Assembly: GCA_017991315.1 (NCBI GenBank)
Contig: JAGOQS010000002.1
Span: 744,001 to 808,000, forward strand
Direction of reading: 5' to 3'
DNA length: 64,000 nt
Source: Ferrovibrio sp.
GTDB taxonomy: Bacteria > Pseudomonadota > Alphaproteobacteria > Ferrovibrionales > Ferrovibrionaceae
Shown: in pieces, positions 1 through 64,000 of the stretch
Layout: each line of letters opens with the position of its first letter
Position numbering within the stretch: the stretch's first letter is position 1
Translations under genes and position numbers: made by a program
The notes under the pieces: generated by a model
Told to the model about the DNA's origin: nothing
Database searches by the model: none
What the model saw: only the letters and a program-made list of their open reading frames with translations

Positions 1-2142
1 CGCGCTGCCGAGATCAAGCAGCCGAAGCGGCGCGAAAGCCTGCTCAGCAATGCCGAGAAGGCCCGCATCAGCCGCCAGTTGGTGCTGCTGAAGGACGACG
101 TGCCGGTGAAGGAGACACTGGACGATTTCGCCATCCGCCCGCTCGACTGGCCGACGCTTGATGCCTTCCTCGCCTCGATGGAATTCCGCACCCTGCGCGG
201 CCGCCTGGAAGCGCGCGTGAAGGGCCTGGTGCCGGCGAGCAAGGCTCAGCTCACCGATCCGGATACAGCGCGCCTGCAGGATGCGCCGGAAATGGCAGCG
301 GCGCCGGCGGAAGCGCAGTATGAACTGGTGCAGGATCTGGAGCGACTGGAAGCCTGGATCCGCCACGCGGTCAAGGCCGGCATCGTGGCGGTGGATACCG
401 AGACCACCGACCTGATCGCCACCCGCGCCGAACTGGTCGGCGTGTCGATGAGTGTGGCGCCAGGCGAGGCCTGCTACATCCCGGTGGGGCATACGGCGCC
501 GAACGGCGACGGCCTGGATCTTGGCGGCGGTGGCCGGCCGAAACAGATTCCGCTGGATCAGGTGGTCGCTGCGCTGAAGCCGCTGCTGGCCGATGAAACC
601 GTGCTGAAGATCGGCCAGAACATCAAATACGACATGGTGGTGCTGGCGCGCTACGGCCTCAGCGTGGCGCCCTATGACGACACCATGCTGCTGTCCTACA
701 CGCTGGATGCCGGCAAGCATAATCACAACATGGACGATCTGGCCGAACGCCATCTCGGCCATACCACGATCAAGTTCGACGACGTGACCGGCACCGGCAA
801 GGCGCGCATCACGTTTGACCGCGTGCCGCTGGACAAGGCGCTGGCCTATGCCGCCGAGGATGCCGATATCACGCTGCGACTGCACCGCGCGCTGAAGCCA
901 CGGCTGCTGAGCGACAAGATGACCACGCTGTATGAGACCATCGAGCGGCCGATGCCGCGCGTGGTGGCGGCGATGGAGCTGGCCGGCGTGAAGGTGGACA
1001 AGGCCGAGCTTAATCGCCTGAGCGCCGATTTCGCCAACCGCATGGCTGCGCTGGAACGCGAGGCGCATGAACTGGCCGAGGAGAGCTTCAATCTCGGCTC
1101 GCCGAAGCAGCTTGGCGAAATCCTGTTCGACAAGATGTCACTGCCCGGCGGCAAGAAGGGCAAGACCGGCGCCTATGGCACCGGCGCCGATGTGCTGGAA
1201 GAATTGGCGGCGGCAGGCCACAAGCTGCCGCAGGTGGTGCTGGACTGGCGCCAGTTGCAGAAGCTGAAGGGCACCTACACCGATGCGCTGCAGGAGCAGA
1301 TCGGCAGCGATGGCCGCGTCCATACCTCCTATTCGCTGGCCGCCACCAGTACCGGCCGCTTTGCCTCTTCCGATCCCAACCTGCAGAATATCCCGATCCG
1401 CACCGAGGAGGGCCGCAAGATCCGCCGCGCCTTCGTGGCCGAACCGGGACACAAGCTGATCAGCGCCGACTATTCACAGATCGAATTGCGCATCCTGGCG
1501 CATATCGCCGATATCGGCGCGCTGAAGCAGGCCTTCCTTGATGGCGTGGACATCCATGCCCTGACCGCCAGCCAGGTATTCAACGTGCCGATCGAAGGCA
1601 TGGACCCGATCGTGCGCCGTTCCGCCAAGGCGATCAATTTTGGCATCATCTATGGCATGAGCGCCTTTGGCCTCGCCGCCCAGCTCGGCATCCCGCAGCG
1701 CGAGGCCGCCAACTATATCGATGCCTACTTCAAGCGCTATCCCGGCATCCGCGACTATATGGACCGGACCAAGAAGCAGGCGCATGAAATCGGTTATGTC
1801 AGCACGGCCTTCGGCCGCCGCATCCATCTACCGAACATCAACTCGAAGAATCCCGCCGAACGCTCCTTCCTGGAGCGCGCCGCGATCAACGCACCGATCC
1901 AGGGCACGGCGGCCGACGTGATCAAGCGCGCCATGGCCCGGCTGCCCGATGCGCTCCGTGCCGAGAAGCTGAGCGCCCGCATGCTGCTGCAGGTGCATGA
2001 CGAACTGGTATTCGAGGCCCCGGAGGCCGAGGTTGATGCAACCATCGCTGTTGCCAAACGGGTGATGGAAGGTGCGGCAAGCTTGAGCGTGCCGCTCGAT
2101 GTCGAGGCCGGCGTCGGCGACAATTGGGACGACGCGCACTGA
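1..2142 (+). CDS. polA: DNA polymerase I, 3' part (5' end outside window)
   Basis: Family A DNA polymerase used in repair and Okazaki fragment maturation. The reading frame is open from base 1, so the N-terminal 5'-3' exonuclease lies upstream and only its junction is seen. The 3'-5' exonuclease domain follows, with its acidic motifs intact: DTET near base 394, a QNIKYD motif near 615, and EDADIT near 856, so proofreading is probably active. The polymerase domain has motif A (DYSQIELRI, near 1468), motif B (RRSAKAINFGIIYG, near 1615) and motif C (VHDELVF, near 1993). It ends with TGA at 2140-2142. Identification is secure; only the missing 5' end limits the entry. Confidence 0.97.
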   Translation, partial: RAAEIKQPKRRESLLSNAEKARISRQLVLLKDDVPVKETLDDFAIRPLDWPTLDAFLASMEFRTLRGRLEARVKGLVPASKAQLTDPDTARLQDAPEMAAAPAEAQYELVQDLERLEAWIRHAVKAGIVAVDTETTDLIATRAELVGVSMSVAPGEACYIPVGHTAPNGDGLDLGGGGRPKQIPLDQVVAALKPLLADETVLKIGQNIKYDMVVLARYGLSVAPYDDTMLLSYTLDAGKHNHNMDDLAERHLGHTTIKFDDVTGTGKARITFDRVPLDKALAYAAEDADITLRLHRALKPRLLSDKMTTLYETIERPMPRVVAAMELAGVKVDKAELNRLSADFANRMAALEREAHELAEESFNLGSPKQLGEILFDKMSLPGGKKGKTGAYGTGADVLEELAAAGHKLPQVVLDWRQLQKLKGTYTDALQEQIGSDGRVHTSYSLAATSTGRFASSDPNLQNIPIRTEEGRKIRRAFVAEPGHKLISADYSQIELRILAHIADIGALKQAFLDGVDIHALTASQVFNVPIEGMDPIVRRSAKAINFGIIYGMSAFGLAAQLGIPQREAANYIDAYFKRYPGIRDYMDRTKKQAHEIGYVSTAFGRRIHLPNINSKNPAERSFLERAAINAPIQGTAADVIKRAMARLPDALRAEKLSARMLLQVHDELVFEAPEAEVDATIAVAKRVMEGAASLSVPLDVEAGVGDNWDDAH

Positions 2143-2166
2143 ATGCCGCGCATGGATCCCGGCTTC

Positions 2167-2187
2167 GCACATTAAGTTGTGCTTATT
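2167..2187 (+). terminator. weak hairpin after polA
   Basis: GCACA and TGTGC can pair around a six-base loop, followed by TTATT. The stem is short and there is no long T run, so this is only a possible terminator or coincidence. Confidence 0.25.
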
Positions 2188-2327
2188 CAGCCTGTTAACC
2201 ATGCTGCTGAAGCATTTTGAAACTGTATTACCGTTAGTTCCAGGTTGACGCTGGCCGGCAGCAGAGGGAATCCTCTGCCCCGGCTTGCTACTCACGGCGT
2301 TTTTAGAGGCCAAGTCGTTCGCGCCGT

Positions 2328-2344
2328 GGTTAATTGTGTTAACC
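2328..2344. promoter_or_regulatory. GGTTAA-N5-TTAACC palindrome upstream of exopolysaccharide genes
   Basis: A perfect 6-bp inverted repeat with a 5-bp centre lies about 30 bp before the start of the HlyD-like gene, where a promoter would be expected. A TTAACCAT sequence also occurs at 2195-2202. Both resemble pieces of the alphaproteobacterial CtrA site, but the spacing of the two TTAA blocks here is 5, not the usual 7. Regulatory role is inference. Confidence 0.3.
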
Positions 2345-2372
2345 GTGGATTGTTTGACCACCAGGAACTTTC

Positions 2373-3626
2373 ATGCCCAAGCTTTCCTTCTCCACCATCG
2401 GCCGGCCGCTACGCATCGCGCTCGGGCTGTTCCTGCTGGCGCTGTTCGCCTACACCCTGCTGCCTGGCACAATCACCGGCGGCGGGCAAAGCGGCCGCAT
2501 CAACGCCGAACTGATCACGCTGCGCTCGCCCATTGATGGCCGCGTCACGTTCAGCACCGCACGTATCGGCGAACGTGTTACCGCCGGGCAATCGCTGGCG
2601 ACTGTCACCTCACCGCCGGACCGCGACGTGCGCCTTGCCGATCTGGAAGCCCAGTTCAAGGCACTGACTGAGCGCCTGGCCAGCATCACGGCGCAGCAGG
2701 AGGCCTTGTCGCCGATCGTGACGCGTCTGGATGGCGAGAATAAAGGCTTCCAGGCCGCCGTGATTGCCAGCCTGGATGCACAGGTTGCCCAGGCCGTAGC
2801 CAAGGTGAAGCGTTCCGAAGCCGCCATCGTGCTGGCCGAAGCACAGTACAAGCGCATCCAGCCATTGGTCGCCGCCGCCTATGCCACGCCGGCAGAACTG
2901 GACCAGCGCCTTGCCACCCTGAATATCAGCCGCGCCGACCTGGCTGCTGACCAGAAGGCGCTGGAGCGCCTGCGCAAAGAGCGCGAAGCGGCGGAGAAAG
3001 GCATCTACCTCAACGACTCCTATAACAATGCCCCCTATTCGCAGCAGCGCCGCGACGATGTGGAATTGCAGCGCCTGACGCTTGCCACCCGCCGCGCCGA
3101 CCTGGAAGCCGAGGTGGCGCAGCTTCGCCGCCAGGTGGAGGCCGAGCGCCGCCGCCGGCTGCAGGTGGATGGCGCGGTGATGCAGGCACCGGTTGCCGGC
3201 ATCCTGTGGCGCCAGATGGAAAGCGAAGGCGCCACCATCGGCACCAGCGCGCCATTGTTGCAGGTGGTGGATTGTGGCCGGTTGTTCTTTGAGGTGATCC
3301 AGGAGCGCCGTGGCGAGGAGACACCTGGCATCGGCACCAATGTCGAGATCAGCTTCCATGATGGCCGGCAGCAGACCTCGCGGCAGGCAAGGCTGGCAGC
3401 GATCCGAGGCGAGCAGGATAGCGACCGGGGCGACATCGCCATCGCCGGCAACCTGCAGGCCAGCCAGCTCCGCCTGATCTATGCCCTGGCGCCGGCAAGC
3501 GAGCCGACGCTGAGCTGCCCAGTCGGCCAGACCGGCTATCTCAGCAGCAGCGGCCCGGGCCTTGCCCGCCTGATTGCCAAAGCGCAGGCCGGCATCGACG
3601 GCATCATCGCGCGCTTCAAGCAATAA
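2373..3626 (+). CDS. HlyD-family membrane fusion (periplasmic adaptor) protein
   Basis: This 417-residue protein has one N-terminal membrane helix (about residues 12-32) and then the split layout of HlyD/EmrA adaptors. First comes half of a biotinyl-lipoyl-like domain (about 42-80, with RSPIDGRV and ERVTAGQSLATV). A long Arg/Glu/Ala-rich coiled-coil hairpin follows (about 86-260). The second lipoyl half (about 264-300, APVAGILW) and a C-terminal beta-rich region come last. The start ATG has AGGAA five bases upstream. It is followed after 5 bp by a PilZ-containing polysaccharide synthase, so the likely role is carrying a polymer across the periplasm, comparable to Alg44-type adaptors. No partner outer-membrane channel is seen nearby. 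The family is clear; the polymer is unknown. Confidence 0.85.
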   Translation: MPKLSFSTIGRPLRIALGLFLLALFAYTLLPGTITGGGQSGRINAELITLRSPIDGRVTFSTARIGERVTAGQSLATVTSPPDRDVRLADLEAQFKALTERLASITAQQEALSPIVTRLDGENKGFQAAVIASLDAQVAQAVAKVKRSEAAIVLAEAQYKRIQPLVAAAYATPAELDQRLATLNISRADLAADQKALERLRKEREAAEKGIYLNDSYNNAPYSQQRRDDVELQRLTLATRRADLEAEVAQLRRQVEAERRRRLQVDGAVMQAPVAGILWRQMESEGATIGTSAPLLQVVDCGRLFFEVIQERRGEETPGIGTNVEISFHDGRQQTSRQARLAAIRGEQDSDRGDIAIAGNLQASQLRLIYALAPASEPTLSCPVGQTGYLSSSGPGLARLIAKAQAGIDGIIARFKQ

Positions 3627-3631
3627 CGCCG

Positions 3632-5602
3632 ATGCAGGACTGGATCGCCTGGATTCCCGGCGCGGCGTTCCTCGCCGCCCTGCTGCTGCTGCTGCCGGCG
3701 ATCTCGCCAAACAATCTGCTGGTGCGCCGCGCCTTGATCCTGCTCGTGCTGGCGCTGTCGATCCGGTATTTCTGGTGGCGCATCGCAGACACCATCCCGG
3801 AGATCGAAAAGCCGCTGGATTTCATCTTCGGCCTGCTGTTCCTCGGCCTGGAACTGATGCTGGCCTTCAGCACCTATATGTGCCTGCTGACCTTCTGGCG
3901 CCACCGCGACAACCGCCCACAGGCCGAACGCAATGAAATCGAAAGCCACCGCCGCACCGATCTGCCGGCGGTGGATGTGTTCATCCCCACCTATAACGAA
4001 TCCTGGGAAGTACTGGAGCGCAGCATCCTCGGTGCCAAGGCGCTGGATTATCCGCATTTCAAGGTCTGGGTGCTGGATGACACGCGGCGCGACTGGCTGC
4101 AGGAAAAATGCGCCGAGATCGGCGTGCGCTATCTGCGGCGGCCGGACAACAAGGGGGCCAAGGCTGGCAACCTGAATAACGCCCTGACTATCTCGAAGCA
4201 GGAAACCGGCGCTCCCTTCATCATGGTGCTGGATGCCGATTTCGTGCCAAAGCGAAATTTCCTGCGCCGCACCATCGGCTTCTTTGACGACCAGCGCGTA
4301 GCCCTGGTACAGACACCGCAATTCTTCTTCAACCCGAACATGCTGCAGCATAATTTCATGCTGTCGGAAAGCTGGGTCGATGAGCAGCGCTTCTTCTTCG
4401 ATACGCTGCAGCCGGCGAAAGACGGCTGGGACGTATCCTATTGCTGCGGCACTTCCTTCGTGGCTCGCCGCGCCGCCATTGAGGCCGTCGGCGGCTACCC
4501 CACCGAAACCATCACCGAGGATATCCTGCTCAGCTTCAAGCTGATCGATACCGGCTATATCTCGCGCTATCTCAATGAGAAGCTGTCCACCGGCCTGGCA
4601 CCGGAGACGATCAACGAATACATCAAGCAGCGCAGCCGCTGGGGCATCGGCGCCATCCAGTCGCTGTTCGTGCAGGTTGGCCCGTTCGGGCGCAACAACC
4701 TGAAGCCGTTGCAGCGCCTGCTGTTTCTCGAGACCGCGAATTACTGGCTGAGCCTGCCAACCTTCTGCCTGTTTTCGTTATTCGCCCCCCTGCTCTACTG
4801 GTATGGCGGCATCTCGATCCTGCGTGCCGAGCTGGCGCCCTATACCTACCATTTCATCCCGGCCTTCTTCTCCTCCACGGCGTTGTTCGTGTGGGTGTCA
4901 TCGGGCCGTATCGTGCCAATTCTCACCGATCTCACAGAATTCATCTGCGCCTCGCGCGTCGCGCCCTCGGTATGGTCGGCCCTGCTGTTCCGCAAGGTGC
5001 AGCCTTTCCGCGTTACCGGCAAAGGCCTGCTTTCCACCAGCATCCAGGTCAACTGGCCGGTCTTCCTCGAGGCCGGCACCCTGTTCGTGCTGACCGCGGT
5101 GGCGGTGCTGGCCTTCCACAGCCATCTGATCGACGGCCTGCTGCCCGATGGCGGCGACCCGACGCTGTATGTGTTCTGGAGCTGCTGGAACCTGCTGATC
5201 CTGTCGCTGGTGATGTTGCTGGCGATCGAGCGCCCGCGCATGCGTCGCGAGGAGCGTTTCCTGATCGACGAAACCGTGCGGATCAACTGGCGCGGCGGCA
5301 GCCTGACCGCAAACCTTGCCGACATGTCGGTTTCCGGCGCGCGGCTGATCATGGACCCGAACCAGGCAACCAAGCTGCGCGACGAAGCCGTGACGCTGGA
5401 AACCAGTGACTGCCCGGCACTTTCGGCGCAGGTGACCGATGCCGGCGGCAAGCATGTGCATCTGCGCTTCGATTCCGAGGAACAGCGCGCCAGCATCGTC
5501 ACCAAGCTCTATACCGGCCCCTATGACAGTGTCGCCCGCCGCGCCAATATCGCCACGGCGCTGAAAGGCGTGTTCCGCAACGCCTTCGGCCTGGAACGCT
5601 AA
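3632..5602 (+). CDS. GT2 polysaccharide synthase with C-terminal PilZ domain (BcsA-like)
   Basis: A 656-residue inner-membrane processive glycosyltransferase. Two or three membrane helices (about 8-25, 32-50, 64-90) precede a cytosolic GT2 domain with the cellulose-synthase signatures: DVFIPTYNE (115-123), DAD (201-203), TED (295-297) and QRSRW (333-337). More membrane helices follow (about 370-530). The PilZ domain starts at RREER (538-542) and has DMSVSG (564-569), the two motifs that bind cyclic di-GMP, so polymer synthesis is probably switched on by that messenger. It sits 5 bp after the HlyD-like adaptor gene, forming a two-gene module. No BcsB, BcsC or endoglucanase gene is adjacent, so this is probably not a standard cellulose system. 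The product polymer cannot be told from sequence. Confidence 0.88.
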   Translation: MQDWIAWIPGAAFLAALLLLLPAISPNNLLVRRALILLVLALSIRYFWWRIADTIPEIEKPLDFIFGLLFLGLELMLAFSTYMCLLTFWRHRDNRPQAERNEIESHRRTDLPAVDVFIPTYNESWEVLERSILGAKALDYPHFKVWVLDDTRRDWLQEKCAEIGVRYLRRPDNKGAKAGNLNNALTISKQETGAPFIMVLDADFVPKRNFLRRTIGFFDDQRVALVQTPQFFFNPNMLQHNFMLSESWVDEQRFFFDTLQPAKDGWDVSYCCGTSFVARRAAIEAVGGYPTETITEDILLSFKLIDTGYISRYLNEKLSTGLAPETINEYIKQRSRWGIGAIQSLFVQVGPFGRNNLKPLQRLLFLETANYWLSLPTFCLFSLFAPLLYWYGGISILRAELAPYTYHFIPAFFSSTALFVWVSSGRIVPILTDLTEFICASRVAPSVWSALLFRKVQPFRVTGKGLLSTSIQVNWPVFLEAGTLFVLTAVAVLAFHSHLIDGLLPDGGDPTLYVFWSCWNLLILSLVMLLAIERPRMRREERFLIDETVRINWRGGSLTANLADMSVSGARLIMDPNQATKLRDEAVTLETSDCPALSAQVTDAGGKHVHLRFDSEEQRASIVTKLYTGPYDSVARRANIATALKGVFRNAFGLER

Positions 5603-5614
5603 GTCAGCGACACC

Positions 5615-5648
5615 ACAAAAAAAACGGCGCCGGATTGCTCCGGCGCCG
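5615..5648 (-). terminator. intrinsic terminator of the glyQ-glyS-ppdK operon
   Basis: A 10-bp stem (5625-5634 with 5639-5648, loop of 4) is followed on the minus strand by eight T (5617-5624). It lies 27 bp after the ppdK stop and also faces the convergent glycosyltransferase gene. Confidence 0.9.
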
Positions 5649-5675
5649 CCTGTCAGATCAAAGCTCGAGGAAGCC

Positions 5676-8474
5676 TCAGGCTTCGCTGGCCTTCTCTTCC
5701 GAGATCGCAGCCTGTGCCGCCGCGAGGCGGGCAATGGGCACGCGATAGGGCGAGCAGGACACGTAGTCGAGGCCGGCCTTGTGGAAGAAGCGCACCGAGG
5801 ACGGGTCGCCGCCATGCTCGCCGCAGATGCCGAGCTTGATGCCGGGGCGGGCCTTGCGGCCACGCTCGACAGCAGTACGCACCAGTTCGCCGACACCCGA
5901 CTGGTCGATGCTGACGAACGGATCGCGCTCGAAGATGCCGGCCTTGAGATAGTCTTCCATGAACAGGGCCGAGTCATCGCGGCTGATGCCGAGCGTGGTC
6001 TGGGTCAGGTCGTTGGTGCCGAAGGAGAAGAATTCGGCATGCTCGGCGATCTCTGCGGCGCGCAGAGCGGCGCGCGGCAGTTCGATCATGGTGCCGACCA
6101 GATACTTCAGCTTCTTGCCGGTTTCCTTGGTGACGGCGGCAGCCACCGCATCCACGCGGCGCTTCAGCACGTCGATTTCCACCTTGGTGGCAACCAGCGG
6201 GATCATCACCTCAGGCTCCACTGCCTTGCCGTTCTTCGAGGCTTCGACAGCGGCCTCGAAAATGGCCCGCGCCTGCATCTCGTAGATTTCCGGGAAGGAA
6301 ATGCCGAGGCGGCAGCCGCGATGGCCAAGCATCGGATTGGTCTCATGCAGCGCCTTGGCGCGCTCGCGCAGGGCATCGGCCGAGAGGCCCGAAGCCTTCG
6401 CCACGGCGGCGAAATCGGCATCGGTATGGGGCAGGAATTCATGCAGCGGCGGATCGAGCAGGCGGATCGTCACCGGACGGCCGGCCATGATCTTGAACAG
6501 CTTCACGAAGTCGCCGCGCTGCACCGGCAGCAGCTTGGCCAGCGCCTTCTTGCGGCCCTCCACATCGGCAGCGAGGATCATCTCGCGCACCGCCGTGATA
6601 CGGTCGGCATCGAAGAACATATGCTCGGTGCGGCAGAGACCAATACCCTCGCAGCCGAACTTGACGGCGGCTGCGGCATCCGCCGGGGTCTCGGCATTGG
6701 TGCGCACCTTGAGGCGGCGCAGCTTGTCGGCCCAGCTCATCAGGGTGGCGAAATCGCCAGACAAAGCCGGCTCGATGGTCGGCACCAGGCCGAGGATCAC
6801 TTCGCCGGTGGAACCGTCGATGGTGATGATATCGCCCTTGTTCACCACAGTGCCGCTCACCGTCATGCGGTTGGCGGCATAGTCGATGCGCAGCGCACCG
6901 GCACCAGAGACGCAGGGCCGGCCCATGCCGCGCGCCACCACGGCGGCGTGGCTGGTGGTGCCGCCGCGCGCCGTCAGAATGCCCTTGGCGGCATGCATGC
7001 CGTGAATGTCTTCCGGCGAGGTCTCGATGCGCACCAGGATGACGGCTTCGCCCGAAGCGGCCAGCTTCTCGGCCTCATCGGCATTGAACACCACCTTGCC
7101 GGCGGCGGCGCCCGGCGAGGCGGCGAGGCCCTTGGCGATCACGGTGCGCGGCGCCTTCGGATCCGGCGTCGGGTGCAACAACTGGTCCAGCGAAGCCGGA
7201 TCGATGCGGGTGACCGCCTCAGCCTGGCTGATCAGCTTTTCCTTCACCATGTCCACCGCAATCTTCAGCGCGGCCTTGGCGGTGCGCTTGCCCGAGCGGG
7301 TCTGCAGCATCCACAGCTTGCCCTGCTGCACGGTGAACTCGATATCCTGCATGTCGCGGTAATGCTTCTCGAGCTTCTGGAACACGTCCGTGAGCTGCTT
7401 GAAGGTGCCCGGCATGGTTTCCTGCATGGACGGCATGTCGTTGCCGACCTTGAGGCGCGCCACCTTGGTGAGCTGCTGCGGCGTGCGGATACCCGCCACC
7501 ACGTCCTCACCCTGGGCATTGATCAGGTATTCGCCGTAGAAGGCCTTCTCACCGGTGGAGGGGTCGCGGGTGAAGGCGACGCCGGTGCAGGAGGTGTCGC
7601 CCATATTGCCGAACACCATGGCCTGCACGTTCACCGCCGTACCCCAGCTTTCCGGGATATGGTTCAGTGTGCGGTAGGTGATGGCGCGGTTATTCATCCA
7701 GCTTGAGAACACGGCACCGATGGCGCCCCAAAGCTGGTCGCGCACATCCTGCGGGAAGGGCTTGCCCAGTTCTTCCTTCACCTTGGCCTTGTAGGCGACA
7801 ACCAGGGTCTTCCAATCCTCGGCGGTCAATTCGGTATCGAGCGTGAGGCCCTTGTCCTCCTTGTGCATTTCGAGCAGTTCCTCGAAATGCTCGTGGCCAA
7901 CATCCAGCACCACGTTGGAATACATCTGGATGAAGCGGCGGTAGCTGTCCCAGGCGAAACGCTCGTTGCCCGACTGCTTGGCCAGCGCCTGCACCGTGGT
8001 GTCGTTGAGGCCAAGATTCAGCACTGTGTCCATCATGCCCGGCATCGAGGCGCGGGCGCCCGAGCGCACCGAGACCAGCAGCGGCATCACGGAATCGCCG
8101 AACTTGGCGCCAACCAGCTTTTCGATCCGCGCCAGGGCGGTATCCACCTGGGCCTTCAGCTCGGCCGGATACTTGCGGCCATTCTTGTAGAAGGCGGTGC
8201 AGACTTCGGTGGTGATGGTGAAGCCCGGCGGCACCGGCAGGCCGAGATTGCTCATCTCGGCGAGATTGGCGCCCTTGCCGCCCAGCAGCTCGCGCATCTC
8301 GGAACGGCCATCGGCGCGGCCATCGCCGAAGGAATAGACCAGCTTGCCCTTCGTCGCGGCCTTCGGCGCAGCGACCTTCTTGGCCGCAACCTTCTTCGGC
8401 GCAGCCTTCTTGGCCACGACTTTCTTGGCTACGGTCTTCTTCACGGTTTTCGACTTGGTCTTGGGCTTAGCCAT
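5676..8474 (-). CDS. ppdK: pyruvate, phosphate dikinase with lysine-rich N-terminal tail
   Basis: Interconverts pyruvate, ATP and Pi with PEP, AMP and PPi. The 931-residue product has the three PPDK domains: the ATP-grasp part ([26 protein letters not shown]), the swivelling phosphohistidine domain ([17 protein letters not shown], catalytic His), and the C-terminal PEP-binding barrel ([23 protein letters not shown]). The start at 8474 was chosen because GAGGG stands about 10 bases upstream and the reading starts with MAKPK. Residues 1-44 are an added basic tail with 17 Lys and no acidic residue; KK doublets recur every five residues. The gene begins 7 bp after the glyS stop, so it is the last gene of a glyQ-glyS-ppdK operon. 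Function is secure; the tail is unusual. Confidence 0.96.
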
Positions 8475-8481
8475 GACAAAA

Positions 8482-10554
8482 TCATCCCTCGATTTGCGAA
8501 AAGTCGGCGATACGATCCATGCTGCCGGCGACAGCGGCAAGCAGGCTTAAGCGGTTGCGGCGCAGGGCCGCATCTTCGGCATTGACGGTGACGCGCTCGA
8601 AGAAGGCATCCACCGGCTGGCGCATCAGGGCCAGCGCGGCGAGATACTTGGCGAAGCCGACAGCATCAGTGGCGCCAGCGCCCTCGGCGCGGCCGATCTC
8701 GGCCAGGCAGGCGGCCAGCGCCTTCTCTTCGATCTGGCTGAGGAAGCCTTCCGCCACATCGCTGAGCGGCAGGTCCGGCGTCTTTTTCAGTTCGGCGCGG
8801 ACAATGTTATTGGCGCGGCGATAGGCGGTAAGCAGGTTGCCACCATCCTGGGAGGCCAGGAAGGCACCCAGCGCCTCGGCCTTGGCCACCACGCGCAGCA
8901 GGTCATCATCGCCGCCAATGGCGAACACGGCGCTGATCACATCATGCCGCACGCCCTTCTCGCGCAGGAACACCTTGAGGCGGTCGACAAAGAAGCGCAG
9001 CAATTCATCCGGCACATCGCGGCCCGCTTCGGCCTTAGCCGAATGCAGCGACAGCGCCGAGGCGAATAGCGGCTTCAGCGCGATGCTAAGCTTGTTTTCC
9101 AGGATGATACGGATAACGCCCAGCGCGGCACGGCGCAGCGCATAGGGATCTTTGGAACCGGTCGGCTTCTCGTCGATGGCGAAGAAGCCGGTAAGAATGT
9201 CGATCTTGTCGGCCAGCGCGACGCTCACCGCCACCGGATCCGAGGGGCAGCGGTCGGTCGGGCCCTGCGGCGAGTAATGCTGCGCGATGGCTTCCGCCAC
9301 CGCATCGGACTCGCCGTCATGGCGCGCATAATAGCGGCCCATGATGCCCTGCAATTCGGGGAATTCACCGACCAGGCCGGTGAGCAGATCGGCCTTGGCA
9401 AGCTCTGCGCCACGGCGGGCCTGCTTCGTATCGGCGCCGACCAGGCCGGCAATCTCGAAAGCCAGGCGCTCGATACGCGCCGACTTCTCGGCCAGCGTGC
9501 CGAGCTTGGCATGGAACACGATGTCCTTGAGGCCCGGCAGGCGGGCATCAAGGCGCTGCTTGCGGTCCTGGTCCCAGAAGAACTTGGCATCCGAAAGGCG
9601 CGCGGCGAGCACGCGCTCGTTGCCGGCGACAACCTGCTTGCCACCATCGTTGGTCAACGTGTTGGCAACGATGACGAAGCGCGGCGCCAGCCGGCCCTCG
9701 GCATCGTTCAGCGAGAAATACTTCTGATGCGTGCGCATCGCCGTGGTCAGCACTTCGCGCGGCACATCCATGAAGGCCTGCGGGATTGCGCCGAGCAGCA
9801 CCACCGGCTGCTCCACCAGGCCCGCGACTTCATCGGCCAGGCCCGGATCGTCAACCAGGGTGAGCTTCTCGTTGCCGGCAGCGAAAGCCGCATCCTTGAG
9901 GATCAATTCACGGCGGGCATTGAAATCCGGCTCGACATAGGCGCCGCGCAGGCTGCGCAGCCAATCGGCGGCATCGCGCACCACCAAGCGCTTCGGCGCC
10001 ATGAAGCGGTGGCCATGGGTGCTGTCGCCGGCCTTGAGATGGCCGAAGCTGAACGGCACCACCTGGCCTTCGAACAGGCAGAGGATGCTGTGCAACGGGC
10101 GCACCCAGCGCAAGGAGTGATCGGCCCAGCGCATCGATTTCGGCCAGGGCAGCGCGGCCAGTGCCGTGGGCAGCAATTCCTGCAGCACTTCGGCCGTGGC
10201 ACGGCCCTGCTTCTCGATCACCGCGAACCAGAATTCGCCCTTGCCGGTATCGCGCTTCTCGCACTGCTCCAGGCTGGTGAGCCCGGCCGAACGCAGGAAA
10301 CCCTGCACGGCCTGATCCGGCGAGCCGACGCGCGGCCCCTTCTTCTCTTCACGAATATCGGACTGGGCGCGCGGCAGGCCCTTCACCACCAGCGCCAGAC
10401 GGCGCGGCGTGCAATAGGCGGTGGCTTCGGTGAAGCCCAGGCTGGCCTGGCGCAGGCCATCGCTGACCAGACGCTGCAGATCCTCGGCAGCACGCTGCTG
10501 CATCCGTGCCGGAATTTCCTCGCTATGTAGCTCGAGCAGCAATTCGCCGAGCAT
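8482..10554 (-). CDS. glyS: glycyl-tRNA synthetase beta subunit
   Basis: Beta chain (690 residues) of the alpha2beta2 bacterial glycyl-tRNA synthetase, which contributes tRNA recognition. It starts with the family signature [19 protein letters not shown] and has the family's long central region and C-terminal anticodon-binding part. The start ATG shares its A with the stop TGA of glyQ (10552-10556), a classical translational coupling that fits equal subunit production. The open frame continues upstream of 10554 but that part lies inside glyQ and has no family similarity. Confidence 0.96.
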
Positions 10555-11447
10555 CACGGCGTTCCTTCCGGCAGATGGCCGCGCGAACGCAGCCATTGGG
10601 TGCAGCAGGCCTTGGCCAGCGCCCGCACGCGGCCGATATAGGCGGCGCGCTCGGTGACGCTGATAACGCCGCGCGCATCCAGCAGATTGAAGGTGTGGCT
10701 GGCTTTCATGCACTGGTCGTAGGCCGGCAGCGCCAGGCCGACGGCGACCAGCCGGTTGCACTCGGCTTCCACATCGTTGAAGCGGCGGAACAGCTGCTCG
10801 GTATCGGCGTGTTCGAAATTGTAGGCAGAGAATTCCTGTTCGGCCTGCAGGAACACATCGCCATAGCTGACACCACGGCCGTTGAAATCCAGATCGTAGA
10901 CGCGATCCTTGCCCTGGATATACATCGCCAAGCGCTCAAGCCCGTAGGTGATCTCGGCGGAAACCGGCGAACAGTCATAGCCGCCGACCTGCTGGAAATA
11001 GGTGAACTGCGTCACCTCCATGCCATCGCACCAGACCTCCCAGCCCAGGCCCCAGGCGCCAAGCGTCGGGCTTTCCCAATCGTCTTCCACGAAGCGGATG
11101 TCATGGCGCTTGTGGTCGATGCCGAGTACGGCCAACGAGTCGAGATAAAGGTCGAGCACATTCGCCGGGCTCGGCTTCAGGATCACCTGGAACTGATAGT
11201 AATGCTGCAGGCGGTTCGGGTTCTCGCCGTAGCGGCCATCCTTTGGGCGGCGCGAGGGCTGCACATAGGCCGCGTTCCACGGTTCAGGACCCAATGCGCG
11301 CAACGTGGTGGCGGGATGGAAGGTGCCGGCGCCGACTTCCATGTCGTAGGGCTGCAGAATCGTGCAGCCCTGACGCGCCCAATAGCCTTGCAGCGCAAGA
11401 ATCAGGTCCTGGAAAGCGTGTGATACGGGCTGTCCGGTGGGCGCCAT
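10554..11447 (-). CDS. glyQ: glycyl-tRNA synthetase alpha subunit
   Basis: Catalytic alpha chain (297 residues) of the heterotetrameric class II glycyl-tRNA synthetase. Family signatures include [17 protein letters not shown] near the N-terminus, [18 protein letters not shown] and [17 protein letters not shown] in the active-site region, and [19 protein letters not shown]. First gene of the operon with glyS (1-bp overlap) and ppdK. The 138 bp upstream hold the promoter region; no T-box leader is visible, as expected outside Gram-positives. Confidence 0.97.
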
Positions 11448-11585
11448 TATGCTGCCGATCCGTGCCAGGGGTGACGGAAAATCGGGCGGACCTTAAAGGC
11501 CGTGCCGCCCCCGGTCAAGCGCCCGCCAGAACTGCATTTTTGCACTGCGGAATAGGTTTTTCACGCCGCCCGAGTCGCAGCGCGT

Positions 11586-11855
11586 TCAGGCCCGCGTTGT
11601 GGGACAGCCAGGCGTCTCGCAGGGCGTGGTGACACCGACCGGCCGGTAGGTGCCGCAGCCGGGACAGGCAACCATGTCCTCACCGCCCATTTCGGCTGCC
11701 TGACTCGGCCTCGGGGCCTCCGCCGGAGGCTTCGCCTGCTCGCGCAGCTTGGCCTCTTCGGCAGCCTTCAGCTTTGCCTCTTCCAGGCGGTTGTAATAGC
11801 GGTAGCCATAATAGGCTGCGGCGATCACGCCGATCAGCAGCAGGTATTTAAGCAT
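11586..11855 (-). CDS. small membrane-anchored protein with C-terminal Cys pairs (PP0621-like)
   Basis: An 89-residue protein with an N-terminal membrane helix (LLLIGVIAAAYYGYRYY, residues 5-21), a charged Glu/Lys/Ala helical stretch (about 24-50) and a C-terminal segment with two Cys pairs: CPGC near residue 64 and CETPGC near residue 79. This layout suggests a small zinc-ribbon on the cytosolic side and resembles the PP0621 family of unknown function. It lies 45 bp downstream of the methyltransferase gene on the same strand and may be cotranscribed. Function unknown. Confidence 0.7.
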   Translation of the reverse strand: MLKYLLLIGVIAAAYYGYRYYNRLEEAKLKAAEEAKLREQAKPPAEAPRPSQAAEMGGEDMVACPGCGTYRPVGVTTPCETPGCPTTRA

Positions 11856-11900
11856 CGTGTCGGGTCATCCGGCCCTGTTTCGCCATTCCATTCAGCCATT

Positions 11901-12695
11901 CTATATGGGCAGTGCCGCGCCGTCGCGCAATACGGCATCGATTTCCGGGAAATAGCCGCCATCCGGGCGGTGCAGCACCAGGCCGGGCCGCAGAGTGAGC
12001 GGCGCCTTGCCACCCTTCACGGCGCGCAGGATCAGCCGTTTCGCTGCCTGGCCGGGCTTGGAATGCAGCGGAATCACCTCGATGCCACCGGCTTTTGGCT
12101 CCAGCGCGGCCAGCAGGGCGCCCAGTTGCTCCACCCGCTGGATCAAGGTGAGCCGTCCGCCGGGCCGGCAATAGCGCAGCATGGCGCCGATCCAGGCGGT
12201 GGCATCGGCCCCGGCTGCCAATTCCCCCTTTACCCCCCCATGGCGGGCCAGGGCGCGGCCGGGATCCGCCGCCACCCGGTGACGCGCCGGATCGAAATAA
12301 GGCGGATTGGCAAAAACCTGGTCGTAGCTGTTCGGCGCCACACCCGGGCCTAAGCTTTTGCGCTCGCGCAGGTCGCCGGCAAAGGCCCGCAGCCGCTGCT
12401 CCTGGCCATTGGCGGCGATATTGCCTTGTGCCAGCGCCACCAGGCCCGGCTGCAATTCGATTCCATCCACCTCCAGCCCGGGCACCCGGGCGGCGAGGCA
12501 GAGCATCGCCACCCCGGTGCCGCAGCCCAGTTCCAGCACCCGCTGGCCGCGCCGCGCCGGCACGGCGGCCGCCAGCATCACCGCATCGGCGCTGGCCCGC
12601 TGGCCCTTGCGCGGCTGCTTAAGCTGCACCCGGCCGCCCAGCAGCGCATCCAGGGTGGTATCCTGGGCGAAATCGGCCGATTCTCGGTCAGTCAC
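11901..12695 (-). CDS. TrmN6/YfiC-like tRNA1(Val) A37 N6-methyltransferase
   Basis: SAM-dependent class I methyltransferase of 264 residues. It shows motif I VLELGCGTGVAML and the amino-methyltransferase motif NPPY (in FANPPYF), as in YfiC/TrmN6, which methylates A37 of tRNA1(Val). The family hallmark near the N-terminus, QPRKGQRASADAVMLAAAVP, is present. I chose the GTG at 12695 (VTDRESADFAQDTTLDALLGG) because homologs begin at this point; the frame is open further upstream. It is transcribed divergently from the polyprenyl synthase gene, with about 113 bp between. Substrate assignment is by family. Confidence 0.85.
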   Translation of the reverse strand: MTDRESADFAQDTTLDALLGGRVQLKQPRKGQRASADAVMLAAAVPARRGQRVLELGCGTGVAMLCLAARVPGLEVDGIELQPGLVALAQGNIAANGQEQRLRAFAGDLRERKSLGPGVAPNSYDQVFANPPYFDPARHRVAADPGRALARHGGVKGELAAGADATAWIGAMLRYCRPGGRLTLIQRVEQLGALLAALEPKAGGIEVIPLHSKPGQAAKRLILRAVKGGKAPLTLRPGLVLHRPDGGYFPEIDAVLRDGAALPI

Positions 12696-12808
12696 ACACA
12701 GCCCCCGGTGCAGTGCCAGGCTCGTGCAGCGCCCGGCGCTTGACCACGAGAGCATGCCAACTATGCTCCGACAAACGCGTTTTCAGTCTTGCCACAGGAA
12801 TTGCCCCA

Positions 12809-13831
12809 GTGTCGCAACCGGCCCCGATCATCATGCCGAGCCCCGGCGGCACCCCCAGCATAGAGCCGCTGCGCCGCCTTGTCGCGGCCGAGATGGACGC
12901 ATGCAACCGCGAGATCATCGCCCGCATGCAGAGCGATGTGCAGTTGATTCCGCAACTGGCGCACCACCTGATCGCCTCTGGCGGCAAGCGCATCCGGCCG
13001 CTGCTCACGCTCGGTGCCGCCAAGCTCTGCGGTTACGAGGGGGATAAACAGATCCTGCTCGCCGCCTGCGTCGAATTCATCCATACCGCCACGCTGCTGC
13101 ATGACGATGTGGTGGACGAATCCGAGCGCCGCCGTGGTGCTGAAACCGCCAATGTGGTGTGGGGCAACCAGGCTTCCGTGCTGGTGGGCGATTTCCTGTT
13201 CAGCCGCGCCTTTCAGCTCATGGTGGAATCAGGCTCGCTGGAGGTGCTGCGCATCCTGGCCGGCGCCTCCGCCGTGATCGCCGAGGGCGAAGTGCTGCAG
13301 CTGATGACCGCCAATGACATGGATTCCACCGAAGCCGATTACCTCAAGGTGATCGAGAGCAAGACGGCGGCCCTGTTCGCCGCCGCCTGCCGCGTTGGCG
13401 CCGTGGTGGCGGACCGGCCGCTGGCCGAGGCCGAGGCGATGGATGCCTATGGCCGCGATCTCGGCATTGCCTTCCAGCTCATCGACGACGCCCTGGATTA
13501 CGCGTCCGACGGCGCCACACTGGGCAAGAATACCGGCGATGATTTCCGCGAAGGCAAGGTGACCCTGCCCGTCGTGCTGGCCTTCAACCGCGGCTCGGAG
13601 GCCGAGCGTGCCTTCTGGCGCCGGGTGATCGAAACCCCGGAGCAGCAGACGCCGGAGGATTTCGCCGAGGCTTTGCGCCTGATGCGCCAGCACGGCACCC
13701 TGGCCGAGACCCTGGAACGTGCCCGCCGCTATGGCGCCCAGGCCAAGGCTCAACTTGCCGGCTTCAAGCCCGGCGCGATGCGCGACGCTCTCGCCGAGGC
13801 GGTGGATTTCGCAATCCACAGAGCGCTTTAA
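12809..13831 (+). CDS. long-chain trans-polyprenyl diphosphate synthase (IspB-type)
   Basis: Makes the octa/decaprenyl side chain of ubiquinone from IPP and an allylic primer. The protein (340 residues from GTG 12809) has both aspartate-rich motifs: HDDVVDE (FARM) and IDDALDY (SARM), plus the GGKRIRP IPP-binding motif and the GDDFREGKVTLP loop. The GTG was chosen because AGGAA lies eight bases upstream; an ATG at 12833 is the other candidate. Whether the chain has 8, 9 or 10 units cannot be read off; ubiquinone-10 would be usual for alphaproteobacteria. Followed by the tRNA-Pro gene. Confidence 0.93.
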   Translation: MSQPAPIIMPSPGGTPSIEPLRRLVAAEMDACNREIIARMQSDVQLIPQLAHHLIASGGKRIRPLLTLGAAKLCGYEGDKQILLAACVEFIHTATLLHDDVVDESERRRGAETANVVWGNQASVLVGDFLFSRAFQLMVESGSLEVLRILAGASAVIAEGEVLQLMTANDMDSTEADYLKVIESKTAALFAAACRVGAVVADRPLAEAEAMDAYGRDLGIAFQLIDDALDYASDGATLGKNTGDDFREGKVTLPVVLAFNRGSEAERAFWRRVIETPEQQTPEDFAEALRLMRQHGTLAETLERARRYGAQAKAQLAGFKPGAMRDALAEAVDFAIHRAL

Positions 13832-13871
13832 CCCCTGTAACAGGACTGCCGCGATTTCCCCCGGCCACCGC

Positions 13872-13900
13872 TTGAACCGGGGGCGGCTAGGCGCTATACA
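13872..13900 (+). promoter_or_regulatory. sigma70-type promoter of tRNA-Pro
   Basis: TTGAAC (13872-13877) and TATACA (13895-13900) are separated by exactly 17 bp. The expected start of transcription near 13907 is just before the tRNA. Spacing and sequence fit a housekeeping promoter. Confidence 0.7.
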
Positions 13901-13919
13901 AACGCCCGCAACCGCCGGA

Positions 13920-13996
13920 CGGAGTGTAGCTCAGCCTGGTAGAGCACTAGCTTCGGGAGCTAGGGGCCGGAGGTTCGAATCCTCTCACTCCGACCA
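13920..13996 (+). tRNA. tRNA-Pro (anticodon CGG)
   Basis: A 77-nt cloverleaf. Acceptor arms CGGAGTG and CACTCCG pair fully; the anticodon stem CTAGC/GCTAG encloses the loop TTCGGGA, giving anticodon CGG followed by G37, as in proline tRNAs. The T arm has GGTTCGAATCC and the CCA end is encoded. The precursor is flanked by an 8-bp inverted repeat (13909-13916 and 13997-14004), and the last 12 nt overlap the 3' end of the convergent exporter gene. Confidence 0.97.
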
Positions 13997-14911
13997 GGCG
14001 GTTGCCGGAACCACGCGTTTCCGAACAGTCTCCCGATAGAGAATGTAGAGACCGCTGGCGATCACGATTGCGGCGCCAGCCCAGGTCCACATATCGGGAA
14101 AATCCCCGAACAGATACCAGCCGAGCAGCACCGACCAGAGCAGGTGGGTATAGTCGAACGGCGCCACGATAGATGCTGCCGCCAATGAGAAGGCGCGGGT
14201 CATGAATAGCTGCGCCAGGCCGCCGAGCAGGCCGACGCCGATCAGCAACGGCCAGTCGGCAGCCGTGGGCGCCACCCAGAACCATGGCATCAGCAGGCCG
14301 GTATAGATGGTGCAGAAGCCGGTGAAGTAGAAAGCCGTGGTCACCGAGTTCTCGGTGGCGGTGAGCTTGCGGATCTGGATCAGCGCCATCGAATAGAAGA
14401 AGGTGGCCAGCACCACGAGCAGCGAAGCGGCGGGGATACCGCCCTCGCCCTGGCCAGGCCGCAGGATCACCAGCATGCCGAGGAAGCCGACCAGAATGGC
14501 CGACCAGCGGTGCGGCCCGACCTTTTCCTTCAGCAGCCAGACCGAGAGCACGGCTACGAAGATCGGCGCCGAGAAGGAAATCGCGGTGACATCGGCCAGC
14601 GGCAGCGTGCGGTAGGAATAGAAGAAGCACAACATCGCCAGGCAGCCATAGATCGAGCGGATGCCGTGGCCGGCCAGCCGCCTGGTATGCAGCAAAGCAA
14701 TGCCGCCGCCATTGCGCCAGAGCATGAACAGGATCGGCGGAAAGGCGAAGAAACTGCGGCAGAACATGATCTGCGCCGTGGGATAGCTGCCCGCCAGCCA
14801 CTTCACCAGCGCATCCATGACGCCGAAAACCGCCGCCGCCATCACCATGTAGCCGATGCCGATCGCCGTCTGACGTTCCTGGGACATGACCGGAGATATG
14901 GCCGAAGACAT
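13985..14911 (-). CDS. DMT-superfamily (EamA) transporter
   Basis: A membrane protein of about 308 residues with ten predicted helices in two EamA repeats (first from about GYMVMAAAVFGVMDALVKW, second from about TAFYFTGFCTIYTGLLMPW). This family exports small metabolites; the substrate is unknown. Start candidates are ATG at 14911 and at 14887, neither with a good ribosome binding site; an ATG at 14953 is ruled out because it lies in the terminator of the upstream gene. The TGA stop falls inside the convergent tRNA-Pro gene. Confidence 0.85.
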   Translation of the reverse strand: MSSAISPVMSQERQTAIGIGYMVMAAAVFGVMDALVKWLAGSYPTAQIMFCRSFFAFPPILFMLWRNGGGIALLHTRRLAGHGIRSIYGCLAMLCFFYSYRTLPLADVTAISFSAPIFVAVLSVWLLKEKVGPHRWSAILVGFLGMLVILRPGQGEGGIPAASLLVVLATFFYSMALIQIRKLTATENSVTTAFYFTGFCTIYTGLLMPWFWVAPTAADWPLLIGVGLLGGLAQLFMTRAFSLAAASIVAPFDYTHLLWSVLLGWYLFGDFPDMWTWAGAAIVIASGLYILYRETVRKRVVPATAWSE

Positions 14912-14924
14912 GCTGCGATACCGT

Positions 14925-14960
14925 GAAGAAAAAGCCCGGCATGGTTTTGCCATGCCGGGC
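14925..14960 (-). terminator. intrinsic terminator after first ABC binding protein gene
   Basis: A perfect 11-bp stem (14934-14944 with 14950-14960, loop of 5) followed on the minus strand by TTTTTCTTC. It ends the long transport cluster. Confidence 0.92.
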
Positions 14961-15006
14961 CAGGATTTGCACCCCTCGCGGGGCCGAACTTCAGTTCAAG
15001 AAATCA

Positions 15007-16194
15007 TCAGCTCAATGAATCCGTGACACGTACCCAGCGACCGCTCTTCACCTGCACCATGAACACGGAATCCGTGCCATGACGCTTGCCGGCGCCAAAC
15101 GTCATCACCGGGCCGCCGAAGATATCCGCATAGCCCTGGATCGATTCCATGGCCTTGAGGAAACCCTCGGTGGTGAGGTCCTTGCCGGCGCGATCGAGCC
15201 CCATGACAACAAGATCGGCCGCGACGTAGGAGAACTGCGCTGCCGGGTTCGGATCGGTATTGAACTTGGCATGATAGCGCTCGACCCATTGCCGGATCGC
15301 CGGATTGGGCGAGTCACGATATGGCGCCTCGATCTGCGTCATGGTGTAGAGGCCTTCCGTGGCACCGCCCGGCGCACTCGACACGTTGAGATCGAAGGTG
15401 GCGGTGCTGCCCACCATATCGACATTCCAGCCCATCTTCTTGGCCGTGGACGGCGCGCCGATGGAATCGCGGATGATGGCGCCCAGCACGATCAGATCGC
15501 AATTGGCCGCGCGCAGGCGAGTAAGCTGTGCGGTGAAATCCGTATCGGTGGGTTTGTGCGTGGCGGTCTCCACCAGCTTAATATTCATCGCCTGGGTCTG
15601 ATCTCGCGCGCCCTCGAAAATCTCGCGGCCGTAATCGGTGTCCTGATACAGCGCGCAGATATTCTTCTTGCCCTTCTGCTCGACGAAATACTTCACCGCG
15701 CCACGCATCTGGGCGTAGTAGGAGGCGCCGGCAGCCCATTTCAACGGATGGAACGGCTCGTAAAGCTGCCGCGCCCAGGATAGGGGAAACATGTTCGGCA
15801 CACCGAGCTTGATGGCATCCGGGATCACTGCATTGTTCATCGGCGTGCCGGCGCCAAGCAGCAGCAGCATCGCCTTGTCGCGGTTCAACAGCTTGTTCGC
15901 CGCCTGCACCGCGCGCGGCACCTGATACTGGCTGTCCTCGATGACATAGCGGATCTTGCGGCCATGAATGCCACCGGCCGCATTCACCTCATCAAAGCGC
16001 ATGCGTGCTGCATTGGAGGAATGCACCCCGAAAGCCGCGGCCACGCCGGAAAGATCGGTATGGGTACCGATGATGATCTCGGTCTTGGTGATGCCTTGGC
16101 CCTTGCCCTGGGCTTGCGCCGGCGCAGCGGTGAATGTGACGAAGGCGGCACCGCACAGCATGGCGGCCGCGATACGAACGCGGGTAGCGGACAT
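15007..16194 (-). CDS. branched-chain-type ABC substrate-binding protein (paralog 1)
   Basis: A periplasmic binding protein of the LivJ/type I fold, 395 residues, with a Sec signal peptide ending near AAPAQAQ. The mature part starts with the family segment ITKTEIIIGTHTDLSGVAA, which contacts ligand in this fold. Start at 16194 was chosen for its GGGAGG box five bases upstream. It is the last of three tandem paralogs downstream of livHMGF and an acyl-CoA synthetase. Only about 40 bp separate its start from the terminator of the previous gene, so expression probably depends on read-through. Ligand unknown; the acyl-CoA synthetase in the cluster hints at carboxylic or aromatic acids rather than amino acids. 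Confidence 0.9.
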   Translation of the reverse strand: MSATRVRIAAAMLCGAAFVTFTAAPAQAQGKGQGITKTEIIIGTHTDLSGVAAAFGVHSSNAARMRFDEVNAAGGIHGRKIRYVIEDSQYQVPRAVQAANKLLNRDKAMLLLLGAGTPMNNAVIPDAIKLGVPNMFPLSWARQLYEPFHPLKWAAGASYYAQMRGAVKYFVEQKGKKNICALYQDTDYGREIFEGARDQTQAMNIKLVETATHKPTDTDFTAQLTRLRAANCDLIVLGAIIRDSIGAPSTAKKMGWNVDMVGSTATFDLNVSSAPGGATEGLYTMTQIEAPYRDSPNPAIRQWVERYHAKFNTDPNPAAQFSYVAADLVVMGLDRAGKDLTTEGFLKAMESIQGYADIFGGPVMTFGAGKRHGTDSVFMVQVKSGRWVRVTDSLS

Positions 16195-16232
16195 GAGACC
16201 TCCCTGGTCGTCTTTTTGTTTTGTGTTACGCG

Positions 16233-16268
16233 GAAACAAAAAACGGCCGGCGGTTTTGCCGCCGGCCG
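16233..16268 (-). terminator. terminator/attenuator between binding-protein paralogs 2 and 1
   Basis: A perfect 10-bp GC stem (16244-16253 with 16259-16268, loop TTTTG) followed on the minus strand by GTTTTTTGTTT-type sequence. It lies 12 bp after the stop of paralog 2 and just before paralog 1. Confidence 0.9.
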
Positions 16269-16280
16269 CTGGTCTCGGGC

Positions 16281-17468
16281 TCAGGAGCCGTAATTCACGG
16301 GGCCATCGATCAGCACGAAGCGGCCTTTCTGTACCTGGAACAGGAAAGCCTCATCCGAACCCTGGCGCTTGTCCGGGCCAAAATTGACCACCGGGCCGCC
16401 GAAGATATCGCGATAGCCCTTGATCGATTCCATACCGGCGATGAACTTGTCCATCGTCGGGTCCTTGCCGGCACGGTCGATACCCTGGACGATCATGTCC
16501 ATCAGCGAATAACCGTAGACGGCGCCGATATTCACATCGGCATTGTACTTGGCCTTGTACTTGTCCATCCAGGCCGCAAGCTGCGGCGGCGCCGTATCGC
16601 GATACGGCAGGATGGTGCCCGCCATGGTGTAGAAGCCTTCCGTGGCACCGCCCGGCGCCGAGGCGACGATCTGGTCATAGGAGGCCGACTGGCCGATGAA
16701 ATCCACATCCATCCAGCCCATCTTGCGCGCCGTGCCATAGGGCACGATGGCGTCGCGCACGATGGAGCCCGACGCGATAAGGTCGCAGCCAGCGGAACGC
16801 AGCTTGGTGATCTGCGCCGTGAAGTCGGTATCGGCCGGCTTGTTGGTGGCGGTTTCCACCAGGGCGATCTTCATCGCCTGGGTCTGATCGCGCGCCGCCT
16901 CGAAGATTTCCTTGCCGAAATCGGTATCCTGGTAGAGCGTGCAGACCTTCTTTTTGCCCTTCTTCTCCACCATCCACTTGATGCCGGCACGGACCTGATC
17001 GTAGTAGGACGAACCGGCGGCGAACTTCATCGGATGCATCGGCGTGTACATCTGCCGCGCCGCCGTGAGCGGGAACATGTTCGGCACATTGGCCTTGAGC
17101 TGATCCGCCATCACCGCATTATTCATCGGCGTGCCGAGCGCACCGGCCATCAGGAAGATGTTGTCGCGGTTGATCAGCTTGTTCACGGCCTGCACGGCGC
17201 GCGGCACCTGATACTGATTATCCTCGACGATCAGCTTCAGCTTGCGGCCATAGATGCCGCCGGCTTCGTTCACCTCGTCGATGCGCATCCGCATGGCATT
17301 CGAGGAATGCACGCCATAGCTGGCGGCCGGACCGGAAAGGTCCGTATGCATGCCGATCACGATTTCATTCTTGCTGACACCGCGGACCTTGGCGCTTTGC
17401 GCCGCAGCCGCGAAAGGAACGGACAAAGCCACCACTGCAGCCAGCCCGACATACGTCACCCTGCTCAT
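16281..17468 (-). CDS. branched-chain-type ABC substrate-binding protein (paralog 2)
   Basis: LivJ-type periplasmic binding protein of 395 residues with a signal peptide (MSRVTYVGLAAVVALSVPF, cleavage near AAAQS). It shares long stretches with paralog 3, such as VRGVSKNEIVIGMHTDLSG, PAASYGVHSSNA and DTDFTAQITKLRSAGCD, so the two are recent duplicates. The GGGAGGAG ribosome site six bases upstream can pair with TCCTCCC further up in the leader (see findings). Its own terminator follows. Ligand unknown. Confidence 0.9.
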   Translation of the reverse strand: MSRVTYVGLAAVVALSVPFAAAAQSAKVRGVSKNEIVIGMHTDLSGPAASYGVHSSNAMRMRIDEVNEAGGIYGRKLKLIVEDNQYQVPRAVQAVNKLINRDNIFLMAGALGTPMNNAVMADQLKANVPNMFPLTAARQMYTPMHPMKFAAGSSYYDQVRAGIKWMVEKKGKKKVCTLYQDTDFGKEIFEAARDQTQAMKIALVETATNKPADTDFTAQITKLRSAGCDLIASGSIVRDAIVPYGTARKMGWMDVDFIGQSASYDQIVASAPGGATEGFYTMAGTILPYRDTAPPQLAAWMDKYKAKYNADVNIGAVYGYSLMDMIVQGIDRAGKDPTMDKFIAGMESIKGYRDIFGGPVVNFGPDKRQGSDEAFLFQVQKGRFVLIDGPVNYGS

Positions 17469-17474
17469 GTGCTC

Positions 17475-17506
17475 TCCTCCCGGTTTTATAATTCTTATTG
17501 GGAGGA
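17475..17506 (-). promoter_or_regulatory. leader hairpin over the ribosome binding site of paralog 2
   Basis: TCCTCCC and GGGAGGA (7 bp, 18-nt AT-rich loop) pair in the mRNA leader, and the second arm is the ribosome binding site. Position and complementarity are seen; a regulatory effect is inference. Confidence 0.4.
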
Positions 17507-17570
17507 TAGTAGCGGAGCCAGAAACCCGCGCCAGCCCTTATTTTTCTGCGTCCCGCAATCTCGCATATGC

Positions 17571-17604
17571 GAAAAGAAAACGCCCGCGGGTTTCCCCGCG
17601 GGCG
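17571..17604 (-). terminator. intrinsic terminator after binding-protein paralog 3
   Basis: A 10-bp stem (17581-17590 with 17595-17604, loop of 4) followed on the minus strand by TTTTCTTTTC. A perfect 12-bp palindrome, TCGCATATGCGA, lies at 17561-17572 right behind it. Confidence 0.9.
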
Positions 17605-17631
17605 CCTTTCACGCCGGAAACCGGCGCGAAA

Positions 17632-18813
17632 TTAGTAGGTCAACGGACCATCCACCATGGTGAAACGGCCCGACTTGATCTGGAACAGGAAGGCCGAGTT
17701 GGAGCCCTGGTGCTTGGTCTTGGAGAAGCTGATCACCGGGCCACCGAAAATATCGCGGTAGCCTTCGATCGATTCCAGACCCGCCAGGAACTTCTCGGTG
17801 GTCAGATCCTTGCCGGCCTTGTCCAGCGCCTGGATGATCAGGTCGGCGATGACCTGGCCATAAACCGCGCCGATATTCGGGTCAGCGCCGTACTTCGCCT
17901 TGTAGGCATCCCACCAGGCCGCAACCACCGGGCTGGCGGTGTCGCGGTACGGCATCATGGTGCCGGCGCCGACATAGAGGCCTTCGGTGGCGCCGCCCGG
18001 AGCGGAAGCCACGATCTGGTCGAAGCTGGCCGACTGGGCAACGAAATCGACATCCATCCAGCCCATCTTGCGGGCCGTGCCATAGGGCAGGATGGCGTCA
18101 CGCACGATCGAGCCGAGGCCGATGACGTCGCAACCCGCCGAGCGCAGCTTGGTGATCTGGGCGGTGAAGTCGGTGTCGGTCGGCTTGTTGGTGGCGGTCT
18201 CCAGCACCGGCATGTTCATGGCCTTGGCCTGATCCTGCACGGCGTCGAAGATTTCCTTGCCGAAATCGGTGTCCTGATAGAGCGAGCAGATCTTCTTGCG
18301 GCCCTTCTTTTCCACCATGTATTTCAGGCCGACGCGGACGTGGTCGTAGTAGGACGACTGCGTCACGAACTTCAGCGGATGGAACGGCTCGGCCATCGAG
18401 CGCGCGGCAGTGAGCGGCGACAGGTTCGGCACGTTGGCCTTGAACTGCTCCGGGAACACCGCGTTGTTCATCGGCGTGCCGAGCGCGCCGGCCATCAGGA
18501 AGATCTTGTCACGGTTGATCAGCTTGTTCGCGGCCTGCACGGCACGCGGCACCTGATACTGGTGATCTTCCACGATCAGCTTCAGCTTGCGGCCATGCAC
18601 GCCGCCTTGGGCATTGATTTCATCGAAGCGCAGACGCACGGCATTCGACGACGTGACGCCGTAGCTCGCCGCCGGGCCAGACAGGTCGGTATGCATGCCG
18701 ACCACCACTTCGTTCTTGCTCACGCCACGCACGCTCTGGGCATGGCCAGCGCCGGCCACAAGAGCCAGCGAGGCGGCAAGGGCGCCGCCAATCATCGCAG
18801 TCCTGATACGCAT
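17632..18813 (-). CDS. branched-chain-type ABC substrate-binding protein (paralog 3)
   Basis: A 393-residue LivJ-type periplasmic binding protein with signal peptide MRIRTAMIGGALAASLALV, cleaved near GHAQS. First of the three tandem paralogs in the direction of transcription, starting 59 bp after the acyl-CoA synthetase stop, so it is the one most simply cotranscribed with the transporter genes. A GGAGAAGGAA ribosome site precedes the ATG. Very similar to paralog 2 across the whole length. Ligand unknown. Confidence 0.9.
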   Translation of the reverse strand: MRIRTAMIGGALAASLALVAGAGHAQSVRGVSKNEVVVGMHTDLSGPAASYGVTSSNAVRLRFDEINAQGGVHGRKLKLIVEDHQYQVPRAVQAANKLINRDKIFLMAGALGTPMNNAVFPEQFKANVPNLSPLTAARSMAEPFHPLKFVTQSSYYDHVRVGLKYMVEKKGRKKICSLYQDTDFGKEIFDAVQDQAKAMNMPVLETATNKPTDTDFTAQITKLRSAGCDVIGLGSIVRDAILPYGTARKMGWMDVDFVAQSASFDQIVASAPGGATEGLYVGAGTMMPYRDTASPVVAAWWDAYKAKYGADPNIGAVYGQVIADLIIQALDKAGKDLTTEKFLAGLESIEGYRDIFGGPVISFSKTKHQGSNSAFLFQIKSGRFTMVDGPLTY

Positions 18814-18872
18814 CTCTGTCGTTCCTTCTCCAGGTTGGCCTATGGGACTTTTTTGAACCCCAAGGAGGCGGC

Positions 18873-20726
18873 TTATTCGCCGCCGCGGTACATTTCCTCG
18901 ATCATATCCTTGTACTTTTCATTCACGAACTTGCGCTTCAGCTTCATCGTCGGCGTCAGTTCGTCATCCTCGGCCGTGAGCTGCTGCTCGATCAGCCGGA
19001 ATTTCTTGATCGTCTCCACACGGGCGAAATTCTTGTTCACCTTCTCGATCTCCTGCCAGATCAGCTCCTGCACCTCGCGGGTGCGGCAGAGCGAGGCGAA
19101 GTTGGTGAAGGGAACGTTCAGGTCCTGGGCGTATTTCACCACATTGTCATGGTCGATCATGATCAGGCAGGTGAGGAATTTGCGGCGGTCGCCGATCACC
19201 ACCGCATCCGAGATATAGGGGCTGAATTTCAGCTGATTCTCGATCTCGGAGGGCGTGATGTTCTTGCCGCCGGCAGTGATGATGATGTCCTTCATCCGGT
19301 CGGTGATCTTGACCCAGCCTTCATTGTCGATGAGACCGACATCGCCGGTATGCAGCCAGCCGTCCTTCACCGTCTCGGCGGTTTTGGTCGGATTGTTGAG
19401 ATAGCCCATGAAAACATGCGGGCCGCGCAGCAGGATTTCGCCTTCGGGGCTGATCTTCACTTCCGTGTTCGGCACGCATTTGCCCACTGTGCCGAGCTTG
19501 AGGCGGTTATCCTGCGGCGCCGTGGCAAGGCCGACATTCTCGGTCTGGCCATAGACTTCGCGCATGTCCATGCCGAGCGCCAGATACCACTTGATCAGGT
19601 CGGGCGAAATCGGCGCGGCGCCCGTGGCAAGCCAGCGGCAGCGCTTGATGCCGATGATGCTCTTGACGTTCTTCAGCACCAGTTGATCGGCGAGCCAGAA
19701 AGCGGCGCGCAGGCCAAGCGAGGGGGTGCGGCCCTCCAGCTTGGTCTCGGCCATCAGGTAGCCGATGCCGAGCGCGTTCTTGTAGGCCCATTTGCCGATC
19801 GGCGTGGCATCCTTCATGCGGATGGCGATGGCGGAGAAGAACTTCTCCCACAGGCGCGGCACGGCAAAGAACAGGGTCGGCTGCACTTCCTGCAGGTTCT
19901 GCGCCACCGTGTCCGGGCTTTCGGCGAAATTCACCGTCGAGCCGGATTTCAGCGGCCACAGCACAGTGAAACCGCGCTCGGCGATATGGCAGAGCGGCAG
20001 GAAGGAAAGCTGCTCATCGGACGGATACTGCTCCATCAGCTTGTAGCTATTCTCAAGCTGGAACAGCAGATTGCTGTGGCTGATCATGGCGCCTTTGGGT
20101 GCACCGGTGGTGCCTGAGGTATAGATCAGGATCGCCAGGTCATCGGGCTTGCCCTTGGCCAGCTCGGCTTCCCAGAAGCCAGGATGCTGTTCGCCGAAGG
20201 CCTGGCCGAGCTTGAGCAGCTCATCGAAGCTGATCACCATCGGGTCGCGGAAATCGCGCAGGCCCTCCATGTCGATCACGATGATCTTCTTCAGCGTCGG
20301 TACGCGGTCGCGCACCTCCAGCGCCTTGTCGAGCTGTTCCTCATTCTCGGCGATATAGACGACGGTGCGGCTGTCGTTGAGAATATACTCGACCTGCTTG
20401 GCGGAATCGGTGGTGTAAATGCCGTTCGTCACGCCGCCGATGCCCTGGGTGCCCATATCGGCATAGAGCCATTGCGGGTTACCTTCCGAGATCACCGACA
20501 CGACATCGCCGCGCTTCACGCCAAGGGCAGCCAACCCCAGGCCGGTATTCTTGGCATTTTCGCCATACTGGCGCCAGGTGATGGCATTCCAGATGCCGAA
20601 ATCCTTTTCGCGCAGCGCGATGGCTTCGCCACGTTCGGCGCACCGACGCCAGAAATAGCGCGGGATCGTATCGCGCTGGATGACTTCGAGAATGTCCTTG
20701 TCGATCGCCACGTTCATTGCGGTCAT
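18873..20726 (-). CDS. long-chain acyl-CoA synthetase (FadD15-like, AMP-forming)
   Basis: Activates a carboxylic acid to its CoA thioester using ATP. The 617-residue protein has the ANL-superfamily motifs: P-loop YTSGTTGAPKGAMISH, the A5 region EVYGQTENVG, the adenylate motif HTGDVGLIDNEGWVKITDRM and the catalytic lysine region near LTPTMKLKRKFV. Length and the long insert before the C-terminal domain are typical of the FadD15/eukaryotic-like long-chain group. A GGGGAG box stands seven bases before the ATG. The gene is placed between livF and the binding-protein genes, suggesting that the imported compound is activated on arrival. Acyl specificity cannot be deduced. Confidence 0.9.
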   Translation of the reverse strand: MTAMNVAIDKDILEVIQRDTIPRYFWRRCAERGEAIALREKDFGIWNAITWRQYGENAKNTGLGLAALGVKRGDVVSVISEGNPQWLYADMGTQGIGGVTNGIYTTDSAKQVEYILNDSRTVVYIAENEEQLDKALEVRDRVPTLKKIIVIDMEGLRDFRDPMVISFDELLKLGQAFGEQHPGFWEAELAKGKPDDLAILIYTSGTTGAPKGAMISHSNLLFQLENSYKLMEQYPSDEQLSFLPLCHIAERGFTVLWPLKSGSTVNFAESPDTVAQNLQEVQPTLFFAVPRLWEKFFSAIAIRMKDATPIGKWAYKNALGIGYLMAETKLEGRTPSLGLRAAFWLADQLVLKNVKSIIGIKRCRWLATGAAPISPDLIKWYLALGMDMREVYGQTENVGLATAPQDNRLKLGTVGKCVPNTEVKISPEGEILLRGPHVFMGYLNNPTKTAETVKDGWLHTGDVGLIDNEGWVKITDRMKDIIITAGGKNITPSEIENQLKFSPYISDAVVIGDRRKFLTCLIMIDHDNVVKYAQDLNVPFTNFASLCRTREVQELIWQEIEKVNKNFARVETIKKFRLIEQQLTAEDDELTPTMKLKRKFVNEKYKDMIEEMYRGGE

Positions 20727-20749
20727 GACGCTCTCCCCTATTCCCAGCC

Positions 20750-21523
20750 TCAGCGCCAGGTCTTGCGTTTCTTCCAGCGGCGCTTGCCGCGCACGCCCTC
20801 TTCCTTCTGGCCGAGGTAGAATTCCTTGATGTCTTCCTTCTCGAGCAGGCGCTCGCAGGTATCTTCCATCACGATGCGGCCAACCTCGAGCACATAGCCG
20901 AAATGCGCAGTATGCAGCGCCACATTGGCGTTCTGCTCAACGAGCAGGATAGTAGTGCCCTGCTCCTTGTTGATGCGCACAACAATCTCGAAGATTTCCT
21001 TCACCAGCTTCGGCGACAGGCCGAGCGAGGGCTCGTCCAGCAGCAGCAGCTTCGGGCGGCCCATCAGGGCGCGGCCAATCGCCAGCATCTGCTGCTCGCC
21101 ACCCGACATCGAACCGGCCGGCTGGCTCTCGCGCTCTTTGAGACGCGGAAAATAGCTGAACACCAGCTCGATATCCTTGGCGATGCCATCGCGGTCGCTC
21201 CGCGTATAGGCCCCCATCATCAGGTTCTCGCGCACTGTGAGGAACGGGAAAGTCTCGCGGCCTTCCGGCACATGGCCGATGCCAAGCCGCATCACCTTGT
21301 CCGGATCCATCTTCTGGATCTCGCGGCCCTCGAAGATGACGCTGCCCTTCTGCGGGTCCATGACGCCGGAGATGGTCTTGAGGATCGTGGTCTTGCCGGC
21401 GCCGTTGGCGCCCAGGACCGTGACAATGGAGCCTTCCGGCACTTCCAGGCTGACGCCGCGGATGGCCATGATCGGACCGTAATAGGTCTCGATGTTCAAC
21501 AGCTTGAGGATCGGTTCCGCCAC
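20750..21523 (-). CDS. livF: branched-chain-type ABC transporter ATP-binding protein LivF
   Basis: A 257-residue ABC ATPase with Walker A GANGAGKTT, signature MSGGEQQMLAIGRAL, Walker B LLLLDEPSLGLSP and a His switch region VEQNANVAL. It ends with a short basic tail rich in Lys, Arg and Trp not usual for LivF. It follows livG by 3 bp and is part of livH-livM-livG-livF. The liv name marks the family; the transported compound is not known to be an amino acid. Confidence 0.92.
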   Translation of the reverse strand: MAEPILKLLNIETYYGPIMAIRGVSLEVPEGSIVTVLGANGAGKTTILKTISGVMDPQKGSVIFEGREIQKMDPDKVMRLGIGHVPEGRETFPFLTVRENLMMGAYTRSDRDGIAKDIELVFSYFPRLKERESQPAGSMSGGEQQMLAIGRALMGRPKLLLLDEPSLGLSPKLVKEIFEIVVRINKEQGTTILLVEQNANVALHTAHFGYVLEVGRIVMEDTCERLLEKEDIKEFYLGQKEEGVRGKRRWKKRKTWR

Positions 21524-21526
21524 GTG

Positions 21527-22285
21527 TCAGCCCCCCAGATACGCCTTGACCACTTCAGGGTGGCTCTGCACCTCGCGGGCGGTGCCGGTGGCCAGCACGC
21601 GGCCGTAATTCAGCGCCAGAACGCGGTCCGACACCTCGTTCACCAGGCTCATGTCGTGTTCCACCATCAGCACGCTGATGCCGAGATCGTCGCGGATATC
21701 CTGGATCCACCAGGCCATGTCCTCGGTTTCCTCGGTGTTGAGGCCCGAGGAAGGCTCGTCCAGCAGCAGCAGTTTCGGCTCGGTGCAGAGCGCGCGGGCC
21801 AGTTCCACCACCTTGCGCGCACCATAGGGCAGGTTCACGATCATGGTGTCGCGGTATTGCTGCAGGTCGAGGAAGTCGATCACCTCCTCCGCCTTCTCGC
21901 GATGCGCCACTTCCATTTTCCGCACGCTGGGCAGAAACAGCAATTCGGTGAGCAGGTTGGAGCCGCGATGGCAATGGCGACCGAGCAGCAGGTTCTGCAG
22001 CACCGTGGCATGCTCGAACAGCTCGATATTCTGGAAGGTGCGGGCGATGCCGAGCTTGGCGATATCATGCGGCGGCAGCCTGGTGATGTCCTGATCCTGG
22101 AATACCAGCCGGCCCTCGGTCGGGTTATAGATGCGGCTGATCAGGTTGAACACCGTGGTCTTGCCGGCGCCATTCGGGCCGATGATGGTGAACACGGTGC
22201 CCTGCTCGACCTCGAAGTCGACCCCGTCCACCGCCTTGATGCCGCCGAAGTTGATGGCGATGTTTTCGGCTTTGAAGAAGGTCAC
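21527..22285 (-). CDS. livG: branched-chain-type ABC transporter ATP-binding protein LivG
   Basis: A 252-residue ABC ATPase with Walker A GPNGAGKTT, the degenerate signature LPYGARKVVELARAL that is normal for LivG, and Walker B LLLLDEPSSGLN, followed by VEHDMSLV. The start overlaps the livM stop by 4 bp (ATGA, 22282-22285), implying translational coupling. Works with LivF as a heterodimer under the LivH/LivM permease. Confidence 0.93.
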   Translation of the reverse strand: MTFFKAENIAINFGGIKAVDGVDFEVEQGTVFTIIGPNGAGKTTVFNLISRIYNPTEGRLVFQDQDITRLPPHDIAKLGIARTFQNIELFEHATVLQNLLLGRHCHRGSNLLTELLFLPSVRKMEVAHREKAEEVIDFLDLQQYRDTMIVNLPYGARKVVELARALCTEPKLLLLDEPSSGLNTEETEDMAWWIQDIRDDLGISVLMVEHDMSLVNEVSDRVLALNYGRVLATGTAREVQSHPEVVKAYLGG

Positions 22286-23358
22286 CGGTTGCGCTCCGAC
22301 TTGGTGTAGGACTTCTGCTTCTTGAATGTCGCCCGCTTGTACATCGGGAACAGCGAGAAGAAGAGCTTCAGCTTGAGCCAGCGGCCATAGATGCCGTAGG
22401 GCTCGAACAGAATGAAGCAGACCAGGATGAGGCCGAACAGGCCGGGCTCGAGGCCCGGCTGGCGCGCAATAGTTTCAGGCAGGTAGTCGCGGCCGATGGC
22501 GATCAGCACCGGCAAGGCGCCCACGAAGGCCGCGCCGTAGATGGCGCCGTGGATCGAGCCGAGGCCGCCCACCACCACCATCAGCAGCAACTGGATCGAG
22601 AGCAGGATGTTGAAGGCATCCGGCGCGAGATAGCCGATCTTGTGCCCGAACAATGCGCCGCCGAAGCCGGTGAAGCCGGCCGAGACGGCGAAGGCCGTGG
22701 TCTTGTAGCGCGCCAGATTGACGCCCATCGACTGAGCCGCAACCTCGGAATCGCGGATGGCGATGAAGGCGCGGCCGGTTGGCGAGCGCAACAGGTTCAG
22801 CGCCGCCAGCACCGCCAGCACCAGGCAGAAGAAGGTGAGATAATAGAACGGCACGTCGTCGGTCAGCGCGACGCCGAAATACTCTGGACGCGAAACCGCG
22901 AAGCCCTTGAAGCCACCGGTGACGCTTTCCCATTTCACCAGCACGTGCTCGATAATGAAGGCGAAGGCCAGCGTGACAATGGCGAGGTACAGGCCGGTGA
23001 GCTTCAGCACGCGCGAACCGATCACCATGCCGATGAAGGCCGAAAGCAAAGTTGCCGCTGTGATGGCGATGATGAACGGCACGCCGTGGTGCAGCAGCAC
23101 TGCATGCGTGTAGGCGCCGATACCAAGAAACGCGGCATGGCCCAGCGACACCTGGCCGGTATAGCCGGTAAGCAGCATCAGGCCGATGCCAACGATGGAG
23201 AGGATGAAGACGTAGGAAATCTCGCCGAGCCAGAAATCCTCCAGCACGAAAGGCGCCAGCAGCAGCACGAGCAAAAGCAGCCCGTACCAGAAGCGGTCCA
23301 CCTTGTCGCGGGTGAGGTTGATATCCTGGTTATAGTCGGTCTTGAAGAAGAAACGCAT
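22282..23358 (-). CDS. livM: branched-chain-type ABC transporter permease LivM
   Basis: A 358-residue inner-membrane permease with about ten hydrophobic helices from residue 25 on and the family stretch GYTGQVSLGHAAFLGIGAY. The C-terminus is basic and cytosolic. It starts 3 bp after livH and overlaps livG by 4 bp. Pairs with LivH to form the channel. Confidence 0.93.
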   Translation of the reverse strand: MRFFFKTDYNQDINLTRDKVDRFWYGLLLLVLLLAPFVLEDFWLGEISYVFILSIVGIGLMLLTGYTGQVSLGHAAFLGIGAYTHAVLLHHGVPFIIAITAATLLSAFIGMVIGSRVLKLTGLYLAIVTLAFAFIIEHVLVKWESVTGGFKGFAVSRPEYFGVALTDDVPFYYLTFFCLVLAVLAALNLLRSPTGRAFIAIRDSEVAAQSMGVNLARYKTTAFAVSAGFTGFGGALFGHKIGYLAPDAFNILLSIQLLLMVVVGGLGSIHGAIYGAAFVGALPVLIAIGRDYLPETIARQPGLEPGLFGLILVCFILFEPYGIYGRWLKLKLFFSLFPMYKRATFKKQKSYTKSERNR

Positions 23359-23361
23359 GAC

Positions 23362-24234
23362 CTACACCCGCTTGCGACCGATATTGCCGAACAGCCCCTG
23401 CGGACGCAGGAACAGCACCAGCAGGATGACGATGTAGGCCGCCACATCCTTGAGGCCTTCTTCAAGGTAGACGCCGGAGAACTGCTCGATGACACCGATC
23501 ACCATGCCACCGATCACCGCACCGGGGATCGAGCCGAAGCCGCCGAGCACGGCGGCGGCGAAAGCCTTGAGGCCGAGCAGGCCCATGGTGACATCGATCA
23601 GCGCCACCGGCGCCAGCAGCAGGCCGGCCACGGCGGCAACGCCGGCCGAGATCGCCCAGATCAGCGAGAAGATCATCTTCACCGGAATGCCCATGTAGTA
23701 GGCGGCGAGCTGGTTCTGCGACGCTGCCTGCATCGCCACGCCAATACGGGTGTAGCGGAAGAAGGCGAACAGCATTGCACAGAGGATCGCGGTGCCGGCG
23801 ATGATCGAAAGGGAGACATTGGCAATCAGCAGGCCGCCAAGCCGGGTGACGCCACCAGTGAACGGCGTTTCGAAGGCGCGCGTTTCGGTGCCCCAGGTCA
23901 TCGAGGCGCCGGCGCGGAAGATGAAACCGAGGCCGATGGTGAGCATCACCACGGCGAATTGCGGCTGGCCAATCACCTGGCGCAGAATCAGTGCGTCGAG
24001 CAGGTAGCCGAATGCGGCCATCACCAGGACTGCGGCGACGAAGCCGACCCAGTAATTGTAGCCCATCAGCTCGATGACGGTGAAGGCGACGAAGGCCCCC
24101 AGCATCATCAGGTCGCCCTGGGCGAAATTCACCATTTCGGTGGCTTTGTAAATCAGCACGAAACCGAGCGCGACTAGGCCGTAGATGCAACCTGATGCCA
24201 GGCCGTTCAACAGCAACTGAACGATCTCAGACAG
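23362..24234 (-). CDS. livH: branched-chain-type ABC transporter permease LivH (probable CTG start)
   Basis: Inner-membrane permease with the LivH hallmarks GLASGCIYGLVALGFVLIY and NFAQGDLMMLGAF. The first ordinary start codon in frame is a TTG at 24216, but it has no ribosome site. A strong GGGAGGAGG (24240-24248) sits five bases before an in-frame CTG at 24234, which gives the N-terminus LSEIVQLLLNGLASG that homologs show as MSEIVQ. I therefore place the start at the CTG; with TTG the protein is 284 residues, with CTG 290. First gene of the transport cluster. Confidence 0.88.
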   Translation of the reverse strand: MSEIVQLLLNGLASGCIYGLVALGFVLIYKATEMVNFAQGDLMMLGAFVAFTVIELMGYNYWVGFVAAVLVMAAFGYLLDALILRQVIGQPQFAVVMLTIGLGFIFRAGASMTWGTETRAFETPFTGGVTRLGGLLIANVSLSIIAGTAILCAMLFAFFRYTRIGVAMQAASQNQLAAYYMGIPVKMIFSLIWAISAGVAAVAGLLLAPVALIDVTMGLLGLKAFAAAVLGGFGSIPGAVIGGMVIGVIEQFSGVYLEEGLKDVAAYIVILLVLFLRPQGLFGNIGRKRV

Positions 24235-24366
24235 CTTAGCCTCCTCCCTTGCCGGCGCTTTTCGCGCCTGACGATTCTGTGCTTATGTTTGCCGTCAAGG
24301 TTGAAACATTATGGAAGGGCGCGGGGCGGGTCAATCCGTTTCCGGCTCGGATGAACCACGGTAACG

Positions 24367-24379
24367 TGACGTAACGTCA
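24367..24379. promoter_or_regulatory. TGACGT-A-ACGTCA palindrome before the hydrolase gene
   Basis: A perfect 13-bp palindrome that also forms a direct repeat of GTAACGT (24361-24367 and 24371-24377). It lies in the 171-bp divergent region between livH and the metallo-hydrolase gene, 26 bp before the latter. Operator role is inference. Confidence 0.4.
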
Positions 24380-24405
24380 ATATTTTTCCCGGGAGCGGCG
24401 CAGGT

Positions 24406-25314
24406 ATGAACATCCCCTTCGTGAAGCAGTTGGACTTCACCTATGGCCAGGCCGCACGGCTGACCCCCCTGGTGCGGCGCGTGGTGGCGCAGAACCCCTC
24501 GGCTTTCACCTTCCACGGTACCGGCACCTATATCATCGGCCAGGGCAAGGTGGCGGTGATCGATCCCGGGCCGGATGATCCGGCGCATATCCAGGCCTTG
24601 CTGGACAGTATCCCGGGCGAGACGGTGAGCCATATCCTGATCACCCATACCCACCGCGACCACTCCCCTGGCGCCGCGCTGCTCAAAAAGCACACAAATG
24701 CGCCAAGCTACGGCTTCGGTCCGCATCCGGTTTCACCGGGCGGCGGTATGGTGGAGGAAGGCGGCGACCATGATTACCGCCCCGATGTGATACTCAAGGA
24801 TGGCGATGTGGTGCAGGGCGAAGGCTGGACCGTTACCGCACTGCACACGCCAGGCCATATCTCGAACCACCTCTGCTTCTCGCTGCATGAAGAAGCGGCG
24901 CTGTTTTCCGGCGATCATGTCATGGGCTGGTCAACCACGGTGATCTCGCCGCCGGATGGCAACATGACGGATTATTACGCCTCGTTGCGCAAATTGCTGC
25001 CCCGCAGCGAAACCGTCTATTATCCCACCCACGGTGCGCCGATTGGCCAGGCCACCACCGGCATCACGCCGCAAGCCTTTGTTACAGGGCTGATCAAGCA
25101 TCGCGAGGCGCGCGAGGCGCAGATCATGGCTTGCCTGGCCAACGGGCCGCAGACCATCCCGGCCATGGTTGAACGCATGTACGCCGATGTGCCGAAGCAA
25201 CTGCACGGCGCCGCCGGCCGCTCGGTGCTGGCGCATCTGCTTCACATGGTGTCGGATGGGCGGGTGAAGGCTGCGCCTGCCGCCAACGAAACCGCATTAT
25301 ACAGCGCCGCTTAA
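24406..25314 (+). CDS. MBL-fold metallo-hydrolase (LACTB2-like)
   Basis: A 302-residue metallo-beta-lactamase-fold protein. The metal site is complete: THTHRDHSPG (HxHxDH), a later His in HTPGHISNHLCF, Asp in FSGDHVMGW and His in YYPTHGAP. The C-terminal helical domain (from about residue 220, KHREAREAQIM) is the winged-helix-like tail of the LACTB2 group, some of which are nucleases and others thioesterases or lactonases. GGGAG stands about ten bases before the ATG. Transcribed divergently from the transport cluster; no functional link is proven. Confidence 0.85.
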   Translation: MNIPFVKQLDFTYGQAARLTPLVRRVVAQNPSAFTFHGTGTYIIGQGKVAVIDPGPDDPAHIQALLDSIPGETVSHILITHTHRDHSPGAALLKKHTNAPSYGFGPHPVSPGGGMVEEGGDHDYRPDVILKDGDVVQGEGWTVTALHTPGHISNHLCFSLHEEAALFSGDHVMGWSTTVISPPDGNMTDYYASLRKLLPRSETVYYPTHGAPIGQATTGITPQAFVTGLIKHREAREAQIMACLANGPQTIPAMVERMYADVPKQLHGAAGRSVLAHLLHMVSDGRVKAAPAANETALYSAA

Positions 25315-25433
25315 ACAGAACCGTATGATTACCGATTAACGCCTGCTGCGGGTTTCCATTGCCAACACCCTATGGTAGCGGCAAACTGGCAACCGCCGAC
25401 AGAATGGCGGCAACCTTAGGCACGAGGGGATCG

Positions 25434-25985
25434 GTGAGCAGTACGCTTGATGACGAGATCCGCAAATCGACATACCCGCGCATCGTGGGTTTCGGTTTCC
25501 TGGACAATTGCTCGCCCAAAATCCGCCGCATGTGGGAATACTGGAACGCGCAACGCGGCGACCGGCTAATGCCATCGCGCCAGGATATCGACCCGCTGCA
25601 GATGCCGCGCGACCTGCTGCCCTGCATCCTGCTCACCGAAGTGCTGCCGGAGGCGCCCTGGCTGCGCTATCGCCTGGTCGGCACCGCCCAAGCCGCCTTG
25701 CGCGGCCGCGATCCTACCGGCCAGCCGGTGCAGGGCAATTACATGGGCGCCCATCTTGGCATCCCCGGCGACGATGTGATGCTGAACTACCGTATCGTGA
25801 TCGAGAAGCGCACCGTGGTTTACACCTACAATCCGATCATCGGCGCCATGCCCGATGGCAGTTCGATGCGCCAGATGCCATGGCATGCCAGCAGTTCGGT
25901 GCTGATGCCGCTCTCAAGCGATGGCGACAATGTGGACATGGTGTTCTGTTTCAGCGACCTGGATAAGGATGGCCTGCACCCATGA
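25434..25985 (+). CDS. PAS_5-family sensor-like protein
   Basis: A protein of about 183 residues of the alphaproteobacterial PAS_5 family. Seen features are the N-terminal WEYWNAQRGDRLMPSRQDIDP, then LRYRLVGTAQAALRGRDPTG, and the closing strand LMPLSSDGDNVDMVFCF. The GTG at 25434 was chosen because GAGGGG lies four to five bases upstream. It has no output domain. It overlaps the next gene by 4 bp (ATGA). Members are thought to be single-domain PAS sensors of unknown ligand. A relative is encoded at 46887-47366. Confidence 0.75.
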   Translation: MSSTLDDEIRKSTYPRIVGFGFLDNCSPKIRRMWEYWNAQRGDRLMPSRQDIDPLQMPRDLLPCILLTEVLPEAPWLRYRLVGTAQAALRGRDPTGQPVQGNYMGAHLGIPGDDVMLNYRIVIEKRTVVYTYNPIIGAMPDGSSMRQMPWHASSSVLMPLSSDGDNVDMVFCFSDLDKDGLHP

Positions 25986-26251
25986 GTTCCGCATCCATGA
26001 ATAGCGTGACCGACAACACCGCCCGCAGCCAGTACGAACTGGACGTGAATGGCCAGACGGTGTTCGCCCGCTACCGCCGCCAGGAGGGCCAGACCCTGAT
26101 CCTGCACGTGGAAGCGCCCGTGAATTTGCGCGGCACCGGCGCCGCCGATCGGTTGATGCGCGGCATCGTCGCACTCGCCGCCGAGCAGGGCACGACTTTG
26201 GTGCCGCTCTGCTCCTATGCCCGCGCCTGGATGGCGCGGCATCCAGGCTAA
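25982..26251 (+). CDS. small GNAT-fold N-acetyltransferase (YjdJ/GNAT_2 type)
   Basis: An 89-residue protein matching the very short GNAT_2 family: strand ILHVEAPVNLRGTGAADRLM carries the acetyl-CoA pyrophosphate loop (RGTGAA), and the C-terminus has the family's VPLCSYARAWMARHP. Translationally coupled to the PAS_5 gene by an ATGA overlap. Substrate unknown. Confidence 0.82.
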   Translation: MSSASMNSVTDNTARSQYELDVNGQTVFARYRRQEGQTLILHVEAPVNLRGTGAADRLMRGIVALAAEQGTTLVPLCSYARAWMARHPG

Positions 26252-26256
26252 TCGCT

Positions 26257-26288
26257 GAAATGAAAACGGCCGGGCTTGTAGCCCGGCC
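26257..26288 (-). terminator. intrinsic terminator after the acyl-CoA ligase gene
   Basis: GGCCGGGC and GCCCGGCC pair (26268-26275 with 26281-26288; an extra T-A pair closes a 3-nt loop). On the minus strand GTTTTCATTTC follows. It serves the minus-strand gene and sits between two convergent genes. Confidence 0.82.
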
Positions 26289-26326
26289 ATTGATACCTTG
26301 CGATGCGTGACGAACAGGCGCCTTGA

Positions 26327-27976
26327 TCACGCCCCCGGGGTGGGCAGCTTGTAATCCTTGAACTGCTCGCGCAGCTTGGTCTTGAGCAGCTTGCCGGTAG
26401 CGGTATGCGGCAGTTCGGTGACGAACACCACATCGTCCGGCAGCCACCACTTGGCGATCTTGTCGTCGAGGAATTTGAGCAATTCCTCCTTGGTGACCTC
26501 CTGGCCGGGCTTCTTGATCACCAGCAGCAGCGGGCGTTCCTGCCACTTGGCATGGAACACGCCGATAACCGCCGCCTCCTGCACCGCCGGATGGCCGACA
26601 GCGGCATTCTCAAGGTCGATCGAGGAGATCCACTCGCCACCGGACTTGATCACGTCCTTGGCGCGGTCGGTGATCTGCATGTAACCATCGGCATCAAGCG
26701 TCGCCACGTCGCCGGTGGTGAAATAGCCGTCGGCGTCGATAACGTTGCCGCCCTCGCCCTTGAAATAGCCCTTGGTGATCCACGGGCCGCGCACCTTCAC
26801 ATTGCCGAAGGCGACGCCGTCGCGCGGCAATTCGCGGCCTTCGTCGTCGGTGATCTTGATATCAACGCCATAGACCGTGCGGCCCTGCTTGGCCTGCACA
26901 TCCAGGCGCTTCTCCAGCGGCAGGTCGCCGTGCTTCTTCAGCAGGTTGCCGGTGGTGCCCAGCGGCGACATCTCGGTCATGCCCCAGGCATGGATGACGA
27001 AGCAGTTGAACTGCTTGGCGAAGCGCTCGATCATTGCGCGCGGCGCCGCCGAGCCGCCGATGACGCAACGCTCCAGCTTGATATCGACCTTGGTGTCGAG
27101 CGACGGATTAGCATCGATATACTGGAAGAAGGCGAGCCACACGGTGGGTACGCCGAGCGAGAAATTACACTTCTCGTCGCGCAGCAGTTCATACACGCTC
27201 TTGCCGTCGAGCGCCGGGCCGGGGAAGACCAGCTTGGCGCCACTCATGCAGGCGCCATAGGGCACGCCCCAGGCATTGGCATGGAACAGCGGCACGATCA
27301 CCAGGGCCGAGTCAGCCGAGCCGAGATTGAGGCCGTCGCGCTGGCAGACGGCGTAGCTGTGCAGCACGGTGGAGCGGTGCGAATACAGCACGCCCTTCGG
27401 ATTGCCGGTGGTGCCGGAGGTGTAGCAAAGCGAGGAAGCCGTACGCTCGTCGAATTCCGGCCAGTCATAGTCGCTGCTCTCGGCGCCGATCAGGTCCTCG
27501 TAGCAATGCAGGTTGGGGATCTTGCTGTCCTTGGGCATATGCGCCGCATCGGTCATCAGCACAAAGCCCTTCACGGTCTTGAGCTGCGGCACCAGCTTTT
27601 CTACCAGCGGCAGGAAGGTCAGGTCGAAGAACAGGTAGCTGTCCTCGGCGTGATTGACGATGTAGTCGATCTGCTCCGGGAACAGGCGCGGGTTGACGGT
27701 ATGCAGCACGGCGCCCATGCCGGACACGCCGTAATAGAGTTCAAAATGGCGGTAGGTGTTCCAGGCCAGGGTGCCGATGCGGTCGCCGAGCTTGACGCCC
27801 AGCCGGGTCAGCGCATTGGCGAGCTGCTTCGAGCGGTCGCGCAGGTCGCGGTAAGTATAACGGTGGATCGGCCCCTCGACAGACCGGGTCACGATCTCGG
27901 TGCGGCCATGGTACAGCGCCGCGAACTCGATCAGCGACGAAATCAGCAGCGGACGATCCTGCGTCAAACCAAGCAT
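26327..27976 (-). CDS. medium/long-chain acyl-CoA ligase (AlkK/DmdB-like clade)
   Basis: A 549-residue AMP-forming ligase. Motifs: [19 protein letters not shown] (P-loop), [30 protein letters not shown] and the C-terminal catalytic lysine in [16 protein letters not shown]. The N-terminus ([36 protein letters not shown]) places it in the clade with AlkK fatty-acid ligases and DmdB 3-methylthiopropionate ligases; I cannot separate these two by eye. GGGAGGAA precedes the ATG by four bases. It stands alone between convergent and divergent neighbours. Confidence 0.87.
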
Positions 27977-28433
27977 GCGCTTCCTCCCAAGGAACCATAT
28001 ATTTGCAGTGCGCCGATATTATGGAGCAGGCATTTGCGTCGCAATGGTTGCACCCCTGGCTGCCCCGGCGGCAAGCGAGCTTCATCACACTTTTTCGGCG
28101 ACATAATCCCGTTACGGGGCAGCGGAATGGCCTCGCGCCAGGGTTCGGTCGGTCAGATTCGGCCAAACCCAAGGGTGAGGCAGGGAATCGATCCGATAGT
28201 CCTTGCATACATTCACACCCAAAATCAGGCGTTTGGTGCATTTTTCGGCAGGATCAAAAACTGCAACCAGAGGGTTTTTGCCCATAAATTAGACAACTTG
28301 ATCAGTTCTTTACACCAGCGTGACTTTCGCGCCACAGGTTTGCGGCCTGATGTCTGGAGCAACGTGCAAGTGTTTGTTCGCCGACGGAGAATTTGCTTAA
28401 TTCGCTGCGGGAAAAGTTTCTGGAGGTCTCCTT
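27977..28433. other. 457-bp intergenic region between acyl-CoA ligase and TorF porin
   Basis: Divergent promoter region with no credible gene. It contains a perfect 11-bp palindrome TTGCG-T-CGCAA at 28034-28044 (on the ligase side), a more AT-rich half from about 28210, and the ribosome site GGAGG before the porin gene. No clear RNA gene or riboswitch is seen. Confidence 0.5.
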
Positions 28434-29222
28434 ATGAAGACGAAGATTTTTGGCGCGCTGCTGGCCGCCGTGCTGTTTGCCGGTCCGGCCGTCGCGCAGG
28501 ACAAGCCGGCTGACAAGTTGAACTTCACCGCCACCCTCGGCGGCGTGTCTGACTACCGCTTCCGCGGCCTGAGCCAGACCGACAATGAACCGGCGATCCA
28601 GGGCAGCATCGAAGCCGCCGTCACGATCTCCGACTACGTCACCGGCTACATCAATGCCTGGGGCAGCAACGTCAAGTTCGTGCCGCTGGTGCCGACCGAC
28701 CAGGAAGCCAACGCCGAACTCGACTACACTGTCGGTTTGCGCGGCACCATCGGCAGCTTCGGCTACGATCTGAAGTACATCCTGTACACCTATCCGGGCG
28801 CCACCCGCGCTCTGAACTACGACTACACCGAATACGCCGCGGCCGTGAACTATGACTTCGGCTTCGTGATCCCGACCGTCGGTATCAACTGGTCGACCGG
28901 CTTCTACGGCAACACTGGCTCCGCCTCCTACGTCTACGGCGGCGTGAAGGTTCCGATCCCCTTCACCGAGTTCAGCCCGCGCGTGGTTGCCAACGTTGGC
29001 CGTCAGAAGGTCAAGGACAACACCACCTTCGGCGTGCCGGACTACACCGACTGGAACGTTGGCCTGTTCGCCACCTTCTTCGGCGCCCTCGATGTGGGCG
29101 TGCAGTGGGTCGACACCAACATCAAGGATGCCCAGTGCTTCCCGCAGGCTGGTGGCCGCAATCTCGGCGACCTCTGCTCCGGCGCCCTGGTCGGTTCGGT
29201 CGGTTACACCCTGACCTTCTAA
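28434..29222 (+). CDS. TorF-family putative outer-membrane porin
   Basis: A 262-residue outer-membrane beta-barrel candidate of the TorF/Gcw_chp family. It has a signal peptide (MKTKIFGALLAAVLFAGPAV, cut near VAQDK), the family start LGGVSDYRFRGLSQTDNEPA, alternating beta strands rich in Tyr and Gly, and the terminal aromatic residue (YTLTF) used for barrel assembly. GGAGG lies eight bases before the ATG. Followed by a strong terminator, so it is monocistronic. Substrate unknown. Confidence 0.88.
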   Translation: MKTKIFGALLAAVLFAGPAVAQDKPADKLNFTATLGGVSDYRFRGLSQTDNEPAIQGSIEAAVTISDYVTGYINAWGSNVKFVPLVPTDQEANAELDYTVGLRGTIGSFGYDLKYILYTYPGATRALNYDYTEYAAAVNYDFGFVIPTVGINWSTGFYGNTGSASYVYGGVKVPIPFTEFSPRVVANVGRQKVKDNTTFGVPDYTDWNVGLFATFFGALDVGVQWVDTNIKDAQCFPQAGGRNLGDLCSGALVGSVGYTLTF

Positions 29223-29250
29223 TTCAGCCTCACCGGGCTGTGTTTCAGAG

Positions 29251-29285
29251 CCGCCGCTGCCTCCGGGCAGCGGCGGTTTCTTTTT
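29251..29285 (+). terminator. intrinsic terminator of the porin gene
   Basis: An 11-bp GC stem (29251-29261 with 29266-29276, 4-nt loop) followed by TTTCTTTTT. Confidence 0.93.
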
Positions 29286-29306
29286 GCCTTCAGCCGAACC
29301 CTGACT

Positions 29307-29942
29307 TCAGTTGAAGCGCCCGATGCCGCCGCTGCCATCGGGCAGCAAGGGGGCAAGCCGGCGCCAGCTCGCCGCATCGATGCCGCCGAGCGCGTAGACT
29401 TCCAATCCCCGCCGCCGCGCCGCCCGCAGCAGCGCCGCGAAACGTAACGGCCCCAGGCCAGCCGCGCCTGGGTGGCTGGCCGTGGCAAAGACCGGCGAGA
29501 TGAACACCCCCTTCACCCCTGCTCGTGCCGCGCGGTTGATGGCTGTCATGCCATGCGCGGCTGCGGTCACTGCCGGCAGGCCGTCGCGCCGGGGGCTTAG
29601 TAATGCGTGTTCCGGCAGATGCAGGCCATCGGCGCCGAGCCGCCGCGCCAACCCGGCGTCGCCAGCCACCAGCAGAATCAGCCCCAGGCGTCGCGTCAGC
29701 CTTCGCAGCCGGCGCCCTATCGCCTCGGCATCCTTGAGGCCATAGGGGCGGAAAACCACGCCACTGCCCGGCGGCAGCGCGGCCAGCAGCTTTGCCGGAT
29801 CCGGCAGTCGCTGCGGATCGCTGAACAGCCATAGGCTCGGCTTGCCGCCCAAGGCCTTTTGCCCGGGCCGGGCCTTTCGCCGAAGCCAGACCTTTCGCCC
29901 GAGACTGGGCCTTGTTAGCGTGCCGCTCCGTTTCCGCATCAT
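29307..29942 (-). CDS. thiamine-phosphate-synthase-like protein (ThiE/TenI family)
   Basis: About 211 residues from ATG 29942. TIM-barrel features of ThiE/TenI are visible: LWLFSDPQRL at the first strand, GVVFRPYG, LLVAGDAGLARRLGADGLHLPE split over two strands, the phosphate loop region GVFISPVFATASHPGAAGLG, and VYALGGIDAAS. The N-terminal 35 residues are Arg/Lys-rich and not part of the fold, so the true start may lie further downstream. No other thiamine gene is near, as is common for stand-alone alphaproteobacterial relatives whose role is unclear. The start is only 11 bp from the divergent YggS gene. Confidence 0.75.
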   Translation of the reverse strand: MMRKRSGTLTRPSLGRKVWLRRKARPGQKALGGKPSLWLFSDPQRLPDPAKLLAALPPGSGVVFRPYGLKDAEAIGRRLRRLTRRLGLILLVAGDAGLARRLGADGLHLPEHALLSPRRDGLPAVTAAAHGMTAINRAARAGVKGVFISPVFATASHPGAAGLGPLRFAALLRAARRRGLEVYALGGIDAASWRRLAPLLPDGSGGIGRFN

Positions 29943-29953
29943 GTGATCATGCC

Positions 29954-30613
29954 ATGTCCGATTCAGCTTCGACCATAGCCGGGGCAATCCATGCCATCCG
30001 CGCCACCCTGCCGGCCAGCACCACGCTGATCGCGGTGGCCAAGACCTTCCCGGCCAGTGCCGTGGAGGCCGCCTATGCCGCCGGCCAGCGCCATTTCGGC
30101 GAGAACCGGGTGCAGGAGGCAATGGAGAAATACCCTGCCCTGCGCGCCAGCCATCCGGGCATGGTGCTGCACCTTATCGGGCCGCTGCAGACCAACAAGG
30201 TTAAGCAGGCAGTGGCGCATTTTGATGTGATCCACACCCTGGACCGGCCCAAGCTGGCCGAGGAACTGGCCAAGGAATTCACCCGGCAGGATCGCCGCCT
30301 GCCCTGCTTCATCCAGGTGAATACCGGCGAGGAACCGCAGAAGGCCGGCGTGTCACCGCTGGAAGCCGATGCCTTCATCCGCGATTGCCGCGACCGCCTC
30401 GGCCTGCCGGTGGTGGGCCTGATGTGCATTCCGCCAGCCGACGAAGAGCCGGCGCCGCATTTCGCCCTGCTGCGCAAGATCGCCGAGCGCAACGGCCTGG
30501 CCGATCTCAGCATGGGCATGAGCGGCGATTACGAAATCGCCGCGGCTTTTGGCGCCACCTATATACGGGTCGGCAGCGCCATTTTTGGCGGGCGGAATTA
30601 TCCCGCCGCCTGA
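29954..30613 (+). CDS. YggS/PLPBP-family pyridoxal phosphate homeostasis protein
   Basis: A 219-residue PLP-binding TIM-barrel protein. The lysine that carries PLP is in LIAVAKTFPAS; other family signatures are HFGENRVQEAMEK, HLIGPLQTNK and the phosphate-binding end LSMGMSGDYEIAAAFGATY followed by RVGSAIFG. These proteins buffer PLP and influence amino-acid metabolism; they have no known enzyme activity. No obvious ribosome site precedes the ATG at 29954. Confidence 0.93.
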   Translation: MSDSASTIAGAIHAIRATLPASTTLIAVAKTFPASAVEAAYAAGQRHFGENRVQEAMEKYPALRASHPGMVLHLIGPLQTNKVKQAVAHFDVIHTLDRPKLAEELAKEFTRQDRRLPCFIQVNTGEEPQKAGVSPLEADAFIRDCRDRLGLPVVGLMCIPPADEEPAPHFALLRKIAERNGLADLSMGMSGDYEIAAAFGATYIRVGSAIFGGRNYPAA

Positions 30614-30620
30614 AGCCTGC

Positions 30621-30884
30621 TTACTTCTTCGTGCCGCCGGAGGCGAGCATCACCTTGTCGCCAGTGATGGTGAAGCTGACCTGGCCGTCCTTGGTCTTGT
30701 AGGTCCACTGCTCAATCGGCCCGAGCTTGGAAATCTCGGTCGGGCGGCCGATGGCCTTTTCCAGTTCGGCCTTGGTGCCGGCCTTCTCGGCTTTCTTGAT
30801 CACCTGTTCGCTGCTATCGGGGCCGCAGGCCACAACGGCGAGCGGCAACAGCAGGATCAGCAGCAGACGGGCAAGGCGGGCCAT
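30621..30884 (-). CDS. small lipoprotein, unknown function
   Basis: An 87-residue protein with a lipoprotein signal peptide: MARLARLLLILLLPLAVVAC with Cys-20 as the lipidation site. After it comes a helical Lys/Ala/Glu part and a small beta-rich domain (IEQWTYKTKDGQVSFTITGD) reminiscent of SmpA/OmlA-like folds. GGAG lies nine bases before the ATG. It ends 7 bp from the YggS stop (convergent). Function unknown. Confidence 0.75.
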   Translation of the reverse strand: MARLARLLLILLLPLAVVACGPDSSEQVIKKAEKAGTKAELEKAIGRPTEISKLGPIEQWTYKTKDGQVSFTITGDKVMLASGGTKK

Positions 30885-30985
30885 GGCGGCGACTCCGTTG
30901 GGTGGGCTGGCACCAATAAAGCGTGAAGCCGCGGGCGGCGTCCAGCCTTCAAGAGGGCCGACGCAATTCAATCATGACGGGCCAG

Positions 30986-31033
30986 CCATAAACGAACCGG
31001 GGCCCCGCTTCATTCCTGAAGACGGGGCCCCGG
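30986..31033 (-). terminator. hairpin terminator after serA
   Basis: An 11-bp GC stem (30997-31007 with 31023-31033) extended by a 5-bp inner stem CTTCA/TGAAG with one bulged A and a TTCC loop. On the minus strand TTCGTTT follows. A strong stem with a modest T run. Confidence 0.75.
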
Positions 31034-31056
31034 CGGAAAACTTAATACAGATCGGC

Positions 31057-32631
31057 TTAGAACTTGAGCGGGGTCACCTGACGCACGCCGGGGATTTCCT
31101 TCACCTTGGCCGCCACTGCGGCCGGGATCGGGCCATCCACTTCGACGAGGCAGATGGCTTCCTGGCCCTTGGCGGCACGGCCCAGATGGAAGGTGGCAAT
31201 GTTGATGCCGGCATCGCCGAGCACGGTGCCAAGCCGGCCGATGAAGCCCGGCTTGTCCTCATTGGTGACGTAGAGCATGTTCGGACCAAGCTCGGCGTCA
31301 ATGTCGATGCCCTTGATCTCCACCACGCGCGGGTTCTTGTTCGCGAACAGCGTGCCCGAGAGATGGCGCACCTTGTCGGCGTGGATGGTCACACGCATCA
31401 AAGTGGCATAGTCACCCTCGCGGTCATGCTTGACCTCGGAGACCTCGATATTGCGCTCCTTGGCCACCAGCGGCGCGTTGACCATGTTGACGCTGGAAAG
31501 CTGGCGGCGCAGCAGGCCTTCCAGCACGATGGCCGTCAGCGGCCGGGTATTCAGCGTCGCAACATGACCTTCATACTCGATCACCACCTTGGTCAGGTTG
31601 GCTTCCGCCAACTGGCCGACAAAGCTGCCGAGCTGCTCGGCGAGCTTCATATAGGGGCGCAGCTTCGGCGCGTCTTCTGCCGAGACCGACGGCATGTTCA
31701 GCGCGTTGGTGACAGCACCACTCAACAGGTAGTCCGAGATCTGCTCTGCCACCTGGAGCGCCACGTTCTCCTGCGCTTCGTTGGTCGAGGCGCCGAGATG
31801 CGGCGTGGCGACGAAGCGCTCATGGCCGAACAGCACGTTTTCCTTGGCCGGTTCGGTGACGAACACGTCGAAGGCAGCGCCGGCCACTTGGCCGGAATCG
31901 AGCGCTTCCTTCAGCGCCGCTTCATCCACCAGGCCACCACGGGCGCAATTGACAATACGCACGCCCTTCTTCGCCTTGGCTAGCGCCTTGGCGTCGAGGA
32001 TGTTCTTGGTCTGCTCGGTGAGCGGGGTATGCAGCGTGATGAAATCAGCCCGCGCAAGCAATTCGTCCAGTTCCACCTTCTCGATGCCGAGTGCCTGGGC
32101 GCGTTCCGGGGTGAGGAACGGATCGAAGCCGACCACCTTCATCTTCAGCCCTTGAGCACGATCGGCAACGATGGAGCCGATATTGCCGCAGCCGATCAGG
32201 CCCAGCGTCTTGCCGTAAAGCTCGACGCCCATGAAGCGGTTCTTTTCCCACTTGCCGGCCTGGGTGGAGCGGTCGGCCAGCGGAATTTCGCGGGCCAGCG
32301 CCATCATCATGGCAATGGCATGTTCGGCGGTGGTGATCGAGTTGCCGAACGGGGTGTTCATGACGCAGACGCCGCGCGCGGTGGCAGCCGGGATGTCCAC
32401 GTTGTCGACGCCGATGCCGGCGCGGCCGACCACCTTCAGATTGGTGGCGGCTTCAAGCACCTTGGCGGTGACCTTGGTGGCCGAGCGGATGGCGAGGCCA
32501 TCATACTGGCCGATGATGGCGATCAGCTCGTCCGGCTTCAGGCCGGTCTTGATATCGACCTCGACGCCGCGAGTCTTGAAAATGTCGACGGCGGCCGGGC
32601 TCAACTCGTCGGAAATGAGAACCTTCACCAT
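31057..32631 (-). CDS. serA: D-3-phosphoglycerate dehydrogenase
   Basis: First step of serine synthesis, oxidising 3-phosphoglycerate with NAD. The 524-residue product has the long bacterial layout: split substrate domain, Rossmann domain with GLIGCGNIGSIVADRA, catalytic region NCARGGLVDEAALKEAL, His in HLGASTNEAQENVA, then an intervening ASB domain and a C-terminal ACT domain (MLYVTNEDKPGFIGRLG to VRQVTPLKF) that suggests allosteric control, probably by serine. It follows serC by 77 bp on the same strand; that gap holds a strong hairpin without a T run. Confidence 0.97.
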   Translation of the reverse strand: MVKVLISDELSPAAVDIFKTRGVEVDIKTGLKPDELIAIIGQYDGLAIRSATKVTAKVLEAATNLKVVGRAGIGVDNVDIPAATARGVCVMNTPFGNSITTAEHAIAMMMALAREIPLADRSTQAGKWEKNRFMGVELYGKTLGLIGCGNIGSIVADRAQGLKMKVVGFDPFLTPERAQALGIEKVELDELLARADFITLHTPLTEQTKNILDAKALAKAKKGVRIVNCARGGLVDEAALKEALDSGQVAGAAFDVFVTEPAKENVLFGHERFVATPHLGASTNEAQENVALQVAEQISDYLLSGAVTNALNMPSVSAEDAPKLRPYMKLAEQLGSFVGQLAEANLTKVVIEYEGHVATLNTRPLTAIVLEGLLRRQLSSVNMVNAPLVAKERNIEVSEVKHDREGDYATLMRVTIHADKVRHLSGTLFANKNPRVVEIKGIDIDAELGPNMLYVTNEDKPGFIGRLGTVLGDAGINIATFHLGRAAKGQEAICLVEVDGPIPAAVAAKVKEIPGVRQVTPLKF

Positions 32632-32670
32632 GGGGTGTTCCTCACAGGAGATAGGAGAATGGGGAGAGAG

Positions 32671-32695
32671 GCAGGCACGGCGGCGCCGTGCCTGC
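32671..32695 (-). promoter_or_regulatory. perfect hairpin between serC and serA
   Basis: An 11-bp perfect inverted repeat (32671-32681 with 32685-32695, 3-nt loop). No T run follows, so it is more likely an mRNA stability or processing element than a terminator. Confidence 0.5.
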
Positions 32696-32708
32696 GGAAC
32701 GTGAGCGC

Positions 32709-33884
32709 TTAGGCGGCGGCAGCCGGCTTGAAGCTGGCCTTCACCTGGGCGAAGGCCCAGTCGAGCCAGGGCAGCAGGGCCGCGGTATCCTTGGGCTCGA
32801 CGGTGGCGCCGCCCCAGATGCGCAGGCCTGGAGGGGCATCGCGATAGGCACCGATATCCAGCGCCACGCCTTCCTTCTCCAGCACCGAGGCGACCTGCTT
32901 GGCCGCCGCATCCTGATCCTTCGGACCCAGCGCGGTGAACCAGGGATCGACGATCTTGAGGCAGATCGAGGTATTGGAGCGGATCGTCTTGTCGGCGCAG
33001 AGGAAACCGGCCCAGTCGGACTTGGCGACCCAGCCCTCAAGGGCGGCGAGGTTGGCTTCCGAACGCGCCTTCATGCCGGCGAGGCCGCCGATCGACTGGC
33101 CCCATTTCAGCGCATCGATGATATCCTCGACGCAGAGCATGGAGGGCGTGTTGATGGTCTCGCCCTTGAAGATGCCGTCGATCAGCTTGCCGTCCTTGGC
33201 CATGCGGAAGATTTTCGGCAGCGGCCAGGCGGGCGTGTAGGTTTCGAGACGCTGCACGGCGCGCGGGCTGAGCACGATCATGCCATGCGCGGCCTCGCCA
33301 CCGGTCGCCTTCTGCCACGACCAGGTAGTGACATCCAGCTTGTCCCAGGGCAGGTCCATGGCGAATACGGCGGAGGTGGCGTCGCAGATGCTCAAGCCTT
33401 CGCGGTCTGCCTTGATCCAGTCGCCATTCGGCACGCGCACGCCCGAGGTGGTGCCGTTCCAGGTGAACACCACGTCGCGGCTCCAGTCGACCTTGGCAAG
33501 ATCGACGATCTCGCCATAGCCGGCCTTCAGGCTACGCACGTCGGTGAGCTTGAGTTCCTTGGTGATGTCGGAAGCCCAGCCGGAGCCGAAGCTCTCCCAG
33601 CCGAGCACGTCGACGCCGCGCGCACCAAGCAATGACCACAGTGCCATCTCCACGGCGCCGGTATCGGAAGCGGGCACGATGCCGATCTTGTAATCCGCCG
33701 GGATGCCGAGGATCTGGCGGTGCAGCTCGATGGCTTCGACCAAGCGCGCCTTGCCCTCTTTGGAGCGATGCGAGCGACCGAGCAGGGCGTTTTTGAGGAT
33801 TTCGGGGGTCCAGCCGGGGCGCTTGGCGCAGGGGCCGGAGGAGAAATGCGCGACAGCGGGACGCGCGGTAGGCTTACCAGTCAT
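32709..33884 (-). CDS. serC: phosphoserine aminotransferase
   Basis: Second step of serine synthesis. The 391-residue PLP enzyme has the N-terminal [13 protein letters not shown], and the PLP lysine in [15 protein letters not shown]. It belongs to the alphaproteobacterial SerC group ([15 protein letters not shown]). The start at 33884 was chosen for the GGAAGGA box eight bases upstream; an upstream extension of the frame has no similarity. Its leader contains two stacked hairpins, the nearer one covering the ribosome site. Forms a serC-serA unit. Confidence 0.95.
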
Positions 33885-33886
33885 GT

Positions 33887-33925
33887 CTCTATCCTTCCAG
33901 ATAGTAGCACTCCGTTGGGGGAGTG
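33887..33925 (-). promoter_or_regulatory. two stacked hairpins in the serC leader
   Basis: In the minus-strand leader, CACTCC/GGAGTG (33908-33913 with 33920-33925) is followed by CTATC/GATAG (33889-33893 with 33900-33904). The loop and 3' arm of the latter contain the GGAAGGA ribosome site. Short stems; regulation is inference. Confidence 0.35.
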
Positions 33926-34291
33926 TGGCCCGCAGCCCTTCTACTCCGTCAGCCGGGCCCGCCGCAATGGGGAAAGCATGACAATTCGCCGCAGGGCTCG
34001 CCGAGTCAGCCAGGGAAAATCCACTCTCCCTGTGGTTGTTGTTTACGCTAGGGCATGAACCCGACAACACAGGGCAAAGCTCTGGGGATTTTTCCTGAAA
34101 ACCAACAATCCCAGCAACACCGAGTGCATTAGCATTGGGTTATATTTCCCGATAAGTGCATGATCTTTCCAATATTTTTTGAATGATTCGTGTGGATATT
34201 TTTGCTAAAGGCCAATCCAACCCTTTAATTACGTCGTATCAAGATCATTCATAAACCAGCGCTCCCCAGCGCCTTGCCCTAAAGGTAATCC
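33926..34291. other. intergenic region upstream of serC and the chemoreceptor gene
   Basis: No credible gene. The right half (about 34120-34250) is clearly AT-rich relative to the window and probably carries the chemoreceptor promoter; TTATATTT occurs at about 34140. A near-match to the DnaA box (TGTGGATAT) lies at about 34191. Nothing else specific is seen. Confidence 0.4.
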
Positions 34292-36013
34292 GTGTCCATA
34301 TTCAACTTTTCCGAGCGCCGAGACGATACGGCGAAGATCGCCGCCGTGAACCGGTCCTTCGCCGTAATCGAATTCTCCCTCGATGGCATGATCCTCTCAG
34401 CCAACGAAAACTTCCTCACCGCCATGGGCTATACGCTCGAGGAAGTGCAGGGCAAGCATCACTCGATCTTCGTCGAGACGAGCTATCGCAACAGCGCCGA
34501 CTACAAGGCCTTCTGGGCCAAGCTGGGCCGCGGTGAATACGATGCTGCTCAGTATATGCGCGTCGCCAAGGGCGGCCGTGCAGTCTGGATCCAGGCCAGC
34601 TACAATCCGATCCTGGATGCCAGGGGCCGGGTCTACAAGGTGGTGAAATTCGCCACCGACATCACGGCACAGAAGCAGCGCGATGCGGAATTCGAGGGCC
34701 AACTCGCCGCGATCCACAAGTCGCAGGCGGTGATCGAGTTCACGCTCGACGGCACGATCTTGAAGGCCAACAGCAATTTCCTGGCCACGCTGGGCTATAC
34801 GCTGGAAGAAGTGAAAGGCCGGCATCACGCGATGTTTGTCGAGCCGGGGTATCGCGATAGCGCCGAGTATAAAGCCTTTTGGGCCAAGCTGGGCCGCGGC
34901 GAATACGATGCCGCGCAGTATAAGCGCATCGCCAAGGATGGCCGGGAGGTGTGGATCCAGGCCAGCTACAATCCGATCATGGATGCCCGCGGGCGGCCCT
35001 ACAAGGTGGTGAAATACGCCACCGACATCACCGCTCAGATCAAGGCGGCGCAGATGACCGAACAGGCGGTGCGCCAGGTCGGGCGTGCGGTGGACGCGGC
35101 CAAGGCACATGACCTGACGCAGCGCATCCCGCTAGATGGCAAGAGCGACGAAATCCGCACGTTGTGCAGCGGCGTGAATGATCTGATGGACACTATGGCC
35201 GGGATCATCGGCAATATCCGCGAGGCTTCCGCCGCCATTGCCGCCGCATCGGCTGAGATTTCCGCTGGCAGCCAGGACCTGGCGCAGCGCACCGAAAGCC
35301 AGGCCGCCTCGCTGGAGGAAACCGCCGCCTCGATGCACGAAATCACCACCACGGTGCGGCAGAACGCGCAGAATGCCCAGGCCGCCAACCAGATGGCCGG
35401 CGCCGCGCGCGACACCGCCGACAAGGGAGGCAGCATCGTTGCCGAAGCCGTGCAGGCAATGGGCCGCATCGAGAGCAGCGCAGACAAGATCGCCGAGATC
35501 ATGGGCGTGATCGACGAGATCGCTTTCCAGACCAACCTGCTGGCGCTGAATGCCAGCGTGGAAGCCGCCCGTGCCGGCGAAGCCGGCAAGGGCTTCGCCG
35601 TGGTGGCGCAGGAAGTGCGTAGTCTGGCGCAGCGCTCCGCCAGTGCCTCGAAGGAAATCAAGACGCTGATCCAGCAATCTAACGCCCAGGTCAAGGCCGG
35701 TTCGGATCTGGTGAACAAGGCCGGCGCCTCACTCACCGAAATCGTTGGCGCGATCAAGCAGGTGTCGGTAATTGTCGCCGAAATCACCACAGCCTCGATC
35801 GAGCAGTCGAGTGGCCTGGAGCAGATCAATACCGCCATTGCCAACATGGATGAAACCACGCAGCGCAATGGCGCCTTGGTGGAGGAAACTTCAGCGGCCT
35901 CGCAGGCGCTGTCCACCCAAGCCGAAGACCTGGCGAACCTGGTACGGCGCTATCGCACTGAGGCAAACAATGCCACGGGGCGGCGCAATGCCGTGCTGAG
36001 CAGGGCGGCCTGA
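34292..36013 (+). CDS. soluble methyl-accepting chemotaxis protein with two tandem PAS domains
   Basis: A 573-residue cytosolic chemoreceptor without membrane helices. Two PAS domains lie at about 18-128 and 140-250; they are offset by exactly 122 residues and about three quarters identical by eye. A HAMP-like linker (about 255-310) leads to the MCP signalling domain, whose hairpin tip reads [19 protein letters not shown] (408-426) and [19 protein letters not shown]. It starts at GTG with AAGGTAAT upstream. PAS domains of this kind often bind haem or flavin and sense redox or oxygen; ligand not determinable. No che genes are adjacent, so it works with kinases encoded elsewhere. Confidence 0.93.
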
Positions 36014-36165
36014 TCCCCAGGCCACCGATCGCTTAAGCCGTCTGGCGCTTAGGGCCGGCAGGCAGCCAAGGCGGGCTGCCGACTGTCGCCGAACCCTGGC
36101 AAGCCGATGGGCTGCCGCGCTAGTCTGCCCTCTGAGGAAACACAAGAGCAGCGGGAAGCGGCAGC

Positions 36166-36954
36166 ATGAACAGCAGTATCCGGAAAGTGGCGCTCATCAC
36201 CGGCGCGGCACGTGGCCTGGGCCTAGCTGCCGCGCGCAAGTTTCTCGCCGAGGGCTGGCGCGTGGCGATGCTGGATATCCTGGGTGACACCCTGCGCCAG
36301 GCGGAAGCCGCGCTGAACCAGCCGGAAACCACATTGAGTCTGGAAGCGGATATCGCCGATCCGGCGGCGATCATTTCGGCGGTAGCGAAAGCGCATAAGC
36401 ATTTCGGTCGCATCGACGCCTTGGTGAACAATGCCGGCATCGCCGTGTTCAAGCCGATCCTGGAGGTGACGCTGGAGGACTGGAGCCGCGTCATGGCGGT
36501 GAACCTCACCGGGCCCTTCCTGATGACTCAAGCTGTCGCGCCTATCATGCGTGACCAGGGCGGCGGCGCGGTGGTGAACATCACCTCGATCTCCGGCCTG
36601 CGCGCCTCGACGCTGCGCGTCGCCTATGGCACCTCCAAGGCCGGCCTCGCGCATCTCACCAAGCAGCAGGCGGCCGAATTCGGCGCGCTGAACATCCGCG
36701 TCAATGCCGTGGCACCGGGGCCGGTGAATACCGCCATGGCGAAAGCCGTGCACACGCCGGAAATCCGCGCCGACTATCACGACCATATCCCGCTTAATCG
36801 CTATGGCCTGGAGGAAGAACTGGCCAACGCCATCTACTTCCTGTGCAGCGACCAGGCCGGTTATATCACCGGCCAGGTGCTGGCGGTGGATGGCGGCTTT
36901 GATTCCACCGGCATCGGCCTGCCGACGCTCCGGGGCGAGCGACGGAATAGCTGA
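36166..36954 (+). CDS. short-chain dehydrogenase/reductase
   Basis: A classical SDR of 262 residues: cofactor motif TGAARGLGLAAARKF, structural motif NNAG, catalytic Ser in NITSISGLRAS and YGTSK (YxxxK). The Asp after the second strand (AMLDILGD) favours NAD(H). It faces the altronate/galactarate dehydratase gene tail to tail (7 bp between stops). A role in sugar-acid oxidation is suggested only by this neighbourhood. Confidence 0.9.
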   Translation: MNSSIRKVALITGAARGLGLAAARKFLAEGWRVAMLDILGDTLRQAEAALNQPETTLSLEADIADPAAIISAVAKAHKHFGRIDALVNNAGIAVFKPILEVTLEDWSRVMAVNLTGPFLMTQAVAPIMRDQGGGAVVNITSISGLRASTLRVAYGTSKAGLAHLTKQQAAEFGALNIRVNAVAPGPVNTAMAKAVHTPEIRADYHDHIPLNRYGLEEELANAIYFLCSDQAGYITGQVLAVDGGFDSTGIGLPTLRGERRNS

Positions 36955-36961
36955 AGCGCGA

Positions 36962-38527
36962 CTACCCCACGATGCCGATCTGCCAGGGTACGAATTCGTG
37001 GTCGCCGACGCCGAGCAGTTCGCTCTTGCTTTTCTCGCCTGATGCTGTGCGCAGAATCTGTTCGAAAATCTCCTGCCCCATTTCCTGCATCGACTTGGTG
37101 CCATCGAGAATCTGGCCGCAATTGATGTCCATGTCCTCTTCCAGGCGGCGATACATCGGCGAGTTGGTGGCGAGTTTCAGCGACGGCACCGGCTTGGCGC
37201 CGAAGGCCGAACCACGCCCGGTGGTGAAGGCGATGATATTGGCGCCGCCAGCGATCTGGCCCGTGGCCGAGCATGGGTCGTAGCCGGGCGTGTCCATGAT
37301 CACCAGGCCCTTGGTCGTCACCGGCTCGGCATATTTGTACACTTCCATCAGCGGCCCGGTGCCACCTTTCATGGAAGAGCCGAGCGACTTCTCGAAGATA
37401 TTGGCGAGACCGCCGGCCTGGTTGCCGGGGCTGACCTTGCCGTTGATCTGCACATCGCGGCCGACAGCATAGTCCTCCTTCCACCAGCGGATCCGCTCCA
37501 CCAGCTTCTCGCCGACCTCGCGCGTTACGGCGCGGCGGGTCAAGGTATGCTCGACGCCGTAAAGCTCCGGCGTTTCGGAGAGGATTGCGGTGCCGCCATG
37601 GCGCACCAGGATATCCATTGCCGCCCCCAGCGCCGGATTGGCGGTAATGGAAGAAAAGCCGTCCGAACCGCCGCATTGCAGGCCGACGGTGATATGGCTG
37701 GCCGAAACCGTGCGGCGCGTCACGTCATTGGCCTTGGGCAGTATTTTCTTCACGGCCTCGATGCCGGCCTCGATGGTCTTGCGCGTGCCGCCGGTCTCCT
37801 GCATCACGAAGGTGACGAGGTTGTCGCTGCGCTCCAGCCCCTGCTCCGCCATCATGCCGTCGAGCTGGTTGCGCTCGCAGCCCAGGCCGATCACCACCAC
37901 GGCGGCAAGGTTGGCATGGCGGATATAGCCACCCAGCGTGCGGCGCAGCAACGCCATCGCCTCGCCGGTCATCTCCATGCCGCAGCCAAGCGCATGGGCG
38001 AAGGCGACCACGCCATCGACATTGGGGAAATCCGCCAGGCGTTCCTCGGTGAAATGCCGCGCCACCGCATGCACCACGGTGGCGGAGCAATTCACGGTGG
38101 AGACGATGCCGATGAAGTTGCGCGTGCCGACGCGGCCATCCGGGCGCACGATGCCCTGGAAGGTGGCGCGCTCGGCCTCGGGTAGCATCTCGACCGGCTT
38201 GTAGAATTGCGCATGCTGGTAGTCGCGGTCGAATTCGCGGAATTCGGTGTTGTGGTTATGCAGCATCGAACCGGCGCGGATATCATCCGCCGCGAAGCCG
38301 ACCGTGACATTGTATTTCAGGATCGGCTCGCCCTTCTTGAGATCTCGGGCAGCGATCTTGTAGCCGGCCGGCGCCTTGTCGCGGATCAGGAAGCGCGGAT
38401 GCTGGTTGTCGCCATCCACCGGCATGCCCGGCACCACGTCGATGCGGGCGACGACGGTGTTGTCGTCCGGGTGCAGGCGGATCACGGGGCCGATCAGGCG
38501 CTTGGCATGCAGGTCGATCATCGACAT
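36962..38527 (-). CDS. UxaA-family altronate/galactarate dehydratase
   Basis: A 521-residue sugar-acid dehydratase of the UxaA/GarD family. The N-terminal SAF domain (about 1-95, with LKKGEPILKYN) is followed by the main domain with the metal-ligand region GIVSTVNCSATVVHAVARHF, ALGCGMEMTGEAM, the QCGGSDGFSSITANPALG motif and MDTPGYDPCSATGQIAGG. These enzymes use iron(II). Whether altronate, galactarate or another aldarate is the substrate is not visible. The gene is divergent from a LacI regulator, and a perfect LacI-type operator lies 22 bp upstream of its start, so repression by that regulator is likely. Confidence 0.9.
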   Translation of the reverse strand: MSMIDLHAKRLIGPVIRLHPDDNTVVARIDVVPGMPVDGDNQHPRFLIRDKAPAGYKIAARDLKKGEPILKYNVTVGFAADDIRAGSMLHNHNTEFREFDRDYQHAQFYKPVEMLPEAERATFQGIVRPDGRVGTRNFIGIVSTVNCSATVVHAVARHFTEERLADFPNVDGVVAFAHALGCGMEMTGEAMALLRRTLGGYIRHANLAAVVVIGLGCERNQLDGMMAEQGLERSDNLVTFVMQETGGTRKTIEAGIEAVKKILPKANDVTRRTVSASHITVGLQCGGSDGFSSITANPALGAAMDILVRHGGTAILSETPELYGVEHTLTRRAVTREVGEKLVERIRWWKEDYAVGRDVQINGKVSPGNQAGGLANIFEKSLGSSMKGGTGPLMEVYKYAEPVTTKGLVIMDTPGYDPCSATGQIAGGANIIAFTTGRGSAFGAKPVPSLKLATNSPMYRRLEEDMDINCGQILDGTKSMQEMGQEIFEQILRTASGEKSKSELLGVGDHEFVPWQIGIVG

Positions 38528-38548
38528 GGGGTATTCTCGGGCTGGTTT

Positions 38549-38564
38549 ATGTTACCGGTAACAT
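38549..38564. promoter_or_regulatory. perfect LacI/GntR-type operator ATGTTACCGGTAACAT
   Basis: A 16-bp perfect palindrome with the central CCGG and TGTTA half sites known from the LacI-family gluconate repressor GntR. It lies in the divergent region between the dehydratase gene and the LacI regulator gene and covers the first possible start codon of the latter. Confidence 0.85.
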
Positions 38565-39660
38565 GAGAGAGCCAAGCCTACCCCGGAAAACCCGGCTTGG
38601 CTATACTGTTCCGGTGACGCGCGCCAAGAAATCCCCTGCTGCACCTGCGAAAGAACCGGCGAAAAAGCCGGTGAAAGTGCCGACTTTGGCGGACATCGCC
38701 TCGGCCGTGGGCGTCACCAAGATCACCGTTTCGCGCGCCTTCAACACGCCCGGCCAGCTTTCGCCCGACACGCTGGCGAAAATCCGCGCCACCGCGAAGA
38801 AACTCGGCTACACGCCGAACCTGCTGGCCGGCTCGCTCTCATCGGCGCGCAGCAAACTGATCGTCGCCCTGGTGCCCAGCATCAGCGGCGCCATGTTCAC
38901 CAGCACCATGCAGCAGGTGGCGGCACATCTGCAGGATCAGGGCTATCAGCTCCTGATCGGCCAGGCCGGCTATGACGAAGCCAGCGAGGAAGCCCTGCTC
39001 GGCGCCGTGATCGGGCGCCGGCCGGATGGCATCATCCTCACCGGCATCGTGCATTCCGAAGCCTCGCGGCGGCAGTTGCGCGCCGCGCGCATCCCGGTGG
39101 TGGAAACCTGGGACCTGACGCCGAAACCGATCGACATGCTGGTCGGATTTTCGCATCCGGCCATCGGCAAGGCGGCGGCCGAGCATCTCTATGAACGCGG
39201 CTGCCGCCGCGCCGCCGTGATTTCGCCGGACGACCGCCGCGCCAGGCTGCGTGCCGCGGCCTTCGTGGCACGCTTCCGCCAGCTTTGCGGCTGGCGCGCG
39301 CCGGTGCTGGAGGCGCAAGCGCCGACACCAATGGGCGATGGCCGCAGCGGCCTGGCGGAATTGCTGCACCGGCACGGCGATATCGACGGTGTGTTCTGCG
39401 GCTCGGACAATCTGGCGCTTGGCGCCGCGATCGAAGCCAAGGCGCGCGGCATTGCCGTGCCGCAGACACTCAAACTGATCGGCTATGGCGACCAGAGCTA
39501 TGGCAAGGATGCCGACCCGCCGCTGACCAGCCTGCGTATCGAGGGCGGCGAGATCGGCCGCCTGGCCGCCGCCATGCTGGTGGCGCGTGCCACCGGCCAG
39601 CCGGTCGCGCAACGTATCGTCGATGTCGGCTTCACCCTGGTGCAGCGCGGCAGCAGCTAG
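38563..39660 (+). CDS. LacI-family transcriptional regulator (GntR-like)
   Basis: A DNA-binding repressor with an N-terminal LacI helix-turn-helix (TLADIASAVGVTKITVSRAF) and hinge (LGYTPNLLAGSLSSARS), then a periplasmic-binding-type sensor domain. Before the HTH is a Lys/Ala/Pro tail. Two starts are possible: ATG 38563, which lies in the operator, and GTG 38614, which has TATACT a few bases upstream and could even be leaderless; neither has a clear ribosome site. The sensor domain resembles gluconate-type repressors, so the inducer is probably a sugar acid related to the neighbouring dehydratase substrate. Confidence 0.9.
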   Translation: MREPSLPRKTRLGYTVPVTRAKKSPAAPAKEPAKKPVKVPTLADIASAVGVTKITVSRAFNTPGQLSPDTLAKIRATAKKLGYTPNLLAGSLSSARSKLIVALVPSISGAMFTSTMQQVAAHLQDQGYQLLIGQAGYDEASEEALLGAVIGRRPDGIILTGIVHSEASRRQLRAARIPVVETWDLTPKPIDMLVGFSHPAIGKAAAEHLYERGCRRAAVISPDDRRARLRAAAFVARFRQLCGWRAPVLEAQAPTPMGDGRSGLAELLHRHGDIDGVFCGSDNLALGAAIEAKARGIAVPQTLKLIGYGDQSYGKDADPPLTSLRIEGGEIGRLAAAMLVARATGQPVAQRIVDVGFTLVQRGSS

Positions 39661-39668
39661 AGCGCGGC

Positions 39669-40232
39669 TTAAGCGTCCAGCTTCTTGGCCTGGCCCTCGG
39701 CCATTTCCAGCAGGCGCGGCGCCCGCATCGCCACGTCGCTGAGAATGGTTTCCGCCACCGTGAGGCGCTTGCGGGCGTCCGGATCGAGCAGATGGCTCAT
39801 CTGCGCGCGGTCTATATGTGCCACCGTCTCCTTCATTTCCCACAACGTGGCGAGGAACACCTTCTGCGCCCCCATCGGCAGCGTGGAAGCGCTTTCCAGC
39901 GCCGGAAAGACACGCAGGATCACATCGATCTTCATGCGCAGCAGGTTGGTGATCAGCTTGGTGTGATAGTCGCGCAACTTCTCCAGCGCTGCCTTCTCGG
40001 CATGCGCCATGCGATCCTCGATCAGTACGATCACGCCTTCGATTTCGGTCAGCGATTCGCGGTATTCGTAATACGGCTCGAAGGCCAGCTTGGAGATGCG
40101 CTCGATGGCGCTGTCCGCCTTCTTGGCGGCACGGCGCGTCTGCTTCTCCAGTGCCTGCAGCAGCGACTGGATCTCGGCAAGGGTATAGGTCTTATGGGCG
40201 ATACCGACCATGGCAGCGCCCATATTAACCAT
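39669..40232 (-). CDS. helical protein of unknown function coupled to the manganese exporter gene
   Basis: About 187 residues, mostly amphipathic helix (Ala, Leu, Glu, Lys and Arg throughout; EIQSLLQALEKQTRRAAKKA; IEGVIVLIEDRMAHAEKAA), no signal peptide, no membrane segment and no Cys. I do not recognise the family. The ATG at 40232 lies just after the exporter stop (40235-40237), so the two are probably cotranslated and both lie under the manganese riboswitch. A role connected with manganese is inference from position only. Confidence 0.65.
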   Translation of the reverse strand: MVNMGAAMVGIAHKTYTLAEIQSLLQALEKQTRRAAKKADSAIERISKLAFEPYYEYRESLTEIEGVIVLIEDRMAHAEKAALEKLRDYHTKLITNLLRMKIDVILRVFPALESASTLPMGAQKVFLATLWEMKETVAHIDRAQMSHLLDPDARKRLTVAETILSDVAMRAPRLLEMAEGQAKKLDA

Positions 40233-40234
40233 GA

Positions 40235-40801
40235 CTACCAACCGATCAACGTGACAACACCGACAATCGCGAAGGCCGCTGCCGCCAGCTTGCGCACCAG
40301 GTCAAGCGGCAGCCGCCGCATCAGCTTCTCGCCCATGAAAACCACCGGCGCATTGACCGCGAACAGGCCGAGCGTGGAGGCCGCCGTCACCGTCCAGACA
40401 TCGCTGTAGCGGGCTGCCAGCGCTGTGGTGGCAACTTGAGTCTTGTCGCCGATCTCAGCCAGGAAGAATGCCACCAGGGTGCCCATGAAGGCGCCGAAGC
40501 GGCTCATTTTCAGCGGTGCGTCATCATCTTCCAGCGTATCGGGCTTGAGCGTCCAAAGCGCCATGGCGATGAAGGAGGCGCCCAGCGCCCAGCGCAGGTA
40601 TTTCGGCTCCACCAGATCGTCGAGCCACACCCCGGCCCAGGCGGCAAGGGCATGGTTGGCCACGGTGGCGACCAGGATGCCGGCCATGATCGGCCAGGGG
40701 CGGCGGAATTTCGCGGCAAGCAGGAGGGAGAGAAGCTGGGTCTTGTCGCCGATCTCGGCGATGGCAACGAGGCCGAACACAGTGAAAAAAGCTTCGAGCA
40801 T
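40235..40801 (-). CDS. TMEM165/GDT1 (UPF0016) family manganese exporter
   Basis: A 188-residue six-helix inner-membrane protein with two copies of the family motif EIGDKTQ (about residues 16-22 and 116-122), each opening one of two homologous halves. Family members export Mn2+ (or exchange Ca2+/Mn2+). It is preceded by a yybP-ykoY manganese riboswitch, which fits this function well. The start ATG has no good ribosome site, consistent with translation controlled by RNA structure. Confidence 0.92.
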   Translation of the reverse strand: MLEAFFTVFGLVAIAEIGDKTQLLSLLLAAKFRRPWPIMAGILVATVANHALAAWAGVWLDDLVEPKYLRWALGASFIAMALWTLKPDTLEDDDAPLKMSRFGAFMGTLVAFFLAEIGDKTQVATTALAARYSDVWTVTAASTLGLFAVNAPVVFMGEKLMRRLPLDLVRKLAAAAFAIVGVVTLIGW

Positions 40802-40815
40802 TGGGGCGGCACCAT

Positions 40816-40864
40816 GGGATCAGGCATCGACAAGGCCAATGGCTTACCCACCGCGCCCGATCCC
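40816..40864 (-). promoter_or_regulatory. likely expression platform of the manganese riboswitch
   Basis: GGGATCAGGC (40816-40825) and GCCCGATCCC (40855-40864) pair with one mismatch between the aptamer and the exporter start. No T run follows, so control of translation rather than termination is suggested. Confidence 0.4.
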
Positions 40865-40882
40865 CGGTTGCGATGGATGAAG

Positions 40883-41030
40883 CCAAAGGTCTCGCCAAGC
40901 CTAAGGGTGAACACCCTAAGGGCCGGAAGCGCCAAGGGTGCCGGCTGCTGGTCCGGCCATCCCTAGTCTGTTGACGCTTCCCCCGCTCGCGGTCCGAATC
41001 CGGGCCGGGCGGGAGGCTACTCCCCAATGG
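40883..41030 (-). ncRNA. yybP-ykoY manganese riboswitch
   Basis: On the minus strand the leader contains the aptamer's conserved blocks in order: TTGGGGAGTAGCC (about 41015-41027), GTCAACAGACTAGG (about 40963-40976), and the closing GAGACCTTTGG (about 40883-40893), with GC-rich variable stems between. These are the diagnostic parts of the proteobacterial yybP-ykoY class. It directly precedes an UPF0016 manganese exporter gene, the classic regulated partner, so Mn2+ binding should turn the exporter on. Confidence 0.9.
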
Positions 41031-41253
41031 AACGCTGCCTCTATAGCCTGCGGCGGCCAATCGCGCCAGAGCCTCTCTGACGGATAAACACAGCATATAA
41101 CCAACAGGCTGCATATAAGGGTAATTTACACCAAGGTATTGGCAGGTTTAGACAAATTCCGTCATGTTGTTGCAGACCGGGCTTTTCCAGATTGGCCAAG
41201 GGTGCTATTCTACGTTTCACATACTGAAACCGGCAGCCTGAACAGCCCGAGCC

Positions 41254-41781
41254 ATGCAGACCCCTCCGAACTACCTCAAAGCCTGGCGCCTCTATTCCAA
41301 GCTGACCCTGACCGAGGCGGCGGAACGGGCTGACTGCACCCCTTCGGCATTGAGCAAACTGGAAAACAGTCGCCTGCGTGTGACCGACAAATGGCTGCAT
41401 CGCCTGGCAGCGGTCTATGGCCGCAGCCCGGCCGCCCTGCTGAGCGCCCCCGGCCTTGGTGCCGATACCGACCTTGTGCCGGGCAATATCGATCCCGAGG
41501 ATGCCGCCGGCGTGGCGAAGGCCTGGGCCAGGTTGTCGCCCAGCCACCGCACCCATCTGCTCGGGATCATCGAGGCGGTTGCTACCGGCGACCGCGAGGA
41601 ACAAGCCTTCCTGGATGCCGATATTCATGCCCGCGATATCGGCTCGGCCCTCGGCCTTCAGCTCAAGGCGGTGCAGCGTCTGCATCTGATTGAGCGGGCG
41701 CTGAAGCAGCGTGCCGAACGCGAAGCCACGGCCGGCCGCACCGGCGTTGTGGTCGAGCAGGGTTTGCCGGAAAACTACTGA
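41254..41781 (+). CDS. XRE-family regulator
   Basis: A 175-residue protein with an N-terminal Cro/C1-type helix-turn-helix (WRLYSKLTLTEAAERADCTPSALSKLE) and a C-terminal helical region of unknown type. Divergent from the manganese riboswitch transcript. Target genes unknown. Confidence 0.82.
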   Translation: MQTPPNYLKAWRLYSKLTLTEAAERADCTPSALSKLENSRLRVTDKWLHRLAAVYGRSPAALLSAPGLGADTDLVPGNIDPEDAAGVAKAWARLSPSHRTHLLGIIEAVATGDREEQAFLDADIHARDIGSALGLQLKAVQRLHLIERALKQRAEREATAGRTGVVVEQGLPENY

Positions 41782-41878
41782 ACATTCGTCCTATACCTGC
41801 AAATAAAGATACCAACACAAGTTAAAAGTCGGTATTATTGGCCCTGGGACATGTCGTTTCGGGGTCGATTACAGGGCT

Positions 41879-42403
41879 ATGCTCACTTCGAGTAAGCGCC
41901 ATACGATTCACCACGAGGACAACTCCGTGGTGCAGATCGACTATACGGATATCAATGAGGCTGCCGTCAGTGACGGCAAGGCCTCTTTGGCGTTGGACAT
42001 CTACCAGCGCTTTGGCCACCGCCACAGCGAAGCCGCCGCCTTCCTGAAACGCGCCCGCTGGATATTTGCTCCGGACCCGGCGCATCTCGTCGATGTTTCC
42101 GCCGATCACTACGACGACTTCGTGATGATCGACCAGGAATCCCACCCCTTCGTCATGGACGGCGAGAATTATGTCGGCCGCCCGGTCGGGTTGATCGAAT
42201 CAAGCCCGGCCAAGAAAGTGGCGGTCCATACCTATTGCCAGGTGAAGGAAACCAGGCGCGCCTCCTTCTATACCGTGACGATGCCGGAACGCGTCTATCA
42301 GCGCCTGATGTTTCCGTTCTTCACCGGCGACAAGGTGACGCTGATCGTCACCCTGGTACATCCGCTGCTCAGCCGCCGCCGCCTCAGCGAAGTGCTGCAC
42401 TGA
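41879..42403 (+). CDS. unknown protein, possibly PAS-like
   Basis: Up to 174 residues. The C-terminal strand pattern (SFYTVTMPERVYQRLMFPFF then TLIVTLVHPLLSRR) resembles the last strands of PAS_5 proteins such as the one at 25434-25985, but the N-terminal helix motif of that family is absent. The start is uncertain: ATG 41879 has AGGG two bases upstream, and GTG 41927 has GAGGA six bases upstream. It follows the XRE gene by 97 bp and ends at a strong terminator. Function unknown. Confidence 0.55.
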   Translation: MLTSSKRHTIHHEDNSVVQIDYTDINEAAVSDGKASLALDIYQRFGHRHSEAAAFLKRARWIFAPDPAHLVDVSADHYDDFVMIDQESHPFVMDGENYVGRPVGLIESSPAKKVAVHTYCQVKETRRASFYTVTMPERVYQRLMFPFFTGDKVTLIVTLVHPLLSRRRLSEVLH

Positions 42404-42438
42404 TACCACTGCCCTGAAATTCCAGCGCCGTAAAAAGC

Positions 42439-42475
42439 AAAGCCGCGCCGCAGGGCTGCTGCGACGCGGCTTTTT
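42439..42475. terminator. bidirectional terminator
   Basis: GCCGCG/CGCGGC with an inner CGCAG/CTGCG stem is flanked by AAA on the left and TTTTT on the right, so it can stop transcripts from both convergent genes (TTTTTG on plus; TTTGCTTTTTA on minus). Confidence 0.88.
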
Positions 42476-42485
42476 GTATTCGTGC

Positions 42486-42557
42486 GCGGCTTTCCGGCTT
42501 GCGCACGGCTTACGCCGCGACACGGCTTTCCAGCTTGCGCGCGGCTTACGCCGCGAC
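42486..42557 (-). repeat. 36-bp tandem duplication spanning a stop codon
   Basis: Two adjacent 36-bp units (42486-42521 and 42522-42557) agree at 33 of 36 positions. The inner unit contains the last codons and TAA of the minus-strand gene; the outer unit repeats the same in-frame TAA 36 bp further on. Confidence 0.85.
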
Positions 42558-43256
42558 GCTGGCCTGCTTCGCCACGCTCGGCACATGCGGACCGGCGGCG
42601 ATCTGCTTCAGCATGCCGGCACGCGAGATATAGGTGGTATAGAGCCGCGAATTCTGCCCCACGGTCTGCAGGAAACCTTCCATCGAGGCGTCCAGACGCT
42701 CGTAGCCGTAACCCTCGGGGCGCAGCGGCAGGCCATTATTCTTCAGGCCCTCGAACACCACGCCGCAATGATGGTCGACATTGAAATATTGCAGGGAGCG
42801 GGCGCGCACCAGGCGGGTGAGGTAGAAGTTGAGATGCCGGCCGCGATGCTCGGGATGCACCCAGAGGCCGCCATGGTGACCGATCCGTCCCGTATAGTCG
42901 CGGTTGCTGGGATGCACCACGCGCGGGTAAGCCAGCGGCGGCATATATTGCGACCAGAGCCGGCCGGAGCGCAGGAAGGAGATCCAGCCGCCGGGCAGAT
43001 CGAACAACCGATAAGCGATACAGGCCACCGGGGTATCGCCCTGCATGACCCGGAGCCAGTAATTGTCGTCGCCGGGCGGCAACTCGTGGTGGCGCGGATT
43101 GAATGTGGCGTTGATGCCGATGGTTTTGGGCTGATGCTGGAGGAAACTGACCCAATCGCGCAAGTCCGGCTCGATATAGATGCTGTATTGCATCTCCTCC
43201 AGCTGGCCGAGAATCCCTTCAATATACGATTGTGACGTATAGGGGGTCTTGCGCAT
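42546..43256 (-). CDS. putative GNAT-like acyltransferase
   Basis: A 236-residue protein. Mixed alpha/beta with a stretch resembling GNAT motif A (LWVHPEHRGRHLNFYLTRLV) followed by HCGVVFEGLKNNGLPL and GYGYERLD, the usual late part of the fold. No exact family is recognised. I placed the start at ATG 43256 (AAAGGA ten bases upstream); the frame stays open far upstream, but that part overlaps the divergent XRE gene. The stop codon is within a 36-bp tandem duplication. Confidence 0.65.
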   Translation of the reverse strand: MRKTPYTSQSYIEGILGQLEEMQYSIYIEPDLRDWVSFLQHQPKTIGINATFNPRHHELPPGDDNYWLRVMQGDTPVACIAYRLFDLPGGWISFLRSGRLWSQYMPPLAYPRVVHPSNRDYTGRIGHHGGLWVHPEHRGRHLNFYLTRLVRARSLQYFNVDHHCGVVFEGLKNNGLPLRPEGYGYERLDASMEGFLQTVGQNSRLYTTYISRAGMLKQIAAGPHVPSVAKQASVAA

Positions 43257-43553
43257 GGCGTCGTGGTCCTTTCGCTTGAGTCCTTGGTGGCTGATTTCCG
43301 CTGGAGTGGTTGCATCCGGATACTGATTTTCTAATGCTGTTATGGTTAACAGCGGGTTTAAGGGGCGGTATTTGGCGACCGCAGAGGTTGTGAACCAGGA
43401 AAGTGCAGAAATTTTCCATAAACGACATTTTTTCTTGCAAATTTTTCCAAAGTGGACAATTCTTGCGGACATACTGTTGGGAATGTGTCGGTGGAACGCT
43501 GATACACGCCACATCAGGCGCAACATGCTGACACAACACTTTGGAGGGTATCC
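43257..43553. other. 297-bp divergent intergenic region
   Basis: AT-rich for this genome, holding the promoters of the GNAT-like gene and the XRE gene. GGAGG lies at about 43542 before the XRE start. No defined operator or RNA is seen. Confidence 0.4.
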
Positions 43554-44003
43554 GTGTCCAAGCCACCGAAAACGAGTCCGAATCCCCATGACATCCTGGT
43601 CGGCGCGCGCCTGCGCGAGGCCCGCACCCTTGCCGGCATGAGCCAGACCGTGCTCGGCCAGGCGGTCGGCATCACCTTCCAGCAGATTCAGAAATACGAA
43701 AAAGGCTTGAACCGTATCGGCGCCAGCCGCCTGATGCAGTTCTCGAATATCCTGAACGTCACCCCGTCCTTCTTCTTCGAAGACATCAAGGGCAACTCGC
43801 CGCTCGGCCCGGTCGACTCCTCCGACCAGAACGAGACCCGCTTCGATTACGGCGATGCCTCGCGCCGCCAGGCCCTGGAATTGGTGCGCTATTTCGGCCG
43901 CATTCCGAGCGCCGATCTGCGCGCCACCATCTTCGAGCTGGTGAAGACCGCGGCGAAGAACCTGCAGCCCGGCACCGGCACCGCGCCGACCGCCGAAGCC
44001 TGA
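43554..44003 (+). CDS. XRE-family regulator (alphaproteobacterial type)
   Basis: A 149-residue regulator with the HTH RLREARTLAGMSQTVLGQAV and GITFQQIQKYEKGLNRIGAS, a form common in alphaproteobacteria. The C-terminal half is helical (RRQALELVRYFGRIPSADLR). It starts at GTG with GGAGG seven to eight bases upstream. Divergent from the GNAT-like gene. Targets unknown. Confidence 0.85.
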   Translation: MSKPPKTSPNPHDILVGARLREARTLAGMSQTVLGQAVGITFQQIQKYEKGLNRIGASRLMQFSNILNVTPSFFFEDIKGNSPLGPVDSSDQNETRFDYGDASRRQALELVRYFGRIPSADLRATIFELVKTAAKNLQPGTGTAPTAEA

Positions 44004-44152
44004 TCGACTCAAGCAGCGGGCGCCGGTCGAAACCGGTGCCCGCGCGCTGGCGGCGCATGAGCAGGGCGTCGCTTTCGCACTTGGCATGATTGCCAGCGGC
44101 GCATAGCATCCTATGCATGTGCCAACCTGCCATTTCTCCCCCATAGCGCTAG

Positions 44153-45679
44153 ATGGTCGCGCGTATCCAGACCGTCGCCTTCCAGGGCATCGATGTGCTG
44201 CCGGTGGATGTCCAGGTGCAGGTCAGCGCCGGCCTGCCGGCCTTCACCGTGGTTGGCCTCGCCGACAAGGCAGTGGCGGAAAGCCGCGAGCGGGTGCGCT
44301 CAGCCCTTGGCGCCATCGGCCTCGGCCTGCCGCCGAAGCGCATCACGGTGAACCTCGCTCCCGCCGACCTGCCCAAGGAAGGCAGCCATTTCGACCTGCC
44401 GATCGCGCTCGCCCTGCTCGCCGCCATGGGCGTGCTGCCGGTCGACCTGCTGGATGAGCATGTGGCGCTCGGCGAGCTGGCGCTGGATGGCGCCATCGGC
44501 GCGGTGGCCGGCGTGCTGCCCGCTGCCATCGCCGCCAACGCGCTCGGCAAGAGCCTGATCTGCCCTGGTGCGCAAGGCGGCGAGGCCGCCTGGGCCGGCG
44601 GCGCCGCCGCTGTGGTTGCCGCGCCGAGCCTGCTGGCCCTGGTCAATCACTTCAAGGGCAGCCAGGTGCTGCCGACGCCCCAGGCGGAAGCCGCCGAAGA
44701 AGCCCTGACGCGCCTCGATCTGCGCGACATCAAGGGCCAGGAAAGTGCCAAGCGCGCCCTGGAAGTGGCGGCAGCCGGCGGCCATAACCTGCTGCTGATC
44801 GGCCCGCCGGGTGCGGGCAAGTCGATGCTGGCGCAGCGCCTGCCTGGCCTGCTGCCGCCGCTCGATACGGCTGAAATCCTGGAGGTGAGCATGATCGCCT
44901 CGCTGGCCGGGCAGATCGAGAATGGCCGCCTCACCCGCCGCCGCCCGTTCCGCAACCCGCATCACTCCGCCTCGATGGCGGCGCTGATCGGCGGCGGCCA
45001 TCGCGCCAAGCCCGGCGAAGTGAGCCTGGCGCATCTCGGCGTGCTGTTCCTCGATGAACTGCCGGAATTCGGCCGCAACGTACTCGACAGCCTGCGCCAG
45101 CCGCTGGAATCAGGTCGCGCCGTGGTGGCGCGCGCCAATGCGCATGTCACCTATCCGGCGCGTTTCCAGCTGGTGGCGGCAATGAATCCCTGCCGCTGCG
45201 GCTATCTCGCCGATCCGGCGCAGGCCTGCTCGAAGGCACCGCGCTGCGGCCAGGATTACCAGACCCGCATCTCAGGGCCGCTCTTCGACCGCATCGACCT
45301 GCATCTCGACGTGCCGGCGGTGGAAGCCGCCGACCTGGCCCTGCCCGCCCCCCGCGAAAGCTCTGCACAAGTTGCGGCACGGGTGCAGGCGGCGCGCGAC
45401 ATCCAGCGCCAGCGCTATGCCGATGCGACGCATGGCGACATCCCGGTGCGCTGCAACGCCGATGCCGATGGCGAATTGCTCGAACGTGTCGCCACACCCG
45501 ATACTGCCGGCCGCACGCTGCTGACCGAAGCAGCAAGCGCCCTGCGCCTCACCGCGCGCGGCTATCACCGCGTGCTGCGTGTCGCCCGCACGCTCGCCGA
45601 CCTCGAAGGCAGCGACGGCGTGCGCCGACTGCATGTGGCGGAAGCGCTGAGCTATCGCCGCATCGCTTTGGCGCGGTAG
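44153..45679 (+). CDS. comM: YifB/ComM-family AAA+ ATPase
   Basis: A 508-residue Mg-chelatase-like AAA+ protein. The N-terminal ChlI-like domain (VQVSAGLPAFTVVGLADKAV; NLAPADLPKEGSHFDLPIA) is followed by the ATPase with Walker A GPPGAGKS, Walker B VLFLDELPEF, a Cys cluster (MNPCRCGY to CSKAPRC) and the C-terminal lid (LTEAASALRLTARGYHRVL). ComM acts as a branch-migration helicase in natural transformation in other bacteria; that role here is by family. Its TAG stop touches the stop of the convergent LysE-type gene. Confidence 0.92.
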   Translation: MVARIQTVAFQGIDVLPVDVQVQVSAGLPAFTVVGLADKAVAESRERVRSALGAIGLGLPPKRITVNLAPADLPKEGSHFDLPIALALLAAMGVLPVDLLDEHVALGELALDGAIGAVAGVLPAAIAANALGKSLICPGAQGGEAAWAGGAAAVVAAPSLLALVNHFKGSQVLPTPQAEAAEEALTRLDLRDIKGQESAKRALEVAAAGGHNLLLIGPPGAGKSMLAQRLPGLLPPLDTAEILEVSMIASLAGQIENGRLTRRRPFRNPHHSASMAALIGGGHRAKPGEVSLAHLGVLFLDELPEFGRNVLDSLRQPLESGRAVVARANAHVTYPARFQLVAAMNPCRCGYLADPAQACSKAPRCGQDYQTRISGPLFDRIDLHLDVPAVEAADLALPAPRESSAQVAARVQAARDIQRQRYADATHGDIPVRCNADADGELLERVATPDTAGRTLLTEAASALRLTARGYHRVLRVARTLADLEGSDGVRRLHVAEALSYRRIALAR

Positions 45680-46270
45680 CTAGAATGTCAGTATCAGGCT
45701 TAGCACCAAGGCCGCCGCCAGCGTGCCGTTGATCAGCCGCGCCATCCGGGCATCGCGCAGATGCCGCGCCAGCAGCGCGCCGAACAGGCCCCAGGCGAGA
45801 TGGATCAGCGCCACCATCAGGCTGAGCAGCGCGCATTTCAAGACGGCATCGGCGAGCGGCGCAGCAGGCAGCAGCACCTGGCCGGAATAGACCGCGCCGA
45901 TGGCGAGGTAGGCTTTCGGATTGGCTAATGCCAGCAGGTAGCCGGCAAGCCAGCCGGGCGCGCGGTCGGTACTATGCGCCGTCTGCAAGGGCGGCGCGGT
46001 CGCGATGCGCCAGGCGAGATAGAGGCAATAGGCGAGGCCTGCGAGGCGCAGCGGCAAAGCCGCCTGCGGCCAGGCCAGCAGCAGCCCGGAAACGCCGGTC
46101 GCCACCAGCAGCAGCACGGAGACCGTGCCCAGCACCAGTCCGGCACCATAGTTCAGCGATGCGCGCAGCCCGAGGCTGGCCGCCACCGCCGTAAGGCTGA
46201 CTGTGGATGGCCCCGGACTGCCCATCACGATCAATGCCGCCAGAAGCAAGGATGCCGCCGCGCCGACCAT
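45680..46270 (-). CDS. LysE/RhtB-family amino-acid exporter
   Basis: A 196-residue inner-membrane protein with five to six helices and the LysE family start ALIVMGSPGPSTVSLTAVAA plus LANPKAYLAIGAVYSG. Exports amino acids or similar compounds; substrate unknown. GGAGG lies six bases before the ATG. Its stop abuts the comM stop directly. Confidence 0.88.
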   Translation of the reverse strand: MVGAAASLLLAALIVMGSPGPSTVSLTAVAASLGLRASLNYGAGLVLGTVSVLLLVATGVSGLLLAWPQAALPLRLAGLAYCLYLAWRIATAPPLQTAHSTDRAPGWLAGYLLALANPKAYLAIGAVYSGQVLLPAAPLADAVLKCALLSLMVALIHLAWGLFGALLARHLRDARMARLINGTLAAALVLSLILTF

Positions 46271-46342
46271 GCAAAACCTCCGCGATTACCTGGCAGAGAT
46301 ATGGCGCAGCATCATGCGGCTATCTTGTAAGCATGTGACCTG

Positions 46343-46927
46343 TCAGCCGCTGAAGCCGCCGGCGGCGAGGAAGGCCGCTTCCTCAGGCGTCGTTGCACGG
46401 CCTAGAATTGCGTTGCGGTGGGGAAAACGGCCAAAGCGGCGGATGATGTCGCGATGGCCCAGGGCGTGGCTGTAAGGCTCCGGCCCGAGCGAGTGCTGCA
46501 AGGCCACGGCATGATCCTGGTCGGCAAGCGACTCGGAATGGGAAAACGGCAAATAGACGAAAAGCCGCAACGCCGGCTCGATGCGCAGGTCGAAACCTGT
46601 ATCGATGACGCGTGCCGCCGCCGCCCGCGCCGCCGCATCGGTGGCATACATGCGGGCCGAGCCACGGAAACAGTTGCGCGGAAATTGATCGAGCAGCAGC
46701 AGTAGCGCCAGCGCGCTTTCCGGCGCATCCAGCCAGGCATCCAGTTCGCCGCGCGCCGCGCGTTCATGCAGGCCGAGGAAACGGGCACGGAAATCCTCGT
46801 CGAACGCTGCATCCTTGGCGAACCAGCGCTCCGGCCCGGCCTGGCGCCAGAAAGCGATGACGTTTTCCGCCTCGGCAGCCTGGGCTTCAAGCTGCAAGGG
46901 AACGATCCATCGGCAAAGGTTCGGCAT
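46343..46927 (-). CDS. DUF924-family protein
   Basis: About 194 residues of the DUF924 helical family, recognised by NVIAFWRQAGPERWFAKDAA, LLLLDQFPRNCFRGSARMYA and FVYLPFSHSESLADQDHAVAL (split over two helices). Function unknown; the family resembles TPR folds. The start is uncertain (ATG 46927 or TTG 46897); either overlaps the 3' end of the upstream PAS_5 gene, so coupling is likely. Confidence 0.85.
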   Translation of the reverse strand: MPNLCRWIVPLQLEAQAAEAENVIAFWRQAGPERWFAKDAAFDEDFRARFLGLHERAARGELDAWLDAPESALALLLLLDQFPRNCFRGSARMYATDAAARAAAARVIDTGFDLRIEPALRLFVYLPFSHSESLADQDHAVALQHSLGPEPYSHALGHRDIIRRFGRFPHRNAILGRATTPEEAAFLAAGGFSG

Positions 46928-47366
46928 GCACGCCGACAATGATGCGGTCGACGCTGCGGTCATCCTGGCTCAGGGGCAGCAGCAGTTTCAGCATCTGTGG
47001 ATAGAGCAGGCTGTTATGGGAATTGTCGTGCAGGAAACGCACCGGCTGGCGCGTCGCGACGCAGCAGCGGTAATGCGGTTCGGTGCTGGTGCGGCCCCGG
47101 GTGAGATCGTCGAGATAACGGTTGGTGACACCGCCGCCACGATAGTCGTCGATATGCATCCCAGAAAGCACGACGCGGAAGCGCATATCCGCGTCATCAC
47201 CTGCCGACTGGCGCTCCACCGCGATCACCGCGATATGGCCGAGCCAGGGGCGCAATTCCAGCGGCCCGAAGCCGGAGCGATCCGGCAGCAGACGACCGCG
47301 CCGCTTCAGGCACCAATACGCCTCCAACGCCTGCAAATGCTCTGGCAACTGCATCGACCTGTGCAT
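46887..47366 (-). CDS. PAS_5-family sensor-like protein
   Basis: A 159-residue relative of the PAS_5 protein at 25434-25985: LEAYWCLKRRGRLLPDRSGF at the start, MRFRVVLSGMHIDDYRGGG, and the final LLLPLSQDDRSVDRIIVGVH. No output domain. GGGAGG lies seven bases before the ATG. The stop is inside the start region of the DUF924 gene. Ligand unknown. Confidence 0.75.
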   Translation of the reverse strand: MHRSMQLPEHLQALEAYWCLKRRGRLLPDRSGFGPLELRPWLGHIAVIAVERQSAGDDADMRFRVVLSGMHIDDYRGGGVTNRYLDDLTRGRTSTEPHYRCCVATRQPVRFLHDNSHNSLLYPQMLKLLLPLSQDDRSVDRIIVGVHAEPLPMDRSLAA

Positions 47367-47510
47367 CTTCCGGCCTCCCAGCCTGTTATGCAGCCGATAT
47401 AGCCGCTGGCGCACCCGGCCGCTGTATCGACGGTCACAGCGCTTCATCGAAAGACGAAGCCGAACCCGAAGGCTCCAGTTGTATTTCCTCGCGCGATTTG
47501 CCACAGTTGC

Positions 47511-47533
47511 AGTGTTCCACATAGTGGAACACT
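47511..47533. promoter_or_regulatory. perfect 10-3-10 palindrome upstream of an XRE gene
   Basis: AGTGTTCCAC, ATA, GTGGAACACT. It sits directly before the ribosome site of the XRE gene; TTGCCA at 47498-47503 and CATAGT at 47520-47525 could be the promoter (16-bp spacing), which would place the -10 in the palindrome centre. A likely self-operator. Confidence 0.7.
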
Positions 47534-47547
47534 TTAGGGGCGGCACG

Positions 47548-47940
47548 ATGGCGATAAATACACCAAAAACCCCGAATAGGTCGAAAACCAGGGCTAATCC
47601 CGAAGCCCAGGCCGATCTCGGACGCCGGATCCGGCTCTTCCGCGAATTCCGCGAACTGAGCCTGGACCAACTGGCGCGGGCCTGCCGTTGCCGCACCGCC
47701 ACCCTGGCCGAATATGAAGCCGGCCGCCGGGCGGTAGCGCCGCGCCTGCTCGGGCGCATCGCCGAGGTGCTGGGCTTCGAACAAGCTTCCTTCACCAGCC
47801 GCGCCCAGGAACGTGCCGGCGATTTCGAACTCGAACGCCTCACCTTCCTGTTCGGCCAGATCGAATCCGAACGCGAACGCGGCAAACTGCTGCGCGCCGT
47901 GGCGCAACTGGCCGACGAGCATGGCGCCAAGCCACATTAG
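47548..47940 (+). CDS. XRE-family regulator
   Basis: A 130-residue regulator from ATG 47548 (AGGGG about seven bases upstream). HTH region: RIRLFREFRELSLDQLARAC and RCRTATLAEYEAGRRAVAPR, followed by a charged helix (ELERLTFLFGQIESERERGK). The upstream 23-bp palindrome suggests it represses itself. Divergent from the PAS_5/DUF924 pair, with 181 bp between starts, so that pair could also be under its control. Confidence 0.82.
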   Translation: MAINTPKTPNRSKTRANPEAQADLGRRIRLFREFRELSLDQLARACRCRTATLAEYEAGRRAVAPRLLGRIAEVLGFEQASFTSRAQERAGDFELERLTFLFGQIESERERGKLLRAVAQLADEHGAKPH

Positions 47941-47994
47941 AGATTGGGCCGCATTAGAGGTTAGGCCGCACTAAACTGGGCCGCATTAAGCGGG
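47931..47994 (+). repeat. four imperfect GCCGCATTA-type tandem repeats at the XRE 3' end
   Basis: Units begin GCCACATTAGAG, GCCGCATTAGAG, GCCGCACTAAAC and GCCGCATTAAGC and are 17, 17, 15 and 15 bp long. The first includes the XRE stop codon (TAG at 47938-47940). Confidence 0.7.
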
Positions 47995-48031
47995 AATCAC
48001 CTCTCGGTTCATTGCCAAGCAGCGCGAGCAT

Positions 48032-48059
48032 TGTTACGGTTTTATGACAAACCATAACA
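48032..48059. promoter_or_regulatory. 28-bp inverted repeat before the ABC transporter operon
   Basis: TGTTACGGTTT and AAACCATAACA form 11-bp arms with one mismatch around a 6-bp centre, ending a few bases before the GGGAGGG ribosome site of the binding-protein gene. Likely an operator, or a leader hairpin. Confidence 0.5.
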
Positions 48060-48075
48060 TCCCGGGAGGGAATCC

Positions 48076-49425
48076 ATGCGTCTCGCTCGCCGCCATCTGC
48101 TGGCCGCCGCCACATTCGCCCTGACCGCCGCTGCGGGCCTGCCGGGCCTCGCTCTGGCGCAAGCCCTGGAAGACAAGGTGGTGGTGATCACCTCCTTCCC
48201 GAAGGATCTCACCGGCCCCTATGCCGCCGCCTTCGAGAAGAAGTATCCCGGCACCAAGGTGGAAGTGCAGAACCGCAACACCACCGCTGCCGTCGCCTAT
48301 ATCCGCGAGACGCAGAGCAATCCGCCGGACCTGTTCTGGGTGTCGGCGCCTGACGCTTTCGAGGTGCTGAAGAAGAACAAGCTGCTGAGCCCCTACAAGC
48401 TCAAGGCCAGCGGCATCCCGGAAAAGGTCGGCGCCTTCCCGATCAACGACCCCGAGGGGCATTTCTTCGGCTTCGCCGCGTCCGGCTACGGCATCATGTA
48501 CAACACACGCTATATGCAGGGGAACAAGCTACCGCTGCCGAAGGAATGGGATGACCTGAAGAAGCCGATCTATGCCGGCCATGTCGGCATTTCGGCGCCC
48601 TCGCGCTCCGGCACCACGCATCTCACCGTCGAGACCATCCTGCAGGGCGAAGGCTGGACCAAGGGCTGGGCCACGCTGCTGGAAATCGGCGGCAACCTCG
48701 TCACCGTTTCCGACCGCAGCTTCGGCGTGCCGGACTCGGTGAATAGCGGCCAGTATGGCCTCGGCATCGTCATCGACTTCTTCGGCCTCGCCGCCAAGGC
48801 CAGCGGCTTCCCGGTGGAATTCGTCTATCCTGAACTCACCACCATCGTGCCGGCCAGCATCGGCATCATCAACAACGCCAAGAACCGCAAGGCCGCCGAG
48901 GCCTTCGTGGAATTCCTGATGTCGCCCGAGGGCCAGGAAATCCTGCTGGAGCCGAAAATCCGCCGCCTGCCAGTGCGCCCCGACACCTATGCCAAGGCGC
49001 CGGCGGATTACCCGAACCCGTTCAAGAACACCAAGCTCGGCGCCAAGGTGGCGTTCGATTCCGATCTCTCGGAAGCGCGCTATGAACTGGTGAATTCGCT
49101 CTACGACCGCCTGGTCACCTTCCGCCTCAAGGAACTGAACGAAGCCTGGAAGGCAATCCATGCCGCCGACGCGGCAGTGGCGAAGAAGAAGACGCCGCAA
49201 GCCGAGAAGCTGCTGGCGGATGCGCGCGCCAAAGCCACCGCGATCCCGCTCAGCGACAAGGAAGCCGCCGACCCGGCGATTGCCGGTGCCTTCCAGCCGA
49301 CCTCGAAGGAGAAGCCGGCGCAGGCCCGCCAGGCGCAGTATGAAGAACAGTGGGATGCCTTCGCCAAGAAGAACTATGCCGAGGCCAAGGCGTTGGCCGA
49401 GCAGGCGGTGAAGGCGGCCAAGTAA
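48076..49425 (+). CDS. ABC transporter substrate-binding protein (iron/phosphonate type) with C-terminal extension
   Basis: A 449-residue periplasmic binding protein of the type II fold. Signal peptide with Arg-Arg and Ala-rich core (MRLARRHLLAAATFALTAAA, cut near ALAQ). Family features are VVVITSFPKDLTGPYAAAFE at the start, DLFWVSAPDAF, and AEAFVEFLMSPEGQEILLEP. About 100 C-terminal residues are an added Ala/Lys/Glu helical part (from about 345: LKELNEAWKAIHAADAAVAK). Homologs import Fe3+, 2-aminoethylphosphonate or similar; the ligand is not resolved. First gene of an operon with a fused permease and an ATPase. Confidence 0.88.
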   Translation: MRLARRHLLAAATFALTAAAGLPGLALAQALEDKVVVITSFPKDLTGPYAAAFEKKYPGTKVEVQNRNTTAAVAYIRETQSNPPDLFWVSAPDAFEVLKKNKLLSPYKLKASGIPEKVGAFPINDPEGHFFGFAASGYGIMYNTRYMQGNKLPLPKEWDDLKKPIYAGHVGISAPSRSGTTHLTVETILQGEGWTKGWATLLEIGGNLVTVSDRSFGVPDSVNSGQYGLGIVIDFFGLAAKASGFPVEFVYPELTTIVPASIGIINNAKNRKAAEAFVEFLMSPEGQEILLEPKIRRLPVRPDTYAKAPADYPNPFKNTKLGAKVAFDSDLSEARYELVNSLYDRLVTFRLKELNEAWKAIHAADAAVAKKKTPQAEKLLADARAKATAIPLSDKEAADPAIAGAFQPTSKEKPAQARQAQYEEQWDAFAKKNYAEAKALAEQAVKAAK

Positions 49426-49426
49426 G

Positions 49427-51124
49427 GTGCCGGCATTGTCGTTCGGGCGCGGGGGCGGCTTCGCCCTCGCGCTGGCCGCCCTGGTCGGGCTGTTCCTGCT
49501 GCTGTTCCTGGTGCTGCCGGTGCTGAGCGTGGTGCTCACCGCTTTCCGTGCTCAGGATGGCGGCTTCACCCTGGTGCATTTCGCCGACTTCTTCGGCACC
49601 TCGCTGTTCCGCGAGAGTTTCTTCAACTCCTTCTATGTCGCGGTGATGAGCGTGATCTGGGCGACGCTGATCGCCGTGCCGCTGGCCTATCTGCTGGCCC
49701 GCTTCCGCTTTCCCGGCGCCGGGCTGATCCAGGCGTTGGGCGTCATCCCGCTGGTGATGCCGCCCTTCGTCGGCGCCGTGGCGATGCAGCTGATCTTCGG
49801 CCGCAACGGCAGCGTCAACCTGCTGCTGAACGACTGGTTCGGCTTCCGCATCGGCTTCATGGAAGGGCTGAACGGCGTCGTCTTCGTCGAGGCGCTGCAT
49901 TACTTCCCCTTCATCCTGCTCAACCTCACCGCAGCGCTGAACAACATCGACAGCGCCATGGAGGAAGCGGCGCAGAATCTCGGCTCGCACGGCTTCGGGC
50001 TGTTCCGCCGCATCGTCTTCCCGCTGGCTTTGCCGGGCTATGTCGCCGGTGCCTCGCTGGTCTTCGTCAAGGTATTCGATGATCTCGGCACGCCGCTGCT
50101 GCTCAGTGTCACCAACATGCTGGCGCCGCAGGCTTACCTGCGCATCACCTCGGTCGGCATGGGCGACCCGATGGGCTATGTCATCGCCGTGATCCTGGTC
50201 GGTTTCTCGCTCGCCGCCATGGCACTCTCGGCGCTAGCCTTGCGCGGCAAGGAATACTCCACGCAGCAGCGCGGCGGCGGCGGCCTCGGCCGGCGGCAAT
50301 TGAGCCGGCCGCAGATGCTGCTGGCCTGGGGCTTCATCGTGGTGGCGCTGCTGGTGGCGCTCAGCCCGCATATCGGCATCCTGCTGCTCTCGCTCGGCAC
50401 TATCTGGAGCTTCAGCGTGCTGCCCGATGCCTTCACCTTCCAGCATTACATCACCGCCTGGAATGAATCCGCGCATCAGATCGGCAACACCGTGCTCTAT
50501 TGCGGCCTGGCGGCCCTGATCGACCTGGTGCTGGGCACGGCAATCGCCTGGCTGATCCTGCGCACCAAGCTGCCGGCACGGCAATTGCTGGATCAGATCG
50601 CCACCGCAGCCTTGGCCGTGCCCGGCCTGGTGCTCGGCATCGGCCTGCTCAGGCTCTATTTCGAAGTGAAGTTGCCCGACGGCTCGTCGCTCGCCACCTT
50701 CTGGGGCATGTTGGTGATCGCCTATGCCATCCGCCGCCTGCCCTATGCCTTGCGCGCCTGCGTCGCTGCCTTGCAGCAGTTGCATGTCAGCTTGGAGGAA
50801 GCCGCCGAGATGCTCGGCGCCGGCAAACTCACCACCTTGCGCCGCATTGTCGTACCGCTGATGACCGGCGGCCTCGCCGCCGCCTTCGTCACCAGCTTCG
50901 CTACCGCTGCCGTTGAACTCTCGGCAACATTGATGCTGGTGACGCGCGATGTCTCGGCACCAATTTCCTATGGCATCTACACCGCGATGCAGACCCCGGC
51001 GGGACGCGGCCCCGGTGCGGCGCTCGGCATCATAGCCGTGCTGCTGGTGGCTTTGGGCAGCTTCGTCTCGTATCGCATCGCCGAGCACGACCGGGCCAAA
51101 CGTGGATTGAGGGGGACCGAATGA
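49427..51124 (+). CDS. ABC transporter permease, two fused modules (FbpB-like)
   Basis: A 565-residue inner-membrane permease with about twelve helices in two BPD-type modules. Each has the cytosolic EAA loop that docks the ATPase: EEAAQNLGSHGFGLFRRIV (first) and EEAAEMLGAGKLTTLRRIV (second). The GTG start follows the previous stop by 1 bp, and the stop overlaps the ATPase start by 4 bp. Such fused permeases are typical of iron(III) and phosphonate systems. Confidence 0.92.
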   Translation: MPALSFGRGGGFALALAALVGLFLLLFLVLPVLSVVLTAFRAQDGGFTLVHFADFFGTSLFRESFFNSFYVAVMSVIWATLIAVPLAYLLARFRFPGAGLIQALGVIPLVMPPFVGAVAMQLIFGRNGSVNLLLNDWFGFRIGFMEGLNGVVFVEALHYFPFILLNLTAALNNIDSAMEEAAQNLGSHGFGLFRRIVFPLALPGYVAGASLVFVKVFDDLGTPLLLSVTNMLAPQAYLRITSVGMGDPMGYVIAVILVGFSLAAMALSALALRGKEYSTQQRGGGGLGRRQLSRPQMLLAWGFIVVALLVALSPHIGILLLSLGTIWSFSVLPDAFTFQHYITAWNESAHQIGNTVLYCGLAALIDLVLGTAIAWLILRTKLPARQLLDQIATAALAVPGLVLGIGLLRLYFEVKLPDGSSLATFWGMLVIAYAIRRLPYALRACVAALQQLHVSLEEAAEMLGAGKLTTLRRIVVPLMTGGLAAAFVTSFATAAVELSATLMLVTRDVSAPISYGIYTAMQTPAGRGPGAALGIIAVLLVALGSFVSYRIAEHDRAKRGLRGTE

Positions 51125-52152
51125 CTGGTGGCGTTGATATTGCCGGCGTGCGCTTCAGCTATGGCGCCCAGACCATCCTCGATAACGTGAGCCTGGACAT
51201 TGCGCGCGGCGAATTCTTCGCCTTCCTCGGGCCGTCCGGCTCGGGCAAGACGACTTTGCTGCGCCTTGTTGCCGGCTTCGGCCAGCCGGATCAAGGCAGC
51301 ATCCGCGTCAATGACCGCGACATCACCCGCCTGCCGCCCTGGCAGCGCAATGTCGGCATGGTGTTCCAGTCCTATGCCCTGTGGCCGCATATGACCGTGG
51401 CGGAAAATGTCGCCTTCGGCCTGGAGCAGCGCAAAGTGCCGCGTGCCGAGATCGCGACACGCGTGCAACAGGCGCTGGATCTGGTCGGCCTGAAAGCCTA
51501 TGGCGCGCGTCGCCCCAGCCAGCTTTCCGGCGGGCAGCAGCAGCGCGTGGCACTGGCGCGCACCCTGGTGGTGCAGCCGGAAGTACTGCTGCTGGACGAG
51601 CCGCTCTCGAATCTCGACGCAAAGCTGCGCGAGGAAATGCGCGAGGAATTGCGCGACCTGCAGCGCCGCACCGGACTGACCACGATCTTCGTTACCCATG
51701 ACCAGGAAGAAGCCAACGCCGTCTCCGACCGCATGGCTTTGCTGGATGGTGGCCGCATCCAGCAGATCGGCCGCCCGGTGGACCTCTATGACCGCCCGGC
51801 GAACCGCTTCGTCGCCGGCTTCCTCGGTTCCGCCAACCTGATCGAAGGCAATGTGCGCGGCGGCCGCTTCGAGGCCGAGGCCATCATCTTGCCCATGGCG
51901 GCGCAGGATGGCCCGGCCTGCCTGGCCCTGCGGCCGCAGAGCCTGGGCCTCGGATCGGACCAGGCCGGTGCCCTCAATGGCCAGGTGACGAGCCGGCAAT
52001 TCCTCGGCGGCATGGTGCGCTATGCCGTGCAGGTCGGGCCGCACCGGCTGCATATCGACCGCCTGCACCGCCCCGGCGAGGCGGTTTTCGATCCCGGCCG
52101 GATTGTATCGGTACAAGTGCCCGACGAGGCGGTTTTGCTGCTGCGGGACTAG
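51121..52152 (+). CDS. ABC transporter ATP-binding protein (FbpC/PotA-like)
   Basis: A 343-residue ATPase with Walker A GPSGSGKTT, Q-loop region VFQSYALWPHMTV, signature LSGGQQQRVALAR, Walker B VLLLDEPLSNLD, His switch VTHDQEEANAVSD and a C-terminal TOBE-type domain (about 240-343). Coupled to the permease by an ATGA overlap. Drives import of the ligand held by the binding protein encoded at 48076. Confidence 0.93.
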   Translation: MTGGVDIAGVRFSYGAQTILDNVSLDIARGEFFAFLGPSGSGKTTLLRLVAGFGQPDQGSIRVNDRDITRLPPWQRNVGMVFQSYALWPHMTVAENVAFGLEQRKVPRAEIATRVQQALDLVGLKAYGARRPSQLSGGQQQRVALARTLVVQPEVLLLDEPLSNLDAKLREEMREELRDLQRRTGLTTIFVTHDQEEANAVSDRMALLDGGRIQQIGRPVDLYDRPANRFVAGFLGSANLIEGNVRGGRFEAEAIILPMAAQDGPACLALRPQSLGLGSDQAGALNGQVTSRQFLGGMVRYAVQVGPHRLHIDRLHRPGEAVFDPGRIVSVQVPDEAVLLLRD

Positions 52153-52205
52153 GCTCGCCCTGCCTGCTCCGCTAATCTGCGGCCAAGCAGAGGAAACGAA
52201 CCAGC

Positions 52206-53438
52206 ATGTCCACATCATCCCTTCCCGCGCTCGCCCAGGGCGTCAACGATCTGCGCGCCTCCGAGATTCGCGAGTTGCTCAAATTGATCAACCGCCCGGA
52301 GATCATCTCGTTCGCCGGCGGCATCCCCGACCCAGCGATGTTCCCGCTGGAAACCATCTCGAAGGCCTATGCCGAGATCATGGGCGACCCGGCACGCGCC
52401 GCCGATGCCTTCCAGTATTCGATCAGCGAGGGCTACCTGCCCTTGCGCGAATGGATCGCCAGCTACCTGCAGGGCCATGGCATCGAAGCCGCGCCCGACC
52501 GCATCCTGATCACCAGCGGCGCGCAGCAGGCACTCGATTTCCTCGGCCGCGCCTTCATCAATGCCGGCGACGGCCTGGTGGTGACGGATCCGAGCTATCT
52601 CGGCGCCATCCAGGTGTTCGGCACCTACCAGCCGGATTTCATCGCCGTGCCGATGGACTCGGAAGGCGCCAAGCTGCCGGAACTGGAAGCCGCCTTCGCC
52701 CGGAAGCCGAAATTCTTCTATCTCACGCCGGATTTCTGCAATCCGGCCGGCATCACCACCTCGCTCAAGCGCCGCGAGGCGATCCTCGATCTCGCCTACA
52801 AATACAATGTCGCGATCCTGGAAGATTCGCCCTACGAGGAACTGCGCTATGACGGCCAGCGCATCCCGAGCTTCGCCGCGCTGGAAGCCAAGCGCGCCGA
52901 TAACAAGAATCTGGTGATCTATGTCGGCAGCCTCTCAAAGGTGCTGACCCCGGCTTTGCGCATCGGCTGGATCGCGGCGGATGCATCGCTGATCAACAAG
53001 CTGGTGCTGCTGAAGCAGGCATCCGACCTGCATTGCTCGACGGTGAACCAGATCATCGCCAACGAACTGGCGCGCTCCTCGCACAGCACCCAGGTGGCGA
53101 AGCTGCGCCCGACCTACAAGGCGCGGCGCGATGCCATGCTGGCGGCGCTGAACCGCAGCTTCCCCAAGGAAGTGACCTGGAACGTGCCCGATGGCGGCAT
53201 GTTCATCTGGCTGGAATTCCCCGAAAGCGTCGATGCCACCGCCCTGCTCGAGCGCGCCATCAAGGATACCAATGTCGCCTTCGTGCCCGGCTCGGCCTTC
53301 TATGCCACCGAGCCGAAGCGCAACACCGCGCGCCTGAGCTTCTCGCTCGGCCAGCCGGAGCGCATCGAGGAAGGCATCGAGCGCCTCGCCGCCCTGGTGC
53401 AGAACACGCTGCGGGCCAACAGCGCCGCGGCGGAATGA
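52206..53438 (+). CDS. fold-type I PLP aminotransferase (LysN/2-aminoadipate-like)
   Basis: A 410-residue class I/II aminotransferase. PLP lysine in VGSLSKVLTPALRIGWI; other motifs ISFAGGIPDP, ITSGAQQALDFLGRAFI, FFYLTPDFCNPAG and ILEDSPYEELRYDG. The start sequence RASEIRELLKLINRPEIISF is that of the 2-aminoadipate/valine-pyruvate-type group. GAGGAA lies before the ATG, 53 bp after the ABC ATPase gene, so it may belong to the same operon; with an aminophosphonate-type transporter this could mean transamination of the imported amine, which is inference. Overlaps the next gene by 4 bp. Confidence 0.88.
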   Translation: MSTSSLPALAQGVNDLRASEIRELLKLINRPEIISFAGGIPDPAMFPLETISKAYAEIMGDPARAADAFQYSISEGYLPLREWIASYLQGHGIEAAPDRILITSGAQQALDFLGRAFINAGDGLVVTDPSYLGAIQVFGTYQPDFIAVPMDSEGAKLPELEAAFARKPKFFYLTPDFCNPAGITTSLKRREAILDLAYKYNVAILEDSPYEELRYDGQRIPSFAALEAKRADNKNLVIYVGSLSKVLTPALRIGWIAADASLINKLVLLKQASDLHCSTVNQIIANELARSSHSTQVAKLRPTYKARRDAMLAALNRSFPKEVTWNVPDGGMFIWLEFPESVDATALLERAIKDTNVAFVPGSAFYATEPKRNTARLSFSLGQPERIEEGIERLAALVQNTLRANSAAAE

Positions 53439-54442
53439 GCGAAGCACAAGGCAGCGATGTAACGATCATCGGCGGCGGTCCGGTCGGGCTGTTCGCGGTG
53501 TTTCAGTGCGGCATGCTCGGGCTTTCCTGCACGCTGGTGGATGCGCTGCCGGAGCTCGGCGGGCAATGCAGCGCGCTCTATCCGGAAAAGCCGATCTACG
53601 ACATTCCGGGCTACCCGCGGATTGCCGCCGCCGACCTGATCCAGCAACTGGAAGCGCAGGCAGCGCCCTTCGCGCCACGCTATCTGCTCGGCCGCTGCAT
53701 CGAGAACTGCCGCCGCGCGGGTGACGGCTTTCTGCTCGGCACCGACAAGGGCGATACGATCCAAACGCGTGCGGTTATCATTGCTGCCGGTGCCGGCGCC
53801 TTCGGCCCGAACCGGCCGCCGCTCGCTGGCATCGAGGCCTATGAAGGCAAGGCGGTGCATTACCTGGTGCGCAGGGCAGAGGATTTCCGTGGCGCCAGCG
53901 TGGCGATTGCCGGCGGCGGCGATTCCGCTGTCGACTGGGCTTTGGCGCTGCATGGCGTGGCGACGCGCATCTATATGATCCACCGCCGGGCGCAATTCCG
54001 CGCCGCGCCGGAAAGCGTCGCGCGGTTGCAGGCGCTTGAAGGCAACGGGGTTGAATTCGTGGTGCCGTATCAGTTGAGCGGCCTGGAAGGCGATGGCAGC
54101 AGGCTCAATGCCGTGCTGGTACAGTCGCTGGAAGGCGAGACCCGCCGGCTGGAAGCGCAGCATCTGCTCGCCTTCTTCGGGCTGAAAAGCGATCTCGGGC
54201 CACTGCAGCATTGGGGGCTCGATCTCGAACGGCATCAGCTCCGCGTCGATCCCGCCACCTGTGCCACATCAGAGCCCGGCATCCATGCCATCGGCGATGT
54301 GGCGAGCTATCCCGGCAAGCTGAAGCTGATCCTCACCGGCTTCGCCGAAGCGGCATCGGCGGCGCATGCGCTCTATCCCCGCCTCAAGGGCAAGGCGCTG
54401 CATTTCGAATACTCCACCACCAAGGGCGTGCCGGGGCAATAG
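53435..54442 (+). CDS. ferredoxin/flavodoxin-NADP reductase, thioredoxin-reductase-like type
   Basis: A 335-residue FAD/NADPH flavoprotein. Two dinucleotide-binding motifs are seen: IIGGGPVGLFAVFQCGMLG (FAD) and VAIAGGGDSAVDWALAL (NADPH), and the late FAD motif IHAIGDVASYPGKLKLILTG. The redox CxxC of thioredoxin reductases is absent; the region reads QCSALYPEKPIYDIPGYP, as in type-2 ferredoxin-NADP reductases. Start ATG overlaps the aminotransferase stop (ATGA), so the two are coupled. Confidence 0.92.
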   Translation: MSEAQGSDVTIIGGGPVGLFAVFQCGMLGLSCTLVDALPELGGQCSALYPEKPIYDIPGYPRIAAADLIQQLEAQAAPFAPRYLLGRCIENCRRAGDGFLLGTDKGDTIQTRAVIIAAGAGAFGPNRPPLAGIEAYEGKAVHYLVRRAEDFRGASVAIAGGGDSAVDWALALHGVATRIYMIHRRAQFRAAPESVARLQALEGNGVEFVVPYQLSGLEGDGSRLNAVLVQSLEGETRRLEAQHLLAFFGLKSDLGPLQHWGLDLERHQLRVDPATCATSEPGIHAIGDVASYPGKLKLILTGFAEAASAAHALYPRLKGKALHFEYSTTKGVPGQ

Positions 54443-54510
54443 GCCCTGCCGGTCACGTTGTTCTTCCCGCGAAAGCGAGCATAACGTGAGGTCTACATCC
54501 CTCTCAGACT

Positions 54511-54584
54511 CGTCATGCGCGGACTTGATCCGCGCATCTCAGGCCGGATTGCCAAAGACCGCCGGATCAAGTCCGGCGGTGACG
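54511..54584. repeat. palindromic REP-like element
   Basis: Outer CGTCA/TGACG (54511-54515, 54580-54584) enclose GGACTTGATCC (54521-54531) and its exact reverse complement GGATCAAGTCC (54564-54574). Elements of this pattern are dispersed between genes in many alphaproteobacteria. It lies between two convergent genes. Confidence 0.75.
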
Positions 54585-54598
54585 ACGTGAAGAATAGT

Positions 54599-56143
54599 TC
54601 ACACGATCCGGCTGGTCTTGTTGCCCCAGTAGCGGTCCTTGATCAGGCGCTTGTAGAGCTTGCCGGTTTCATGGCGGGGAAGCGCCGGGTCGAAATCGAT
54701 GCTGCGCGGGCATTTCATCGCCGCCAGATGCTGGCGGCAATAGGCGATGAGATCGGCGGCTAGGGCTGGTGAAGCCGAGGCCGGATCGACAAGCTGCACC
54801 ACCGCCTTCACCTCTTCGCCGAAATCCTCGTTCGGTACGCCGATCACCGCCACATCGGCGACCAGCGGATGATTGATCAGCACATTCTCGGCTTCCTGCG
54901 GATAGATATTCACGCCGCCGGAAATGATCATGAACGCCTTGCGGTCGGTAAGGTAGAGATAGCCCTCGGCATCGAGATAGCCGATATCGCCGAGCGTCGA
55001 CCAGCCCTTGTCGTTGAAGGCGCCTTCGGTCTTTTCCGGGTCGTTATGATAGGCGAAAGGCAGGCCGCCTTCGAAATAGACCACGCCGGCCTGGCCCAAA
55101 GGCTGCTCCGCACCGGTTTCCTCGTTGACGATATGCGGCGTGCCGATCACCGCGCGGCCGACCGAGCCGCGCCGCTCAAGCCATTCCGGTGAAGTAATGA
55201 TCGTGGTGCCGTTGCCCTCGGACGCGGCGTAATACTCATAAAGGATCGGCCCCCACCAATCGATCATGCGCTGCTTGGTCTCGATGGAAATCGGTCCGGC
55301 GCCATGGATGGCGACGCGGTGCGTGCCGAGGCGGTATTTGGTCCGTACTGCGTCGGGCAGTTTCAACATTCGCACGAACATGGTCGGCACCCAGTTGGAA
55401 TGGGTGACACCATGCTGCTCGATCAATGCCAAAGCCCGTTCGGCATCGAAATGCTGCATCACCACCAGGGTGCCGCCGACCCGGCTGACCACCATGGTGT
55501 AGCGCAAGGGGGCGGCGTGGTAGCCGGGCGCTGGCGAGAGATAGACCATCGCCTCGCCATAGCCATAAATCTTCAGCGCATTCTCGAAGAACGGCGTCGA
55601 GACACCGACAGGGTCGCCGGCCAGCGGCCGTTTCACGCCCTTGGGCTTGCCGGTAGTGCCGGAGGAGTAGAGCATGTCGCGGCCCTGCACTTCGTCAGGG
55701 ATAGGCTCCGTCGGCATCGCGGCCACCGCCGCATCCCAGGATTCGAAGCCACCGGCCACAGCGCCAACGATGAAAAAGCGCTCGACCTTGGGGCAGAGGC
55801 TGCGCAATTCCACAGCCATGTCGGCGAAGGCCGGGCCGATTACCAGCAGCCGGGCGCCACAATCGTTGACGATATAGGCGACTTCCGGCGCCGTGAGCCG
55901 GGTGGAAATGGCGGTGTAGTACAGGCCGGTGCGGTCGGCACCGAAGCAGACATCATAGAATTCGAGGCTGTTCTCAAGCAGCAAGGCCATATGGTCGCGG
56001 AAGCCGAGGCCGCATTGCCGGAAGAGCTGCGCGGCACGGTTCGACATCGCTTCAAGCTGGGCATATGTGCGCGCGGCGCCGGTTTCGGCAATGACAATGG
56101 CCGTCTTGCCAGGCAGTTTTGCCGCCCACTGGGTAATATACAT
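54599..56143 (-). CDS. acyl-CoA synthetase (FadD4-like, AMP-forming)
   Basis: A 514-residue ANL-superfamily ligase with P-loop YSSGTTGKPKGVKRPLAG, EYYAASEGNGTTII, the adenylate motif STLGDIGYLDAEGYLYLTDR and catalytic lysine region LPRHETGKLYKRLI. The replacement of TxGD by TLGD and the short N-terminus match the FadD4/bile-acid-type acyl-CoA ligase group. Its GGGAG ribosome site is the 3' arm of a hairpin. It follows the OlsB-like gene by 63 bp on the same strand. Acid substrate unknown. Confidence 0.88.
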   Translation of the reverse strand: MYITQWAAKLPGKTAIVIAETGAARTYAQLEAMSNRAAQLFRQCGLGFRDHMALLLENSLEFYDVCFGADRTGLYYTAISTRLTAPEVAYIVNDCGARLLVIGPAFADMAVELRSLCPKVERFFIVGAVAGGFESWDAAVAAMPTEPIPDEVQGRDMLYSSGTTGKPKGVKRPLAGDPVGVSTPFFENALKIYGYGEAMVYLSPAPGYHAAPLRYTMVVSRVGGTLVVMQHFDAERALALIEQHGVTHSNWVPTMFVRMLKLPDAVRTKYRLGTHRVAIHGAGPISIETKQRMIDWWGPILYEYYAASEGNGTTIITSPEWLERRGSVGRAVIGTPHIVNEETGAEQPLGQAGVVYFEGGLPFAYHNDPEKTEGAFNDKGWSTLGDIGYLDAEGYLYLTDRKAFMIISGGVNIYPQEAENVLINHPLVADVAVIGVPNEDFGEEVKAVVQLVDPASASPALAADLIAYCRQHLAAMKCPRSIDFDPALPRHETGKLYKRLIKDRYWGNKTSRIV

Positions 56144-56150
56144 CCCGTTG

Positions 56151-56205
56151 CTCTCCCTGAGCGGGAGAGTTTGGGCCTTGCCGCTTCTCTCCCTTGTCGG
56201 GAGAG
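56151..56205 (-). repeat. twin CTCTCCC/GGGAGAG hairpins between acyltransferase and acyl-CoA synthetase
   Basis: Two near-identical 19-nt hairpins with 7-bp stems and 5-nt loops (56151-56169 and 56187-56205). The upstream one starts just after the acyltransferase stop; the second one includes the ribosome site of the acyl-CoA synthetase gene. Confidence 0.8.
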
Positions 56206-56206
56206 T

Positions 56207-57073
56207 TTAGGCGTGGCCCTCGACGTGGATCAAGCCATCCTCAGGCAGGAAGCGGTTCTGGTATTTGGGGGCGATACGCGATACCGGCAGCAGGATGAAC
56301 ACGTCGGTGGTGCCGAACTGCTCGTCGATCACCGCGCCATCGCCGATATAGGCACCAAGCCGCAGATACGCCTTGATCAGCGGCGGCAGGGCATGGATCG
56401 CGGCCTTCGCGCTGACCTGCTCGGGCGGCAGCAGGTTCATCGCCTCGTAGCGTGCCGGCAGGGCGCGCACGCGCCAGGCTTCCGGCGGCAGATGGTTATG
56501 GTGCAGGTAGCTCAGCGCCAGGGCATGGCGGCTCGGATCGGTGCCGGCCAGCGAGGCGCAGCCGAACATAAACTCGATGCCATGGTCGTCGATATAGGTG
56601 GAGATGCCGCGCCACAGCAACTGGATGATGGCGTTGGAGCGATAGTCACGATGTACGCAGGAGCGGCCAAGCTCCAGCAGGCCGCCCTGCGGGCCGACCT
56701 GGTTCAGCATCGGCGAAATATCGTATTCGGACGCCGAGTAGAAACCGCCATGGCGCTCGGCGACCGAGCGACGCAGCAGCCGGTAGGTACCCACGGCCTG
56801 CTCGGCGCGGGGCAGCGAGCGGTCGAACACCATCAGGTGGTCGCAGAGATCATCGAACTTGTCGAAGTCGAGTTGCAGGCGCGCCATCTCGGGCGTCGGC
56901 TGCGCTGCCATCTCCTCGTAGAAAACCTGGTAGCGCAGGCGCTGTGCGGCCCGGATATCTTCCGCGCGGCGGGTGAGACGCACCTCGAAACGGCCATCCG
57001 CCGAGGCGCACTGCCAGCCATGCAGTGCCGGGTTGAGGGCGACTGCGGGGGCGAGGCCGAGAGGGACTTGCAT
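56207..57073 (-). CDS. OlsB-like N-acyltransferase (ornithine-lipid type, GNAT)
   Basis: About 288 residues. Matches the OlsB/hemolysin-like acyltransferase family: VRLTRRAEDIRAAQRLRYQV at the start of the fold, the DFDKFDDLCDHLMVFD motif, LLELGRSCVHRDYRSNAIIQ and FGCASLAGTDP. OlsB transfers a 3-hydroxyacyl group from ACP to ornithine, the first step of ornithine lipid synthesis. No olsA gene is next to it, so the substrate is by family only. ATG 57073 was chosen (GGAG seven bases upstream); ATG 57079 is possible. A 6-6-6 palindrome, ATGTCA...TGACAT, lies at 57113-57130. Confidence 0.83.
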   Translation of the reverse strand: MQVPLGLAPAVALNPALHGWQCASADGRFEVRLTRRAEDIRAAQRLRYQVFYEEMAAQPTPEMARLQLDFDKFDDLCDHLMVFDRSLPRAEQAVGTYRLLRRSVAERHGGFYSASEYDISPMLNQVGPQGGLLELGRSCVHRDYRSNAIIQLLWRGISTYIDDHGIEFMFGCASLAGTDPSRHALALSYLHHNHLPPEAWRVRALPARYEAMNLLPPEQVSAKAAIHALPPLIKAYLRLGAYIGDGAVIDEQFGTTDVFILLPVSRIAPKYQNRFLPEDGLIHVEGHA

Positions 57074-57112
57074 GTTCATGCTCCGACTATCCCGCCACAC
57101 TGTTGAGGGACG

Positions 57113-57130
57113 ATGTCAATTTTGTGACAT
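57113..57130. promoter_or_regulatory. ATGTCA-N6-TGACAT palindrome before the OlsB-like gene
   Basis: Perfect 6-bp arms with a 6-bp AT-rich centre, about 40 bp upstream of the start codon. Possible operator; its regulator is not known. Confidence 0.35.
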
Positions 57131-57225
57131 ATAGGTGAAAGCGGTCGTCTTGGTAAGATGCGGCCGCCATCAACATAAACTGCACATAAATTCAGCAGAT
57201 ATATTGCCCGATTTCCAGCAGAAAG

Positions 57226-58566
57226 TTAGCCCAGGCGGGTGGCCGCGCCGCGCCGTGTAAGCCAGGCGAGCAATGCCAGGCCGGGGATGGCCGCCAGGGT
57301 GGTGGCGACGAAAAACAGCGGCCAGCCGAGCGAATCGGCCATGTAGCCGGCGAAGGATGACAGCAGCGTGCGCGCCACCGCGGTCAGTGAGGACAGCAGC
57401 GCATATTGCGTGGCGGTGTAGGCGACATTGCAAAGCGCGGACAGATAGGCGACGAGCGCCGCCGTGCCCATGCCGCCGGCAAGGTTTTCCACTCCCACGG
57501 TCAGCGCCAGGAAAGCGGTATCCGGGCCGCGCAAAGCCAGAACGGCGAACAGCAGGTTGGAGCCCATCTGCAACAGGCCGCAGAACCACAGCGAGCGGTA
57601 GAGCCCCACTGCCTGCATCAGCCAGCCGCCCAGGAACAGGCCCAGCATGGTGGCGGCGAAGCCGTAGAGCTTGCCGATCTCGGCGATGTCCTCGCGGGCG
57701 AAGCCAAGCTTGAGATAGAAGCTGGTGGCGAGCGCACCGGCCAAGCTGTCGCCGAGCTTGAACAGCATCACGAACAGCAGCACGGCGACCCAGCCGGGCC
57801 GGCTCATGAATTGCGCGAAGGGTCCGGCGACGCTGACATAGAGCCATGCCGCAAGACGGGCTGGCGCACCGCGCAGATTGGGCCGCTGTTCCAGCCAGGT
57901 GGCGACCTCGCGGAAGCGGCGCTCGGCATCCTCGCGCGGACGGGAGGCCGGTTCGCCAACAAGCAAGACCGTGAGGGTACCGAGCAGCAGCAGGCAGGCC
58001 AGCCCGAGGTAAACGACGGGCCAGGATAAGTAGGCGCTGGCATAAAGCGCGCCGGCCGACGACACCAGCATGCCGACGCGATAGCCGAACACTATTGTTG
58101 CGGCACCGGCCGCCAACTGCCGCTCCTCCAGGATTTCGACACGCCAGGCATCGATCACGATATCCTGGGTGGCGGAGGCGAAGGCCACACCGATAGCGCA
58201 AAGCGCGGTGATATGCAGTGCGGTGGCCGGATCGGTGCTGGCCAGACCGGCGATGGCGGCGATCAGCAGAATCTGCGCGAAGATCAGCCAGCCGCGCCGA
58301 CGGCCCAACGTGGCGGTAAGCCAGGGCAATTCCAGGCGATCGATCAGCGGCGCCCAGAGGAATTTCAGTGTGTAGGGCGTACCGACGGCGGCGAACAGGC
58401 CGATGGCTTTCAGCGAGGTGCCGCTATCGGTGAGCCAAGCCTGCAAGGTCTGCCCGGTAAGCGCCAGCGGCAGGCCGGAAGCGAAGCCGAGTACCAGGAT
58501 CGCCAGCACACGGCGGTCGCGATAGACCGCGAAGGCCGAGAGCCAGTCGCGGATCGCCTGGTTCAT
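57226..58566 (-). CDS. AmpG-family muropeptide permease (MFS)
   Basis: A 446-residue, twelve-plus-helix MFS protein with AmpG hallmarks: LGFASGLPLALTGQTLQAWL, ATQDIVIDAWRVEILEERQL and FKLGDSLAGALATSFYLKLG. AmpG brings anhydro-muropeptides into the cytosol for cell-wall recycling. It starts 21 bp after the smc stop on the same strand, so the two may be cotranscribed. Confidence 0.9.
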   Translation of the reverse strand: MNQAIRDWLSAFAVYRDRRVLAILVLGFASGLPLALTGQTLQAWLTDSGTSLKAIGLFAAVGTPYTLKFLWAPLIDRLELPWLTATLGRRRGWLIFAQILLIAAIAGLASTDPATALHITALCAIGVAFASATQDIVIDAWRVEILEERQLAAGAATIVFGYRVGMLVSSAGALYASAYLSWPVVYLGLACLLLLGTLTVLLVGEPASRPREDAERRFREVATWLEQRPNLRGAPARLAAWLYVSVAGPFAQFMSRPGWVAVLLFVMLFKLGDSLAGALATSFYLKLGFAREDIAEIGKLYGFAATMLGLFLGGWLMQAVGLYRSLWFCGLLQMGSNLLFAVLALRGPDTAFLALTVGVENLAGGMGTAALVAYLSALCNVAYTATQYALLSSLTAVARTLLSSFAGYMADSLGWPLFFVATTLAAIPGLALLAWLTRRGAATRLG

Positions 58567-58587
58567 GCCACCCGCATCATGGCTGGA

Positions 58588-61500
58588 TCAAGCCGTCTGG
58601 CGCATCGCCTCGGCGCCGGCCAGATCGACCGAGACCAGGGTGGAGACGCCGCGCTCGGCCATGGTGACGCCGAATAGGCGGTCCATGCGCGCCATGGTGA
58701 TCGGGTGGTGCGTCACCACCACGAAGCGGGTGCCCTCGGCGAGTTCGGCGGTTTCCTTCGCCATCGCTTCCATCAGATTGCAGAGCCGCTCCACGTTGGC
58801 ATCGTCCAGCGGCGCGTCGACCTCGTCGAGCACGCAGATCGGCGCCGGGTTGGTGAGGAACACGGCGAATAGCAGGCTCAGCGCGGTCAGCGCCTGCTCG
58901 CCGCCCGAAAGCAGCGACATCACCTGCAAACGCTTGCCCGGCGGCGACGCCATGATCTCGAGACCGGCCTGCAGCGGATCGTCGCTTTCGACGAGCTGCA
59001 GATAGGCCTTGCCGCCGCCAAATACCTGTACGAACAGCTTCTGGAAATGCGCGTCCACCTTCTTGAAGGCTTCGAGCAGGCGCTCGCGGCCTTCCTTGTT
59101 CAAGGAAGCGATGGCTTGGCGCAGCTTCTCGATGGCGGCGACCAAATCGTTCTGCTCGCCCTGCAAGGTGTTCAGCTTCTCCTCGACCTCCTGCGCCTCA
59201 AGCTCGGCGCGGAGATTGACCGGACCCATATTGTCGCGTTCCTTACGCAGCCGTTCGAGCCGGTTCTCGACCTGCGGCAGCGCCGGGAATTCCTCGCCAT
59301 CCTCGACTTCGCCGGCCTTCAGCACGTCTTCCGGCGCGCATTCCAGCACTTCGCGAATGCGGATCGCCAGTTCATCCAGGCTCTGGCGCTGATGGTCGAG
59401 TTCGGACTCGGCGCGCACGCGGCTTTCGCGGCCCTGGCCGAGAAGCTGTTCCAGTTCGCGCGCGGTCTTGGCCGCCAGCGCCTGCGCCGCTTCGGCATTG
59501 GCGAGATGATCGGCCATTTCCTGGCGTGCAGCTTCCGCCTTGGCCAGTTCGTCCAGCAGGCCGCTGCGCTTGGCTTCGATGCCGGCAGGGATTTCGTTGA
59601 GGCGCTGCAGCTCAGTGGCGGCTTCCTCGCGACGCTTCAGCAACTGCTCAAGCTGGCGGCCGGCATCGGCGGCGCGGTTCTCGGCAGCCTGACGCTCGGC
59701 GGCAATCGCTTCCAGGCGGTTGGCGCGGGCAACGGCATCGCGGCGAAGCTGCTCCAGGGCGGCGCGGGCTTCGGCCAGCTTCTGGCGCAGCGTATCGACT
59801 TCCTGGCGCAACGCGCCAATCGCTTCGCGCGCCAGTTCCTCCGCCGGCAGCGCGGCCAGGGCTTCGCCGAAAGCCAGCCAGGCGGCTTCGCCTTCGGTGA
59901 TCTCCTGGCCCAGTTCGGCGATCTGGGTGCCGAGCGAGGCCAGCTTCGACTGGCGCTCGGCCTCGCGGCGCACCACTTCCGCCTGGCGCACGCGCGCGGC
60001 TTCCAGTTCGCGGTCGGCCCGCGCGATATCCTGGCTTGCGATCTCGCGCGCTGACTGGCGTTCGCGTTCGGCCTGAGCCAATGCCTGCGTCGCCCGCTGG
60101 CGGGCTTCGTTGCGCTCACGCTCCACAGCACCGAGCGCCGACTGGGCGCGGTCGCGGGCTTCGTTGCGCTCGCGCTCGGCGCTGGCGATCAGACCCTGGC
60201 CCTGCTCACGCGCCCCTGCCCGCTCGCGCTCGGCCTGCTGCACGCCCTGCTCCGCCACCTGGCGGGCTTCCTGGCGCGCACGCTCGGCCAGCACCACCAC
60301 CTGCTCGGCGGCCTTGCGGGCATCAAGGCGGTCGCGCTCGGCCTGGGCCAGCACCTGACCGGCACGCTCGCGTGCCTCGCCGCGCTGGCGCTCGACTTCC
60401 GTGACAGCCTTGCCGGCTTCCTGGTGCGCGGCATCGCGACCGGCCTCGGCCTGGGCCACACCGGCACGGGCTTCGCGCTCGGCCTGCACGCCGGCCTCGG
60501 TGGCCTGACGCGCTTCGGCATAGGCAGCCTGGGCATCGGCGAGTTTGGTTTCCAGTTCGCGCAGTTCCTCGCGCAGATCGGCGAGCCGGTTGCGCTGTTC
60601 CAGCTTGATCGAGGCAGCGGTGGGTGCACCAGCCTTGACGGTGAAGCCATCCCAGCGCCACAGCGCACCGGACTTCGACACCAGACGCTGGCCCTGGCGC
60701 AGTTGGCCGCGCAGACGCAAACCATCCGTATCCTCGACTATGCCGATCTGGCCCAGGCGGCGGGCAAGCGCCGCCGGCGCCGTCACCTGGCTGGCCAGCG
60801 ACTGCACGCCTTCCGGCAGAGCCGGCGCATCGGAGAGCGGCGGCAACGCTTCCCAATGCATCGGCGCGCCGCTGTCGATGGCGGAATTCAATTCATCGCC
60901 AAGCGCGGCACCCAGCGCCTTCTCATAGCCCGGCGCCACCGTCACCTGATCGATGACCGGCGCGAACATGTTGTTGTCGTCAGCCTTGAGCAGACGCGCC
61001 AGACCAGCCTCTTCCGCCTTCAAGCGGGTAAGCTCGCCCTGTACACCCTGCCAGGCATCGCGCGCCGCCTGTTCGGCGGCGGCAAGGCCCTGGCGCTCCG
61101 CTTCCGCCGCTTCCAGGGCGGCGCGGGCAGCGGCGATCAACTGCGCCTGTTCGGCCTCGGCGGCAGCAACCACGCCGCGCGCCGCTTCCAGCTTCTCGGC
61201 ATATTCGGCATCAACGGCAGCAACACCGGCACGGGCCGCCTCGATGCGGCTGGCATGGTCGGTCTCGACGCTGGCAATGCCAGCACGAGCCACCTCGATC
61301 TTCGCCGCCTGCTCGGCTTCCACCTGGTTCAGCGCGGCACGGGCGGCTTCCACCTTGGTCGCCTGCTCGGCCTCGATGGCACTCAAGCTGGCGCGGGCGG
61401 CATCCAGCTTGCCGGCATGTTCGGCTTCAATGGCTTCCAGGGTGGCACGGGCGGCATCGATGCGGCCGGTGAAATCGCTCTCCACATTTTCCAATGCGGC

Positions 61501-62925
61501 ACGGGCGGCTTCCACAAGCTGCGCCTGCTGCTGCTCCGCGAGATCAAGCGCGGCGCGCGCGGCCTCGACAGCGGCCAGCTTGGCCTCGATCTCGGCACCC
61601 GCTTCATCGGCGGCGGCCTGGGCAGTGACATCGCCTTCAAGCCGCGCATGTTCTTCGGTGAGTTCGGCAACGCGGCTGCGCAGCCGCTCCAGCCGGCGCT
61701 CGGATTCCTGGATCGCCTGGGTCAGGCGGGTGCGCTCGGCATGTTCGGCGGCGGCGCGCTCGGTGGCGGCATCCAGTTCCTGCTGGCGGGCCACCACCTG
61801 ATCCTGCGCGGTCTGCGCGGCTTCGGCGGCTTCAGTCTCCAGCGCCGGGGCGGCTTCGGCCTGCTGGCTGAGCAGTGCGGCCTCTTCCGACAGGCGCTGC
61901 AACAAAGCGGCGGCATCCTGGCTCAGATTCTGTTCGCGGCCAGCGTCAGAGTCGATCTGCGCCAGACGCTGCTCGACCTGCGCCGCTGCCTCGCGGGCGC
62001 GGGCTTCCTCCGCATCCAGGCCATCGCGGGCGACGGCCAGGCGATGCAGGCGGGCGCCGGCCTCGGCTTCGGCCTGGCGCAGCGGCGGCAGCGCTTCGGC
62101 GGCGATGCGCTCGGCGCCATGGGCTTCGGAAACCTGCAGCGTGCGGTCGGCGACCTCGCGCTCGGCCTCATGCAAAGCCGCCTCGGCCTGGGCCAGAGCT
62201 TCCTGCAAAGCCTGATGGCGCAGATGGAACAGGATCGCCTCGGTGCGGCGGATCTGGCCGGCGATGTTGCGGTAGCGGCTGGCCTGACGCGCCTGGCGCT
62301 TCAAGCCCTGCAATTGCTGATCGAGCTGGCCGATGACATCGACGACGCGCTCAAGATTGGTTTCCGCCGCCTTGAGGCGCAGTTCGGCCTCATGCCGGCG
62401 CGAATGCAGGCCGGAAATGCCGGCCGCCTCTTCCAGCAGCATGCGACGGTCGGTCGGCTTGGCATTGATGATGGCACCAACGCGGCCCTGGCTGACCATG
62501 GCCGGCGAATTGGCGCCCGATGCCAGATCGGCGAAAAACAACTGAACATCGCGGGCGCGCACATCCTGGCCGTTGATGCGGTAATCCGAACCGCGCTCGC
62601 GCTCGATGCGGCGGACGATCTCCAGGTTCTCATGCTCGTTGAAGGCGGCAGGCGCGGTGCGGGTCTTGTTGTCCAGCACCAGCGACACTTCGGCGACATT
62701 CCGCGCCGGCCGCGTGGCCGTGCCGGCGAAGATCATGTCGTCCATCCCTGAGCCGCGCATGCGCTTGGCCGAGTTTTCGCCCATCACCCAGCGCAACGCC
62801 TCGACCAGGTTCGACTTGCCGCAGCCATTCGGCCCGACAACGCCCGTGAGGCCCGGATGGATGACGAATTCGGTCGGCTCCACGAAGGACTTGAAGCCGG
62901 AAAGGCGCAACTTGGTGAACTGCAC
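58588..62925 (-). CDS. smc: chromosome segregation ATPase Smc with expanded repeat arms
   Basis: Structural maintenance of chromosomes protein, the ATPase of bacterial condensin. Head parts are normal: Walker A GPNGCGKSN (31-39) in a typical N-terminus, signature LLSGGEQALTALSLLF (1338-1353) and Walker B ICVLDEVDAPLDD (1363-1375). The hinge spans about 645-775. The protein is 1445 residues, about 300 more than most bacterial Smc. The excess is two arrays of an 18-residue repeat, residues 455-616 in the ascending arm and 819-980 in the descending arm, nine units each. It lies 42 bp downstream of the DsbA-like gene in the conserved dciA-dsbA-smc order. Confidence 0.97.
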   Translation of the reverse strand: MQFTKLRLSGFKSFVEPTEFVIHPGLTGVVGPNGCGKSNLVEALRWVMGENSAKRMRGSGMDDMIFAGTATRPARNVAEVSLVLDNKTRTAPAAFNEHENLEIVRRIERERGSDYRINGQDVRARDVQLFFADLASGANSPAMVSQGRVGAIINAKPTDRRMLLEEAAGISGLHSRRHEAELRLKAAETNLERVVDVIGQLDQQLQGLKRQARQASRYRNIAGQIRRTEAILFHLRHQALQEALAQAEAALHEAEREVADRTLQVSEAHGAERIAAEALPPLRQAEAEAGARLHRLAVARDGLDAEEARAREAAAQVEQRLAQIDSDAGREQNLSQDAAALLQRLSEEAALLSQQAEAAPALETEAAEAAQTAQDQVVARQQELDAATERAAAEHAERTRLTQAIQESERRLERLRSRVAELTEEHARLEGDVTAQAAADEAGAEIEAKLAAVEAARAALDLAEQQQAQLVEAARAALENVESDFTGRIDAARATLEAIEAEHAGKLDAARASLSAIEAEQATKVEAARAALNQVEAEQAAKIEVARAGIASVETDHASRIEAARAGVAAVDAEYAEKLEAARGVVAAAEAEQAQLIAAARAALEAAEAERQGLAAAEQAARDAWQGVQGELTRLKAEEAGLARLLKADDNNMFAPVIDQVTVAPGYEKALGAALGDELNSAIDSGAPMHWEALPPLSDAPALPEGVQSLASQVTAPAALARRLGQIGIVEDTDGLRLRGQLRQGQRLVSKSGALWRWDGFTVKAGAPTAASIKLEQRNRLADLREELRELETKLADAQAAYAEARQATEAGVQAEREARAGVAQAEAGRDAAHQEAGKAVTEVERQRGEARERAGQVLAQAERDRLDARKAAEQVVVLAERARQEARQVAEQGVQQAERERAGAREQGQGLIASAERERNEARDRAQSALGAVERERNEARQRATQALAQAERERQSAREIASQDIARADRELEAARVRQAEVVRREAERQSKLASLGTQIAELGQEITEGEAAWLAFGEALAALPAEELAREAIGALRQEVDTLRQKLAEARAALEQLRRDAVARANRLEAIAAERQAAENRAADAGRQLEQLLKRREEAATELQRLNEIPAGIEAKRSGLLDELAKAEAARQEMADHLANAEAAQALAAKTARELEQLLGQGRESRVRAESELDHQRQSLDELAIRIREVLECAPEDVLKAGEVEDGEEFPALPQVENRLERLRKERDNMGPVNLRAELEAQEVEEKLNTLQGEQNDLVAAIEKLRQAIASLNKEGRERLLEAFKKVDAHFQKLFVQVFGGGKAYLQLVESDDPLQAGLEIMASPPGKRLQVMSLLSGGEQALTALSLLFAVFLTNPAPICVLDEVDAPLDDANVERLCNLMEAMAKETAELAEGTRFVVVTHHPITMARMDRLFGVTMAERGVSTLVSVDLAGAEAMRQTA
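59986..60471 (-). repeat. 54-bp (18-codon) repeats, descending arm of Smc
   Basis: Nine units encode the pattern A-x-Q-x-V-x-x-A-E-R-x-R-x-x-A-R-x-x (residues 819-980), for example AGQVLAQAERDRLDARKA and ATQALAQAERERQSAREI. The first unit is more divergent. Confidence 0.9.
61078..61563 (-). repeat. 54-bp (18-codon) repeats, ascending arm of Smc
   Basis: Nine units encode the pattern A-A-R-A-x-L-x-x-I-E-A-E-x-A-x-K-L-E (residues 455-616), for example AARATLEAIEAEHAGKLD and AARAALNQVEAEQAAKIE. Confidence 0.92.
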
Positions 62926-62967
62926 AGGCTTTCCCTTTCGAAAACCGCCCTGAACTTGAAGCCTGCT

Positions 62968-63735
62968 TCAGCGTTTGCGGAGCAGGAAGATCACAATGCC
63001 GCCGACCACCAGCACCACGATGCCGATGGCGATATAGGTCTTGCTATTGCCGCCGAACCAGTTGCCGGCGCTTGCCGCCTGCGACGCATTGCTGCCACCG
63101 GCGGGGGCGTTGGCAGCCAGGCCGTCGATCAGCTTGCGCAGCTCATCGATGCTCGGCACGCCAGCCAGCGTCTTGCCGTTGACGATCAGCGTCGGCGTCG
63201 AATTGACGTTGAACTTCTGATTGCCTTCGAGGCGGGAATTCAGGATGTAGTCGTTGACCGCCTGATCATTGAAGCAATTCTCCACCTGCTCGGTGGACAT
63301 GCCGCCGAGGCGGGCGATCTGGGCCAGCGCGGCGCGCGGATCGGCCGCCGTGGCCCAGGCGCGCTGCTGGCTGAACATCACTTCCAGGAAGCTGTAATAG
63401 CGTTCCGGCCCGGCGCAACGCGCGACGGCGGCACCGGCCAGCGCGAGCTGATCCAGCGGGAAGTCGCGGAAGATCAGCTTCACCTTGCCAGTATCGATGT
63501 ATTCGGTCTTCAGCACCGGCAGAACGCTGGCGTGGAAATTGGCGCAATGCGGGCAGGTCAGCGAGGCATACTCGATGAGGGTGACTGGCGCATCGGCCTT
63601 GCCGAGCACCATGTCCTGCAGCCGCGGATCGGTGGATTGCGCACGCGCCACACCGCTCACAGTCACAAGGCCACCCAGGCCGACAAGCCCGGCGGCGAAA
63701 AACAGAATGGCGGCAAGACGCTGTATATAGTTCAT
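62968..63735 (-). CDS. DsbA-family thiol:disulfide oxidoreductase, membrane-anchored
   Basis: A 255-residue thioredoxin-fold protein of the DsbA/Thioredoxin_4 group. The N-terminal hydrophobic segment (LAAILFFAAGLVGLGGLVTV) is a signal or anchor ending near ARAQS; active site CPHC in ASLTCPHCANFH; cis-proline loop NSTPTLIVNG. A C-terminal membrane helix (TYIAIGIVVLVVGGIVIFLL then RKR) tethers it, which is unusual for soluble DsbA. Start at 63735 was chosen for GGGAG eight bases upstream. It lies between dciA and smc, the conserved alphaproteobacterial order. Confidence 0.9.
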   Translation of the reverse strand: MNYIQRLAAILFFAAGLVGLGGLVTVSGVARAQSTDPRLQDMVLGKADAPVTLIEYASLTCPHCANFHASVLPVLKTEYIDTGKVKLIFRDFPLDQLALAGAAVARCAGPERYYSFLEVMFSQQRAWATAADPRAALAQIARLGGMSTEQVENCFNDQAVNDYILNSRLEGNQKFNVNSTPTLIVNGKTLAGVPSIDELRKLIDGLAANAPAGGSNASQAASAGNWFGGNSKTYIAIGIVVLVVGGIVIFLLRKR

Positions 63736-63747
63736 GAAGAGGCTCCC

Positions 63748-63767
63748 ACCCCCAATATCCAGGGGGT
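63748..63767. promoter_or_regulatory. ACCCCC-N8-GGGGGT palindrome in the dsbA leader
   Basis: Perfect 6-bp GC arms about 13 bp upstream of the start codon, next to the ribosome site. Its GC-rich arms recall operators of CsoR/RcnR-type repressors, but the spacing differs; this is inference. Confidence 0.35.
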
Positions 63768-63810
63768 ATTTTATGGATTTCAACGACGGGCCTTCAACCC
63801 AACTCGCTTC

Positions 63811-63819
63811 TTATCCACA
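63811..63819. promoter_or_regulatory. consensus DnaA box TTATCCACA
   Basis: A perfect match to the strong DnaA box in the 109-bp gap between dciA and the dsbA-like gene. A single box; no cluster is seen within the window. Confidence 0.45.
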
Positions 63820-63844
63820 GGAATCTGGCGCCAATAAGGCGCCG

Positions 63845-64000
63845 CTAGCCTTGCTTCAGAAGAGATCGGCCAAGAGTCTCAAGCGCTTGGCGGAGGTTTT
63901 TATCCTCGATTGCGGAGAGCAGTTCGGCCAGCCTGGCGGCCTCCTCCGGCCCGAGTCGCTGCGGAATCCGACTCGGACGCGCCTGGCTCGGCTTGGGCCG
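63845..64000 (-). CDS. DciA-family (DUF721) protein, C-terminal fragment
   Basis: The last 51 codons of a minus-strand gene that continues past the window end. The product ends RLAELLSAIEDKNLRQALET then LGRSLLKQG, resembling the end of alphaproteobacterial DUF721/DciA proteins, which help load the replicative helicase. Position before a DsbA-like gene and smc supports this, since the order (mutY) dciA-dsbA-smc is conserved in the class. Only the tail is visible. Confidence 0.7.
   Translation of the reverse strand, partial: RPKPSQARPSRIPQRLGPEEAARLAELLSAIEDKNLRQALETLGRSLLKQG

Follow-up and report, generated by a model that had tools for sequence, protein, structure and literature searches.

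Manganese riboswitches and their routes to the gene

Among manganese riboswitches of the yybP-ykoY class, the route from Mn2+ to the ribosome site in terminator-less members seems less worked out than the terminator route. For the sensor itself, Mn2+ is described as stabilising a weak helix, P1.1, against strand invasion (PMC6754395). In the best-studied terminator-less case, Escherichia coli mntP, the gene is described as off in the absence of Mn, which counteracts termination by Rho, partly in vivo and completely in vitro (PMC11647493), while the Bordetella exporter BP3410 is reported to be induced by Mn via its riboswitch (PMC8546581). For Magnetospirillum, an alphaproteobacterium, a tabulated transcription start lies five bases inside the Rfam match, so that the RNA there would begin near the 5' strand of helix P1 (PMC9549626).

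Here, we examine a leader of this class in a 64,000-nucleotide stretch of DNA from Ferrovibrio sp. (contig JAGOQS010000002.1; hereafter the window), beginning with the aptamer, continuing with the region between aptamer and gene, and considering how the two may be coupled. Between sensor and gene lie two interleaved helices, conserved well beyond Ferrovibrio, which suggest how the switch may reach the ribosome site.

The aptamer and its spread among relatives

A cmscan search of a 501-nt region returned a full-length match to RF00080, the yybP-ykoY Mn2+ family, on the minus strand (41037-40859, model positions 1-177 of 177, 42.8 bits, E 2.7e-10). This is the covariance-model check that the first-pass annotation had proposed, and it found the family, though 2.2 bits below the gathering score of 45. 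Because of that shortfall, a scan of the whole window at gathering threshold lists nothing at the aptamer site. It reported only a tRNA-Pro (anticodon CGG, 13920-13996, plus strand) and a serC leader RNA (RF00517, 33884-33935, minus strand), the latter at 61.8 bits, well above its gathering score. The conserved L1 and L3 core blocks (GGAGUAG, GCGUCAACA and GGCGAGACC) stand in order at their expected places, as that annotation had read them, and the interval it gave, 40816-41030, is the exact span from the P1 5' strand through the end of the strand called b' below. The elements of the sensor are as follows.

40859-41037, minus strand: match to the Mn2+ (yybP-ykoY, RF00080) aptamer, whose 3' end enters the expression platform and stops inside strand b
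41024-41030, minus strand: p (CCAUUGG), the 5' side of switch helix P1, read from the sequence, its role assigned from the homologous aptamer of solved structure (PMC6754395)
41017-41023, minus strand: core block GGAGUAG, directly after p, read from the sequence
40969-40977, minus strand: aptamer block GCGUCAACA, read from the sequence and aligned in the RF00080 match
40888-40896, minus strand: L3 block GGCGAGACC, read from the sequence, its final two bases being the start of strand a

We conclude that the window leader is a genuine yybP-ykoY Mn2+ aptamer, with Mn2+ binding assigned by homology. Its P1 helix, CCAUUGG/CCUUUGG with two U-U mismatches, amounts to -4.5 kcal/mol as a duplex and carries no covariation signal: the score with its own partner across the leaders is 11.7 vs 11.6 with swapped partners, and its pairing in the window is equalled by 200 of 200 shuffles.

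The RNA recurs in close relatives. RF00080 was found in 12 of 18 family genomes (the order-level set consists of the same 18), and the relatives G004, G010 and G014 pass its gathering score. At E up to 0.001, the window aptamer is the sole RF00080 match in its own genome, which is partial (72.59% complete), and a near-complete genome of the same species (G005) also has just one. Within the genus, a Mn2+ riboswitch RNA precedes the GDT1 exporter gene in all ten genomes, nine by RF00080 and one, G012, by sequence together with R1, a covariance model of the platform described below. In G012 (locus L210, about 464-562, plus strand), R1 matches with 54.2 bits where RF00080 misses at E 0.001, and the aptamer blocks are readable just 5' of the matched platform; the platform model thus recovered one copy overlooked by the Rfam model.

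Two interleaved helices between aptamer and start codon

Between L3 and the start codon, the leaders that precede GDT1 have four strands in common, in the order a-b-a'-b'. In the window these are:

40870-40889, minus strand: a, the 3' strand of P1 plus an extension, CCUUUGGCUUCAUCCAUCGC, supported by a/a' covariation in alignment A1 and in the held-out alignment A2
40855-40864, minus strand: b, GGGAUCGGGC, within the loop of the a/a' hairpin, supported by b/b' covariation
40836-40854, minus strand: a', GCGGUGGGUAAGCCAUUGG, its 3' end repeating the P1 5' strand CCAUUGG, from sequence and pairing tests
40816-40825, minus strand: b', GCCUGAUCCC, ending 14 nt before the start codon, from sequence and pairing tests

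An imperfect stem of 10 bp, lying between aptamer and start, had been pointed out in the first-pass annotation. It exists and is kept in relatives (GGGAUCGGGC at 40864-40855 with GCCUGAUCCC at 40825-40816, one G-U pair), but it is only half of an interleaved pair, the other helix, a/a', which competes with P1, having been missed. Since a' ends in CCAUUGG, identical to the P1 5' strand, it can displace that strand. Duplex energies in the window are -4.5 kcal/mol for P1, -25.4 for a/a' and -18.6 for b/b', and with P1 so weak and a/a' so strong the resting state should lack P1. On its own the window's b/b' stem is not significant, since shuffling its 3' zone gives equally good pairing in 22 of 200 cases; we accept it as real because it is conserved in relatives.

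Conservation was assessed on leaders collected from 115 loci (L001-L115), of which 37 without anchors were skipped (some of these, e.g. L009 and L110, do hold the RNA) and the duplicates L007 and L115 removed, leaving 76. Removal of L049 (wrong start), with the L025 anchor and the L008 start corrected at the same step, gave 75 leaders, 74 of which passed the length filter of the zone tests. For alignment A1, 64 of the 75 were aligned with MAFFT; it includes the window's leader and is mostly of Alphaproteobacteria, the window's class to judge by named relatives, with one betaproteobacterium (L018); near-duplicates and leaders of odd length or origin were left out (L008, L023, L025, L043, L046, L054, L066, L090, L091, L096 and L114).

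Both helices stand out in these leaders. The mean helix score over the 74 is 27.8 for a/a' (16.8 shuffled, 17.1 with swapped partners) and 29.9 for b/b' (19.7 and 22.8, respectively). An unsupervised scan of A1, limited to column pairs with at least 45 sequences, placed its seven top pairs all in a/a' or b/b'. Two-sided compensatory changes occur in 14 of 17 pairs of A1, a figure reached by 2 of 500 shuffles. Furthermore, 90.2% of cells are paired and the covariation score is 0.454, neither of which any of 500 shuffles reached, nor did any reach the number of two-sided cells. Sliding partners by one column reduces pairing to 48.3 or 51.0%. All these counts are partly circular, the 17 pairs having been chosen on A1 itself. 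With A1 thinned to 42 leaders, 0.890 of cells are paired, and shuffles reach 0.806 at most.

A held-out test extended this beyond the window's class. The model used, R1, encodes b/b' only and not a/a'. A search of the phylum gave 140 genomes with a match, from which 66 loci were retrieved; after exclusion of seven window-class loci (L128, L129, L135, L137, L138, L144 and L149), the remaining 59 and two E. coli leaders were searched with R1, which matched 51 of the 61 at E up to 0.01. These form alignment A2; at that threshold R1 misses E. coli mntP (L117) and alx (L118), as well as L134, L152, L159, L167, L168, L174, L181 and L182. Two-sided changes occur in 16 of 17 pairs of A2 and 86.6% of cells are paired, both unmatched in 500 shuffles. 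For a/a' taken separately, 6 of 7 pairs show two-sided changes and 87.8% are paired. Because a/a' is absent from R1, these last counts are independent of the model, while those for b/b' lean towards it. The five best pairs of an unsupervised scan of A2 again fall in a/a' or b/b', the lower ranks being mixed with pairs that merely share conserved columns. Additionally, R1 matches the leaders L136 and L060, which precede an MntP-like and a sodium/calcium-exchanger-like gene, respectively, both names being read from translations in a set of 76 loci that served only to illustrate and of which 12 gave no core, 3 gave no ORF and some had wrong starts. A covarying, interleaved helix pair before the start codon, common to leaders of more than one exporter family, would offer a concrete and testable mechanism.

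Whether the two helices can stand together is limited by the linker between a' and b'. Measured against a lenient straight-line minimum for the full a/a' stem, it falls short in 5 of the 64 A1 leaders and in 11 of the 51 A2 leaders, so that complete a/a' and complete b/b' cannot coexist in those leaders, which argues for exchange over a full pseudoknot. Stem and linker length correlate in A1 (rho 0.74; 0.71 after thinning to 42) and do not in A2 (rho -0.18, p 0.21). Strong though it is in A1, this correlation was therefore rejected as a demonstration that both helices stand at once.

The exporter gene and its start site

40235-40801, minus strand: gene for a GDT1/UPF0016 cation exporter of 188 aa (PF01169, E 4.3e-45)

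The 188-codon product contains two GDT1/UPF0016 stretches, bearing out the earlier assignment of a UPF0016 exporter directly downstream of the aptamer. Two further early observations hold as well: the ribosome site is poor, with no Shine-Dalgarno (SD)-like tetramer 3-12 nt upstream of the window's start codon, and there is no terminator-type T run, a consensus scan having found no terminator-like site in 39600-41260. Upstream, a divergent gene whose product has an N-terminal helix-turn-helix (PF13560, E 5.5e-11; 41254-41781, plus strand) starts about 220 bases before the aptamer.

The window is not exceptional in its start site, as 45 of the 75 leaders, the window's among them, have no SD-like tetramer to mask. 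Of the other 30, 22 have the tetramer wholly or partly within b', vs 12.5 expected from b' positions of other leaders, with kinship between leaders uncorrected. The distance from the end of b' to the start codon is steady across the 75 (median 12 nt, quartiles 9 and 14; 14 nt in the window). Among the zones tested for conserved pairing, the strong partnerships were those of a with a' and b with b'. For the SD/start zone, pairing with p, the aptamer arms, the b zone, a' or the early codons showed no enrichment, and the a zone gave a weak excess only (z 2.0). Since b' is strongly partnered by b alone and the SD/start zone has no clear partner, b/b' is the candidate helix if the switch acts on initiation. 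In a few leaders (L055, L057 and L068), the stretch from b' to the start codon holds an AUG with a UGA right behind it.

A proposed mechanism and its alternatives

The absence of a terminator-like site and of an SD-like tetramer, together with a stem kept in relatives, fits control near translation initiation. The first-pass annotation had argued for translational control from much the same features, and that part of its reading survives, with the second, P1-competing helix now added. We favour, with moderate confidence, a yybP-ykoY Mn2+ ON switch for the GDT1 exporter, in which a/a' is the OFF competitor and b/b' a clamp, with control at the level of initiation and Rho as a possible second layer. 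Without Mn2+, a', as a copy of p, would take a from P1 to build the long a/a' hairpin, and b, held in its loop, would pair with b' just 5' of the start codon, forming a pseudoknot-type clamp that shuts out the ribosome and exposes the leader to Rho. When Mn2+ is present, P1 (p with a) would form before a' is transcribed, the clamp would lose its base, and the start site would be translated. Because P1 is far weaker than a/a', it could prevail only by being held by Mn2+ before a' has been transcribed. The exporter would thus be switched on when Mn2+ is in excess, through translation initiation, possibly with Rho, rather than through an intrinsic terminator. The direction of the b/b' effect, with the clamp off when Mn2+ is present, is the part that we infer; short linkers in some leaders and the 45 starts without an SD-like tetramer make it less certain.

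The alternative that holds up best, although we think it improbable, reverses this direction. Here, Mn2+-held P1 would free the base of a/a' and let b/b' form, while the full a/a' would block b/b' in the absence of Mn2+; the resulting pseudoknot near the ribosome-binding site (RBS) would promote initiation at an SD-poor start and shield the C-rich b' from Rho. In its favour, 16 of 115 leaders have linkers too short for full a/a' and full b/b' at once, P1 would fit together with upper a/a' and b/b' in the topology that we propose, and most leaders lack an SD-like tetramer. Moreover, in vitro and in the absence of translation, Mn blocked Rho completely on E. coli mntP (PMC11647493), and a pseudoknot in tisB has been proposed as needed for 30S and S1 binding (PMC7708055). 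The excess of SD-like tetramers inside b', by contrast, looks like masking, and the stem-linker correlation of A1 favours coexistence of a/a' and b/b', although A2 does not repeat it. Generalised, the proposal would be that proteobacterial Mn riboswitches share, as a second structural unit, an undescribed, P1-steered, RBS-proximal pseudoknot, a claim that we would back with slightly greater reserve. In its boldest form, Mn2+ would promote this pseudoknot, activating an SD-less mRNA and hiding a Rho loading site, and the riboswitch would work by building an activator, not by freeing a blocked site.

Another possibility, distinctly less probable, is that the platform only sets Rho loading in the leader, translation not being directly regulated, with the a/a' hairpin as the structure remaining at the 3' end of terminated RNA. 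Transcriptional fusions of E. coli mntP gave about 23 to 28-fold with bicyclomycin and about 25 to 30-fold with bicyclomycin plus Mn (PMC11647493), and a Bordetella leader RNA of roughly 200 nt is interpreted by its authors as a transcript that ends prematurely in the absence of Mn (PMC8546581), both as Rho alone would have it. However, the mntP fusions, being transcriptional, were no test of translation, Rho would not need the steady place of b' before the start, and the mntP leader has no R1 match. Pairing of the freed P1 5' strand CAUUGGGG with CCCCAAUG across the start codon is scarcely credible, for although it makes eight perfect base pairs in the window, 33 of 200 window shuffles do equally well and the comparative test over 74 leaders contradicts it (mean 15.6 vs 15.3 shuffled; z -0.6 in the zone scan).

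The neighbouring gene

39669-40211, minus strand: neighbour gene with a helical product, its start (ATG at 40211) taken from two relatives, its membership in the switch system not supported

Two points of the first-pass annotation fell on the gene that follows the exporter. It had been started at 40232, but in two close relatives (L187 and L188) the frame from that ATG stops after six codons, which makes the ATG at 40211 the more likely start. It had also been thought to answer the same Mn2+ signal. The arrangement varies within the genus: the distance between the neighbour and GDT1 matches is 5 to 30 nt in four of ten genomes (G000, G005, G006 and G008) and 114 to 1329 nt in five, with the two genes on separate contigs in G010. 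They also lie on different contigs in G004 and G014, the other family genomes with the neighbour, and a hairpin with a trailing T run, read by eye, stands between the genes in G012. We therefore rejected operon coupling and regard the gene as a variable neighbour, for which a response to Mn2+ by read-through is possible in the window species. No Pfam family passed its cut-off for the product or for ten scanned relatives, and no NCBIfam family did for the product; without a family assignment, nothing ties the neighbour to manganese. The protein has a distant paralogue (G000:C2:775093-775563, 24% identity), whose frame runs on into a C-terminal part that is helix-turn-helix-like by eye.

Comparison with known systems

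The aptamer belongs to a known class, and the interleaved platform lies outside the RF00080 match. Conserved blocks, a downstream exporter gene and, by homology, the P1 switch logic are shared with the Rfam family; the match stops inside b, however, so that a' and b' fall outside the family model, whose consensus structure, as aligned, leaves the P1 5' strand unpaired. In the Mn/yybP-ykoY riboswitch literature searched, which does not extend to the founding papers of 2015, we found no description of an interleaved a-b-a'-b' platform. Conserved interleaved helices, one of them ending near the RBS, are present here as in translational riboswitches with an RBS-proximal pseudoknot, although here the two may form in turn rather than together.

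The E. coli mntP leader also precedes a Mn exporter gene and is likewise switched on by Mn, with translation and Rho both described as its targets (PMC11647493). It may even hold the same strand order (b as GCUGGGG at -48 to -42, b' as CCCCGGU at -19 to -13), on the weaker evidence of a helix list arranged by eye. It differs in its exporter family, in having no R1 match and in a large hairpin inserted in the a/a' loop. Since R1 has no match in this best-studied terminator-less case, its experiments transfer by analogy only. Rho involvement was shown for mntP and is a possible second layer in the window leader. The Mn-induced riboswitch of Bordetella pertussis BP3410 is likened to the window leader by description, early-ended transcripts being inferred there (PMC8546581). 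With the terminator-type yybP-ykoY riboswitches (the Xanthomonas oryzae aptamer and those of Gram-positives), the leader shares the P1.1 strand competition; the hairpin that competes in them is, according to the description, an intrinsic terminator (PMC6754395), whereas the window has no terminator-like site and its competing hairpin is tied instead to an RBS-proximal helix.
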